Source of the DNA: a virus
Reading direction: 5' to 3' (one strand)
DNA: 42,771 bases
IMG/VR virus record: IMGVR_UViG_3300030117_004193
Coordinates: 1-42,771 of that record
How positions within the stretch are numbered: the first letter of the stretch is position 1; every line of letters begins with the position of its first letter. Shown here piece by piece: positions 1 to 42,771 of the stretch. Both the position numbers and the translations under genes were made by a program. The notes beneath the pieces are model-generated. The model had not been told where the DNA came from. It saw only the letters and a list, made by a program, of their open reading frames with translations, and searched no databases.

Positions 1-1
1 A

Positions 2-40
2 TACGAAATGATTAGACAAGAGATAAAAAGAAAATTCTAA
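2..40 (+). CDS. 3' end of a truncated upstream gene
   Basis: An open frame enters from the left edge and ends in TAA at 38-40; the visible tail is about 12 residues ending RKF. It lies 10 bases before the next start, as expected for a tightly packed operon. The product cannot be named from so little sequence, and this could be chance. Confidence 0.35.
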   Translation, partial: YEMIRQEIKRKF

Positions 41-50
41 ATAAATAACT

Positions 51-239
51 ATGAGAACATATACAAGAGAACAAATAGACAACTTAGCTTTTCATGCAGA
101 AAAATTAGTAGACTATCTAATTGATGATGAAACTAAGCACTATGAGGAAGCACTTCATAGCGGATACGATAAAAAGTATCTAGATAAACATATATATAAT
201 TCAATAAAAGCAATAACTAAAATATTAAACGATGACTAA
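51..239 (+). CDS. Small hypothetical protein, 62 aa
   Basis: A short, charged, mostly helical-looking soluble protein without signal peptide or membrane segment. The ATG follows an A/T-only leader with no Shine-Dalgarno motif. Its stop overlaps the start of the next gene at 232, so the two are probably translationally coupled. No family is recognised; it belongs to the cluster of small early genes at the left of the window. Confidence 0.7.
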   Translation: MRTYTREQIDNLAFHAEKLVDYLIDDETKHYEEALHSGYDKKYLDKHIYNSIKAITKILNDD

Positions 240-513
240 ATATTCACAACAAATAGATGATAAATTACTTGAAGGCATATTAGATTATATGGCTCAAGAA
301 AACCATGGCGAATTTGGTTTTGAAACCCTTGACGCTGAGGACAGACTTAAGGTCGTAGCATTGTTTGTAGATAATCCAACATCATGGGAAACATCTTATC
401 TACATTCGATTGAGACAGAAGATACAGAAGTTATATCTAGTAAAGATAAAACCAATGTTGAAATATTAAAAGACTTAATAGATTACAATAGATTTCCGGG
501 TTATGATGGATAG
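232..513 (+). CDS. Small hypothetical protein, 93 aa
   Basis: Acidic soluble protein rich in Asp and Glu, overlapping the previous gene by 8 bases and the next by 11. Such nested overlaps on one strand support it as a real member of the early operon. I recognise no domain. Acidic small early phage proteins are often host-takeover or DNA-mimic factors, but nothing here shows that. Confidence 0.7.
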   Translation: MTKYSQQIDDKLLEGILDYMAQENHGEFGFETLDAEDRLKVVALFVDNPTSWETSYLHSIETEDTEVISSKDKTNVEILKDLIDYNRFPGYDG

Positions 514-883
514 TGCAAAATATAGATATTGGCAAGCAGAGTATTCTGATTTGATGATTGAATCAGTTTCAGATAGTTTAGTGCTTGAAGCAGAATCTTC
601 ACCAGAATTTTCTGTGGAGGAATTTATTGTTGAGCAAGATTATGTTAGACAATTAATTGAACAATGGATTAAAGACCAAGCAATATATTTAGATACTTCA
701 AAATCAATTGTAGAAAATTTAAACTATGATATATTTGCAGAACATGAATATTATGAGGTAAGACCAAAAGATTGGTACCAAGCATGTGAATGGGCACTCG
801 ATCTTGCTATACACACCGATGATAATATCGAAACCATATACCAAATAACCAACGAAAAATTACAAAAGTTATGGAAAAAATAA
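503..883 (+). CDS. Hypothetical acidic protein, 126 aa
   Basis: Acidic, aromatic-rich soluble protein with several Trp and Tyr residues near its C-terminal half. The start is ATG at 503 or the adjacent in-frame ATG at 506. Both lie inside the previous gene's last codons, and the stop overlaps the next gene. No motif or family recognised. Confidence 0.7.
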   Translation: MMDSAKYRYWQAEYSDLMIESVSDSLVLEAESSPEFSVEEFIVEQDYVRQLIEQWIKDQAIYLDTSKSIVENLNYDIFAEHEYYEVRPKDWYQACEWALDLAIHTDDNIETIYQITNEKLQKLWKK

Positions 884-1131
884 AAGATACTGAAATGAAC
901 GGGGATAACTGGTATATCAAACGACACCCCAAAGATAAAGGTTTGTTTATAGTAAAACATATAACCGTATTCGGAACTGAATCTAAAACTGTAGACTCAT
1001 TAATTGAGGCTATGAAGATTATAGATAAGTTTAAAAATCAAGAAGATTGGATTTTACAAAAGCGTGAAGAGTTTGACGCGTTTATGTTAAACAACGACGA
1101 CTTTAGAAAAGACGCAACAAGTGGCACGTAA
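871..1131 (+). CDS. Hypothetical protein, 86 aa
   Basis: Small soluble protein starting inside the end of the preceding gene. Its stop codon TAA (1129-1131) lies inside the first copy of the 31-bp dyad element (1126-1156), so the gene ends exactly where the repeated regulatory-looking element starts. No recognisable domain. Confidence 0.65.
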   Translation: MEKIKDTEMNGDNWYIKRHPKDKGLFIVKHITVFGTESKTVDSLIEAMKIIDKFKNQEDWILQKREEFDAFMLNNDDFRKDATSGT

Positions 1132-1156
1132 CAAATACGACAATAGTAAGATAATA
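1126..1156 (+). promoter_or_regulatory. Dyad element, copy A
   Basis: Copy A begins ACGTAACAAATACGA and after a fixed spacing ends with a TAAGATAATA block. It matches copies at 2168-2198 and 7888-7918 in length and spacing. It overlaps the stop codon of the 86-aa gene and lies upstream of the KTSC gene. It could be a phage promoter, an operator or an RNA signal; the sequence alone does not decide. Confidence 0.6.
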
Positions 1157-1178
1157 TAATAAATTAAAATAAATAAAT

Positions 1179-1397
1179 ATGAGAAAAATAAATTATGAAA
1201 CTTTATCTGTAGACTCGTCAGCAATACAGTCTATGAGATATTTTAGAAAACAAAGAAGCTTAGTAGTTAAGTTTCAAAATGATGATAACTATTTATATCA
1301 GAATGTACCTGTAAAACTATTTCAAAAAATGAGAAACAGTTATTCGATCGGTAAATTCTTTAACAAGCATATAAAAAATAACTTTCAATTAGGTTAG
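1179..1397 (+). CDS. KTSC-domain protein, 72 aa
   Basis: The whole protein matches the pattern of the KTSC domain family. Near the start is a VDSSAI motif, then a central strand pair with LVVKF and a YxYxNVP motif, and then a SIGKFFN motif near residue 60 before the C-terminus. KTSC proteins are small stand-alone domains common in phages and bacteria. The family has been linked by annotation to RNA or nucleic-acid binding, but its function is not firmly known. It is the first gene after dyad element A, with a 22-base A/T-only leader, so it may start its own transcript. Confidence 0.8.
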   Translation: MRKINYETLSVDSSAIQSMRYFRKQRSLVVKFQNDDNYLYQNVPVKLFQKMRNSYSIGKFFNKHIKNNFQLG

Positions 1398-1412
1398 TTA
1401 TTTATTTTAGTT

Positions 1413-1478
1413 ATGAGTGGAATAATGTCTGGCGGTTTGATTACAAAACGGTCACATAAAAAGGTAATGCCAGAATGA
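1413..1478 (+). CDS. Possible 21-residue miniprotein
   Basis: ATG at 1413 opens a 21-residue frame containing GGLITKRSHKKVMPE, a basic, low-complexity-free tail. It starts 15 bases after the KTSC gene and ends inside a GC-richer noncoding-looking block. It could be a true miniprotein, a leader peptide for the structured region downstream, or chance. Confidence 0.25.
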   Translation: MSGIMSGGLITKRSHKKVMPE

Positions 1479-1591
1479 CCCTTATTCCTCTCTATAAAAT
1501 ATCAGGGCATAAGACCAATGGGCAGTCCTTAGGTTGTTGGGCCCTTGACCAATGTAATTCAAATCTGGGGAGATTTGTTCCTTAAACCTAT
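1415..1591 (+). ncRNA. Candidate structured RNA upstream of the tRNA
   Basis: This stretch has no good long ORF and is visibly richer in G and C than its flanks. It carries a perfect 7-bp hairpin with a GGGG loop (1560-1577), a possible AGGGC/GCCCT pairing (1504-1508 with 1540-1544), and a direct repeat of GACCAATG (1513 and 1547). In an AT-rich genome, a GC-rich untranslated block next to a tRNA is typical of structured RNA. I could not match it to a known riboswitch or phage RNA class. It may be co-transcribed with and processed alongside the tRNA. Confidence 0.35.
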
Positions 1592-1665
1592 AGCGACGTG
1601 GAGAAGTTAGGAATCTCGCTAGGCTCATAACCTAGAGGTCGTCAGTTCGAATCTGACCGTCGCAA
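1592..1665 (+). tRNA. tRNA with CAT anticodon (Met or Ile2)
   Basis: A full cloverleaf can be drawn. The acceptor has six Watson-Crick pairs (GCGACG with CGTCGC) plus an A-A mismatch at the 1:72 position. The D stem is GAGA/TCTC with GG in the loop. The anticodon stem is CTAGG/CCTAG with loop CTCATAA (anticodon CAT). The T stem is GTCAG/CTGAC with loop TTCGAAT. The discriminator is A and no CCA is encoded. It lacks the three consecutive G-C pairs at the base of the anticodon stem that mark initiators. It is therefore probably elongator tRNA-Met or, if lysidine-modified, tRNA-Ile reading ATA, which is used often in this AT-rich genome. Confidence 0.9.
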
Positions 1666-1679
1666 CTAAATTATAAATT

Positions 1680-1805
1680 ATGAAAATAGATATTAAAAAT
1701 GAGCATGTAATGTATATTGAAATAGACGATTACGTGTTTTATATTGATTATAGTTTAGATGAACCTATGATTGATAAATGGCATAAATACAATAAACCAG
1801 AATAA
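1680..1805 (+). CDS. Small acidic hypothetical protein, 41 aa
   Basis: ATG at 1680 follows the tRNA by 14 bases and opens a 41-residue acidic frame starting MKIDIKNEHVMYIEIDD. Alternating hydrophobic and polar residues suggest beta strands. It ends one base before the next ATG at 1807, which supports it as a real gene in the run. No family recognised. Confidence 0.5.
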   Translation: MKIDIKNEHVMYIEIDDYVFYIDYSLDEPMIDKWHKYNKPE

Positions 1806-1806
1806 T

Positions 1807-1992
1807 ATGATGATGTTTTTAAATACAAACGGAAGACAAGGAACCGGTTCATTTAATATTAATTTTGAATTTACCGATGAACAAATCAAATTACTTAAAA
1901 AGTATGGCGATCAAATCACTGCTATATATTACAGTGAAAAGAATAATAAAGGCAAACTAAAAATACAAGCAATTGAATATCCAGAAATATAA
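1807..1992 (+). CDS. Small hypothetical protein, 61 aa
   Basis: A longer in-frame start at 1771 exists but would overlap the 41-aa gene. The triple ATG at 1807, one base after its stop, fits the local gene spacing better. The protein is soluble with a beta-rich C-terminal half. No known domain seen. Confidence 0.55.
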   Translation: MMMFLNTNGRQGTGSFNINFEFTDEQIKLLKKYGDQITAIYYSEKNNKGKLKIQAIEYPEI

Positions 1993-2173
1993 AATAACAA
2001 CAGATGGTGAATTAATAGTTAAGAATGATACTATAAATGAAACACCAAGATTTAGAGGTAACAAAGATGATTTAATTGATTATTTAAATCACAGAGTTAA
2101 AGCAATGGAAGAGCATATAAAGTTTCTTGAATCAGAATGCAATGCTTTATATAGCCAATTACCAATTACGTAA
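1973..2173 (+). CDS. Small coiled-coil hypothetical protein, about 66 aa
   Basis: The frame opens at a TTG (1973) overlapping the end of the previous gene; the next in-frame ATG is much further in, so the true start is uncertain. The C-terminal half (DDLIDYLNHRVKAMEEHIKF and beyond) is a clear amphipathic helix, likely a coiled coil for oligomerisation. Its TAA stop lies inside dyad element B (2168-2198), just as the 86-aa gene ends inside element A. Function unknown. Confidence 0.6.
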   Translation: MNIQKYKITTDGELIVKNDTINETPRFRGNKDDLIDYLNHRVKAMEEHIKFLESECNALYSQLPIT

Positions 2174-2198
2174 CAAATACGAATTAATAAAGATAATA
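2168..2198 (+). promoter_or_regulatory. Dyad element, copy B
   Basis: The first 15 bases, ACGTAACAAATACGA, are identical to copy A. The 16 bases after that end in TAAAGATAATA at the same spacing. It overlaps the stop codon of the upstream gene and lies 5 bases before the next ATG at 2204. A promoter this close to the start would give a leaderless or near-leaderless message, so an operator or RNA-level signal is also possible. Confidence 0.6.
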
Positions 2199-2203
2199 AC
2201 AAT

Positions 2204-2374
2204 ATGAAATTAACAATACTAGATTATACACACGGCAAATTACATATATATAATGTTGATAGTCAAGAAGACGTTATGCACCATGTTGACGCTCATAATA
2301 CTATGAGTATGGAAGCTGACGGTTGGATGTTATCACAAGATAATGAATTTGAAATAATAAGACATGATGTTTAA
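2204..2374 (+). CDS. Small hypothetical protein, 56 aa
   Basis: ATG at 2204 directly follows dyad element B. The 56-residue product is acidic with several His and Met residues and reads as a compact alpha/beta protein. A Trp-containing GWMLSQDNEFE stretch sits near the C-terminus. Its end overlaps the membrane miniprotein at 2364. No family recognised. Confidence 0.6.
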   Translation: MKLTILDYTHGKLHIYNVDSQEDVMHHVDAHNTMSMEADGWMLSQDNEFEIIRHDV

Positions 2375-2456
2375 AGATTGGGACTTCATGGATTACTTTG
2401 CATATATTATGTTAATAATACTTATTTTATTATACGTTAAACTATTTTTTGAATAA
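2364..2456 (+). CDS. Single-pass membrane miniprotein, 30 aa
   Basis: Overlaps the last codons of the previous gene. A polar Trp/Asp-containing start is followed by an unbroken hydrophobic run (AYIMLIILILLYVKLFF), one membrane helix with a Lys near the end. Tiny membrane proteins in phages can act as holins, exclusion factors or host-envelope modulators; which one applies cannot be told here. Confidence 0.5.
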   Translation: MMFKDWDFMDYFAYIMLIILILLYVKLFFE

Positions 2457-2457
2457 T

Positions 2458-2571
2458 ATGAGTTATAAAATATATAAACATTTAGTAAAGTCAAATGTAT
2501 TTGGCATAAGAGATAAAATAAAAAAAGCACAAAAAAGTAATAAGCGCTATGGGAAAAAAAGAGCTAAATAA
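2458..2571 (+). CDS. Very basic miniprotein, 37 aa
   Basis: ATG at 2458 lies one base after the previous stop. The 37-residue product is strongly Lys/Arg-rich toward its C-terminus (KRYGKKRAK) and would bind nucleic acid or another acidic partner. It overlaps the next membrane miniprotein by 23 bases. No family recognised. Confidence 0.5.
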   Translation: MSYKIYKHLVKSNVFGIRDKIKKAQKSNKRYGKKRAK

Positions 2572-2662
2572 AGTTTTAATTTATATAGGGTTACCTCTTT
2601 GGATTATAGCTATAGCGTTTATTATTTTATGTATTATAATTAATAACCTTTGGTTTATTTAA
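2549..2662 (+). CDS. Single-pass membrane miniprotein, 37 aa
   Basis: Short basic N-terminus (MGKKELNK) followed by a long hydrophobic stretch of about 25 residues, consistent with one membrane helix with its N-terminus in the cytoplasm by the positive-inside rule. Its stop abuts the ATG of the 206-aa gene at 2663 exactly, which supports translation. Possible roles include a small holin or an envelope-modifying factor; unproven. Confidence 0.55.
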   Translation: MGKKELNKVLIYIGLPLWIIAIAFIILCIIINNLWFI

Positions 2663-3283
2663 ATGTTATTTGAAAGAAATTTGAAATACTTAAACGACAA
2701 TAGAATATTATACAGACGTGATCCTATCAGTGATATACCAACAGAAAGATACAATTGGGGTTGGTATTATGAAGACGGAACTTATGAATGTTATGCTCTA
2801 TTTCGTAGTAAAGCTAAGATAACTACGTATAAATCTCTTAAATGGCACCTATTAGTGCTATGGTATCTTAATCCTAAAATGACACACTCTGATTTTGATA
2901 CACTTGCAGAATTTATATGTAATAAAGAAAATGGCTTTATAACATTCTATTGTCCTAAAAGAATACAAGAAAAGATAATTGATGAATGTTATTTATATGA
3001 CCAAGAAGAACCACCAAAAAATAAATTAAGAAAAATTATATTCAGAGATAACTCTGGATTAACAACTAAACAAAAACAACAAATAATAGGTAAGTTAATA
3101 GGTAGACAAAAAAAAGCACAACCAGAAGATATATATGAAGCTATGCTGTCTATTAACGATAATAAAGAAAAGATAACAATAAATAAGATTGCTACTATTT
3201 TAAACGTATCTACAAGAACGATTTATAGAAATATAACTAAAGGATTAGTTAACGAAAAATCATTTTTAAATGAAGAGATATAA
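2663..3283 (+). CDS. Putative HTH DNA-binding protein, 206 aa
   Basis: The N-terminal two thirds is a Trp/Tyr-rich globular region I do not recognise. The C-terminus, about residues 165-200, has a helix-turn-helix pattern (KIATILNVSTRTIYRNI) like resolvase or sigma-region-4 type HTHs. It lies directly upstream of, and overlaps by 14 bases, the phage sigma factor gene. A role in transcription control or replication initiation is therefore plausible. The start abuts the previous stop. Confidence 0.65.
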   Translation: MLFERNLKYLNDNRILYRRDPISDIPTERYNWGWYYEDGTYECYALFRSKAKITTYKSLKWHLLVLWYLNPKMTHSDFDTLAEFICNKENGFITFYCPKRIQEKIIDECYLYDQEEPPKNKLRKIIFRDNSGLTTKQKQQIIGKLIGRQKKAQPEDIYEAMLSINDNKEKITINKIATILNVSTRTIYRNITKGLVNEKSFLNEEI

Positions 3284-4025
3284 CGTACAAAACTATATAA
3301 GATATAAAAACGATCTTGATAATAGTTTAATTTTAGCCTCAGAAAATAAATACTCTGAGAGACATACTTTAATAATAGAACACTTACCACTAGTCGAGTC
3401 CGTAGCTAGAAGATTTTCAACGTCCGATCAAGCTTCAGGTGTACTTAGTATAAATGATATGATACAAGCAGGCTCAGAAGGTTTAATATTAGCTATAGAC
3501 AGAATTGATTGGGATGTAGTTAATGAATCAGATGACCCGCTTAAAACTTTAAATTCATTTTTAACTAAGAGAATAAGAGGCGCAATACGAAGAGAGATTG
3601 ATATAAATAGGGGTAACATGCGTATACCTGAATATAAGTTAAATGAGATTAGAAAATCTGATGGTGGCGATAAGAAGATAGTACAAATGTTTTTTAACAG
3701 TATATTTTCTAGCATAGATATTGAATATGAAAATGAAGAAGACAATGTTGCAATGCAGGTACCTGATACAAGTAAACAATATAATATTGATATTATAAAT
3801 AAATACTTATTAGGTTTGATGAAGGCGAATCTATCTGAAAGAGAATATGATGTACTACGTATGAGCTATGGGCTTGATTGTGATAAAATGAGTGCAAAAG
3901 ATATTGCACATAAACTTAACATAGAAGGCACTGCCAACTACGTTCGCGTTTCGCAGATAAAACGAGACGCTATTGATAATTTAATTAGAACAGTTGATAA
4001 ATCACAAGTATTAGATTTTTTATGA
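3270..4025 (+). CDS. Phage RNA polymerase sigma-70 family factor, 251 aa
   Basis: It redirects host RNA polymerase to phage promoters. Region 2 spans about residues 38-110: LPLVESVARRF, then INDMIQAGSEGLILAIDRID, then FLTKRIRGAIRREID. This contains the core-binding and -10 recognition helices. Region 4 spans about 187-240, starting LSEREYDVLRMSYGLD and ending in a recognition helix around NYVRVSQIKRDAIDNL. Region 1.1 is absent and the linker is short, as in group 3 or phage sigma factors. It overlaps the HTH gene upstream and shares an ATGA with the secreted protein downstream. It probably drives middle or late phage genes, perhaps those of the minus-strand block. Confidence 0.9.
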   Translation: MKRYNVQNYIRYKNDLDNSLILASENKYSERHTLIIEHLPLVESVARRFSTSDQASGVLSINDMIQAGSEGLILAIDRIDWDVVNESDDPLKTLNSFLTKRIRGAIRREIDINRGNMRIPEYKLNEIRKSDGGDKKIVQMFFNSIFSSIDIEYENEEDNVAMQVPDTSKQYNIDIINKYLLGLMKANLSEREYDVLRMSYGLDCDKMSAKDIAHKLNIEGTANYVRVSQIKRDAIDNLIRTVDKSQVLDFL

Positions 4026-4345
4026 GAAAATTAATTATATTTTTATTAATGACGAGCTTTTGCTATACGCAAAAACCTCAACCTATACCACCAGAACTAT
4101 ACGGTAGTTGGTATAATTTAGACCAAGAACTTTTAACAATTCAACCTAATGAAACATTTATTAGAAGAGATACTAAAGGTATATTAGCCTCTGGCAAATT
4201 AGAATTAATTGATGGAGAGCTAAGAGTAATTAGAGATGATATAGAAGACGAGTACGAGCTTTTATTTTATATCGGGAATACAAGTTTAATAGTAACAAAA
4301 CCAAGATCAAAACAAGCTTGGGTATTCTATAGACTTGGTTATTAA
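4022..4345 (+). CDS. Secreted small protein, lipocalin-like pattern, 107 aa
   Basis: The first 17 residues or so (MRKLIIFLLMTSFCYTQ) form a signal peptide with a basic start and hydrophobic core. The mature part begins with a PPELYGSWYNLDQ motif. A Gly-x-Trp near the start followed by alternating strands is reminiscent of lipocalin-like or META-like beta-barrels, though this is weak. A periplasmic or surface role, such as exclusion of other phages, is possible. The start overlaps the sigma factor stop (ATGA). Confidence 0.65.
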   Translation: MRKLIIFLLMTSFCYTQKPQPIPPELYGSWYNLDQELLTIQPNETFIRRDTKGILASGKLELIDGELRVIRDDIEDEYELLFYIGNTSLIVTKPRSKQAWVFYRLGY

Positions 4346-4380
4346 GAATTTAAAATAACACGTAATAATATATATACACT

Positions 4381-4911
4381 ATGACAATAAACGAAAAATT
4401 AAGTTTAATTCAACAACAATTCAAAGCGAAAAAATCGCGATATAATTCATTCGGCAAATATAACTTCAGATCAGCCGAAGATATTCTTGAAGCACTTAAA
4501 CCATTTTGCGATAAATATAAAGTTTATTTCGTAATACATGAGGACTTACAAATGGGTTTTGGAAATGATGTTCCTATTATTCAATCGAGAGCACAAATAC
4601 ATGACTCTGAAAGCGAAGCTTTTATTTCAGCTACAGCTGTGGTCGGAGTTGATTTGAATCAAAAAGGTATGCAAACACCTCAACAATTTGGTTCAGCTTC
4701 GTCTTATGGTAAAAAGTATGCTTTAGGTAATTTATTACTTATAGATGATACAGCAGACTCGGATGCAACTAACACGCATGGTCAGGCTACTATGACATCA
4801 GCACAGCTTAAAAAAGCACAAGAATATGTTAAATCAGGCGGTAAAGTTGAAGCTATTAAAAAGAAGTATTCAATGACACCTGAACAAGAAAAGGAATTAA
4901 CAACACTGTAA
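4381..4911 (+). CDS. erf: ERF-family single-strand annealing protein, 176 aa
   Basis: It anneals complementary single strands in phage recombination, repair and possibly genome circularisation or concatemer formation. The N-terminal half matches the ERF core, with SRYNSFGKYNFRSAEDILEA near residues 19-38. The family's hallmark is at about 103-120 (FGSASSYGKKYALGNLLL), corresponding to the GxxSSYxxKY motif. The end is variable. The next gene is a RecE-like exonuclease with no gap, the usual annealase/exonuclease pair. The start is ATG at 4381 after an A/T-rich leader that contains a weak, imperfect resemblance to the dyad element (4359-4378). Confidence 0.88.
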   Translation: MTINEKLSLIQQQFKAKKSRYNSFGKYNFRSAEDILEALKPFCDKYKVYFVIHEDLQMGFGNDVPIIQSRAQIHDSESEAFISATAVVGVDLNQKGMQTPQQFGSASSYGKKYALGNLLLIDDTADSDATNTHGQATMTSAQLKKAQEYVKSGGKVEAIKKKYSMTPEQEKELTTL

Positions 4912-5655
4912 ATGGTAAAAGAAGAAGTCTTAGAAAAACTTAAATCTGACGAACACTATTATGGAGAGTTTGGAAAACAGTATTTAAGTAACTCGGACAT
5001 ATCCGCATTATTAAAAGATCCACTAAGTTTTAAAAAGCCGTCTGAACAAACAGCAGCTTTCTTAGTGGGCGGATACTTTCATACTAGTATACTTGAACCA
5101 GATAAATTACATAAATATAAAATTGTAAAATCTAAAACAAGAAATACTAAATTATATAAAGAAGTATCAGAGGGTGAGTTATGCTTATTAGAGCATGAAG
5201 CTGACCGTATAGATTTAATGCGAGAACGTTTGCTTAGTAACAATGTATGTAAAGATTATATACAAGGTTCACGAAAAGAATCACGTATCAAATACGAACA
5301 ACCGGGGATAGTAAGGTTGTTTGGAAATATGTGGAAAGGTAAAGCAGATATTATAAATGAAGATGAACAATTAATTGTTGATCTAAAAACAAGTGCTGAT
5401 GTAAATAAATTTAAATCATCAGCTTATCGTTATAATTATGACAGTCAAGCTTACATTTATAGAGAAATGTTTGGTTATGATATGTTATTTATTGTAATGG
5501 ATAAAACAACACATCAAATAGGAATATTTGATTGTTCAGATGAATTCTATGAATCAGGTAGAGATAAAGTTATTAGAGCTACTGAAGCATATGAACTATT
5601 CTTTAAAACTGATGGCTTCGACCCATCGCAATATTTTTTAACTAAAACACTTTAA
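4912..5655 (+). CDS. RecE-like PD-(D/E)XK exonuclease, 247 aa
   Basis: Predicted 5'-3' double-strand exonuclease that makes the single strands used by the adjacent ERF protein. Family signatures seen are a GGYFH motif with His at about residue 57; GKADII with Asp at about 146; VDLKTS with Asp 157 and Lys 159; and the downstream YDSQAYIY motif. These are the catalytic pieces of the lambda-exonuclease/RecE type of PD-(D/E)XK nucleases (Exonuclease VIII/DUF3799-like). The ATG abuts the ERF stop codon directly, indicating coupled expression. Confidence 0.88.
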   Translation: MVKEEVLEKLKSDEHYYGEFGKQYLSNSDISALLKDPLSFKKPSEQTAAFLVGGYFHTSILEPDKLHKYKIVKSKTRNTKLYKEVSEGELCLLEHEADRIDLMRERLLSNNVCKDYIQGSRKESRIKYEQPGIVRLFGNMWKGKADIINEDEQLIVDLKTSADVNKFKSSAYRYNYDSQAYIYREMFGYDMLFIVMDKTTHQIGIFDCSDEFYESGRDKVIRATEAYELFFKTDGFDPSQYFLTKTL

Positions 5656-5664
5656 TTTAATATT

Positions 5665-5832
5665 ATGGCAAGAACAAAAAAAAGAACTTGTAGTGTAACA
5701 GGAATTACAACAAGTGAAAGAAACTTTTACGGTAATCAATCACATGTAAAAGCTGTTGATAATTTAAGAAGAACAACTGGTGCAAATAAAATGCAACTTC
5801 AAAGAATGTTTTCTCAATTAAATACATACTAA
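5665..5832 (+). CDS. Small basic hypothetical protein, 55 aa
   Basis: ATG at 5665 after the A/T leader TTTAATTTAATATT. The product is basic, with TCSVTGITTSERNFYGNQ near the start and LRRTTGANKMQLQRMF near the end. It lies between the exonuclease and SSB-like genes. It may bind DNA or RNA given its charge and context, but I recognise no established domain. Confidence 0.6.
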   Translation: MARTKKRTCSVTGITTSERNFYGNQSHVKAVDNLRRTTGANKMQLQRMFSQLNTY

Positions 5833-5833
5833 T

Positions 5834-6145
5834 ATGGCAGGAATAATTAATACAAGCATTAACCTAAGTATGATACCAAAAGATAAAGTTATTACAGGTA
5901 AAAAAGGTAAGTATTTACCTATAACAATTACTGTTAATAATGATGTTGACGCTTATGGTAATCATGGTCCTGTAGCTGTTGCTCAAACAAAAGAAGAGCG
6001 AGAAGCTAAAGAACAAAGAACATTTTTAGGTAATGCTAAAGTAGTTTGGACTGATGGTGAATTCCCTCAGCCAGTAAGAACAGATAGTCAACCTCAGCAG
6101 GCTGCGCCTACAACGCAAGTTGCTCAGGATGATTTACCATTTTAA
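5834..6145 (+). CDS. SSB-like single-stranded DNA-binding protein, 103 aa
   Basis: A short N-terminal beta-rich part (about residues 1-75) is followed by a Gln/Pro/Ala-rich disordered linker and the C-terminal tip QDDLPF. An acidic tip ending in a hydrophobic Pro-Phe is the hallmark of bacterial and phage SSB proteins, where it recruits replication and recombination partners. The body is shorter than a normal OB fold and not clearly matched, so the call rests mainly on the tip, the linker and the position between recombination genes and primase-helicase. Confidence 0.72.
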   Translation: MAGIINTSINLSMIPKDKVITGKKGKYLPITITVNNDVDAYGNHGPVAVAQTKEEREAKEQRTFLGNAKVVWTDGEFPQPVRTDSQPQQAAPTTQVAQDDLPF

Positions 6146-6173
6146 TAATTGAAACAAAAATTAATTTAATTAA

Positions 6174-7886
6174 ATGCAAGTAAATACCACGGAAATTAAT
6201 GGTTTCCAGATTGAACAGTTTAACCAATTTGATTTAAGTGTTGGCGCACATGAAAGCATATGTCCTATATGTTCTCATTTACGCAAACCTGAAAATAAAA
6301 AAAAGAAGTGTGCTTCGTTAGACTGGGAAACAGGTTTAGGTACTTGCCACAACTGCAATAAAACGTTTCAATTACATACCTTCAAAAGAAAAGGTGAAAG
6401 TGATAAAGTTTATGTCCGTCCGGATTATACTCCTAAACAGCCGAGCTCGAAGGTTATAGAATGGTTTAAAGGTAGAGGTATATCTCAGCAGACTCTTAAA
6501 GACTTAAACGTCTCTGAGGGTCCTGAGTATATGCCACAAACCAATAAAGAAGAAAATACAATTAAGTTTAATTATATGATGGGTGGTGAACTCATCAATA
6601 TAAAATACAGAGATGGCCGCAAGAATTTTAAATTATATAAAGGTGCTGAAAAGATCTTTTATAATATAGATTCTATTGTAGGCCATTCTTTTTGTGTAAT
6701 AGTTGAAGGTGAAATAGATGTATTATCTTTACATGAAGCTGGCATTAGCAATGTAATATCTGTACCTAACGGCGCAACACTTGGTAATAATAATTTAGAT
6801 TACTTAGATAATTGTATAGATTATTTTTCTGATAAAGATAAAGTAATAATTGCAGTTGATCAAGATGAACCAGGCCAAGCATTAAGACAAGAGTTAATAA
6901 GAAGACTTGGTGCTGAGGTTTGTTATACATCTTCTTTTGATGATTGTAAAGACGCTAATGAATACTTATTAAAACATGGCAAAGAAAAACTTATTTATGC
7001 TATTCAGAACTCAAAACCTGTACCACTTGAAAACGTTACAACATTTAAAGATATTGAAAACGAGGTTACAGATTTTGTACAGAATGGATTTAAACCAGGA
7101 TTTCAAATTGGTTTACGTAATTTTGATGAAATATTTTCTACCTATACTGGCCAGTTTATTACTGTTACTGGCATTCCTTCTTCTGGTAAATCAGATTTTG
7201 TGGATCAAATGGTTATTGGATACAATAAACAGTATAATTGGAAAATAGCTTTTGCGTCACCAGAAAATGCACCTACATATCTACATGCTCATAAATTAAT
7301 GAGAAAATTATGGGAAGGTATGCCATCTAAAAAAGATATATCAAATGATAAATGGAAACAAATATCAGAATATATAAATGATAATTTCTTTTTTATTGAT
7401 ATGGAACGTTATACTTTAGATTCTGTATTAAAGAAAGGTGCAGAACTTGTAAAGCGTAAAGGTATTAAATGTTTAGTAATTGATCCTTTTAATAAGATAA
7501 GAGATGTTGATTCTAATACAGAAGATGTAAATCGTTATACAATGGAGTACTTAACTAAGATTGAAATATTTGCAAAAAAATATGATGTATTAGTTATGAT
7601 AGTTGCGCACCCTACAAAGATGTATAAAGATTCAAGTGGTAAAATAGAAGAGCCTACAATGTATAACATTAAAGGTGGAGGTGAATGGTATGACGCTAGT
7701 TACCACGGATTATTAGTTCATAGAGATTATGAAAATAAAACAACAAAGGTTAAAGTATTAAAAGTTAAATTTCAAAACTTAGGTGAAAACGGCGCGGAAT
7801 GTTTCTTTACATGGGAACCAAAGTCTGGTTGTTATATACCTCATACTGAAACATTAACTGAAGATACAATATTACCTTGGGAATGA
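6174..7886 (+). CDS. Primase-helicase, T7 gp4 type, 570 aa
   Basis: Replication primase and replicative helicase in one chain. An N-terminal zinc-binding domain has Cys pairs at about 30/33 and 58/61. The Toprim primase core has VIVEGEIDVLSLHEAG near 175 and IIAVDQDEPG near 225. The C-terminal RecA/DnaB-type helicase has Walker A GIPSSGKS at about 333-340 and Walker B CLVIDPF at about residues 435-440. Further helicase motifs include VMIVAHPTK and an arginine-finger region near HGLLVHRDYE. Length agrees with T7-like primase-helicases. It follows the SSB-like gene and ends at dyad element C. Confidence 0.95.
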   Translation: MQVNTTEINGFQIEQFNQFDLSVGAHESICPICSHLRKPENKKKKCASLDWETGLGTCHNCNKTFQLHTFKRKGESDKVYVRPDYTPKQPSSKVIEWFKGRGISQQTLKDLNVSEGPEYMPQTNKEENTIKFNYMMGGELINIKYRDGRKNFKLYKGAEKIFYNIDSIVGHSFCVIVEGEIDVLSLHEAGISNVISVPNGATLGNNNLDYLDNCIDYFSDKDKVIIAVDQDEPGQALRQELIRRLGAEVCYTSSFDDCKDANEYLLKHGKEKLIYAIQNSKPVPLENVTTFKDIENEVTDFVQNGFKPGFQIGLRNFDEIFSTYTGQFITVTGIPSSGKSDFVDQMVIGYNKQYNWKIAFASPENAPTYLHAHKLMRKLWEGMPSKKDISNDKWKQISEYINDNFFFIDMERYTLDSVLKKGAELVKRKGIKCLVIDPFNKIRDVDSNTEDVNRYTMEYLTKIEIFAKKYDVLVMIVAHPTKMYKDSSGKIEEPTMYNIKGGGEWYDASYHGLLVHRDYENKTTKVKVLKVKFQNLGENGAECFFTWEPKSGCYIPHTETLTEDTILPWE

Positions 7887-7887
7887 T

Positions 7888-7918
7888 ACGTATTAAATAC
7901 GATATAATAAAGATAATA
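7888..7918 (+). promoter_or_regulatory. Dyad element, copy C
   Basis: This copy has the best dyad: CGTATT, one central A, then AATACG, a perfect 6+6 inverted repeat. After the usual spacing it ends in AAAGATAATA, and the last A is also the first base of the ATG at 7918. It starts just after the primase-helicase stop codon. The start codon's overlap with the element makes a plain promoter awkward unless the message is leaderless. Confidence 0.6.
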
Positions 7919-8220
7919 TGGGTGGAACTGTAAGACCGTTAGATGTTGGTAGAAAAAGAAAGAAAGGCGTTATGGGAACATACTTCCCAACTCCTGAAGA
8001 AATAAAAGCATCTAATTGGTGTATTAATAATAATGTAAGAATATCTTACAAACCTGAAACTACAGGTTCAAGACCAAAATGTTGGTATATAACTATTAAT
8101 ATAGGCCCATACAAAAAAGGAGAAAAAGCAAATGTTTCACCTGAATGTTATAAACCAGGTGAATGTCAAAAACAAATGTATAAAACTTGTTTATATTATT
8201 ATGAGAAATATAGAAAATGA
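7918..8220 (+). CDS. Conserved-looking hypothetical protein, 100 aa
   Basis: Basic start with GGTVRPLDVGRKRKKG, a middle part containing WCINNNVRIS and WYITINIG, and a C-terminal CYKPGECQKQMYKTCLYYY. Four Cys residues could bind a metal, but spacing does not match a known zinc finger. It lies between the primase-helicase and thymidylate synthase genes, overlapping the latter by 20 bases. Function unknown. Confidence 0.7.
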   Translation: MGGTVRPLDVGRKRKKGVMGTYFPTPEEIKASNWCINNNVRISYKPETTGSRPKCWYITINIGPYKKGEKANVSPECYKPGECQKQMYKTCLYYYEKYRK

Positions 8221-9034
8221 ATATATAGGTTTAATCTCTGGTATATTATACGGAGGTAAAGATAAAGATGATAGAACAGGGACAGGCACAAAATCTGTGT
8301 TTGGTAGAATGTTATATCATGATATGAAAGTTGGCTTTCCTTTATTAACAAAAAAGAAAATAAATTTTAATAATGCAAAAACAGAATTACTTTGGATTCT
8401 CCAAGGTCGAAGCGACTTGGATTATCTTCTTGATAACGGCGTCCGCTATTGGCTTGATGATTATAAACGATCTAATAGGACTGATAGAAAACTTGGTCCC
8501 GTCTACGGTCATCAGTGGAGGAAGTTTAATGGCATCGATCAATTACAAATGGTTCTTCAGGAGCTTAGGAAAAATCCCTCCAGTAGAAGACTCATGGTTT
8601 CAGCTTGGAACGTTTCTGATCTTCACGATATGGTATTGCCTCCTTGTCATGATTCTTTCCAGTTATATTATAACGAAGGTAAACTGGATTTAATGTGGAG
8701 ACAAAGAAGTGCAGACGTATTTCTAGGTTTACCATATGATATAGCAATGTACGGATTGTTATTAGAATTAATTGCCGATGGTTTTAATATGAAACCTGGC
8801 AGATTAATCGCTAGCTTAGGTGATTGTCATTTATATAATAATCATTTAAAACAAGCAGAAGAATATATTGCAGCTAAGCAATATGATTTACCTAAATTAA
8901 AATTAGAATGGGGTGGTATTAAATTAAGAGAGGGTGCTAACGACTTTGTATTTATACCTCCTAATGATACAATTAAAATTGAAAATTATAAGCATAGCCC
9001 TTTAATTAAGGCTAAGTTATCAGTTGGAAAATAA
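8201..9034 (+). CDS. thyA: Thymidylate synthase ThyA, 277 aa
   Basis: Methylates dUMP to dTMP using methylene-tetrahydrofolate. The catalytic Cys lies at residue 149 in LPPCHDSFQLY. The flanking phosphate-binding Arg residues are in DDRTGTGT (R25) and SSRRLMVSAWN. Substrate residues lie in MWRQRSADVFLGLPYDIA and the C-terminal SLGDCHLYNNH. Length fits the classic enzyme (264 in E. coli). A longer in-frame start at 8132 exists, but the ATG at 8201 matches the family N-terminus. The segment about 8395-8665 uses CTT/CTC leucine codons and is GC-richer than the rest of the gene. Confidence 0.96.
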   Translation: MRNIENEYIGLISGILYGGKDKDDRTGTGTKSVFGRMLYHDMKVGFPLLTKKKINFNNAKTELLWILQGRSDLDYLLDNGVRYWLDDYKRSNRTDRKLGPVYGHQWRKFNGIDQLQMVLQELRKNPSSRRLMVSAWNVSDLHDMVLPPCHDSFQLYYNEGKLDLMWRQRSADVFLGLPYDIAMYGLLLELIADGFNMKPGRLIASLGDCHLYNNHLKQAEEYIAAKQYDLPKLKLEWGGIKLREGANDFVFIPPNDTIKIENYKHSPLIKAKLSVGK

Positions 9035-9040
9035 AATATT

Positions 9041-9787
9041 ATGAACGAAGTATATTATATTTATCATATACCTAATAAAAAAATTGGCGTTACACGTGAT
9101 TTAAATAATAGAGTTACGCTTGTGCAGGGCTATAAGCCTGGAGAATATGAAGTTCTAGATTCTTCATCAGATATTAATTATATATCAGATAGAGAAATAG
9201 AGCTTCAAAAAATCTATGGGTATACGGTTGATAGAACACTATATAAGAATTTAGTAAATAAAATGAAGATAAATGCAACAGAGCAAACCTCAACATTTCC
9301 ATTTCCTAAAAAAGATTTACATAAAAATCTTAAAAAGAATTTAGGACATACATGGAAAACTTCACTAGGCGAGTTTGAAATATCCGATGATACAATTAAA
9401 TGGATTAAAGAAAACTCGTATACATCAATGTATGATAAAGAACGTAGTTATATTTATAATAAAGCATACTACGAAGCTTTCATAGCTGAGAGTGTACCTA
9501 TCTTTGACTTAATAAGACAATGGGCAAAAGATAGAGATATATATGAAAAAGGCGATAAGAAAACACAATTAATAAAACTATATGAAGAAACAGGAGAACT
9601 ATCCAAAGCTATTCTTGACAATGACAAAGAAGGCGCTATCGATGCTATTGGTGATTGTATTGTTGTTCTTACTAATCTCGCCGAGTTTACCGGCGTATCT
9701 ATTGAAGCTTGCATGCAGTTTGCTTATGATGAGATTTCTAATAGAACTGGCAGAATGATAAACGGAACATTTGTAAAAGATAAATAA
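9041..9787 (+). CDS. GIY-YIG-like / MazG pyrophosphohydrolase fusion, 248 aa
   Basis: Two domains. The first 70 residues resemble a GIY-YIG fold, with YIYHI at about 6-10, KIGVT at 14-18 and the conserved Arg at 24, followed by an acidic EIELQ. The canonical GIY and YIG triplets are degenerate, so nuclease activity is uncertain. After a linker, residues 155-240 form a MazG-type NTP pyrophosphohydrolase with the metal site KLYEETGEL (E182, E183, E186) and DAIGD (D201, D205). MazG enzymes remove non-canonical or excess nucleotides, or hydrolyse (p)ppGpp precursors. It lies among dNTP-metabolism genes. Confidence 0.82.
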   Translation: MNEVYYIYHIPNKKIGVTRDLNNRVTLVQGYKPGEYEVLDSSSDINYISDREIELQKIYGYTVDRTLYKNLVNKMKINATEQTSTFPFPKKDLHKNLKKNLGHTWKTSLGEFEISDDTIKWIKENSYTSMYDKERSYIYNKAYYEAFIAESVPIFDLIRQWAKDRDIYEKGDKKTQLIKLYEETGELSKAILDNDKEGAIDAIGDCIVVLTNLAEFTGVSIEACMQFAYDEISNRTGRMINGTFVKDK

Positions 9788-10047
9788 TGAAAGTAAGAGA
9801 TAAAGTAATAGAATCAGTAATAAATAAAATCATTCAAAGATCTGATGTTGGCTATAAAAAATACGGCATAACATTACATAAGGATGATCAACCATTAGAT
9901 ACATGGCTACAACATATTCAAGAAGAATTAATGGATGCAGTTAATTATATTGAAAAAACAAGACAAGCATTAAGATCTGAAATTGAAGAGATGTATCTAA
10001 AAGATATAGAACTAAGACATGAGAAGAACTTACAAGAGGAGGAGTAA
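9787..10047 (+). CDS. Small MazG-like/dGTP-diphosphohydrolase-type protein, 86 aa
   Basis: The pattern YKKYGITLHKDDQPLDTWLQ followed by HIQEELMDAVNYIEK matches small phage proteins annotated as dATP/dGTP pyrophosphohydrolase or MazG-like, in which the EE..D helix binds metal. The C-terminal 25 residues are a charged helix. It shares one base with the previous stop. Having two all-alpha pyrophosphohydrolase-like proteins side by side suggests a special need to trim the nucleotide pool. Confidence 0.65.
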   Translation: MKVRDKVIESVINKIIQRSDVGYKKYGITLHKDDQPLDTWLQHIQEELMDAVNYIEKTRQALRSEIEEMYLKDIELRHEKNLQEEE

Positions 10048-10474
10048 AAAGAAAGGCCCTGTAAGATCAAACAAAGTTGAATACGATGGTTTTACTTTTG
10101 CTTCTGGATTAGAAAAGTATATGTATCAAGCGTTAAAAAATGCAAAAATACGTGCAAAGTATGAAGGCGAAACATTTGTTTTGTTAAACGGTTTTCATTT
10201 TGATAATGAAGTTTACGAAAGACAATCTAATTCTAAAGGAGATTTTATGAATAGAGGTGAAAAAAGAATATTACCTATAAAGTATACACCAGATTTTATT
10301 GGTGAAAACTTTATAATAGAAACTAAAGGTAGGCCTAATGAATCATTTCCTATTAGGTGGAAGCTATTTAAAAAATTAGTTACTCAACAGTTTCCTAATT
10401 ATATTTTATTTAAACCGCAAAATCAAAAAGAATGCGACAAAGTAATAGAGATATTGAAAAGCAAAAGAAAATAG
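10019..10474 (+). CDS. PD-(D/E)XK endonuclease (DUF1064/T7 endonuclease I-like), 151 aa
   Basis: After a very basic start (residues 2-17), FASGLEKYMYQAL at about 27-39 supplies a conserved Glu. Then YTPDFIG gives Asp 92, and IIETKG gives Glu 101 and Lys 103. Together these form the PD-(D/E)XK site. The FxSxLE start is typical of DUF1064 phage endonucleases, which are placed near recombination and branch-resolving enzymes. It may resolve DNA junctions or degrade host DNA. It overlaps the previous gene by 29 bases. Confidence 0.82.
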   Translation: MRRTYKRRSKKKGPVRSNKVEYDGFTFASGLEKYMYQALKNAKIRAKYEGETFVLLNGFHFDNEVYERQSNSKGDFMNRGEKRILPIKYTPDFIGENFIIETKGRPNESFPIRWKLFKKLVTQQFPNYILFKPQNQKECDKVIEILKSKRK

Positions 10475-10599
10475 CTAGGCTTAAATATAAAGAAAGACAA
10501 ATAGAAAAATATATGAAGTGGGCTGCTAATAGAGGATTTCTTAGATGGAATGAGCTTATTGAAATACATAATAAATATAAAGTAAAAGTACATGGCTAG
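10432..10599 (+). CDS. Small basic hypothetical protein, 55 aa
   Basis: ATG at 10432 overlaps the endonuclease end by 43 bases. The 55-residue product is highly basic and helical (DIEKQKKIARLKYKERQIEK), ending GFLRWNELIEIHNKYKVKVHG. Chained overlaps on both sides support it. Its charge suggests nucleic-acid binding. No family recognised. Confidence 0.55.
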   Translation: MRQSNRDIEKQKKIARLKYKERQIEKYMKWAANRGFLRWNELIEIHNKYKVKVHG

Positions 10600-10735
10600 A
10601 AGAGCAATAACATATACTGTATTAGAAAGAAAAAAAGTAAGAAGACCGGGTGTTCACGCTAAAACAAAAACATCTGGACTTAAATCGTCTAAGTATTACA
10701 AAAAAAAATATAGAGGACAAGGTAAAAAAAGATAA
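10592..10735 (+). CDS. Very basic conserved-looking miniprotein, 47 aa
   Basis: Starts inside the previous stop and ends one base before the next ATG. The C-terminal two thirds (KVRRPGVHAKTKTSGLKSSK, then YYKKKYRGQGKKR) resembles short ribosomal-protein-like tails that I associate with small proteins of phages from marine bacteria. It would bind RNA, DNA or an acidic partner; the actual target is unknown. Confidence 0.6.
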   Translation: MARRAITYTVLERKKVRRPGVHAKTKTSGLKSSKYYKKKYRGQGKKR

Positions 10736-10736
10736 A

Positions 10737-10880
10737 ATGAAAGCATTTAGAATATCTATCGGATTATATCCAGGAGTGCTTATAGGTGTTAGAACGTATG
10801 AGCAAGAAGATGTGGTACAACACGTAGTGTATTTACCATTTGTAGATATTGCTTTTGAATACATAAAAGAAGAAAATTAA
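10737..10880 (+). CDS. Small hypothetical protein, 47 aa
   Basis: An upstream in-frame non-ATG start exists but overlaps the previous gene, so ATG at 10737 is preferred. The protein (MKAFRISIGLYPGVLIGVR and so on) looks like a compact beta-rich domain. It lies one base before the nrdB start and may be co-translated with it. Function unknown. Confidence 0.6.
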   Translation: MKAFRISIGLYPGVLIGVRTYEQEDVVQHVVYLPFVDIAFEYIKEEN

Positions 10881-10881
10881 T

Positions 10882-11850
10882 ATGGGATTATTTGATGAAA
10901 GAATAGCGTATAAACCTTTTGAATACCCCGAGTATTATACAGAAGGTTGGTTACCACAAGCACAAGCATTTTGGTTACACACTGAAATACCAATGAGTGG
11001 TGACGTTAAAGATTGGAATGAAAGATTAACACCAGCTGAAAAACATTTAGTTGGTAATATATTATTAGGATTTGCGCAAACTGAATGCGCTGTATCAGAT
11101 TACTGGACACAAAAAGTTGTTAGTTGGTTTCCTAAACATGAAATACAACAAATGGCAATGATGTTTGGTTCACAAGAAACTATTCACGCGGTAGCTTATT
11201 CGTACTTAAATGAAACACTCGGTCTTGAAGATTTTGAAGCGTTTTTACACGAACCTGCTACAGCAGATAGATTTGAAAATTTAGTAAGTTATGAAGGAAA
11301 AGATAAAGTGGGCATCGCAAAAAGCTTGGCAGTATTTTCTGCTTTCGCTGAAGGTGTTTCGTTATACTCTGCTTTTGCTGTTCTATATAGTTTTCAGCTT
11401 AGAAATCTACTTAAAGGAATTGGGCAGCAAATGAAATGGTCTGTAAGAGATGAATCGCTACACTCAAAAATGGGTTGTCAATTATTTAGACATATGTGCG
11501 AAGAAACTAAAGGCTTAAAAGAACAATGTAAAGATCATGTATTAGAAGCTGCTAATATAATGGTTGACCTTGAATTAAAATATATCGATAAAATGTTTGA
11601 ACAAGGCGATATAGAAAATTTAAAAAAAGAAGATTTAAAAAACTTTATAAAGAAAAGAGCAAATGAAAAAATCACAGAACTTGGTTATGCTGAAGGAAAA
11701 GGTTATTTTGATTTTGATGCAACCAGCGCTAGCACTTTGGATTGGTTTTATCATCTTACTGGTGGCGTTACTCATACCGATTTTTTTGCTATTAGACCTA
11801 CCGATTATTCTAAAGCAAACGAAGGTGAAGATTTTGAAGACATTTGGTAA
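10882..11850 (+). CDS. nrdB: Class I ribonucleotide reductase small subunit NrdB, 322 aa
   Basis: Provides the radical used by NrdA to make dNDPs. Metal ligands by family alignment are Glu 68 (in FAQTECA), Glu 99 and His 102 (QETIH), Glu 157 (FAEGVS), and Glu 191 and His 194 (RDESLH). Spacing equals that of E. coli R2. The radical Tyr is present at 106 (IHAVAY). The first ligand is Glu where E. coli has Asp, as in class Ic enzymes, yet the Tyr is retained. The C-terminal tail EGEDFEDIW is the acidic, aromatic peptide that docks to NrdA. Placed before nrdA. Confidence 0.95.
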   Translation: MGLFDERIAYKPFEYPEYYTEGWLPQAQAFWLHTEIPMSGDVKDWNERLTPAEKHLVGNILLGFAQTECAVSDYWTQKVVSWFPKHEIQQMAMMFGSQETIHAVAYSYLNETLGLEDFEAFLHEPATADRFENLVSYEGKDKVGIAKSLAVFSAFAEGVSLYSAFAVLYSFQLRNLLKGIGQQMKWSVRDESLHSKMGCQLFRHMCEETKGLKEQCKDHVLEAANIMVDLELKYIDKMFEQGDIENLKKEDLKNFIKKRANEKITELGYAEGKGYFDFDATSASTLDWFYHLTGGVTHTDFFAIRPTDYSKANEGEDFEDIW

Positions 11851-11855
11851 ATAAT

Positions 11856-12053
11856 ATGAAAGAATCTACGCTAATTATAATGCAAAAAAAGATTGAACAG
11901 CTTAATGTTATGATGGAAGGTGTTTTAATCGAATTAGGTAATTTAAGAGATTTATCTGTTGGCACATTAAAAACTTTAAAGAAAATGCCGGGTTATGATA
12001 AAGCTATAAAAGAATTAAAAAAAGAATTAGAAAAGAAAGATGTGGAACAATAG
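11856..12053 (+). CDS. Small coiled-coil protein between nrdB and nrdA, 65 aa
   Basis: A TTG start at 11844 would overlap nrdB; the ATG at 11856, 5 bases after the nrdB stop, is preferred. The product is helical throughout, with heptad-like hydrophobics (IIMQKKIEQLNVMMEGVLIE) and a Lys/Glu-rich C-terminus. Its end overlaps the nrdA start by 14 bases. It could be a small partner of the reductase or simply a cargo gene; no family recognised. Confidence 0.6.
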   Translation: MKESTLIIMQKKIEQLNVMMEGVLIELGNLRDLSVGTLKTLKKMPGYDKAIKELKKELEKKDVEQ

Positions 12054-13782
12054 TTGGAAAAAAGGTAAAGACTATCCTTCATGGGGTGATACAGAAACTT
12101 ATAAAAAAACAATATCAGGTGGTTATTTATTATTAGGCGAATCACCTAGAGACGCTTATATGAGAGTTGCTAAAGCGGCTGCAAGAAGATTATATAAACC
12201 AGAACTTGCTGATAAGTTTTTTGATTATATATGGAAAGGTTGGTTATGCTTAGCTTCGCCGGTATTATCTAACACAGGTACAGATAGAGGATTACCTATT
12301 AGTTGTTTTGGTATTGATGTTGCTGATAGCATTATGGATATAGGTAATAAAAACTTAGAAATGATGTTACTTGCAAAACACGGCGGTGGTGTTGGTATAG
12401 GTGTAAATATGATTAGACCTGCTGGCGCACAAATAGCTGGTAACGGAACATCAGATGGTGTTGTACCTTTTTGTAAAATATATGATTCAACTATTCTTGC
12501 TACTAATCAAGGTTCAGTAAGAAGAGGTGCCGCATCTGTAAATATAAATATTGATCACGAAGACTTTTTAGATTGGCTTGAAATAAGAGAGCCTAAAGGT
12601 GATGTAAATAGACAATCACTTAATTTGCATCAATGTGCTGTAGTTGGCGATAAGTTTATGAGAAAGCTTGAAGAGGGGCAACCTGAAGCAAGGAATAAAT
12701 GGAGTAAACTGTTACAGAAAAGAAAAGCTACAGGTGAACCTTATATATTATTTAAAGGTAATACTAATAAAGTTAATCCTAAAGCATATAAAGCAAATAG
12801 TTTAAAAGTACATATGACTAATATATGTTCTGAAATAGTATTACATACAGATGAATCACATTCTTTTGTTTGTTGTTTATCATCTTTAAATTTAGCGAAG
12901 TATGATGAATGGAAGAATACTAATTTAATATATGACGCTACATGGTTTCTTGACGGTATATTATCTGAATTTATACAAAGAGCAAAGAATATGCGTGGCT
13001 TTCAAAACTCAGTTAGATCTGCAGAAAAAGGAAGAGCGCTTGGATTAGGTGTATTAGGTTGGCATACACACTTACAGCAAAAAGGAATTGCATTTGAAGG
13101 TTTACTTGCTCAATTTAAAACAAGAGAAATATTTTCACAATTAAAATTAGAAACAGAAAGAGCATCTAGAGATTTAGCTGAAGTTTATGGCGAACCGTTA
13201 TGGTGCGCTGGAACAGGTATGCGAAACACTCATTTAAGAGCCATTGCGCCAACCGTATCGAACTCAAAACTTTCTGGTAATGTTTCACCTGGAATTGAGC
13301 CTTGGGCTGCTAACGTGTTCACAGAACAATCCGCTAAAGGAACGTTTATTAGACAAAACGGTGAGCTTAAAAAAGTTTTAAAAAAATTAAAAATTGATAA
13401 TTCTGAAATATGGGATAAGATATTAGCTGATAAAGGATCAGTTCAGGATATAAAAGAATTAGATGGTTGGTATTTTGACGGAGCAGGTAGATTAAATGAA
13501 AATGAAGGAGAGCCTGTTAAGAATGTATTTAAAACATTTAAGGAAATAAATCAACTAGAATTAGTTAATCAAGCAGGAATAAGACAGACATATATAGATC
13601 AGTCTGTTAGTTTAAACTTAGCATTTCCTTCACAAGCTGAACCAAGATGGATTAATAAAGTACATATGGAAGCTTGGAAGAAAGGAATTAAAACTTTATA
13701 TTATATGAGAACTGAAAGTGTTCTCAGAGGCGATATTGCGGCTGAGGCAATGAATCCAGATTGCTTAAGCTGTGATGGTTAG
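12040..13782 (+). CDS. nrdA: Class I ribonucleotide reductase large subunit NrdA, 580 aa
   Basis: Reduces NDPs to dNDPs. Active-site residues are visible: Cys 89 (ISCFG), the radical triad Asn 261, Cys 263 and Glu 265 (NICSEI), and Cys 278 (CCLSSLNL). The radical-transfer Tyr pair is in TLYYMR near the end, and the C-terminal redox pair is CLSC (575/578). At 580 residues it is much shorter than E. coli NrdA (about 760). It begins directly in the catalytic domain, so the N-terminal ATP-cone that allows dATP shut-off is missing, as is common in phage enzymes. It is the last gene of the plus block, followed by a terminator at 13805. Confidence 0.95.
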   Translation: MWNNSWKKGKDYPSWGDTETYKKTISGGYLLLGESPRDAYMRVAKAAARRLYKPELADKFFDYIWKGWLCLASPVLSNTGTDRGLPISCFGIDVADSIMDIGNKNLEMMLLAKHGGGVGIGVNMIRPAGAQIAGNGTSDGVVPFCKIYDSTILATNQGSVRRGAASVNINIDHEDFLDWLEIREPKGDVNRQSLNLHQCAVVGDKFMRKLEEGQPEARNKWSKLLQKRKATGEPYILFKGNTNKVNPKAYKANSLKVHMTNICSEIVLHTDESHSFVCCLSSLNLAKYDEWKNTNLIYDATWFLDGILSEFIQRAKNMRGFQNSVRSAEKGRALGLGVLGWHTHLQQKGIAFEGLLAQFKTREIFSQLKLETERASRDLAEVYGEPLWCAGTGMRNTHLRAIAPTVSNSKLSGNVSPGIEPWAANVFTEQSAKGTFIRQNGELKKVLKKLKIDNSEIWDKILADKGSVQDIKELDGWYFDGAGRLNENEGEPVKNVFKTFKEINQLELVNQAGIRQTYIDQSVSLNLAFPSQAEPRWINKVHMEAWKKGIKTLYYMRTESVLRGDIAAEAMNPDCLSCDG

Positions 13783-13978
13783 TTTTATTTTGTTTTGTAA
13801 ACTGGGGTACAAGGGGCACAGAATCTTGTACCCTTTTTTGCTCATACCAATACTTTGCTGGCCACGTTTTATCTAAAAAATTTACTACAGAACTTTTAAC
13901 AGTATAACAGGAAGTTAATGTTATAAGTAATAAAGCTAGTAATAATCTTTTATATAATGCTATACACAGTTTTTCCAT
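13724..13978 (-). CDS. Small lipoprotein, possible outer-membrane spanin, 84 aa
   Basis: The N-terminus is basic, followed by a hydrophobic run and a lipobox LTSC, giving a predicted lipid-anchored Cys at about residue 23. The remaining 60 residues are polar with scattered Pro. Short lipoproteins next to an endolysin are typical of o-spanins that join inner and outer membranes at lysis. No clear partner i-spanin is seen. It overlaps the M15 gene by 29 bases and runs 59 bases into the 3' end of nrdA on the opposite strand. It carries the nrdA terminator within its codons. Confidence 0.65.
   Translation of the reverse strand: MEKLCIALYKRLLLALLLITLTSCYTVKSSVVNFLDKTWPAKYWYEQKRVQDSVPLVPQFTKQNKTNHHSLSNLDSLPQPQYRL
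13805..13839 (+). terminator. Intrinsic terminator of the plus-strand block
   Basis: A perfect 9-bp stem (GGGTACAAG with CTTGTACCC) and an 11-base loop are followed directly by six T residues. It lies 22 bases after the nrdA stop, so it ends the replication/nucleotide operon. It lies entirely inside the oppositely oriented lipoprotein gene, so the same bases encode part of that protein. Confidence 0.9.
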
Positions 13979-14411
13979 CTTTTCTTTCCGCTTTTAAACA
14001 TCTATTTCTATTTTCGTCTTCACTTACGTAACTTATATGCACCCAGTCTGGGTTATTATCATCACCAAACTCCCATATCATTTGATCGTAATTTAAGTTT
14101 GCTTTTATATATTCATACATTTCGGCATTTGTTTTATGTCCATATGTATCATCTATATCTATAGCTCTTCCTTGACAATGCTGAGATTTAGTACTTCCGC
14201 CGATAGCTTTATTTAAATCTTCACATCGAAAAAATGAATTTATTTTTATTGGACCTCCAACCCATTCGCGTAACGGTTCAAATATATTATGAGCTATAGC
14301 TTCCATATTAGTGCGTTGATAATCATTAGGTGTATTTTCTATACCTCTTCTTATAGCTGTTACAGATCTAGTAGCTTCTTTATATGATATATGCTTACTT
14401 ATATTTTCCAT
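13950..14411 (-). CDS. M15-family peptidase, probable endolysin, 153 aa
   Basis: Cuts cell-wall peptides to release progeny. The M15 (DD-/LD-carboxypeptidase, Peptidase_M15_3-like) zinc site is visible: SQHCQGRAIDID around residues 81-92 matches the SxHxxGxAxD motif (His and Asp ligands). WVHISY near 125 gives the third ligand, and MIWEFGDD just before it supplies the acidic catalytic region. No signal peptide is present, so a holin is needed, but none is recognised nearby. Located at the distal end of the structural block, directly after the 2,198-aa gene. Confidence 0.88.
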   Translation of the reverse strand: MENISKHISYKEATRSVTAIRRGIENTPNDYQRTNMEAIAHNIFEPLREWVGGPIKINSFFRCEDLNKAIGGSTKSQHCQGRAIDIDDTYGHKTNAEMYEYIKANLNYDQMIWEFGDDNNPDWVHISYVSEDENRNRCLKAERKDGKTVYSII

Positions 14412-14412
14412 T

Positions 14413-17400
14413 TTATTTTTTCTTAATTGTTTTCTTTTTAATTTTTTTCTTTTTCAATCCGGTAGTTTGTGGAGTTTCACTAGAATTTTTAAATTCATTA
14501 ATACCAACATCATAAGTACTATAACCCATTGCTAACGCAATAGATTGCCATAACTGTGTTTCTTCTTCTAGCGCTGTTCTTAAATTATTAATTTTTCTTA
14601 ATACTCTATCGGCTGGTAAGTTAAACCCTACAGATAATGCGTCTGCTCCAGAAAGTATAGCTGGATTTTTTGTATCAATACCCATAGTTCTTATTTTCTC
14701 AAGCTCTTGTTTATATCTAAATCTTCTATCAATTGATAATAATTTTCTAAATTTAGAATTAAGCGGCGGCGATATACCTGATAATTCTTTTATTGTATTT
14801 ATAAACTGAGGGTTTTTCTTTTTAGTTTGCTCTATAGTTTCAATCGTAGCATTTTTAAGTGTAGATATTAGCGCACCATAAACACCAGAACCCCTTAATA
14901 CAGAATCAACCATACCGTTTGCTACATTAAAATATCTTTCTTTGTCAGTTCTGCTTTTTTCTTCTTCATCATCATCAAAATAAATACTAAATAAAGCTTG
15001 TTGTGCAGCATAAAATATTGCATTTTGTACACCTAAATAATAAATTATTTTACTTATATTAGTTTTTACGTCGCCTCTTCCGTTTATTAAATCTAAACCA
15101 GCTTTTTTAGCAAGTCTATTATATTGCATAGGTGTATTTTGAAAAGCTAATATTAATCTTCCTGCAAAACCTGCTTGTTCCATAGATATTTTATCAGGTC
15201 TTGATGATTGTTGTGTTTCTTCAGATATTTCTCTAAAATCTTTAAATGCTTCAGTTTCGGCTTTTTGCTGTGATAAACCATTCTTTTTATAACTATTTAT
15301 TCTATTTCTATAAAATGACGCACCACCTAAAGCAATAGCAAAACTATCAGCATATTGCGTTGGTAAAAATCCTTTCTTTAATATAGTTGCTATAACAGCA
15401 GCAACTTTTCTATCAGATTTTGCAGCAGCATCTGCGATTTCTTGTTCATTAATATCAGTTTTTAATCCTGATCTTCTTGATTTTAAATAATCTGAATTGA
15501 ATATAAAAGCAAAATCTTTCCAAAACTGTGGCTGATTTTTCCATGCTTTAGCTAACATAAATGGATTATTATCAGTCCAGTTTGTAAAGTTTACATTAGA
15601 TATTGTTTGTAATAAAGCAGATCTTGTATTAAAAAACATTATGGTACCAATAGAATTATTCATCCAATTTAATATAGTATTTCCTTGCGCATCTAATTGA
15701 TACGATCTATTTTTACCAGTTCCAATTCTAAATAAAGAGCTTTCCAAAGCTTTTATAAAATCTGTACCATATATAGCTTTTACTTTGTTTAAATTTTCAC
15801 CTGATAGTTTACCTCTGTTTTTATCAAAAGATCCAAATATGGCTTCTATATTATCAAAAAACGGTTTAAATGCTTCCGCTCTAGTAACTGTATTTGTAAA
15901 ACTTAATAAATCTGTAGTTAAAGTACCAGAAATCCATTCTTTAGTTGGAGGTGGATATTTACTTTCGTTATTAAAATAAACTTGTTTTAATGCATCTACA
16001 AATTCTAATTGATCAAAGTTTTGTCTAAAATATTTATTTATTTCTGTAACTTGCTCATCTCTCATACCAATAGCCTCTTCAAGATTATATCCTGTTGTAG
16101 ACCATAAATGTATTCTAATTATTTGATCATTTGTATATCCTTTAAAAACTTCTTTAGATAAATCAATTCCAGCTTTTTCTAATAGTTCTTTAGCTTCTTG
16201 TAGATAATTCGACGATGCTTGTTGATTTGCTTCAAACCTTATATACGATTCTGTTAAAGGAGTAGTTATATTATCTTTAATCCATTGTAAATGCCTATCA
16301 CCTTGTTTTCCTTTACCAGCAAATCTATATAATAAACCTAATAAATCTTCAGCTGAATAAGGAACAAATATTTTAAATTTGTTTGCTCTTCTTCCCATAT
16401 TCCTTCCTTGTGCTTCAGAAAATATTTCATCTTTATCTACGCCTTTAGTTTCTTCAAGTATTTGATTAAATTCATTACTTAATTCTGTTCGCTCTTGTTT
16501 ATCTATATTTTCATTAAATCCAAAAATTTTATTAGTTTCTAAATTTTTAATTGTTATAGTATCAAATTTATTTAATCCTTTAATTTTTTCGTTAAAAATT
16601 CTTTTAAGAGGGTGTTTTTTGCCATATTCATATTCAGCAGATTGGTTTGTTTTTAATCCAATTTCTGTTGAATTCAAAGCTGCAGCTAATTTTTCGTCAA
16701 CAATAGCTATTGCATAGTCAGATAATATTTTATCTATATCAATATCTTTTTTATAATAATATTTGTTTATCATCATGGCATTTATAAAAGATGCAGGTGA
16801 TAAATGTTCTGGTGTTGTTTTTGTATTCTTTTTTAAATTATCTTGATAGTATAATACAGGTGCAGCTAATTTTAAAATTGAATTTTTATTTTCTGCTGTT
16901 GTAGAGAGAATCATTGCTATTTGGTTTTTATCTGCATTTTTTATTACAAACTGCGCAAGTTCATTATAAAACAACATAGCATCTGCCGCTCTTATTTTAT
17001 CTTCAACAAAATTAAATTTTTTGTCTACTTCTTTAAATGTATCATATTTTTTCTTTTTAGGTATTTTAAAATTTGGAAAAGTTTTATTAAACCATTTAAA
17101 ATAACCTGTTTTTCTATTAAATAAAGTATATCTACCTTTATACAATGTTCTTGCTCCAAACGTTTGTTGGCCTAACAAATAAAATAATTCTGGAATATTT
17201 ATATCAGTCCTATCTTTGTTTTTTTCTACAAAGTTTTCTAAAATATTTATTGATTTATTAACTTCATCTTTGCTTTTAAAAAGATCTGTTAACTTTATTT
17301 TTTTACCATCTGCATCGACTAACTTCATTAGAGTTGGCATGTTTCCTGTAAACACATCTTCAAAGCCAGCCTGCATTTCCTCTTCCTTAATTTCAATGCC

Positions 17401-20400
17401 TTCTTTTTTCCTAGATACGTTTTTCCTAATAATTTTTTCAATTTCAGGATTTATTTCAGCATTACCAAATTTTTCTTGAACAGCTTTAATTGCTAATCCA
17501 ATAGCATTTGCTAAACCATCACCAGCACGCAAAGAAGCTTTTATAGTAGTTATTACTAATTTTGCTGCTGCTATAGCAAGCTCAGGTCCAATCAAACTAA
17601 ACCTTAAAGTATTATTTTGTTGAAGTTTATTTAAAAATTCTAAGCCTCTATCTAATTCTCTTATTGCTCTTTCAATAAAATTATCAGGAACTTCTTTACC
17701 CTCTATTTCTTGTATTTGTTTAAATTTTTCTGAAACTTCAGGATCTAATAATACATCAACAACTTCATCTCTTGCTAATTGATCTGCTATTTGTTTTGCT
17801 ATAGATGTTTTTCTATCACTTCTTGTACTTGAGCCTAATTCATTGCCTATAAAATAATTTACAAAATCATTTTTAACTTCGTTAAATTCTTTCTTTTTAA
17901 ATATATTTTTACCTTCAGCCGTTCTTTCTCTTAACGCTTTGCCTGTTTTAGGGTCAATAATTTTTTCAACAAAAGGTTTAAATCTTTTTGTCATTACTTC
18001 AAGCGGTAAAGAATTATATATAGCTTCTGCATTATCTTTTAAAAAGTTTGCAAATTCTACACTATCTTTACCAAATATACCATCTCTTTTAACAAGATCT
18101 GTTAATTCATTTGTAAATCCTTCAATAACTTTTTTCTTAAAGTTTTTATCTGTAACAGCTGGTAAGCTAGTACCAAAAACCTTTTTAACTGCACCAACAA
18201 CTTTATTTACTATAGCATCGTCAAGATTTAATTCTGTTTTTAATTTAGTAATAGTAGGTTGATCTATTTCAGCTTGTTCAACAGTATCTTCTATTTGTAT
18301 TTCTGTAATATCTTGTTTACCTATTATTTCTCTTTTACCTTCTTCTGTAACTCTTGTTTCAACTAATTTTTCAAAAAAGGCTGGTACTCTTTTAGGTAAG
18401 TTTTCTTTTATATATGCTCCAAATGGAACACCAGACTCTATTTTATATGTTTTTATTAAATCAGCAAAAGCAAGATTTACTTCTGATAATAAATCTTCTC
18501 TTGTAAGCGTAGTATCTTTTGTAGGATCAAAATTAGCATTTACTAGTTGATTTATAAGCCCTAAATTATTTTGAACTAATTCATTTTGTGCTCTTAATAA
18601 AGCTACAGGTGTACTATTTTCATCTTTTATAATAGCCATTAAATCTTTATTTTTTTGAGCTATTTGTTGATTTTTAGTACTTATTGTTGCTGTAGGTTCA
18701 GGAACTATAGAAAATTCTTCTTTTACTATGTTTGTTAATCTTTCATCTATATTTTCTAATTCTTGATTTACTGATTCTTGTTGAGTTGAATCTTTTTCTT
18801 GCTTAACTTCTTCTAATTTACCTTTTCTATATAATAAACTTGCTGCTTCAATTCTTGATGCACCTTTTAACTTAGGATCTAATTTTTTATCAATTTTTTC
18901 AAAAGCATCAATTTCAGCATTATTTTGTTCATACAATTCTTTTGTAATAAAACCACCATCAAATTCTTTTTTATTATTATCTTTTAAATTTTGTATATAA
19001 TCTTTCTTTTCTTTATTGTTTTGAAAATCTTTTTCTAAAAGAGATTGTCTATTAATTCTTGAAAAAGCAGCACCTCCAGCAGGTATTAAAACAGCCTGTG
19101 CTCCTCTTGTACCTTCTTGAAGATAAGATGTTAAATCTTCTTTAGTCGGCATATATTGCGTTTTATCTGCTGCCGCGGTACCAATATCTGTTACAACACC
19201 TTGTCCTATTTCTGTTAAAAACTCTATAGCTGGGATTTCTGCTAAATCTTTACCTAATGATAAAAAATCTTTACTTTTATCTACTATTTGCTTACCAATT
19301 TTTTTTGTTAATGAATTTGGCATAGCTACTTTAAATAATTTTTTAAATGGTAAAAATTCTAAAAACCCATTTATACCACCTACGATATTACTTATAAGCT
19401 CAGAGTTTTCACTCATTAACCCTAAATTAATTGCAGCTTTTTGTTTATTAACCTGCGTATCTTTTAAATTATTAGCGTTTAAATAGTCATTTATTTGTTT
19501 TTCATTTTTCTTAATAGTAGAAGCAAGTTGATCTTTAAAACTAAAACCAGCTTCTTGAATAACCATACCAAATCCTAAAGTTAAAGCAACTTGAGTAGTT
19601 ACATCAACTACTGCTTGCGGAGAACCTTTTATAATATCGCCTATAACATTTCCAACAGGTTGATTAAAATCAACTTCATTTAAAAATCTAGGATTATTTG
19701 CATAAGTTTCAGTTAACCTAGTTAATTCTTCATCTGCTTCAAGAGCTCTTAGTAATTCTAATGTTTCTTTTTCTTGTTCTTTATATAAAAACTTTTCAGC
19801 TTTATTTCGTGTAGTTCTATATGCTTTATTATTATATCTAAAAGCAACCATATCACTACCGCTTTTACCTTCAAAACCCTCTAATTCATTTTTAATATTA
19901 TCTATTCTTTTTTTAGTAGGCTCAATTTTAAATTTTTGTAAGAAACCACTACCAACTTGTGCTTCTTGTTTTTTAATTAATTCATAGCCTACTGAAAGTG
20001 GGCCATATTTAAGATCTAACCCAAGCTCTTCTCTATTTAAAACATTTCCAAATTCATCTATAAAGTTTAAACTAGATTGCACTATTCTTTTATCTATAGA
20101 TTTTAAAGCATCGTTTTCTTCAACTATTTTATTAAAATTATCATTTAATAATTTTTCAGATTTTTTATCTAGTTCTATTTCTTTAATTTTATCATTAAAA
20201 AACTTTTCTTGAGTTGATCTTAATCCAAAATATTCATTAAAAATATTAGCAGCGTTTATTTCTTCACCCGTAAATTCTTCAAAATTTACACCATAAGTAT
20301 CAGCTAATTGTTTTTGTCTTTTGCCTTGTTCAGTATTTAACCATTCATTTTCAATTTTATCCTTATCATTAGCTATTTGAGTTTTAGTTAATTCTATAGC

Positions 20401-21009
20401 TTCATTATAACTTTTTTGAATTTCATTATTAAATATTTTACCTACAGGATTTGTATCTTTTGTTAGTATATTATAAAAATCTTGTACTATTTTATTTTGG
20501 CTATCTGTATCTAAGCTCTTAAATTTTTTTAAATCATCACTATATGATTCGATAAATTTAGTTGGATTATTTGGGTTTAAATCCTCAATATCTTTTAAAA
20601 TAGCGTTGTATGTAAATTTTGAAGGGATAAATTCATTTTTAAAAAATTTATCAATGTCGGAAGTACTAGAATTATTATTAAATAAATCTAATGTTGATTT
20701 TGTAAAAGGCGGAGTAAGAGTTGTTGGGCCTTCAACATTTTGTAATACTTGTAAATATGGTTCTGCAAAATCACCATATAGATTTTTAGGAACAGGATCT
20801 TCTTGTAAATCCGAAGAACCAACTTCCAAATTGGATGCCATATTGTTTTCCTCTACAGGTGCATCCTTTTTCTCCGGTAGAGGGTCTGTATTTCCCGGCT
20901 CGTCTATTTCTTTAACAAATTTAGCTTGCGGGTTTTTTGTAATGAAATCCTCTATATTGTTTTCTTCAACAATCTGAGGTTGCTCATCTATTAAATATTC
21001 AAATTTCAT
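14413..21009 (-). CDS. Giant internal virion/ejection protein, 2,198 aa
   Basis: By position (last large structural gene, after two smaller internal-protein-like genes, before lysis) it corresponds to the gp16-type ejection protein of T7-like phages, but larger. The start has an acidic N-terminal segment (IDEQPQIVEENNIEDFITKN). Hydrophobic stretches at about 463-483 and 1130-1165 could insert into membranes. Helical Lys/Glu-rich regions dominate, and the protein ends LKKKKIKKKTIKKK. The C-terminal QLWQSIALAMGYSTYDVG recalls the ends of large polyvalent phage proteins. No transglycosylase, DFDGD polymerase or other catalytic motif was found by eye. Start chosen at ATG 21009. Confidence 0.75.
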   Translation of the reverse strand: MKFEYLIDEQPQIVEENNIEDFITKNPQAKFVKEIDEPGNTDPLPEKKDAPVEENNMASNLEVGSSDLQEDPVPKNLYGDFAEPYLQVLQNVEGPTTLTPPFTKSTLDLFNNNSSTSDIDKFFKNEFIPSKFTYNAILKDIEDLNPNNPTKFIESYSDDLKKFKSLDTDSQNKIVQDFYNILTKDTNPVGKIFNNEIQKSYNEAIELTKTQIANDKDKIENEWLNTEQGKRQKQLADTYGVNFEEFTGEEINAANIFNEYFGLRSTQEKFFNDKIKEIELDKKSEKLLNDNFNKIVEENDALKSIDKRIVQSSLNFIDEFGNVLNREELGLDLKYGPLSVGYELIKKQEAQVGSGFLQKFKIEPTKKRIDNIKNELEGFEGKSGSDMVAFRYNNKAYRTTRNKAEKFLYKEQEKETLELLRALEADEELTRLTETYANNPRFLNEVDFNQPVGNVIGDIIKGSPQAVVDVTTQVALTLGFGMVIQEAGFSFKDQLASTIKKNEKQINDYLNANNLKDTQVNKQKAAINLGLMSENSELISNIVGGINGFLEFLPFKKLFKVAMPNSLTKKIGKQIVDKSKDFLSLGKDLAEIPAIEFLTEIGQGVVTDIGTAAADKTQYMPTKEDLTSYLQEGTRGAQAVLIPAGGAAFSRINRQSLLEKDFQNNKEKKDYIQNLKDNNKKEFDGGFITKELYEQNNAEIDAFEKIDKKLDPKLKGASRIEAASLLYRKGKLEEVKQEKDSTQQESVNQELENIDERLTNIVKEEFSIVPEPTATISTKNQQIAQKNKDLMAIIKDENSTPVALLRAQNELVQNNLGLINQLVNANFDPTKDTTLTREDLLSEVNLAFADLIKTYKIESGVPFGAYIKENLPKRVPAFFEKLVETRVTEEGKREIIGKQDITEIQIEDTVEQAEIDQPTITKLKTELNLDDAIVNKVVGAVKKVFGTSLPAVTDKNFKKKVIEGFTNELTDLVKRDGIFGKDSVEFANFLKDNAEAIYNSLPLEVMTKRFKPFVEKIIDPKTGKALRERTAEGKNIFKKKEFNEVKNDFVNYFIGNELGSSTRSDRKTSIAKQIADQLARDEVVDVLLDPEVSEKFKQIQEIEGKEVPDNFIERAIRELDRGLEFLNKLQQNNTLRFSLIGPELAIAAAKLVITTIKASLRAGDGLANAIGLAIKAVQEKFGNAEINPEIEKIIRKNVSRKKEGIEIKEEEMQAGFEDVFTGNMPTLMKLVDADGKKIKLTDLFKSKDEVNKSINILENFVEKNKDRTDINIPELFYLLGQQTFGARTLYKGRYTLFNRKTGYFKWFNKTFPNFKIPKKKKYDTFKEVDKKFNFVEDKIRAADAMLFYNELAQFVIKNADKNQIAMILSTTAENKNSILKLAAPVLYYQDNLKKNTKTTPEHLSPASFINAMMINKYYYKKDIDIDKILSDYAIAIVDEKLAAALNSTEIGLKTNQSAEYEYGKKHPLKRIFNEKIKGLNKFDTITIKNLETNKIFGFNENIDKQERTELSNEFNQILEETKGVDKDEIFSEAQGRNMGRRANKFKIFVPYSAEDLLGLLYRFAGKGKQGDRHLQWIKDNITTPLTESYIRFEANQQASSNYLQEAKELLEKAGIDLSKEVFKGYTNDQIIRIHLWSTTGYNLEEAIGMRDEQVTEINKYFRQNFDQLEFVDALKQVYFNNESKYPPPTKEWISGTLTTDLLSFTNTVTRAEAFKPFFDNIEAIFGSFDKNRGKLSGENLNKVKAIYGTDFIKALESSLFRIGTGKNRSYQLDAQGNTILNWMNNSIGTIMFFNTRSALLQTISNVNFTNWTDNNPFMLAKAWKNQPQFWKDFAFIFNSDYLKSRRSGLKTDINEQEIADAAAKSDRKVAAVIATILKKGFLPTQYADSFAIALGGASFYRNRINSYKKNGLSQQKAETEAFKDFREISEETQQSSRPDKISMEQAGFAGRLILAFQNTPMQYNRLAKKAGLDLINGRGDVKTNISKIIYYLGVQNAIFYAAQQALFSIYFDDDEEEKSRTDKERYFNVANGMVDSVLRGSGVYGALISTLKNATIETIEQTKKKNPQFINTIKELSGISPPLNSKFRKLLSIDRRFRYKQELEKIRTMGIDTKNPAILSGADALSVGFNLPADRVLRKINNLRTALEEETQLWQSIALAMGYSTYDVGINEFKNSSETPQTTGLKKKKIKKKTIKKK

Positions 21010-21015
21010 ATTATA

Positions 21016-22206
21016 TTAATTATTATCTCTAAAAAACTTTTCTCTTGATGAAGCTATAGATCTTAATTTAGCTTTTACAGCAGGTAGAGGTTCATTTTCT
21101 TTTATAAGTACTTGTTTTCTATTATTAATATTTTCTATAATTAAATCACCATCTTCATCAAAAGCTCCACTTGATTGATAGCCTTCAGGTAAATTATCTT
21201 CAAAATTACTTGATAAATAATAATTACCACCTGTAAAAGGACCAATTGTATCTGGTAATTCATTTATAGTATTTATACTTTGATTATAAAAGTCTTCAAA
21301 ATCTCTTGACTCATCTTCTTCAACTTTTGGACTTTCATAAGCATAACGGCCTGATATTCTTTCTGTCATTCTTTTTCTTATTATATCGCCATATATATCT
21401 TTACTTTCTGAATCAATAGTTTGATCCATTTCGTCTTGACTAAAAAAGTTATAAGTTAAATTTGTTTTTTGATCTTGATTTAATTCTAAAACATATTGAT
21501 CAACCATATTTTTAACCTGTGCATTGGTAAAATTAGATTGCCTTGCATCTCTTACAAATTGATTTTCTGCATCTAAATAACTTTCTTGTAATTTACTATC
21601 TATGTTTGATATTTTATAATCCGAAGTTTTTAAATCTGCTATAGGTATATTAATAGTTGTATCACCAATTTTAGTGCTTATAGTGTTTTTATCAACTACT
21701 TCGTGATTTGCACCTAATGCTTGCAATACTTCATATTTATTAAAGCCGCTACCAGCAAAATTAGTCATTGCCATCATAGATCTATCCAAAGATTGTGTAG
21801 TATTTGATTTTATTAATCCTTGTATATATTGATTTGTTTCTGCAAAAGGCTCTAATTCTTTTCTTACTCTTTGTAATATTTCTCTTTGTTTAACAGTTTG
21901 ATCAAATTGAGATTTTAAATCATAAGTGCTATATATTTCATCTTTAGCCATTCTTAATATTTTTTCACCTTCAGGGCCAAATTTACCTAATTTAGTTCCA
22001 AGTAAAGATAACTCTTCTAAAACATCTAAAGACTTTATTTTATTTTCTTCAAGTTGTTCGTTTTCTTTTGCTAACTTTTCAACTCTTTCTGTATAAGCTT
22101 TTTTATATGCTTTTCCAAAAGCATCAATACTCTCACCAGCTAAATTCACTCCCTGCGCTCTTTGCGCTCTTTGTATTGCGTTTAATGTTGCTGCACTTAA
22201 TCCCAT
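21016..22206 (-). CDS. Probable internal virion protein, 396 aa
   Basis: Soluble, helix-rich with Gln/Asn/Glu bias. It starts MGLSAATLNAIQRAQRAQGV, an amphipathic helix, and has a long charged helical stretch at about 30-130 and an acidic C-terminal region. Position between the 217-aa and 2,198-aa genes matches a T7 gp15-like ejection protein. No enzymatic motif seen. Separated from its neighbours by only 6 and 18 bases, so co-transcribed. Confidence 0.65.
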   Translation of the reverse strand: MGLSAATLNAIQRAQRAQGVNLAGESIDAFGKAYKKAYTERVEKLAKENEQLEENKIKSLDVLEELSLLGTKLGKFGPEGEKILRMAKDEIYSTYDLKSQFDQTVKQREILQRVRKELEPFAETNQYIQGLIKSNTTQSLDRSMMAMTNFAGSGFNKYEVLQALGANHEVVDKNTISTKIGDTTINIPIADLKTSDYKISNIDSKLQESYLDAENQFVRDARQSNFTNAQVKNMVDQYVLELNQDQKTNLTYNFFSQDEMDQTIDSESKDIYGDIIRKRMTERISGRYAYESPKVEEDESRDFEDFYNQSINTINELPDTIGPFTGGNYYLSSNFEDNLPEGYQSSGAFDEDGDLIIENINNRKQVLIKENEPLPAVKAKLRSIASSREKFFRDNN

Positions 22207-22224
22207 AATTATTGATTTTTAATA

Positions 22225-22878
22225 TTAACCACCAAATAAACCCTGAGCCGCTTCTCCTAGCCCACCAAATAAATCAGAAGTTGCTTTTTGCCTTGCTTCA
22301 GTTGCTGCTGCTGATTCACTTGCCGCAATGCCCGCTATATCCCCTCTTCTATCAAGTTCTCTTGTTTGTCTATCAGTTTCACCCGCAGCTCTAGCTTGTT
22401 GTATCGCAAGATCTGTTCCTAAAATTGTTCGCTGTATATTCATATCAGCTTGTCTTGCTGCTCTTGTATTTTCAACTTCTTGTCTTGCTATATCTGCAGC
22501 TATACCCTGCATACTTCTTCTTTGTTCTTGAGCTAATGCTGTTGCTATAGCGGCTGCGCCTGTTCCGCCCCCAGCACCTCTAAACGCATCAAGAGATTGG
22601 GCTAGTCCTTGTTGAACTTGCTGTGATTGAAATTCAGCGGCTTGTGTTGCTACTTGTAAATCATCTAGCTCATTTGTTAAACCAACAAAAGGGTTAGTTA
22701 TATCTTCATAAGGATTTGATATTTCTGATGTTTTATATGCGTCTAATGCTGATGCAAATTCTTTTTGAGCTTTTCTTTCTCTTCTTCTTCTAGCCCTACC
22801 TCCAAAAAGACTTCCTATAGATTTAGCTATACCGCCAAAAAATCCACCTTTATCTTGAATGTTTAAATTTTCTAACAT
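22225..22878 (-). CDS. Probable internal virion protein, gp14-like, 217 aa
   Basis: The N-terminus has a Gly/Phe-rich hydrophobic segment (GGFFGGIAKSIGSLFGG), then RARRRRERK, and a long Ala/Gln-rich helical body (QQVQQGLAQSLDAFRGAGGG, then AAAIATALAQEQRRS). It ends in DLFGGLGEAAQGLFGG. This matches the size and composition of T7 gp14-type ejection proteins, which form a channel in the outer membrane. The glycine-rich ends may be the membrane-active parts. Confidence 0.7.
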   Translation of the reverse strand: MLENLNIQDKGGFFGGIAKSIGSLFGGRARRRRERKAQKEFASALDAYKTSEISNPYEDITNPFVGLTNELDDLQVATQAAEFQSQQVQQGLAQSLDAFRGAGGGTGAAAIATALAQEQRRSMQGIAADIARQEVENTRAARQADMNIQRTILGTDLAIQQARAAGETDRQTRELDRRGDIAGIAASESAAATEARQKATSDLFGGLGEAAQGLFGG

Positions 22879-22888
22879 TTTTTAATTT

Positions 22889-23209
22889 TTAATTACTACT
22901 TATAAATATTTCTGAGTTAACTGCAAATAATTCTGCATGATCTTCGGAATTATTTGTTAAATTTACTTCGGCATAATATCCTATTATACCTGATGTGTTT
23001 TTGCTATTATCTTTACCTAAAAATACATAACTTGTATTTGTAAGTTGAGATAAATTACCTTCTGCTTGACATACTATATATGTATCTTCTATAGTTACAA
23101 CTGGTCCAATTCTTCTAACAGTGTCATTATTGCCTAAATAATATATTTGGTCTCCCACTTGCAGTGAAGTATTTTTTGTAAAACCTGTTTCTAATGTTAT
23201 AGTTGCCAT
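22889..23209 (-). CDS. Small beta-rich virion protein, 106 aa
   Basis: Begins MATITLETGFTKNTSLQVGD and contains YYLGNNDTVRRIGPVVTIED, a beta-barrel-like pattern with Gly/Asp turns and Asn/Ser-rich second half. It lies between the giant tail gene and the internal proteins, as a small connector or tail-associated protein would. Specific function unknown. Confidence 0.6.
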   Translation of the reverse strand: MATITLETGFTKNTSLQVGDQIYYLGNNDTVRRIGPVVTIEDTYIVCQAEGNLSQLTNTSYVFLGKDNSKNTSGIIGYYAEVNLTNNSEDHAELFAVNSEIFISSN

Positions 23210-23246
23210 GATGTTATTATTACATTTTTTAAATTATAGTTAAATA

Positions 23247-26200
23247 TTATATTTGATCACCAGATTCACAATTTAAATTAATTGCTGATGATAAAGAATA
23301 CCCATTCCATATATAATATTGAGTATTATTTTCTGATAAATATACTGTACCGGATTTTAATGTTGAACACGCGCTATCTGCATAAACCTGTGTAGCTGTT
23401 GCTAAACTTGAGCTATTTATTCTAGTATTTCTAGCACTACTACTACCACATAAAGCACTTTTTGCAGAAGCATTAGTAGCAGGATTTTGTGTATGATAAT
23501 ATAAAGGAACTTCATGACAATTATCAACCGGTGCCTGAGCTGTTACATTGGTATTAATACATGTGCCACTTGTTATAGTTGCTTCTAATATTTTTCCACT
23601 TCCTATTGTTACAATAAGGCCTCCTTCTAACGCAGCTACTGTTGTAGATGTAGGCGATACAGTGCTGCCGTCTGTTGCTGCTAATGATATTGTATCCGTT
23701 GCCGCTGCACTTGACCCTATTACTGCTGTAAAAGTAGCTGTACCTGCGCCTGAATTATATGTACTTCCAGAAGTCATACTTATGCTACAATCTCGTAATA
23801 ATGCTTCATAACATACATCACAATTTGAATAAGCTACTGCTATTTCAGGATAACTTGAACTATATGTACCTAAAACTTCAATCACTCTATAACAAGTTGC
23901 AGTACCATCTACTCTTGAAACCACATCATTAACTTCATATAAAACAAAACTGCCTGTTACACTTGCAAAATAATCTGTAGTATCTGTTTCTGTACAATCT
24001 TGATTTAATAATCTTAGCTTATAGCTATTATTACTAGATGTTTGTGGTGACCAAACTATTGTATGATATGCATTTGCAGTTACTCCTGTTGTTGTTGAAT
24101 TGAATCCTGTTATTGTAACTCTATAATATACTGGCCCCGGAGATGCAGCATTAAATAATGGACTACCGTCATTAGCAGCATCTGTTTTGATGTCCCAACT
24201 ACTATGACTTGAATTGTTAAGCGCAGCCGAATCATAAGATACATACCATGTATATTTAGTATCACTAGCCCCCTGATTTACACTAAACCCGCTCGGTGAT
24301 GCTGATAATTCAACAGCGGTACCAACAGTACCTTCTTCATTTCCCGATATACTAGCAGTACAAGTAGAACATGCACAACAAGTTGTTGAAGGTGCAAACG
24401 GATAATCACCTGCAACCGATACTGATATATAACTTTCACCGCTACTTGAAGCATTTGTTATTTTATAACAACCATCTGCAGGTGTACTTCCCGCGTGTGT
24501 TATATTTATAACTTGATCATTTTGAAGACCTCCTGTATTTATTACTTTAATATAATGAGTACCACTTCCAACACAAGGAACGACTTCTAAATTTTGTGTA
24601 ATACCTACCCATGTAACCTCTATGTTATCTGAAGTTGTTGTAGGTGTGCCAGTGGCTGTTGGACCGTCATTAACTGAACAGCTAAACCTTTTCATAATTG
24701 AGCCTGTACCTATATTTGTTTTTTCAGCAGTTGATAATTCCGCTGTAAATGTTGAAGTAGTTGATAAAACAGTGCTACTACTAAAAGAATCTGCCGCTGA
24801 ACCTGAAGAGCTTGTTTGCGTCCAAGAAAAATTAAATTGAGATGAATCTGGATAATTACTTGGAATAGCTTCTAATGTTATACCTTGATTTGGATTTGCA
24901 TTATTAAAATTACTAGAAGACTGCGTAGATTCTATTACAACTAAGGTAGACGGATTAGGTGTGGTAGTACAAACAACCCATTGATTTTGAAGTACTCCAG
25001 TGTTACTAAAATATCCATGAACATTTCCGTCTGAATAAGTACCACCTACAAAACCTGATGTATTACCCGCCGCATCTACATATAAATTAGAGGTACTAGA
25101 TGGATTCGCTAATTTATCAGTTTGATCCGTATTAGAAGCTGGTGCAAGAGCCGCATATACATCTCTAAATGTAGTAGATACACAAGCATCACTATTTATA
25201 GACCCTGTATCACTATGGTATCTTAATGAATGTAAACTATTTGCTGTTGCTGTTACTGATCTAACTGTAGATATTATTAAAGGGCTAGTACCTTGTATTT
25301 CAACGGTATATTGATTTGTGCCTGCTGTTGACGGTAAGGTGTCTGTAGCTGTTGTACTAGTTGTTGTTGCAACTATTGTTGAAGGCGTACTGCCATCTGT
25401 GCTTTTTCTATATATATAAGTAAGTGTTGCACCTTGCGGTGTAAAAGACGGAGTTGCTGTTAATGTAACAGTTGATCCTACTGATGCGGTAGCTGGTAAA
25501 GCTGTTAATGAAACTGTATTAGGATTTAATGATAAACAACTACCTGAGTTAGCTACTGTTCTAAGAACTGGTGTTGCATCATATTGAGAAGAATCTAGCT
25601 CTAAATTAATTTCTTCAACAACCCAATAATTTTTGCCAAACTGCGCTACTAAACTTCCTCCTGCTGTGTCTGTAAAACTTATAACTTTATCAACAGCAAT
25701 GCCCGATACTGATGCTAAATCTACAAAAAAGTATTTATCATTATTAGCATCATCACAAGAAGATGCTTTTATACCCATAAAACCTGCATCTCCACTACAA
25801 GCTACATGCGCTTGCGGCACTCCTGCGCTCGATATAAATCTATTATTAGTTCCATCTGAATAAGTTCCTTGTTGAAATCCAGATGTGCTTCCTTGATTGT
25901 CTACTGCAAATTGAGTAGCAGCTGTAAATGTTCCATTACCAAATAAATTTACAAGAGTAGTTGATGTACAAGCCGCAGCATTTCTAGCTGTACCACTAAT
26001 ATATTTTAAATTACTATGAGTAGTCCAAGCAGACCAAATAACAACATGTTGTGCTGACGGCGAACCTGTATTACCGTTTACTACTACTTTATAATATATA
26101 GTATCAGCTGTAGATTCAGTGGTTACTAAAGTTGTACTAGTTGCGCCTGTAATAGCATTTGAATTAGCAACTGTAAATCCAGATGATGTTGATTTATGCC

Positions 26201-29200
26201 ATTGTATAGAGGTTAAAGTTCCTGTAACATTAGCTGTTAACGTTATATTTTGACCAACAAAAGCAGTTCCTACACCACTAATTACAGCACTAGCAGTTTG
26301 AGGTGCTTGTACAGTAGCTGTTTCCGGTTTTTGTGAACATAATCCACTCGTAATAGTTGCTGTTATATTTACAGCTTCATTAGAATATATAGTTAATGTT
26401 CCAGCTAAAGCGCTTTTAGTTGTATTAACAGAACTTGAACTTCCTGCAGAACCAATACCAATATTACCACTATCAACTGATAATGATATAGTATCACTAT
26501 CTGTATAATCTGTACCGCTAAAAGTTCCTGTTAATTCATAATGATCAGTATCATATGCATTAGTTGATAACGAAAAAGCACAACTACCAAAAGTACCTGT
26601 TGCTGTATCTGTTGCTGTTATCGTTCCTGAATTTGTATAGCCACTTCCTGGTATAGTAATTGTTGCGGTATATGTATTTAACCCTTCAGCATATGTCGTA
26701 GGAGATATACTAGCTATTGATCCTACACTTACTGTTCCCGATACAGTTGCCCCTACTGTTCCATCTGGTATTGATAAATTAGCTATAGCCGATGTAAATT
26801 CTACATCTGTATCAGTTCCGGTAGCACTAGCTAAACATGTTATTGATAACCCTGAATTACTATATCCATTAGGAACTAATATTGTTGCTGTATATTGTGA
26901 AGCACCTGACGCTAATGTTGAAGGAGAAATACTCGTAATTGTTCCGTTAGACACTGAAGCTAAAGTAGATGTTGTAACTCCTGTTGCTCCGTTTGAAACA
27001 GAAAAATTAGCGTCTGTACAGTTAAAAGTTTGAGTTCCCGCTACTCCTTTAATGTTACCTAATCCTTGTATAGAAAAATCTTTTATTCTTGAATTTAATT
27101 CATCTCCTGATATAGTATCTAATTTTGTATCTACACCTGCTATATATCCAAAATATTTACCTTCTTTTTCTACAAATTCTATAATTTGCCCATCTTGTTG
27201 ATCAGTATGTATAATATCTATTTTATTTGTATCTGTTGTCCAACCCGTGGTGCCTTCATAAATTATATTTTTAAAATTTTTAATAGCAGAAGGATCTTGG
27301 TTTAATATTAATTTTATACCAGAAGCTTTAAATACATTATAAAAAGTATTTCTTGGTTCAGAAGCAACATTATGTTGATATAAAGTTCCAGAGTAGCATG
27401 TATAATATTCTCCATTTAAAGAAACACCCGCATCAGGTATAAATGATAATCTTGAAACCCATCCATCTACATTTTCTTTAAAGCTAATACTAGTATTATA
27501 AACAGGCATTGTTAAAATATATTGATCTGAATATATATCATAGCTGCCTAGTATAAGACCTGTTTCATTTATTAAGTTTTCTCTGAAAAAAGCTACCATA
27601 CCTTTTGCAGATATTACAGTTAGCCCATCTCTTGATAATCTTAAAACAACTCCTCTAGCTTTATCTGTAAAATATGATCTATAGCCATAATTAGCAAAAG
27701 ATTCTGGATTTCTAGAAATACCATAATCACCGTTAAATGCTATTGCTTGGCCTAATACGTTTTCTGTTGCAGTTAAATTTACATTACCATCAGCATTAAA
27801 TAAAGCATCTTTATTAGCTAATACTCTTAAAATTTTATCTTCACATAAAGCTATAATATCTGTATTTCTTGTGTGTAGTTTTTGTATACTACCGTATTCA
27901 GGATTTAGTTCTTTCGTTATTTTTAACGCAGGGTTAAATTCATTTAATTTATTAACACCATTTTCTGCATTAAATATACCTGAATATATTAAAGAACTTT
28001 TTTGATCTCTTTGATTATATTCACCAGATATTGTTGTTGAAACTTTTACACCAGCTTCAACTCTATCTTCATTAAAATCGTCATTAACAACACTTGATTC
28101 AACACCATTACCCATAATATATGCATTATGCCACGATATGTCTTGTGCTTGTCCCCATGTTGATATATCAAAAGATTCCTCTGTTTCAAAATATACATCT
28201 AAAACTTCGTCCTCCGGTATTGTTTCAAACACAGCGGGCGATGTATCAGCAGCTACACCTGTTCCTGAATTTTGACTTTGATATGTTATTTGAAAAGATG
28301 TTGGAAAATTACTTGTATTATACTTTACTTCAGCTTTAGTAACAGTACCCGTTGAATCTACAAAAGCTAATCCGCTACTAGGTATTGAACCTTGAGTATG
28401 CCCTGCTAAATCAGCATAACTACTAGAGCCCGCAGATTCGCCTACAACACTACTCGTAAATGTAGGATTTATTCCGCTTGTGCTAGCGTCAACAGTATTA
28501 ACAACTTCATATATTTTCCCGTCTTTAAAATAAAATTTACTAACTTCTATTCTATCTTCACTATCAGGCGCTAATGCTTGTCCTAAAAATAAAGCATTAG
28601 TTATACTAGAAGAACTTCCTTGTTTAAAATCAATTTCTAATATTTCACCATTTTTACCAGCTAAACCTTGATTATTAAAAATATTAGTTGTTATTTCACT
28701 TGTTTTCTTTATTTTAATAAAAAACTTTCCATCAAAAGATTCTACAGCATCAATATTAATTGGTTTAGTACTTGATATATCTAAAATTTTAAATTTAAAA
28801 TTATCAGGATCAGCGGGAGTACCATATGATAATATACTATTCGTATTTAATGCTTTTTTAAGCATCATATATTGGCCTTCTTTTACTTTATTTATTTCAT
28901 ATGAAGGAACAACTAACCAACAAGTTCCAGAATCTTCTTTATCAAGTTTAGCAGTTTCAACTATTAAATTATCATATTTATTTGAACTTGCTTTTACAAA
29001 GTATTTATATCTTGTAATTCTAGAATCCGTAGGAGCTGAACCTCCCATAGTGATTTGTAGTTTTTTACCTGCTACAGTTCCTGTATCAAAATCTACATCT
29101 AAAGTTCCGGGGTTTGTGCCGCCTGCTGATGTTATAACAGGAGTTTGTCTACCAAATTTATCTTCGAATACAATACCTACTTCATATTTTCTACCTGTTT

Positions 29201-30413
29201 TAACAGTTCTAGTATCATATAGTCCTGTTGCTGTATTTGAACCTACACCGCTTTGTAAAAGGGTTTGCCCTGCAATATTAATTTTTCTTGTTAATTCAGC
29301 GTCTATAGTATTTCTACCTATTAATTGAACTATTGAAAATGTAGGAGTATAATTTGAAATATTAATTCCGTCTTTATAGTTTCCAAATACTATTCTATTA
29401 CCAACAACATCTACAGCTTTAGCTCTATACGGTACATTATCAAATGCTCTTAATAATTGATTTTCAGGTATAACTCTTTTTTTAACTGTTTTACTTACAT
29501 CAAAACCACTAGTATTGGCTGTAGTTGCTTCAGCTTTAGTTATACTGGCATATAAATATATATTAGTATTATTAGACTCTTTATAAATTATATCAATACT
29601 TTCTAAATCGTTACTAGATACATCAAAATCAAATAACTTAACATTAGTAATATTATTTTCCATTTGCTCATTATAACCTTCATCAATGTCATATGAATTT
29701 GTTGTATTTGGTAAAAATACAGATTGTGTAAATGGAGATATAGGAGAGCATTGTGAATTAGTAAATTTAAATCTATAAGCAAATCTTACAAATTTATCTT
29801 TATATATTGCATCTGAATTTTTAGTTGCTGTAGGAACTTCTATTCTAACTCCTGGTGCGTTATGAGGTTTTCTTTTAATTAAAGTAATATCATGCTCAAC
29901 AAAATTATTGCCATTTAATTTACTTGTTGTATCAAAAACAGTTGAACTATAAGTACTATCAGTTAAAAAATTTGAAGTATCAGATATATTAATAATTTTT
30001 GGTTCGGAATTATTATCAGTAAATATTAAAAAATCATCTAATATGGTTATACCTGTTATTTTTGTAACATTTGTAAAATCTAATACTTTTGTATTTCTAT
30101 TATCAACTATTAAAGGCCTTGTAGTATCAGTAGTTTGATTATATTCTAATATACCATGAACTGATGTTCCTTTAATAAACATATATATTTTTTCAGTTTC
30201 TGGATTTTCAATTAAAGCTAAACAAGTCCCGCCTAAAGTATTAGTATATATTGCTTTATTACCTAATATATTTTGTACTGTTCCTGCATCATCCGATTCA
30301 GTACTAGATATTTGAATATTAGTAGCATCTCTATATTCACCATCAGGTATAAGTCTCTCATCGAGGTCTTTGTTCATTCTTCCCCTAAGGAATGTTTTTT
30401 TAATTTCTGGCAT
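23247..30413 (-). CDS. Giant tail protein with C-terminal repeat domains, 2,388 aa
   Basis: The N-terminal MNKDLDERLIPDGEYRDATN motif and following beta-rich repeats (about 1-1100) match tail-tube-B/stabilisation-type proteins of podoviruses, which build a beta-propeller nozzle. From about 1130 the protein becomes Thr/Ser/Gly-rich Ig-like sandwiches, including two sister segments (YTATILVPNGYSNSG and YTATITIPGSGYTNSG). A Cys-containing module recurs at about 1468-1545, 1725-1818 and 2300-2385. A second type, containing CYRVIEV or CYKITNA and a CxxC, occurs twice (about 1940-2020, 2124-2200). The C-terminal modules probably bind the host surface. Start at ATG 30413, five bases from the next gene's stop. 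Confidence 0.82.
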   Translation of the reverse strand: MPEIKKTFLRGRMNKDLDERLIPDGEYRDATNIQISSTESDDAGTVQNILGNKAIYTNTLGGTCLALIENPETEKIYMFIKGTSVHGILEYNQTTDTTRPLIVDNRNTKVLDFTNVTKITGITILDDFLIFTDNNSEPKIINISDTSNFLTDSTYSSTVFDTTSKLNGNNFVEHDITLIKRKPHNAPGVRIEVPTATKNSDAIYKDKFVRFAYRFKFTNSQCSPISPFTQSVFLPNTTNSYDIDEGYNEQMENNITNVKLFDFDVSSNDLESIDIIYKESNNTNIYLYASITKAEATTANTSGFDVSKTVKKRVIPENQLLRAFDNVPYRAKAVDVVGNRIVFGNYKDGINISNYTPTFSIVQLIGRNTIDAELTRKINIAGQTLLQSGVGSNTATGLYDTRTVKTGRKYEVGIVFEDKFGRQTPVITSAGGTNPGTLDVDFDTGTVAGKKLQITMGGSAPTDSRITRYKYFVKASSNKYDNLIVETAKLDKEDSGTCWLVVPSYEINKVKEGQYMMLKKALNTNSILSYGTPADPDNFKFKILDISSTKPINIDAVESFDGKFFIKIKKTSEITTNIFNNQGLAGKNGEILEIDFKQGSSSSITNALFLGQALAPDSEDRIEVSKFYFKDGKIYEVVNTVDASTSGINPTFTSSVVGESAGSSSYADLAGHTQGSIPSSGLAFVDSTGTVTKAEVKYNTSNFPTSFQITYQSQNSGTGVAADTSPAVFETIPEDEVLDVYFETEESFDISTWGQAQDISWHNAYIMGNGVESSVVNDDFNEDRVEAGVKVSTTISGEYNQRDQKSSLIYSGIFNAENGVNKLNEFNPALKITKELNPEYGSIQKLHTRNTDIIALCEDKILRVLANKDALFNADGNVNLTATENVLGQAIAFNGDYGISRNPESFANYGYRSYFTDKARGVVLRLSRDGLTVISAKGMVAFFRENLINETGLILGSYDIYSDQYILTMPVYNTSISFKENVDGWVSRLSFIPDAGVSLNGEYYTCYSGTLYQHNVASEPRNTFYNVFKASGIKLILNQDPSAIKNFKNIIYEGTTGWTTDTNKIDIIHTDQQDGQIIEFVEKEGKYFGYIAGVDTKLDTISGDELNSRIKDFSIQGLGNIKGVAGTQTFNCTDANFSVSNGATGVTTSTLASVSNGTITSISPSTLASGASQYTATILVPNGYSNSGLSITCLASATGTDTDVEFTSAIANLSIPDGTVGATVSGTVSVGSIASISPTTYAEGLNTYTATITIPGSGYTNSGTITATDTATGTFGSCAFSLSTNAYDTDHYELTGTFSGTDYTDSDTISLSVDSGNIGIGSAGSSSSVNTTKSALAGTLTIYSNEAVNITATITSGLCSQKPETATVQAPQTASAVISGVGTAFVGQNITLTANVTGTLTSIQWHKSTSSGFTVANSNAITGATSTTLVTTESTADTIYYKVVVNGNTGSPSAQHVVIWSAWTTHSNLKYISGTARNAAACTSTTLVNLFGNGTFTAATQFAVDNQGSTSGFQQGTYSDGTNNRFISSAGVPQAHVACSGDAGFMGIKASSCDDANNDKYFFVDLASVSGIAVDKVISFTDTAGGSLVAQFGKNYWVVEEINLELDSSQYDATPVLRTVANSGSCLSLNPNTVSLTALPATASVGSTVTLTATPSFTPQGATLTYIYRKSTDGSTPSTIVATTTSTTATDTLPSTAGTNQYTVEIQGTSPLIISTVRSVTATANSLHSLRYHSDTGSINSDACVSTTFRDVYAALAPASNTDQTDKLANPSSTSNLYVDAAGNTSGFVGGTYSDGNVHGYFSNTGVLQNQWVVCTTTPNPSTLVVIESTQSSSNFNNANPNQGITLEAIPSNYPDSSQFNFSWTQTSSSGSAADSFSSSTVLSTTSTFTAELSTAEKTNIGTGSIMKRFSCSVNDGPTATGTPTTTSDNIEVTWVGITQNLEVVPCVGSGTHYIKVINTGGLQNDQVINITHAGSTPADGCYKITNASSSGESYISVSVAGDYPFAPSTTCCACSTCTASISGNEEGTVGTAVELSASPSGFSVNQGASDTKYTWYVSYDSAALNNSSHSSWDIKTDAANDGSPLFNAASPGPVYYRVTITGFNSTTTGVTANAYHTIVWSPQTSSNNSYKLRLLNQDCTETDTTDYFASVTGSFVLYEVNDVVSRVDGTATCYRVIEVLGTYSSSYPEIAVAYSNCDVCYEALLRDCSISMTSGSTYNSGAGTATFTAVIGSSAAATDTISLAATDGSTVSPTSTTVAALEGGLIVTIGSGKILEATITSGTCINTNVTAQAPVDNCHEVPLYYHTQNPATNASAKSALCGSSSARNTRINSSSLATATQVYADSACSTLKSGTVYLSENNTQYYIWNGYSLSSAINLNCESGDQI

Positions 30414-30417
30414 TTAA

Positions 30418-31524
30418 TTAATGTTTAAGATGCTTAGACTTGCCTCTCATAACTTGTGCAAGCTCGTTTAATTTAATATTAGATAATCTTAATTTTGCAT
30501 TTCGCATTGCAGCTCTTCTATCTCTTCTAAATCTATTTACAATAAATTCAGGAACATTTATTTTTGTTGATAAAATAGCATGAGCTATATATTTATATAT
30601 TGCTTCTTCAGCAAATTTATGTATTTGCATTTCTGCGTCCGTTCCTAAACCATCTGATACATAATGCAACGTTATTGTTTTACCTGCAAGGTTACTACTA
30701 AATCCAAATTGACCATTTACTTCATCATTTACAAATACGCCATTAACTTGCAGTAATTCTGGATTGCTACCATATCTTCTACCATATCCTATAATACTAT
30801 CACTATAAGTTGGATTTTGTGCAAAGTAATCATCAGCGCTTGAAGATCCTAATGCAGCGTTTGTTTCAATACCACTAAAATTATCTATAGCTGTAGAATT
30901 AGTTGATAGTAATAATGAATTATCGTTATCATATATATATTCTGAGTCTGTATCTTGTAATATTGTTTTTGATGGTCTTGAAGTTTCTTTAACCGGATAT
31001 AATATTCTTTCTAATCCATTATCATCTATAAAAGAAAGTTTTACGTAATTAACATAATCTTGTGGCATTGGCACTACTAAACTATCTGGAATTATTTGTT
31101 CAAATATTTTTTCAACTCTTGTTATATCATAACTAAATTCTTGTATTGCTCTTTTAGCATGAAATAATACATCTAGCTTTCTAGTATTATCAATTATTTT
31201 ACCATCGCCCACATATGATACTAAAAAGTTATTTACTATGTTATCTAAAGAAATATATCTATAATTACCTGTATTAGGATTTTCTAACTGAACTTTAATA
31301 ACCGCGCCGTCTGCTGGAGCTGAAGTAAAAGTTACAACACCTGTACTAGAGTTATAACTATGCAAATCATCATCTTGCTCTGTGCCATCTATAAATACTC
31401 TAAATTTTGATTCTGCTGTTGGCAGTGGTGTAAAAGTTAAAGTAAATGTAGTTGTAGAACCATTACCTGTAAATAGCTGATGCCCTTCGTAATATTCTCT
31501 TTCGCTTTGTGTTATTAATGCCAT
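30418..31524 (-). CDS. Tail-tube/adaptor protein with fibre-type beta domain, 368 aa
   Basis: Residues about 15-90 (FTGNGSTTTFTLTFTP, then VFIDGTEQDD, then YNSSTGVVTFTSAPADGAVI) form a beta-sandwich pattern common in tail fibre proteins. The rest, with LDVLFHAKRAIQEFSYDI and a C-terminal basic helix (VNRFRRDRRAAMRNAKLRLS), resembles T7 gp11-like tail-tube-A/adaptor proteins. It follows the 234-aa connector. The insertion of a fibre-type domain in a connector protein is unusual. Confidence 0.65.
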   Translation of the reverse strand: MALITQSEREYYEGHQLFTGNGSTTTFTLTFTPLPTAESKFRVFIDGTEQDDDLHSYNSSTGVVTFTSAPADGAVIKVQLENPNTGNYRYISLDNIVNNFLVSYVGDGKIIDNTRKLDVLFHAKRAIQEFSYDITRVEKIFEQIIPDSLVVPMPQDYVNYVKLSFIDDNGLERILYPVKETSRPSKTILQDTDSEYIYDNDNSLLLSTNSTAIDNFSGIETNAALGSSSADDYFAQNPTYSDSIIGYGRRYGSNPELLQVNGVFVNDEVNGQFGFSSNLAGKTITLHYVSDGLGTDAEMQIHKFAEEAIYKYIAHAILSTKINVPEFIVNRFRRDRRAAMRNAKLRLSNIKLNELAQVMRGKSKHLKH

Positions 31525-31527
31525 TTA

Positions 31528-32232
31528 TTAAGATTTTTCTTGTGTTATTTTTTTAGTTTCTTTCGCGTCAGCTACTTGCGCTATATCTGCTGCTTTCACA
31601 CTTATTCCTGCGTATAATAATATTTTTATAACTAAATTACTTTCTTCAGAATCGTGCAGTTCAGGGTTAGTCGAAGTACTTGCATTATATAACGCATTAC
31701 CGCTTACAACCTGTGAACTCCATTCAATTTCATTTGGTTTTCTTACATATGTAGCTGTTATTAAGGATGTTATAGTGCTAGGAAAAACCGTTATACTCCA
31801 TACAGAAGAAGTAGTTTGTATATTTTGCATATATACAGGGTTTGTTGTTGAAGGTGATGTTAAAGGTGAAAGTGAATATTCTAATAAATTTTTTTGATCT
31901 ATTTCTTCAACCGGTGTAGTACTGTTATATATTACAGTACCTAATTTATGTAAATCTGTTGGCAAAGTAAAATAACTTGTTACATAAGTTAATGTAGCAG
32001 ATTTTTTAAATTTACTTATTCTTTCATTTATAGTATCAACTAAATTACTATATTCGGTATCATTTTTTGGTAATCTACTATATTGATTTAAATCAAAAAA
32101 GTATTGCTCAAATATTTCAAGCTGTGCTTGATTTGCAAACAAGTTAAATTCTTGAGGACTTATATACCCACGATTTTCTTTGTTAAGAATAGCTTGTACT
32201 CTTTGATAAACTGTATCTATACTAATTGCCAT
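31528..32232 (-). CDS. Head-tail connector-type protein, 234 aa
   Basis: Helical N-terminus (IDTVYQRVQAILNKENRGY, then SPQEFNLFANQAQLEIFEQY) followed by a beta-rich centre and a helical C-terminus. This pattern matches adaptor/gp11-like proteins that join the portal to the tail, and the position just before the 368-aa tube-like gene agrees. No catalytic motif. Confidence 0.7.
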   Translation of the reverse strand: MAISIDTVYQRVQAILNKENRGYISPQEFNLFANQAQLEIFEQYFFDLNQYSRLPKNDTEYSNLVDTINERISKFKKSATLTYVTSYFTLPTDLHKLGTVIYNSTTPVEEIDQKNLLEYSLSPLTSPSTTNPVYMQNIQTTSSVWSITVFPSTITSLITATYVRKPNEIEWSSQVVSGNALYNASTSTNPELHDSEESNLVIKILLYAGISVKAADIAQVADAKETKKITQEKS

Positions 32233-32249
32233 ATTTTTTTATTTATTAT

Positions 32250-32297
32250 AGTAAAGGCCACCATTATAGTGACCTTACACTATAATTAGACTTTACT
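32250..32297 (-). terminator. Nested hairpin after the capsid-adjacent gene
   Basis: A perfect 9-bp inverted repeat (ATTATAGTG and CACTATAAT, 32263-32286, 6-base loop) sits inside an outer 7-bp pair (AGTAAAG at 32250-32256 with CTTTACT at 32291-32297). The outer arm includes the stop codon of the 265-aa gene. There is no immediate U-tract, so it is more likely an attenuator, processing or mRNA-stability element than a full terminator. Confidence 0.5.
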
Positions 32298-33090
32298 GTA
32301 GTCTTTTTTCAATTGCTGCATAAATTTCAACTCCCTCATCGGTTTTGAAAAATGCAGTTAATGCAGAATATGGATTTTCTTCATATGGTACTGTAACTAA
32401 TTTTTTGTTATTTGAACCCCATGAAAAAGTTCTTTGATCAGCAGATAGCTTAATTATTCCAGCTTCAACTGCTTTTATACCCATATTTCTAATATTTATG
32501 TTTTCGTCATTCGCTAATTCTAAGAACAAAACAGGATCACTCTTAGCTATATTAATCAAATCACGTTTAAGTTCCTTAGAAGTCATCTTAGATGCCTTAT
32601 TTCCAGCCTGAGTACGTACTATTGCTTCCATCTGATCAATTTCCATGCTCATTGCTGCATTTAGCGCATCTATTTCTAATTCCATCATATCTAATTGATC
32701 TTCTGCTTCTGCTTCTGGATCAAACTCAAAGAATAAACTATTTCTTTGTGGGTGATATAATGATAATAATTTTTGTAAAGTTTGTTTTTCTTTTGGTACT
32801 TTTAATAAACCATCTTGAAAAGTTATGTGCTCTAATTTAGCATCTCCTTTAAATTCATCAACGAAAGGAGTAGTTTGATTATTTGTATACTTAAGTTCTC
32901 TTTCATATCCTTTTTCTTCATCAAAATAATATATATTAGAACTTCTTACTGTATATGTTAATGGAGCTAATCCATCTTTAAGAGCATAAACTCTATCTTT
33001 TATAACCCAGCTATTTGTTTTAACAACTGGTTGTTCCATAACCGCTTCAACGGTTGGTGTAGCCTTTTCGGCTTTTTTTGTTTTTGCCAT
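32293..33090 (-). CDS. Conserved capsid-adjacent protein, 265 aa
   Basis: Immediately downstream of the capsid gene. Basic start (MAKTKKAEK), then WVIKDRVYALKDGLAPLTYT, a central acidic helix (AEAEDQLDMMELEIDALNAA), a basic KASKMTSKELKRDLINIAKS, and C-terminal TFSWGSNNKKLVTVPYEENP. The pattern resembles a protein seen beside the capsid gene in phages of Bacteroidota (memory, not searched). It may be a capsid auxiliary or assembly factor. Bracketed by hairpins on both sides, so its mRNA level may differ from capsid. Confidence 0.65.
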   Translation of the reverse strand: MAKTKKAEKATPTVEAVMEQPVVKTNSWVIKDRVYALKDGLAPLTYTVRSSNIYYFDEEKGYERELKYTNNQTTPFVDEFKGDAKLEHITFQDGLLKVPKEKQTLQKLLSLYHPQRNSLFFEFDPEAEAEDQLDMMELEIDALNAAMSMEIDQMEAIVRTQAGNKASKMTSKELKRDLINIAKSDPVLFLELANDENINIRNMGIKAVEAGIIKLSADQRTFSWGSNNKKLVTVPYEENPYSALTAFFKTDEGVEIYAAIEKRLQ

Positions 33091-33118
33091 GATATAATAT
33101 AATAAAAATTAATAAAAA

Positions 33119-33161
33119 GTAAAGCTAGGGTGCTAATCCAATTGATCACACCCTGCTTTAC
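33119..33161 (-). terminator. Hairpin after the major capsid gene
   Basis: GTAAAGCTAGGGTG (33119-33132) pairs with CACCCTGCTTTAC (33149-33161) apart from one bulged base, giving a strong 13-bp stem. Read on the minus strand it lies 12 bases after the capsid stop and is followed by TTTTTATTAATTTTT. It probably ends most capsid transcripts, letting capsid be made in excess over downstream tail proteins. Confidence 0.8.
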
Positions 33162-33172
33162 TATAAAAAATA

Positions 33173-34621
33173 TTAAGAAGTTAGTAACATAAAGTTATTA
33201 GCACCTTGTGTAACTAAACATCTTTCTGATAAATAGTGAACTTCCATCGCATCTAAATCAGAGCTGAAGTTTCCTCCAACTGATCCAGTTGTCCAAGATT
33301 TCATTTTTCTATCATCAGCTGCCGAAGCTCTATATCTTACGTGTAAGAAAGGTCTTTTAATGTTTTTACCAAGTGTTTGGTCATAAACAGTAGAAGTACC
33401 TGCTGGTATAATAATACCTCTTATATCGTCTTCAATAATACCTCTTGTTGAGCCGTCATTTAAGTATTTCCAGTCACTTTTGTAGAAGTCATAAGAACCT
33501 CTTCTGAAACCAGAAAAACCTAAGTTAAGCGCCATATCTTCGCTGTTAGAGAATACACCGTAAGATGTACCACCTGCACCGTAAGAATTTTGCGTTGCTA
33601 ACATATCATCAATCGCTAGAGCTACTTCTCTGTTGATGTATAACATGTTTTCTTCGATTGCACCTTGAGCATCAAACTTCTTTAAAATGTTATCAAACGA
33701 TCCTAAATCATCTGTAGCTGAAGTACCAGCGATACCAGTTGTAATGTGACCTCTTGCAGTTACTGCTGCAAAAAGACCTTCTGTACCTGCTGTGTCATTA
33801 GCACCTGCTGTACCTAGTAATGAGTCAACACCACCAGTAGATTTTGCTAATTCACCTTCAACCATTGCCATTTCAAGGTTGTCCTCGAATCTTTGTCTTG
33901 TGTCACCTTCAGCTTTTAAGTACCATAGGTAACCTGTTTGTCCTTGCTCTCCTGTTACTTCAACCCAACCAATTTGAGAAGTATCAGATCCTGAAACCTC
34001 ATACTTATCTTTAATTATAATTGGCTTGTTAGTTAATGAAGCGAAAGAAGGCTGTACCGCGTTAGTCATTCCGCTAGTTCCTTTCTTAAATTCAGAACCA
34101 AATACGAAAAAGTCACACGTTGCACTACCACTATCATCAGCGGTTGTGAATCCAGATACTGCACCAACTGTTGCACCTCCTGAATAAGGAATTGCTGTTA
34201 GTGTAGTATTGTCTGATGCTACTGCAGAAACGTATGCTTTAATTACTGTAGGAGAAGTTTGGTTATCGCTTAATACGATAGTTTGACCAACTCTTACTGC
34301 ATGAGTTCCTGAAGATGCGATTGTAATTACACCTGCGTTCGTTACAGAAGCACCTGTGTAAAATAAGTGTAGTCTACCTTGCTCAGACCAAACTACTTGG
34401 TCAGAAGTCATAGGCATTTCAGCACCTACCATTCTTAAGAAAGAAGCTACGGATCTGTTACCAAATACCTCTACTTCTTGCTCATACAAATCTGGTAGAT
34501 ATTGCTGAGACCAGTCATTCGAACCACCTGTAAATGATAGATAGTTAGAAGACAGTGTTTGTTTAGCTGGAGCTGGTGTTGAATTCAACGAGCCCCCAGC
34601 CGTTGGAGTTATTGCTGCCAT
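33173..34621 (-). CDS. Major capsid protein, HK97-type (predicted), 482 aa
   Basis: Forms the icosahedral shell. It is placed after the scaffold-like gene and has the expected size. The N-terminus is flexible (TPTAGGSLNSTPAPAKQ). A long amphipathic segment SQQYLPDLYEQEVEVFGNRS and VVWSEQGRLH precede a Thr/Ser/Val-rich insertion at about 90-165. Later parts carry GAIEENMLYINREVALAIDD and the C-terminal HYLSERCLVTQGANNFMLL. Codon use is more balanced and GC-richer than most neighbours, as expected for the most expressed gene. Followed by a strong hairpin. Confidence 0.87.
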   Translation of the reverse strand: MAAITPTAGGSLNSTPAPAKQTLSSNYLSFTGGSNDWSQQYLPDLYEQEVEVFGNRSVASFLRMVGAEMPMTSDQVVWSEQGRLHLFYTGASVTNAGVITIASSGTHAVRVGQTIVLSDNQTSPTVIKAYVSAVASDNTTLTAIPYSGGATVGAVSGFTTADDSGSATCDFFVFGSEFKKGTSGMTNAVQPSFASLTNKPIIIKDKYEVSGSDTSQIGWVEVTGEQGQTGYLWYLKAEGDTRQRFEDNLEMAMVEGELAKSTGGVDSLLGTAGANDTAGTEGLFAAVTARGHITTGIAGTSATDDLGSFDNILKKFDAQGAIEENMLYINREVALAIDDMLATQNSYGAGGTSYGVFSNSEDMALNLGFSGFRRGSYDFYKSDWKYLNDGSTRGIIEDDIRGIIIPAGTSTVYDQTLGKNIKRPFLHVRYRASAADDRKMKSWTTGSVGGNFSSDLDAMEVHYLSERCLVTQGANNFMLLTS

Positions 34622-34644
34622 TTTGTTTTTTTATTTTTAAATTA

Positions 34645-35883
34645 TTATTGTTTAAGTTTTATCCTTAACTTTGAACTATCATCACCAGAAATTGCTCTTA
34701 CTTTTAATCCTCCGGTTTCAACAACGCCCCCTTTACGTGGTTCCATATTAATATTTTTTGATTCCGCGTTAAGTTGTTTTATTGCGTCTGCTTTACCTTG
34801 CTCATAAAAATGATTAGCAATTGCATCTGCATTGTCTGCAACAAAAAGTGCTTTATGATAGCCTCCCGCATCTTGTAACATATTATCCTCATTTATGTAT
34901 TTGTTTAATATATTTAAAATATCAGATTGTCTATCTTTAGTTTGCTGCTTATCTTTAACATTGTATCTATATTTTTTATCTCCAACTTTAAACTCAAAAC
35001 CTTTGAATTCATCTGAAAAGATTTTGTTAGATTCATTGTTAAAATGATTAGCTCTTTTTTCTTGCAGCTTTTGCTGTTCTAATTGTTCATTATTATAGGA
35101 ATTGAAAAACTCTATAGCTTTTTGTTGATCTGAAGATAACTTAGAACCCAACTTGACTTCTTCGTAATATTTATTCTTCATTCCTTCCAAATAGCTTTTA
35201 GCTTTTGCAATTTCTTCTTTATAGGCTAATTTTTTTCGCCTAATATCTATTTCTTCATCAACCTCTTCATTAAATGAAAAGTTATCTTCAATTAAAAAAT
35301 CTATTTCATCTTTTGATAAATGTGATTTAGTTTGAGTATAATATTGATATAAAATAGTTGAATCTTCCATGCTAGAATAATCTTGATTAATTTTTACATA
35401 ATCTTCTAGCGTTCCACCAGTTTCATTCATAAAATCTACAACTTTTTGAATGTTTTCTGGTAATTCTGTAGCTGTATCTTGTGCTGTTTGTACAGCTTCT
35501 TCTATTTCTTGCTTTAGTTCTTCAACTTCAGCTTCTTGTTTAGGTTCCTCTTTTTGCTTTGATTCTTCCTCTTCAATAACTTCTTCTAAAGTTACTTGCG
35601 TTTCTTCTTCTTCCTTTTCACTTTCTCCGGAAGACTCTTCAGGCTGCGTTTGGTTTTCTTCTTGAACCTCTTCGCTAGCTTCGGATCCGTCGCGTACAGG
35701 AACCTCATCTGTGCTTTGCTCTTGAACGGCATCTGTTTCTTCTTTTATAGGTTGTCTTAAATCTACTTTGGTTATTGTTTCCTCACCAATATCAGCACCT
35801 ATTTTTTTAAGTGCTACAGTTTCTTTTTCAGCTGCAGATGGATTTTCATCTTCTACAACTTGTGCTTTAATTTCTTCTGACAT
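34645..35883 (-). CDS. Acidic scaffold-like protein, 412 aa
   Basis: The N-terminal 130 residues are extremely Glu/Gln-rich and disordered, followed by helical coiled-coil-like regions (about 195-300). It ends with a short basic tail (SKLRIKLKQ). Acidic, helical proteins with a basic end between portal and capsid genes are the typical scaffold, whose basic tail binds the capsid protein during assembly. No enzymatic motif. Confidence 0.75.
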   Translation of the reverse strand: MSEEIKAQVVEDENPSAAEKETVALKKIGADIGEETITKVDLRQPIKEETDAVQEQSTDEVPVRDGSEASEEVQEENQTQPEESSGESEKEEEETQVTLEEVIEEEESKQKEEPKQEAEVEELKQEIEEAVQTAQDTATELPENIQKVVDFMNETGGTLEDYVKINQDYSSMEDSTILYQYYTQTKSHLSKDEIDFLIEDNFSFNEEVDEEIDIRRKKLAYKEEIAKAKSYLEGMKNKYYEEVKLGSKLSSDQQKAIEFFNSYNNEQLEQQKLQEKRANHFNNESNKIFSDEFKGFEFKVGDKKYRYNVKDKQQTKDRQSDILNILNKYINEDNMLQDAGGYHKALFVADNADAIANHFYEQGKADAIKQLNAESKNINMEPRKGGVVETGGLKVRAISGDDSSKLRIKLKQ

Positions 35884-35930
35884 AATATAATATAATTATT
35901 GTATTCTTTAAAAAGGTAGAATACTTAACC

Positions 35931-36248
35931 TTAAATTCCTTGATATGCAACTATAGTTCCAGAGTTTACATCAATTTCAGTCCAACGACCATAAATTGTA
36001 CAACCTTTAGGAAATGTTACACTATCAACTACAAGTCCGTTTGAACCTGCGCCAGCGCCTTCTGTGTTTACGTAAGCTGTTGCGCTTTCAGCAACTAATC
36101 CGCTTGCAGCATCAAATACTGTATCAGATAACATTGTTATTGCAACAAATACATTACCTGTTGCGGGAGTTATTGCATCTGAACTTGCTGTTGTGTATAC
36201 TGAACCGTTTATACTACCAGTCCAATCGTTTCTTGGTATTTTACTCAT
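35931..36248 (-). CDS. Small beta-rich head decoration-like protein, 105 aa
   Basis: Starts MSKIPRNDWTGSINGSVYTT and ends TFPKGCTIYGRWTEIDVNSG plus a short tail; the middle is Val/Thr/Ala/Ser-rich (VFVAITMLSDTVFDAASG). It looks like a compact beta sandwich and lies between the portal and scaffold genes. A capsid decoration or minor head protein is likely; not confirmed. Confidence 0.6.
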   Translation of the reverse strand: MSKIPRNDWTGSINGSVYTTASSDAITPATGNVFVAITMLSDTVFDAASGLVAESATAYVNTEGAGAGSNGLVVDSVTFPKGCTIYGRWTEIDVNSGTIVAYQGI

Positions 36249-36265
36249 TGTTTATTATTTATTTA

Positions 36266-38683
36266 TTATCTTGGTTCAAATTGTTCTAAACCAAATCCAC
36301 CTAAATTATCAAATCCTGATGATTCAAAGTTTTTTGGTGGTTTATTGTTTTTTCTTTGATCTATTAATTCAGACTGTTGTGAAGCCTGTATTTTTGTTCT
36401 TTCGTCTTTTCTATCTTCTTTAAACTTCTCTTTATCTTTAATTACCTGTAAATCTGCACCTTTAAGCTGCATATTAAAATCAAATTCTTTTTGCATTAAC
36501 TTAATTTTAATTTCTGCTTCTTTTTGAAGTTTTTGAGCATCTAACTGGGCTTGTACTTGCGCTAATTGAGCCTTTTGCTGTGTTATTGCTTGTTGCTTTT
36601 GAACATCTGCTTGTGCTGCCGCTTGTGCTGCTTGTGCATTTGATGCAGCTTGCATTTGTATATTTTCTTGTTGTATAGCTCTATCTTGCTCGAACTTTCT
36701 TCTTCTTTTTAATTTTAATAATTGATTTGCAAGTTTTAAATTTTTAACTTCTCTTATATCAATTGCATCTTCTAAATTAATTTGTTCTTTTTGTAAAGAT
36801 ACTTGTATATTATTTTCTAATAACTGTTTTTCTTCTTCGTCTGGAGAAAGCTCTAAAAATATACCAAAGTCATGTAATTGTAATTCACTCATTTCTGATA
36901 ATGTAGCTACGTTAAATTTACCTATGCTTTGTATAAAAGATTCTTTAGTTGGCCCGTATTCTAATACATCAGATATTCTAAGCGATATAGCCTCTGCTGT
37001 TTTTAATGTTAAAAATAATCCGCTTTGTAATATATGCCTAGTTGCAGTATTTGAATTAGCTGCTGCTAATTTTTGTAATCCTACTAATGCATTTTTATCA
37101 GGTGTTGAACCATCTCTTGCTTCATTTAAACCTGTAACGTCACGCATTCCTTGTAGATAATAATTATAAGCCGTAATTAAACTACTAATCTTACCGCCAC
37201 CGTTTCCTGTTTGTAATTCTTGTATTGGTACTCTTCCATTATTAAATTCACCATCTTGCGTCATTGATCTTCCAATAACAGAACCTGTTTGAAAATACAT
37301 GTTTAATGCTTCTTGCGGGTTGTAATTTGTACCATTGCCTAAATCTACTTCAGCTATACCATCAGCATCTAAATATACACCATCAGGAACCATTCTTGAT
37401 AACACTTGTTGTAATTTTAAATGCGTTAATTGTATCATATCAGCAAATGTTGTCATTCTACTAACTAATGATTCAACTTTACCTTTATACATTCTAGGCG
37501 CTACAACAGCGTAACTAAATTGAGCTTTAACAGTATTTGATTTAGGCCTTGTCATATTTTCAGCTAACTGCCAACTTAACATTTTATCTGAGCCTACTAT
37601 TTTTGCACCACAATAAATAACTTCAATTGTTCTATCAGATTTTTCAAATCTTGATCTTTGATCTTTAGGAGGATTAAAAGTGTCTTCCTTAGCTAAAGCT
37701 TTTTTACCACCAGTTGCTGTTTCTTTAATTTTGTATACTTGATCTCTATAAGTTTTATATTCAAAATAAAGTACATATGCGTAAGAAAAATCTTCAGCAT
37801 CTGCAGCTGCATAAGATTTATTATGTAGCTTTACATTAGTTCCTTGACCTTCAACATATTTTTTAATATCTTCATCTGTTAAATCAGGATATTGTTTTTT
37901 TAAATCAACTAAAGATACTTTTCTAATTTCACCTATATAATATATATCATCAAAATAAGGTGATTCAGTATATGAATAAACTAAATCGGCAGGATCAACA
38001 TATTTAATATTTATTCCTTCTGAATGTGTATATTCATTTTTAACTGCACCCATACCAACAACAGCTATATCATAATCAAGTCTTTTCTTTATTAAATCAT
38101 ATTTATTATGATCCATTACATTAGCAATAGCTTCTTCTTCTGCTATTTCAATTGAATCTTTATATTCAAGTTGCATATGTAATTCTAATTCTTCAGTGGT
38201 TTCTGGTAAATTATCAGGATCATTATCATATAAATTTATTCCAAACTCATCATATATAGCGTCATTAAACTCTGCAGTTTTCATGTCTTTAATTATAGAC
38301 TCAACATATTCAGTTCTTTTTTGTACAGACGAAGGGTCTTGGGAATATGCTTTTATATCATAAGTTCTTTCTGAAATACCATTTACAACTATATCTATAA
38401 ACTTTGGTATTATAGGTACAGGCTTCCAATCTAAATTTAAATATGATAAATCACCATTTATTGATAATTCATCTTTATATTTTTGAATTGATTGCTCTCC
38501 TCTAGCATATAATCTTAATCTATGAAACTGATCTCTATTAGCGTAATACTTATTAGGACCCGAATCTCTTTTAAACCATTCAGATTCTATAGCTTTTCCA
38601 ACCTCTAATCCGTATGGCTCACTTGCTTTAGTAGCATTGGAAACTGTTTGGCTTGGGAATATCCCTCTTGGTACTATATCCAT
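36266..38683 (-). CDS. Portal protein, 805 aa
   Basis: Dodecameric ring at one capsid vertex through which DNA passes. Seen are QSIQKYKDELSINGDLSYLN and VPIIPKFIDIVVNGISERT near residues 65-105, a region I associate with portals of Bacteroidota podoviruses. A long central alpha/beta part follows, then a Gln/Ala-rich coiled coil at about 660-780 typical of barrel-forming portals. It starts one base after the large terminase gene ends, the usual terminase-portal order. It is large because of the C-terminal barrel. Confidence 0.88.
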   Translation of the reverse strand: MDIVPRGIFPSQTVSNATKASEPYGLEVGKAIESEWFKRDSGPNKYYANRDQFHRLRLYARGEQSIQKYKDELSINGDLSYLNLDWKPVPIIPKFIDIVVNGISERTYDIKAYSQDPSSVQKRTEYVESIIKDMKTAEFNDAIYDEFGINLYDNDPDNLPETTEELELHMQLEYKDSIEIAEEEAIANVMDHNKYDLIKKRLDYDIAVVGMGAVKNEYTHSEGINIKYVDPADLVYSYTESPYFDDIYYIGEIRKVSLVDLKKQYPDLTDEDIKKYVEGQGTNVKLHNKSYAAADAEDFSYAYVLYFEYKTYRDQVYKIKETATGGKKALAKEDTFNPPKDQRSRFEKSDRTIEVIYCGAKIVGSDKMLSWQLAENMTRPKSNTVKAQFSYAVVAPRMYKGKVESLVSRMTTFADMIQLTHLKLQQVLSRMVPDGVYLDADGIAEVDLGNGTNYNPQEALNMYFQTGSVIGRSMTQDGEFNNGRVPIQELQTGNGGGKISSLITAYNYYLQGMRDVTGLNEARDGSTPDKNALVGLQKLAAANSNTATRHILQSGLFLTLKTAEAISLRISDVLEYGPTKESFIQSIGKFNVATLSEMSELQLHDFGIFLELSPDEEEKQLLENNIQVSLQKEQINLEDAIDIREVKNLKLANQLLKLKRRRKFEQDRAIQQENIQMQAASNAQAAQAAAQADVQKQQAITQQKAQLAQVQAQLDAQKLQKEAEIKIKLMQKEFDFNMQLKGADLQVIKDKEKFKEDRKDERTKIQASQQSELIDQRKNNKPPKNFESSGFDNLGGFGLEQFEPR

Positions 38684-40900
38684 TTACTTTATTATTTTTG
38701 AAATACTTCCTTGATTATTGTATTTTTTAAAACCAAAATCTAATGTTTTAGTTGTTCTTAATTTTTTAGGTTGATACAAATGTCTATTACATGCTATTAT
38801 TGCTAACCCTGAACTTATAGACGCATCAAACTTTGTTCTATTATTTATGTTAAATTTAGACCAATCATTTAATGTGGTGTTAAAGTATATATTACCATAA
38901 TCACCGTTTTCTTGTAATCCTACATATTTATCTATATAAGATTCTATTGCTGCAGCATGTACTTGTTTAATATCTTCTGATGAGTTAGGCATTCCACCTA
39001 TTTCTCTTTCTGCTACAGATAATTTGTTTGCTGGCTTATCTGGCCTATTCATTGAATAACCCCTATATCCTCTTCTTTTTAAATAATATAATAATCTTGG
39101 TTTATTATTTTCTGCAAGAAGCGGCATGCCATAAAATACTAATGCCATTAATACATCTTCAAAAAATATTTCAGCTGTTTGTGGTCTAGCTACATATTCT
39201 AAAAAAAATGTATTTGATGGGGCATCATCCATACTAAATTTTGTTAACCCGTGCAAAGAACCTTTTGAACCGCTACCATCAGTTGTGCCTGATATATCAT
39301 ACGAGTCACATCCAAATGCTCCTATATGTTCGTTTGCAGGTTGTTTTATTCCTCTGTTCATGTGTATTTTATTTTGCATATGAACTGGAGGAACCCATGA
39401 AATGTTAAATCTGCCTTTTGTATCTGGCATAAAAATTACTTTTGAATCTTTAACACCATTTTCCCACTGAAAATTACCTTTTGATATTAATCCAGTAGAT
39501 CTAGCATTTTCATTATAATCTATTTGCTCGTATATTTTTTGTAAATTAAATATACTATTTTTTGTTTCATCTCGGAATGCATGTTCTTCTGTTCTTGGAA
39601 ACTGCCTATAAAATTCATTTAAACCATCTTGGTCATTCTTTAAACCATCTGCTTCGTTTTCCCAATGCTCTATTATACCAATGTCGATTTTATCACCATA
39701 GGGTCCTTCAATTGCAGTTTCGGGTGTGTCGAATACAGGTAATCCATAAGAATCAATGAATCCTTCGTAGTTCCATTCCATAGGTATGAACAAACTATAT
39801 AGTCCCGAGCTAGTCTGTCCATTGCGGTTTCTTTTTGTAACGTCTGAGTCATAGTATAATTTTTTAAAGTTATCTCCACCTTTATCTAAGGCATTTGAAG
39901 TAGATCCCATCATACATTTACCTATAATCCTACTTCCAAGTCTCAACGTTGTTTTTGTAACACGCCAGTTATTTAATATATTATCTGGTCTTTCCCATTT
40001 ACCAGATTCATCGTGAACAAGCAATTTTAACTTTTCACCATCATAAGAGTTATCTCCTGTGTTTTTCCAATCTATTGTTGTATCGAGCCCTTCGATCTCG
40101 TTGGCGGTGCTGGTGTTTGAGGTGGTGATGGATTTGCGGGTGAGCTTGGACGCTGGTACCCTGAAGGCAAGTTCAGTTTTTGGTCTGTCCATTCCGTCCT
40201 GTATGGGTTTGAAAAAGAACGGGTAGTGTGTTGATATGGGTACCACCTTATCGGTAAACATTTTCTTTGCATCTCCACCAGTCTTAGATAAGATCCCGAA
40301 TCTAGAATCTGACGATATTGTGGCTTGGTTAACTGTTTCAGCACTCGACATGAATGAAAATCCAGAACGCCTGTTCTTAAGGTAGCAAATTCCATAGCAT
40401 CTATCGTCTGCCTTGCAAGCTTCCCAGAATATGAAGAATAATCTGTTTGCTTCTCGAAAGTCTGGGTTCCCAACATCAATCTTGGACCACTGCAGGTAAT
40501 TGTAATGAGAGCCAGTAATATAAGTACTTTTGTTTTTATTAGTAAACCAAAAGCCTTCTTCACGTCTTGTAAACTCTTTATCAATATATTCATACCATTT
40601 ATTTTTAAACTCTACAGGATATGTTTCCCAGTTGAATATTGTTTTAATATTCTTTAGTTCTTTTGGATATTCGAATCTAGTCCACTTATTTATTTTGCTA
40701 TACACGTTTTCTTCTTTCGGTAAAGCTATCTTTAAATTTTGTATTTCGTAAACCTCTCCTATCTTACCTGTTTTACTTATAACAATAACATCATGCTCTT
40801 TGTTATAACCATACTCCCAAGCTTTCTTTTTATTTAATCTATGTATCGTGTTCTGCTTTATAGGTGTTATAACTTGATATAAAGTTTGTTTATAACTCAT
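38684..40900 (-). CDS. Large terminase subunit TerL, 738 aa
   Basis: ATP-driven DNA packaging motor with headful or site cutting. A Walker A-like stretch lies at about 174-182 (LKNRRSGFS). Walker B with the catalytic Glu is LKLLVHDESG (D297, E298), and MMGSTSNALDKGG fits the coupling motif. The C-terminal nuclease has GAFGCDSYD, LEYVARP and SIDKY-like acidic positions (YIDKY). Length is large but typical of this group. The part about 40080-40500 (residues ~134-275) is GC-richer with different codon use from its neighbours. Next to a possible small terminase and the portal. Confidence 0.92.
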   Translation of the reverse strand: MSYKQTLYQVITPIKQNTIHRLNKKKAWEYGYNKEHDVIVISKTGKIGEVYEIQNLKIALPKEENVYSKINKWTRFEYPKELKNIKTIFNWETYPVEFKNKWYEYIDKEFTRREEGFWFTNKNKSTYITGSHYNYLQWSKIDVGNPDFREANRLFFIFWEACKADDRCYGICYLKNRRSGFSFMSSAETVNQATISSDSRFGILSKTGGDAKKMFTDKVVPISTHYPFFFKPIQDGMDRPKTELAFRVPASKLTRKSITTSNTSTANEIEGLDTTIDWKNTGDNSYDGEKLKLLVHDESGKWERPDNILNNWRVTKTTLRLGSRIIGKCMMGSTSNALDKGGDNFKKLYYDSDVTKRNRNGQTSSGLYSLFIPMEWNYEGFIDSYGLPVFDTPETAIEGPYGDKIDIGIIEHWENEADGLKNDQDGLNEFYRQFPRTEEHAFRDETKNSIFNLQKIYEQIDYNENARSTGLISKGNFQWENGVKDSKVIFMPDTKGRFNISWVPPVHMQNKIHMNRGIKQPANEHIGAFGCDSYDISGTTDGSGSKGSLHGLTKFSMDDAPSNTFFLEYVARPQTAEIFFEDVLMALVFYGMPLLAENNKPRLLYYLKRRGYRGYSMNRPDKPANKLSVAEREIGGMPNSSEDIKQVHAAAIESYIDKYVGLQENGDYGNIYFNTTLNDWSKFNINNRTKFDASISSGLAIIACNRHLYQPKKLRTTKTLDFGFKKYNNQGSISKIIK

Positions 40901-41172
40901 TACTTAGATCTTTTTTCTGCAAAACCACTAAAAGCTTTTTCTTTATTTTGTAATGGTTTGTTTTCTAATAAAGCTTCTTCTGCTTGTATTCTATTAAGTA
41001 TTTCAAATGCATCGAATATAGCTAGCTTTTTAGTTGCTGCTGCATTTTTTAATCTATCTGCTGAAACATCATCTTCAGTTTCAACTATAGCTTCTTTAGC
41101 AACTTTTACAAGTTCATCAACAGCTCTATACCCAGCTCGGATTATATTCTTTTTCTTTTCCTTTATATTCAT
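40900..41172 (-). CDS. Possible small terminase subunit, 90 aa
   Basis: Helical, charged protein (KVAKEAIVETEDDVSADRLK and IFDAFEILNRIQAEEALLEN) ending in a basic tail. It shares its last base with the first base of the large terminase gene, and small terminases usually stand directly before large ones. There is no clear HTH in the sequence, so the assignment rests mainly on position and helical character. Confidence 0.5.
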   Translation of the reverse strand: MNIKEKKKNIIRAGYRAVDELVKVAKEAIVETEDDVSADRLKNAAATKKLAIFDAFEILNRIQAEEALLENKPLQNKEKAFSGFAEKRSK

Positions 41173-41713
41173 ATTTAATTGAAATTTCTTTTGTCATTAC
41201 CCTATATAGCTTTTCACCATTTATTATAAATTCATATTCACTCCAGGGTGTAAAACCAACTTTATCACCTATTTGTAATAAATTTGAATTATCAGTATAC
41301 TTTACAATACCTGTTAAAGACTGTTCCTTCTCAATTGAAAAATCGTCTTCGTTTGCCAAGGGTGCGACGAAACAATAACCTTCATTCGCTTTCCAATCTT
41401 TATTATCTTTATAAAGAAATATTTGATCAAATTCACAGAAGTATAAATTATCTTTGAAATAACTTTTGCTATTTCTTTCAATACCTCTAACGTCATACCA
41501 ACGACGAAATATATTATGATGCACATAAAGCTCAGTGCCTCTAGTAAGATTGCTGCCATTTGTTATTGGGGTTTCATGTATTATAGCTTGCCTACTTATG
41601 AACTTATGATCCGAAATATCTGTATTTAAAATTAATTCTGTATCATTAATTTTTTTAGTATTGTCGTATCTTTTATTTTTTGGTTTTATTAAAAAATTAT
41701 ATATAGGTTTCAT
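41126..41713 (-). CDS. Tandem GroES-like (Cpn10) co-chaperonin-type protein, 195 aa
   Basis: Two similar halves each resemble a Cpn10 barrel. The first begins MKPIYNFLIKPK and ends NLTRGTELYVHHN and DQIFLYKD. The second begins EGYCFVAPL and contains LTGIVKYT, LLQIGDKVGFTP and INGEKLYRVMTKEI. The order of strand motif, GIV motif, GDxVxF motif and a final Lys-Tyr-Arg/Ile strand is that of GroES. T4 gp31 shows phages can encode GroES substitutes for capsid folding. Located in the assembly block. It could instead be another small barrel structural protein. Confidence 0.6.
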   Translation of the reverse strand: MKPIYNFLIKPKNKRYDNTKKINDTELILNTDISDHKFISRQAIIHETPITNGSNLTRGTELYVHHNIFRRWYDVRGIERNSKSYFKDNLYFCEFDQIFLYKDNKDWKANEGYCFVAPLANEDDFSIEKEQSLTGIVKYTDNSNLLQIGDKVGFTPWSEYEFIINGEKLYRVMTKEISIKYEYKGKEKEYNPSWV

Positions 41714-41934
41714 TAATATTCAAGATTAAACTCTACTGATATTGCCATGTTTTTATTAAAATCTTTCCAAGGTAATACATCATTACCTTTTCTGATATAT
41801 ATAGAATACTTATCATCTTCTTCTATTATATCGCATATTTTATGTCCACCGTAAACTTCTTGACCTACAGCGTAATGCATAGCGTTATCTTTATAGTCTT
41901 TTCCTATACTAATTTTTCTTATTAGCTTGCTCAT
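41713..41934 (-). CDS. Small beta-rich hypothetical protein, 73 aa
   Basis: Starts MSKLIRKISIGKDYKDNAMH and contains YAVGQEVYGGHKICDIIEED, then KYSIYIRKGNDVLPWKDF. It reads as an SH3- or barrel-like small domain. It shares its last base with the first base of the tandem GroES-like gene, so the two are probably coupled. Function unknown. Confidence 0.6.
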   Translation of the reverse strand: MSKLIRKISIGKDYKDNAMHYAVGQEVYGGHKICDIIEEDDKYSIYIRKGNDVLPWKDFNKNMAISVEFNLEY

Positions 41935-42160
41935 TATCTTGTTGCTTTTCTATCTCTCCAGTTTTAACGTCAACTGTTATATTGCCATATTTTTCCTGAA
42001 GTTCTTTTTTTAACTCATTTAATTTTATTTCTTGTTGCGAATAAGCATGAGCTAACTTATGATTATTAATTGTATTTTTTGCTATTTCTGTTTGAAGATC
42101 AGTAATAAAACTACTAATCTTTTGCAATTCTTCTAATTGTTTTTTATTTATTTTTTTCAT
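41909..42160 (-). CDS. Small coiled-coil hypothetical protein, 83 aa
   Basis: Almost entirely a long helix with Lys/Glu/Gln/Asn bias (KKQLEELQKISSFITDLQTE, then QQEIKLNELKKELQEKYG). It is followed by a short tail and overlaps the next gene by 26 bases. Likely a coiled-coil accessory or assembly protein; no specific function recognised. Confidence 0.55.
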   Translation of the reverse strand: MKKINKKQLEELQKISSFITDLQTEIAKNTINNHKLAHAYSQQEIKLNELKKELQEKYGNITVDVKTGEIEKQQDNEQANKKN

Positions 42161-42187
42161 ATTTATTTAATTTAATTTAACTTAATT

Positions 42188-42771
42188 TTAACTGTGAACA
42201 TAAGTTCCACTTGATGTATATTTTATTATTGTATAATCCCCAGTGGTTGTAACTGTTGGTGAACCTGTTGTAGTTCCTGAATATTCAGATGTAAGTAGTC
42301 TTAATACTACTACTCCTGAACCTCCTGCACCACTTGTGTGTTGAGCTCCACCTCCACCACCACCAGTATTAGCGGTTGCATTTGTACCCGTAGTAGTTCC
42401 ACCGGCACCACCACCACCAGTTCCTCCACTTCCAGCAGTTCCTCCACCTCCACCTCCGCCACCACCAGCGTAAGCTACAGAACTTCCTGTAATATTAATT
42501 GTCAACCCGGCACCACCAGCACCCCCGTTACTTGTGTTACTATTAGAACCTGCTGCAGAAGCACCTCCTCCACCACCACCGTTGTATGTGGATTCTCCAA
42601 CTCCATTTCCTCCTGCAAATCCTTGATTAGCTGTTGCAGCACCCCCAGATCCTCCTCCGTGAGCACCTCCACCTCCTGAGCCACCATCTCTACCTGCTCC
42701 AGGAGAACCACCACCACCACCTCCAGTAGATGTTATTGTTGTTAAACCTGATGCTGCTATAGAAGAATCTC
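42188..42771 (-). CDS. Glycine-rich tail fibre-type protein, 5' end outside window
   Basis: The frame is open to the window's right edge (about 194 residues seen). Poly-Gly runs alternate with Ser/Ala/Thr/Asn. The end, with SGVVVLRL, TVTTTGDYTIIKYT and SSGTYVHS, matches the C-terminal strand module repeatedly seen in marine phage fibres and glycine-rich proteins. The C-rich GGTGG-type DNA on the plus strand reflects Gly codons. Its N-terminus is missing, so total size is unknown. Confidence 0.75.
   Translation of the reverse strand, partial: DSSIAASGLTTITSTGGGGGGSPGAGRDGGSGGGGAHGGGSGGAATANQGFAGGNGVGESTYNGGGGGGASAAGSNSNTSNGGAGGAGLTINITGSSVAYAGGGGGGGGGTAGSGGTGGGGAGGTTTGTNATANTGGGGGGAQHTSGAGGSGVVVLRLLTSEYSGTTTGSPTVTTTGDYTIIKYTSSGTYVHS

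Follow-up and report, generated by a model that had tools for sequence, protein, structure and literature searches.

The window analysed here, 42.8 kb long, is part of a phage contig from IMG/VR. Its primase-helicase shares 43% identity with the counterpart in Cellulophaga phage phi10:1, its terminase is nearest to that of the uncultured podovirus MW202828 (62%) and then to those of Flavobacterium elemo phages (47%), and its 2388-aa structural protein contains a crAss-type muzzle domain. Because of these likenesses, the hosts are presumably Bacteroidota. A tRNA-Met (CAT) lies at 1592–1666, between the first two copies of the element described below, and the elemo phage early region also has a tRNA-Met. 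The features of the locus are as follows.

1126–1156, plus strand: putative promoter copy A, with ACGTA at 1126–1130, AAATACGA at 1133–1140, spacer at 1141–1149 and −10 GATAATA at 1150–1156
1179–1397, plus strand: KTSC-domain gene, 3′ of copy A (PF13619, 1.7e-16)
2168–2198, plus strand: putative promoter copy B, with ACGTA at 2168–2172, AAATACGA at 2175–2182 and −10 GATAATA at 2192–2198
2204–2374, plus strand: 56-aa gene, 3′ of copy B, its start codon at the predicted +1 (ORF list, motif alignment)
2663–3283, plus strand: 206-aa protein with a C-terminal helix-turn-helix, beside the sigma gene, a rival candidate for binding the upstream box (PF08279, 3.6e-6)
3270–4025, plus strand: phage sigma factor, 251 aa, with sigma-70 regions 2 and 4 (PF04542/PF04545; NCBIfam TIGR02937, 5.8e-14; AF2 model)
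5283–5313, plus strand: look-alike of the element within a DUF3799 nuclease gene, three mismatches, −10 reading GATAGTA (shuffle scan, peptide comparison)
7888–7918, plus strand: putative promoter copy C, with ACGTA at 7888–7892, AAATACGA at 7895–7902 and −10 GATAATA at 7912–7918
7918–8220, plus strand: 100-aa gene, the first base of its ATG being the last base of copy C (ORF list)

The 31-bp element that the original prediction placed at three gene junctions is real: copies A, B and C all fit ACGTANNAAATACGA-N7-AAGATAATA with no mismatch, where 100 dinucleotide shuffles lead one to expect no match. The 16-base tail that had been taken as fixed is not, as the sequence between AAATACGA and GATAATA is free in relatives, even among orthologous copies. 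At the copy A junction, which also carries the element in G002, G003 and G004, spacer cells differ in 27 of 54 comparisons and box cells in 0 of 120. The positions of the copies at stop codons were confirmed, with A and B overlapping the TAA of the upstream ORF (1129–1131 and 2171–2173) and C beginning one base past a TGA that ends at 7886; the overlap is nevertheless explained largely by the TAA within the motif itself (CTAAA, GATAATA). The window's own record holds no copy beyond A–C, bar the look-alike at 5283. We rejected the latter as a promoter, since it is probably a coding coincidence: the peptide YExPGI is kept in relatives by other codons. The near-copy is kept in five contigs of the clade (G000–G004) under coding constraint, and in G001 and G002 it reads GATAATA and could be active by chance.

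The original prediction hung on further copies in relatives, and many were found. An exact scan of viral contigs gave nine contigs besides that of the window, all with the element at the copy C junction. Relatives were then gathered by way of their helicase and sigma factor and revealed a broader motif; a weight matrix run over 31 contigs returned 177 sites in 29 of them and 0 in Markov-shuffled sequence. Cellular genomes nearly lack the motif (12 stretches in 84,980 species, compared with at least 118 stretches in viral contigs), and several of these 12 stretches are multi-copy on small phage-looking contigs. The family consensus is tACAAACtAAAYACGA-N8-(G)GATAATAT. In the logo, the upstream block spans −37 to −22; 8–9 free bases separate it from GATAAT (−12 to −7), and position +1 is a purine. 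In the window's clade the block reads ACGTANNAAATACGA; compared with a −35 element placed about 17 bp upstream, it is longer than, and unlike, TTGACA. The −10 hexamer is related to TATAAT, being GATAAT at nearly all sites and TATAAT itself in G005 and at most G010 sites. Clade variants are fixed: ACGTA in the window's clade, ACACA in G031, TACAA in G020 and TATAAT in place of GATAAT in G005. Between orthologous copies the spacer drifts and the boxes are retained, and box variants are common to the copies of one genome (z = 15, compared with z = 6 for spacers).

All sites lie on the early-gene strand, with 176 of 176 in sigma-bearing contigs on the strand of the sigma gene, and most lie 1–9 kb upstream of that gene. 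In an unbiased dyad count, the motif dominated among the signals upstream of early genes; late-strand upstream regions showed no comparable signal, and a motif search there yielded just an A/T-rich TATATCATG start context and no second promoter class. A late gene of the window (32293, minus strand) is preceded by a terminator-like hairpin and then a conserved A/T-rich leader, TTATTATATTATATCATG, an arrangement that recurs in many relatives.

The motif alignment also revealed a start signature. Position 36 (+1) is a purine at 174 of 176 sites, usually preceded by T or C, and lies 7 nt past the last base of GATAAT, the usual start place of a sigma-70-type promoter. The purine persists at 96 of the 98 sites that remain after dropping those with an ATG there, and so is not caused by ATG codons. 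At 20 sites an ATG falls exactly on the predicted +1, with neighbouring offsets at 0 and 3; the corresponding ORFs, which include a 570-aa primase-helicase (G022, G029) and the 56-aa gene after copy B, are predicted to be translated from leaderless mRNA. The remaining genes have leaders mostly near 20 nt. In bacterial leaderless genes, about 12 bp separate the −10 box from the start codon (PMC3160421), and the 20 sites have exactly the same layout. Leaderless genes were detected in just 1 of 37 Bacteroidetes/Chlorobi genomes (PMC3160421). The motif predicts precisely placed leaderless mRNAs in this phylum, where they are considered rare.

Within the window, the predicted start of copy A is 1162, 17 nt 5′ of the ATG of the KTSC gene (1179). 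That of copy B is 2204, the A of the ATG of the 56-aa gene, and copy B lies 1.1 kb upstream of the sigma gene. The predicted start of copy C (7924) lies six bases within the 100-aa ORF, and copy C therefore probably serves the thymidylate synthase gene (ATG at 8201) and the genes behind it. The 100-aa gene (7918–8220) keeps its position family-wide, has no family match and frequently overlaps the helicase stop.

Two arrangements recur at the left end of the early region in relatives. In six contigs (G006, G011, G018, G023, G036 and G038), the leftmost site is followed by tAGTTAGGC and, about 78 bp on, by a second motif with no ORF between; this pair is a predicted tandem promoter with a short conserved transcript. 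In L138, L147, L183 and others, a conserved non-coding block, GTATTACACGTAACTA..TTGG.AACCAGCC.CTTAACTAAAAC..TTTACCCCACCCCCC, lies ahead of the first early promoter, at a distance of about 160 bp from the leftmost motif on its upstream side, and could be a replication origin or a genome-end signal. The window begins too far right to include it.

Judged by its boxes and its start signature, the element is very probably a promoter. The two other roles that had been considered for it, an operator and an RNA processing hairpin, fared poorly. An operator, that is, a dyad bound by a repressor or activator and not itself a promoter, draws on the perfect CGTATT-A-AATACG inverted repeat, which is present as described but confined to copy C; the dyad is lost in relatives as natural variation and absent from the family consensus ACAAACTAAAYACGA. 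An operator would also leave the invariant GATAATA, the +1 purine and the start codons at +1 unexplained, and we consider it highly improbable. We give still less credence to an RNA element that would work within the transcript, whether as a processing hairpin or as a signal for translation. The copies do lie at gene junctions on one strand, as such an element would, but no stable fold was found in or just after them (folding z-scores 0.2, −1.1 and 1.0), the only Rfam match was a tRNA, and the +1 signature points to initiation downstream, which would leave most of the element untranscribed from its own site.

Comparison of junctions suggests how the putative promoters come and go. At the copy C junction, the helicase gene directly adjoins or overlaps its neighbour in most family members, whereas in the window's clade an insert of about 30 bp with the promoter separates them; L014 is without the insert and looks to have lost it again. 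At site B in G003 and G004, the upstream gene is a different one, but the promoter and the gene downstream of it are retained. From the patterns at sites B and C, promoters thus appear to be gained and lost at gene junctions, with promoter and downstream gene staying together; the proposal that the copies mark boundaries of swapped gene cassettes holds in this weak sense only. A stronger version would make the element a mobile promoter cassette with its main role in recombination at gene junctions. Such a role would fit site C, which the window shares with most of its clade and which L014 and the wider family lack, the two genes otherwise abutting there, and it would fit site B as well. The model for it is the promoter-early-stem-loop (PeSL) cassette of T4-type phages (Arbiol 2010, as cited in PMC4503421), in which a stem-loop follows the promoter. 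The likeness to that cassette is that early promoters are repeated at many junctions of one phage and gained or lost there; the difference is that the copies here have no stem-loop and no conserved or longer shared flanks. Spacers are near-random among the copies of one genome, hence there were no recent transpositions, and by the tree the L014 case looks like simple loss within the clade. We regard a mobile cassette as very unlikely. Recent duplication of the copies was likewise rejected, as spacers are nearly as different within genomes as between them.

The preferred reading is that the element belongs to a set of early promoters in this phage lineage, and that the host core RNA polymerase most likely reads it when equipped with the phage's sigma factor (3270–4025). 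The promoter would consist of the −37 to −22 block, a free spacer, (G/T)ATAAT and a purine start 7 nt past the hexamer. Its copies would drive single early genes or short operons, including the operon with the sigma gene, and because copies precede that operon, sigma would amplify its own synthesis; in a subset, the start codon would be the first base of the mRNA.

Several observations bear on sigma as the reader. The PDB matches of its AF2 model are sigma factors, and its gene is present in 30 of the 31 relatives. Among 38 contigs picked by the motif alone, 28 encode sigma; in the other ten, transcription from the motif cluster would run straight off the nearby contig edge, and they lack the helicase too, so that sigma is found in 28 of the 28 motif contigs that reach past its position. 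Three outgroup phages without sigma (MW202828, elemoE and phi10:1) are also without the motif. G041 (L105/L106) encodes a sigma 55% identical to that of the window and yet has no motif; G030 also has none but is uninformative, since its sequence stops about 1 kb short of the sigma gene on the upstream side. All core early genes co-occur with the motif, and for this reason the association does not single out sigma. The sharing of box variants within genomes, with its higher z-score than that of spacers, is as expected from a co-evolving trans-acting reader. The change from ACAAAC to ACGTAA near −34 has no obvious matching change in sigma region 4.2, and T replacing G at −12 (G005/G010) has none in region 2.4; the motif variant was therefore rejected as a read-out of either region, there being no clear residue-to-base covariation.

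The main rival is an early promoter read by the host holoenzyme, through either an unknown host sigma or a host sigma aided by a phage activator at −37 to −22, for which the helix-turn-helix protein (2663–3283) is a candidate. T4 middle promoters are of this kind, MotA acting with host sigma through a MotA box at −30 joined to a sigma-70 −10. The element resembles them in its TATAAT-type −10 hexamer and in a second conserved box centred near −30, and differs in that the box sequence is unrelated and the phage has its own sigma. In favour of the host holoenzyme, the earliest genes, which precede the sigma gene, already have sites in front of them; the 15-bp block, with its centre near −30, exceeds the usual length of a −35 element; sigma region 4.2 showed no covariation with the motif; and the helix-turn-helix gene adjoins the sigma gene. 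The Bacteroidota vegetative promoter, with TTTG at −33 and TAnnTTTG at −7 (PMC6847099), belongs to the presumed hosts and is A/T-rich as the element is, but the −10/−7 and upstream elements of the two differ. This primary sigma consensus is absent from the logo and not enriched upstream of phage genes. Moreover, a host sigma with the specificity of the motif should leave promoters in host genomes, where almost none exist. We consider a host-holoenzyme reader possible but rather unlikely.

A polymerase of the phage's own was rejected as the reader: the long ORFs contain no plausible DFDxD polymerase (four incidental matches), and a search for a T7-type polymerase gave no match, although its control search was silent as well and the result therefore does not show absence.

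The original prediction had offered, as one option, a promoter read by the sigma factor at 3270; its promoter part is well supported and sigma as the reader reasonably so. If the element is a promoter, the phage sigma probably reads it, and we favour, with slightly more reserve, the whole account of early promoters read by host core and phage sigma. The closest known systems are phiEco32 and 7-11, whose gp36 and gp47, respectively, are phage-encoded sigma factors with promoters of their own; their consensus sequences are tAATGTAtA and GTAAtg-16-aCTA, and they serve middle or late genes (PMC8948821). Shared with these phages are a sigma-70-family phage sigma that works with host core (as proposed here), sites scattered before phage genes, a start 6–9 bp from the last element, and late genes that run opposite to the early and middle ones. 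The sites described here differ in serving early genes, even those before the sigma gene, and in being absent from the late strand. Our search of open-licence papers found neither a description of the motif nor a comparable promoter map.

As read from its sequence, the predicted promoter is common to many uncultured marine phages, and its build differs from that of the promoters known from their presumed hosts. For this large group, akin to phages of flavobacteria, the analysis provides a promoter map at base resolution, predicted starts included. The map marks small uncharacterised genes predicted to be expressed first, which are candidates for host take-over or anti-defence; promoter-guided discovery of this sort has worked for archaeal viruses (PMC11065993). 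It also assigns to a phage sigma a testable candidate target sequence; being orthogonal to the host consensus, the pair could become an expression tool for Bacteroidota.

Since sites precede genes ahead of sigma, the first of them need a reader before new sigma is made, and no host-type promoter is apparent before those genes, which counts against the preferred reading; what reads the first promoters is the question raised by the map. One candidate lies in a giant protein whose gene closes the structural cluster.

18205–18702, minus strand: sigma-region-2-like domain in a 2198-aa giant protein (14413–21009) (PHROG sigma families, 4e-12 and 4e-8; AF2 model)

The domain occupies residues ~770–935. 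Its Pfam Sigma70_r2 match is weak, and the top 50 PDB matches of its AF2 model are all RNA polymerase sigma chains, mostly with probability ~1 and with E values of 0.03 or worse. Strong scores for the domain were obtained in 17 contigs of the set. The full-length giant proteins of the motif-bearing G001, G005, G007, G010 and G012 have no recognisable sigma-region-2 domain, and the motif therefore does not depend on the domain, which may nevertheless contribute to first-wave transcription in a subset of the phages. In the boldest form of this idea, the giant protein would be ejected with the DNA as a virion-borne sigma, directing host core to GATAAT promoters before the stand-alone sigma is made; such a factor would be the sigma counterpart of virion RNA polymerases, and we rate it a long shot. 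A milder form, in which the stand-alone sigma is itself packaged in the virion, is equally open. The giant protein was also considered, and rejected on its sequence, as a virion RNA polymerase like that of crAss phi14:2. Across relatives, the middle of the giant protein is swapped, a polynucleotide-kinase/zeta-toxin-like AAA domain taking its place in G007, and the C-terminal third is conserved.

Follow-up and report, generated by a model that had tools for sequence, protein, structure and literature searches.

A GIY-YIG–MazG fusion gene beside a predicted dCMP-specific enzyme in uncultured phages, with a possible role in cytosine modification

We describe a phage gene in which a GIY-YIG domain of the T5orf172/MUG113 branch, a middle domain, and a MazG domain are joined in a single chain, an architecture that we regard as nearly certain. 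The gene lies in the IMG/VR virus record IMGVR_UViG_3300030117_004193, of which we analyzed a window (the whole stretch of DNA considered here) of 42,771 bases at 31% GC. Domain assignment and gene context together suggest that the gene serves two steps, the making and the guarding of cytosine-modified virus DNA. The joint reading, which places the fusion in a phage cytosine-modification cassette with a dCTPase, a nuclease half acting like endonuclease II (EndoII), and two products from one gene, is tentative and in our judgment falls somewhat short of an even chance; its parts differ in strength and are weighed separately below.

The window comes from a tailed phage, likely with a Bacteroidota host, because the nearest relatives of its terminase include Flavobacterium and Cellulophaga phages, which follow a podovirus-type environmental genome as the closest match (62%). 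The fusion-bearing family as a whole probably comprises phages of Bacteroidota, found among uncultured and mostly aquatic viruses. Its contigs come from such viruses and some may be incomplete, and all results given here are computed from sequence. The window also carries a phage sigma factor gene (3270-4025, plus strand; Sigma70 regions 2 and 4, PHROG 351), directly after the gene of an HTH protein (2663-3283). The features discussed are as follows.

8201..9034, plus strand: upstream thymidylate synthase (TS)-family gene, predicted dCMP methylase-type enzyme by alignment to E. coli ThyA and T4 gp42; Asp codon at 8738-8740 (residue 180, the position of E. coli Asn177), catalytic Cys codon at 8645-8647
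9041..9787, plus strand: whole fusion gene, GIY-YIG (T5orf172/MUG113 type) plus middle domain plus MazG, 248 aa
9041..9262, plus strand: N-half, predicted GIY-YIG domain of the T5orf172/MUG113 branch, residues 1-74; conserved Y8, K14, G16, T18, R24, and E52 at codons 9062, 9080, 9086, 9092, 9110, and 9194
9263..9265, plus strand: junction ATG (Met75), candidate internal start for a shorter, MazG-only protein (174 aa)
9263..9493, plus strand: middle domain, residues 75-151, mixed alpha/beta by model secondary structure
9494..9784, plus strand: predicted MazG domain, residues 152-248; E182/E183/E186 at 9584-9598, D201/D205 at 9641-9655
9787..10047, plus strand: downstream gene of 86 aa, its ATG overlapping the fusion stop by one base

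Architecture of the fusion and its distribution

The frame at 9041-9787 is uninterrupted by stops, and at least 311 open frames in relatives (223 distinct) hold all three parts, a count that combines queries by N-half, C-half, and middle domain (best 80 loci per query). The combination of a GIY-YIG-like domain and a MazG in one chain, noted in a first-pass annotation of this DNA, is therefore borne out. That annotation had named separate halves in relatives as the observation that would speak against it; among the matches listed (best 80 loci per search, a depth that remote separate halves may escape), the halves occur at no locus as intact separate genes. The exceptions to complete fusion are contig ends or frame breaks inside domains (L083, L133, L066, L028, and L325), together with ordinary standalone phage MazGs. 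At one of these loci (L133:3848-4530), the GIY-YIG half is shortened, the junction Met is absent, and the C-half occupies a different frame, through natural loss or assembly error.

The whole chain is absent from all cultured phages in the collection examined, and MW202828, whose terminase is the closest in that collection, has no match to the C-half. A deposited 248-aa viral protein model (A0A516MJS7) matches end to end at 51%. In the open-licence literature searched, neither a GIY-YIG/MazG nor a T5orf172/MazG fusion is described. An AlphaFold2 model of the 248-aa protein (mean pLDDT 89.9) divides into residues 1-74, 75-151, and about 152-248; as the global pTM is low (0.43), the model does not fix the placement of these parts relative to each other.

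Residues from about 152 to 248 are certain to be a MazG domain, as judged from profiles, predicted fold, and residue conservation. Matches to PHROG 1992 (E=1.7e-35) and PHROG 715 (E=1.7e-29) stand above chance, and in structural alignment S-2L MazZ and S. solfataricus MazG match the predicted fold at Z 9.8, within the range of about 9-10 for solved MazGs overall. The metal sites recognized in the first reading hold up as well, with the EExGE motif (E182, E183, E186) and D201/D205 invariant in 67/67 distinct homologs. In Pfam, the window protein falls slightly below the cut-offs for MazG (20.7 versus 22 bits) and PRA-PH (20.2 versus 21.3), and several relatives pass the MazG cut-off. With respect to the ExxE/ExxD motifs, E183xxE186 and D205 are invariant, and the Glu of ExxD is replaced by Ala202, which follows the invariant Asp201. 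Compared with 1vmg, the second acidic pair is shifted by one residue, D201 standing in for the usual Glu at 202, which counts against our best explanation; a shifted pair of this type is common to Staphylococcus and Brochothrix phage MazGs. One apparent extension of similarity upstream of MazG, in a Staphylococcus phage, crossed a stop and was due to chance.

The middle domain has no convincing PHROG match, is missing from standalone phage MazGs, and is known here solely from the fusion family. Phage MazG-like pyrophosphatases (PHROG 1992, 715), S-2L MazZ, and cyanophage MazG share the MazG fold and acidic motifs with the fusion, but they stand alone or carry other N-terminal extensions, and none was found with a GIY-YIG and this middle domain.

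A dCMP-type neighbor and the predicted substrate of MazG

The gene upstream of the fusion had been taken at first for a thymidylate synthase. It does belong to that family, and Pfam and PHROGs both call its product thymidylate synthase; yet at E. coli position 177 it has the Asp of dCMP-type enzymes in place of the Asn of dUMP-type ones. Residue 177 of TS sets the choice between dUMP and dCMP, and Asp177 goes with modified DNA in metagenomes (PMC8670742). All 207 relatives with enough upstream sequence have a TS-family gene in this place, 167 of them within 40 nt, and Asp177 is present in all readable neighbors of the window and its relatives; the automatic pattern for this residue failed in 11 rows, ten of which show Asp by inspection or motif context, while the remaining one (L232) ends before the site. 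The neighbors are of two types. The ThyA-type (103 relatives) keep His147, where those resembling T4 gp42 and MilA (104 relatives) have Thr, as does T4 gp42; the gp42-type sequences combine Cys-Thr with Asp, and their best PDB matches are CMP and dCMP hydroxymethylases. It is very probable from these residues that the neighbor is a dCMP-specific TS-family enzyme of the Asp177 type.

On a tree of the fusion, the neighbor type switches 16 times, with at least 9 switches forced by supported branches; the exact count is soft, since the protein is short and the tree came from a quick FastTree run. Because the type switches repeatedly, it appears to be the dCMP-type function that is kept. As the fusion gene is retained beside two interchangeable dCMP-type enzymes, the simplest reading is that MazG is a dCTPase that supplies dCMP, as T4 gp56 does. 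The MazG domain would hydrolyze dCTP to dCMP, thereby both removing normal dCTP and providing substrate, and the upstream enzyme would add a methyl group (in the window, where it is ThyA-type) or, in relatives with a gp42-type enzyme, a hydroxymethyl group to dCMP, as suggested by the specificity residue. We consider a dCTPase role in cytosine modification the probable one, because the neighbor is without exception a TS-family enzyme bearing the dCMP-type Asp; in this specific form, the earlier idea that the fusion acts on modified nucleotides can be retained. Cytosine modification itself is the most likely setting, judged from one residue plus gene context.

The other half of that earlier idea, hydrolysis of alarmones, fares differently. 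Although older proposals for phage MazG, as cited in PMC6850273, would have the domain hydrolyze (p)ppGpp, the cyanophage MazG tested there prefers dGTP and dCTP and neither binds nor hydrolyzes (p)ppGpp (PMC6850273), and the genome context of the fusion points to dCMP. We would be very surprised to see an alarmone function here.

Conceivably, MazG might also act in house-cleaning, either in general or on dUTP, next to a neighbor that makes dTMP despite its Asp, in phages without modified cytosine. The database names of the window neighbor would fit such a role, and no PF00692 dUTPase was found in 20 long relatives, each of which has exactly one TS-family gene and only one of which (1/20) has a dCMP deaminase. 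Asp177 in every readable neighbor, and the gp42-like Cys-Thr plus Asp in half of them, closest to dCMP/CMP hydroxymethylases, argue against it and leave it improbable.

Published data place similar genes together. In metagenomic contigs with cytosine modification (MetaGPA), the same Asp177 TS occurs together with a MazG/PRA-PH-like domain, and PF01503, a MazG-like family, is found alongside the TS domain in the contigs that carry modification (PMC8670742). That study links a carbamoyltransferase to its contigs and does not mention GIY-YIG, which the fusion family described here possesses (PMC8670742). The closest functional parallel is T4, where gp56 (dCTPase), gp42 (dCMP hydroxymethylase), and EndoII/DenA make up the same predicted set of roles, and a gp42-type enzyme adjoins the fusion in half of the relatives. 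In T4, these roles lie on separate genes and gp56 is not annotated as MazG, whereas here a nuclease-type domain and MazG share one chain.

Downstream, the 86-aa gene is adjacent in 195/208 relatives and its product matches only PHROGs of unknown function; a QEELMDAVNY stretch in it recalls half of a MazG motif. A gene for a DUF1064/Holliday-junction-resolvase-like nuclease (10019-10474, plus strand) is conserved near the fusion in 208 relatives. In some relatives (L055, L065, and L208), the TS gene and the fusion are separated by the gene of a short protein whose start resembles a signal peptide.

The GIY-YIG half and its possible roles

The first reading likened the N-terminal 70 or so residues to a GIY-YIG domain, and family profiles, the predicted fold, and the alignment with I-TevI all agree with this. 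The window sequence gives little when used alone: the protein meets MUG113 at E=0.13, below the cut-off and a near-absent match, and its N-half found no useful match in Pfam, PHROGs, NCBIfam, PDB sequences, cultured phages, or plasmids, where family alignments alone succeeded. Among 20 family members, all 20 hit the MUG113 profile and 19 the T5orf172 profile at E<=5 (best 7.7e-6 and 1.4e-7, respectively), and 4/7 full-length relatives exceed the Pfam cut-off for T5orf172. The N-half is predicted to fold as b-b-a-b-a (pLDDT 88.6). Comparison of the model with GIY-YIG folds, which the first-pass annotation had proposed, yielded no significant match in a Foldseek search; upon re-ranking by VIA-align, I-TevI takes the top two places (Z 5.7 over 67/74 residues, and Z 5.5), followed by UvrC domains (Z 4.5-4.3), with one unrelated protein at Z 4.4 and Z-scores that are moderate overall. 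A profile comparison of the N-half with full-length I-TevI gave a match judged to be chance.

The residues expected of the active site are nonetheless strictly kept. Tyr8, Lys14, Gly16, Thr18, Arg24, and Glu52 are invariant in 67/67 distinct homologs, and the catalytic Tyr (of GIY), Arg, and Glu correspond to Y8, R24, and E52, an assignment made by alignment and not by an active-site structure; the Arg was thus rightly described as preserved, and the Glu is preserved with it. The second triplet, described earlier as degenerate, is indeed not YIG and is better termed the KIG form. T5orf172 and MUG113 both belong to the GIY-YIG clan, and KIG in place of YIG is usual there. As Z-scores are moderate, it is the combination of sequence profile, fold, and invariant residues that carries the assignment of residues 1-74 to the T5orf172/MUG113 branch of the clan, which we make on profiles and the predicted model.

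The N-half is minimal (74 aa), with no C-terminal Asn and no DNA-binding part. It shares the KIG motif, the Arg and Glu positions, and the short b-b-a-b-a core with other T5orf172/MUG113 domains (PF10544, PF13455), among them that of ICP1 Odn, an active, Glu-dependent nuclease that retains Arg and Glu (PMC8263062, PMC10448857). In Odn, the domain is paired with a DNA-binding domain of RepA type, and homing genes have parts that recognize their targets, whereas the partner in the fusion is a nucleotide hydrolase. Lys codons are AAA in 43-55% of cases in the N-half (9041-9262 and relatives) compared with 81-87% across most of the C-half, and this contrast in codon use may point to separate origins of the two halves.

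Our leading guess, and a doubtful one, is that the nuclease half is active against unmodified DNA. T4 EndoII, itself a GIY-YIG enzyme, breaks down DNA without modified C, while modified T4 DNA is protected (PMC1564403). By the same token, the GIY-YIG domain of the fusion, which has no DNA-binding domain, might function as a small nuclease on unmodified DNA, so that the fusion would put the hydrolase and nuclease functions in one chain; this is the least certain step of the proposed scheme. EndoII is a longer protein that aligns to the N-half over 13 columns only (pairwise E 0.0074), and the likeness is put forward as one of working, not of descent.

Alternatively, the GIY-YIG half could be catalytically dead and serve to dock or to bind nucleic acid, thereby tethering MazG to the replisome or the TS enzyme. 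The near-universal adjacency to TS would suit this, as would the small size of the domain, the Lys in place of the Tyr of YIG, and the missing C-terminal Asn. Yet this Lys is usual in T5orf172, a group that includes an active nuclease, and invariance of Tyr8, Arg24, and Glu52 in all 67 homologs is not what a dead domain would lead one to expect; we consider the docking role unlikely.

It could also be speculated that the N-half is a captured homing nuclease: a free-standing GIY-YIG gene would have inserted downstream of the TS gene and ahead of mazG and become joined to the latter, whose former start would be the junction ATG. The nuclease half would then promote, now or formerly, its own propagation or the rivalry of phages infecting the same cell, and MazG would work independently of it. 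T4 offers precedents, in that I-TevI resides in the td intron and the GIY-YIG homing gene segF overlaps the dCTPase gene 56, so that a GIY-YIG gene lies directly beside a dCTPase gene, as here. SegF is, in contrast, a separate homing nuclease with a recognition part, encoded downstream of gene 56 and unfused. In ICP1, T5orf172 accounts for half of the homing candidates (PMC10448857), and the junction ATG is start-like. What speaks against capture is that the N-half lacks a recognition part and is conserved strictly at one position, unlike patchy homing genes: it is present in all of the at least 311 complete frames, and no relative with an empty site occurs among the matches listed (best 80 loci per search). 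On balance, this origin too seems improbable to us.

The junction ATG and a candidate two-product gene

The boundary between the N-half and the middle domain provides a candidate second start, a feature that the first reading had not noted. The junction Met is kept in 221/222 distinct relatives, mostly eight residues ahead of a T[TS]TF motif, though the linker around it varies in length and letters; the lone exception (L021/L250), which counts against an internal start, has ATT instead. Sequence context was compared among 98 representatives at <80% identity. The 20 bases before the junction ATG resemble those before real gene starts and differ from those before other internal Mets in A content (59%, versus 53% and 40%, respectively), G+C content (11%, versus 19% and 33%), A at -3 (73%, versus 78% and 30%), and fold energy (-0.38 kcal/mol, versus -1.15 and -2.79 kcal/mol).

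A Lys-rich linker accounts for part of this A-richness, but an excess persists against shuffled synonymous codons with protein and codon usage fixed: A is enriched, most strongly at the junction ATG (mean z about +1.1), and folding is slightly weaker. Over the twelve codons before the ATG, Lys is encoded by AAA in 89-98% of cases, against 43-55% farther upstream and 81-87% in most of the C-half. The junction has no evident Shine-Dalgarno signal. Synonymous conservation was uninformative as a test of the internal start, because the entire N-half is raised.

From these conserved signals, it is reasonably likely that the junction ATG is an internal in-frame start from which ribosomes also produce MazG alone, so that hydrolase and nuclease would be made in different amounts. 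The ATG could be a relic of the fusion, a reading disfavored in that a mere relic would hardly be preserved so strictly, and a structural role of the Met is possible. In its fullest form, the proposal is that both arms of base replacement reside in one gene, with a dCTPase acting against ordinary cytosine in the nucleotide pool, a nuclease destroying ordinary-cytosine DNA, and the internal start setting the ratio of hydrolase-only to hydrolase-nuclease product; taken with all its parts, this is speculative and rather unlikely.

The analysis links a nuclease-type domain to nucleotide-pool cleaning within a predicted cytosine-modification cassette of uncultured phages and raises an experimentally testable question, namely, whether the fused nuclease spares modified DNA. 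It also provides a candidate two-product gene with an A-rich internal start that has no evident Shine-Dalgarno signal. The fusion together with an Asp177 neighbor may serve as a marker for phages likely to carry modified cytosine.
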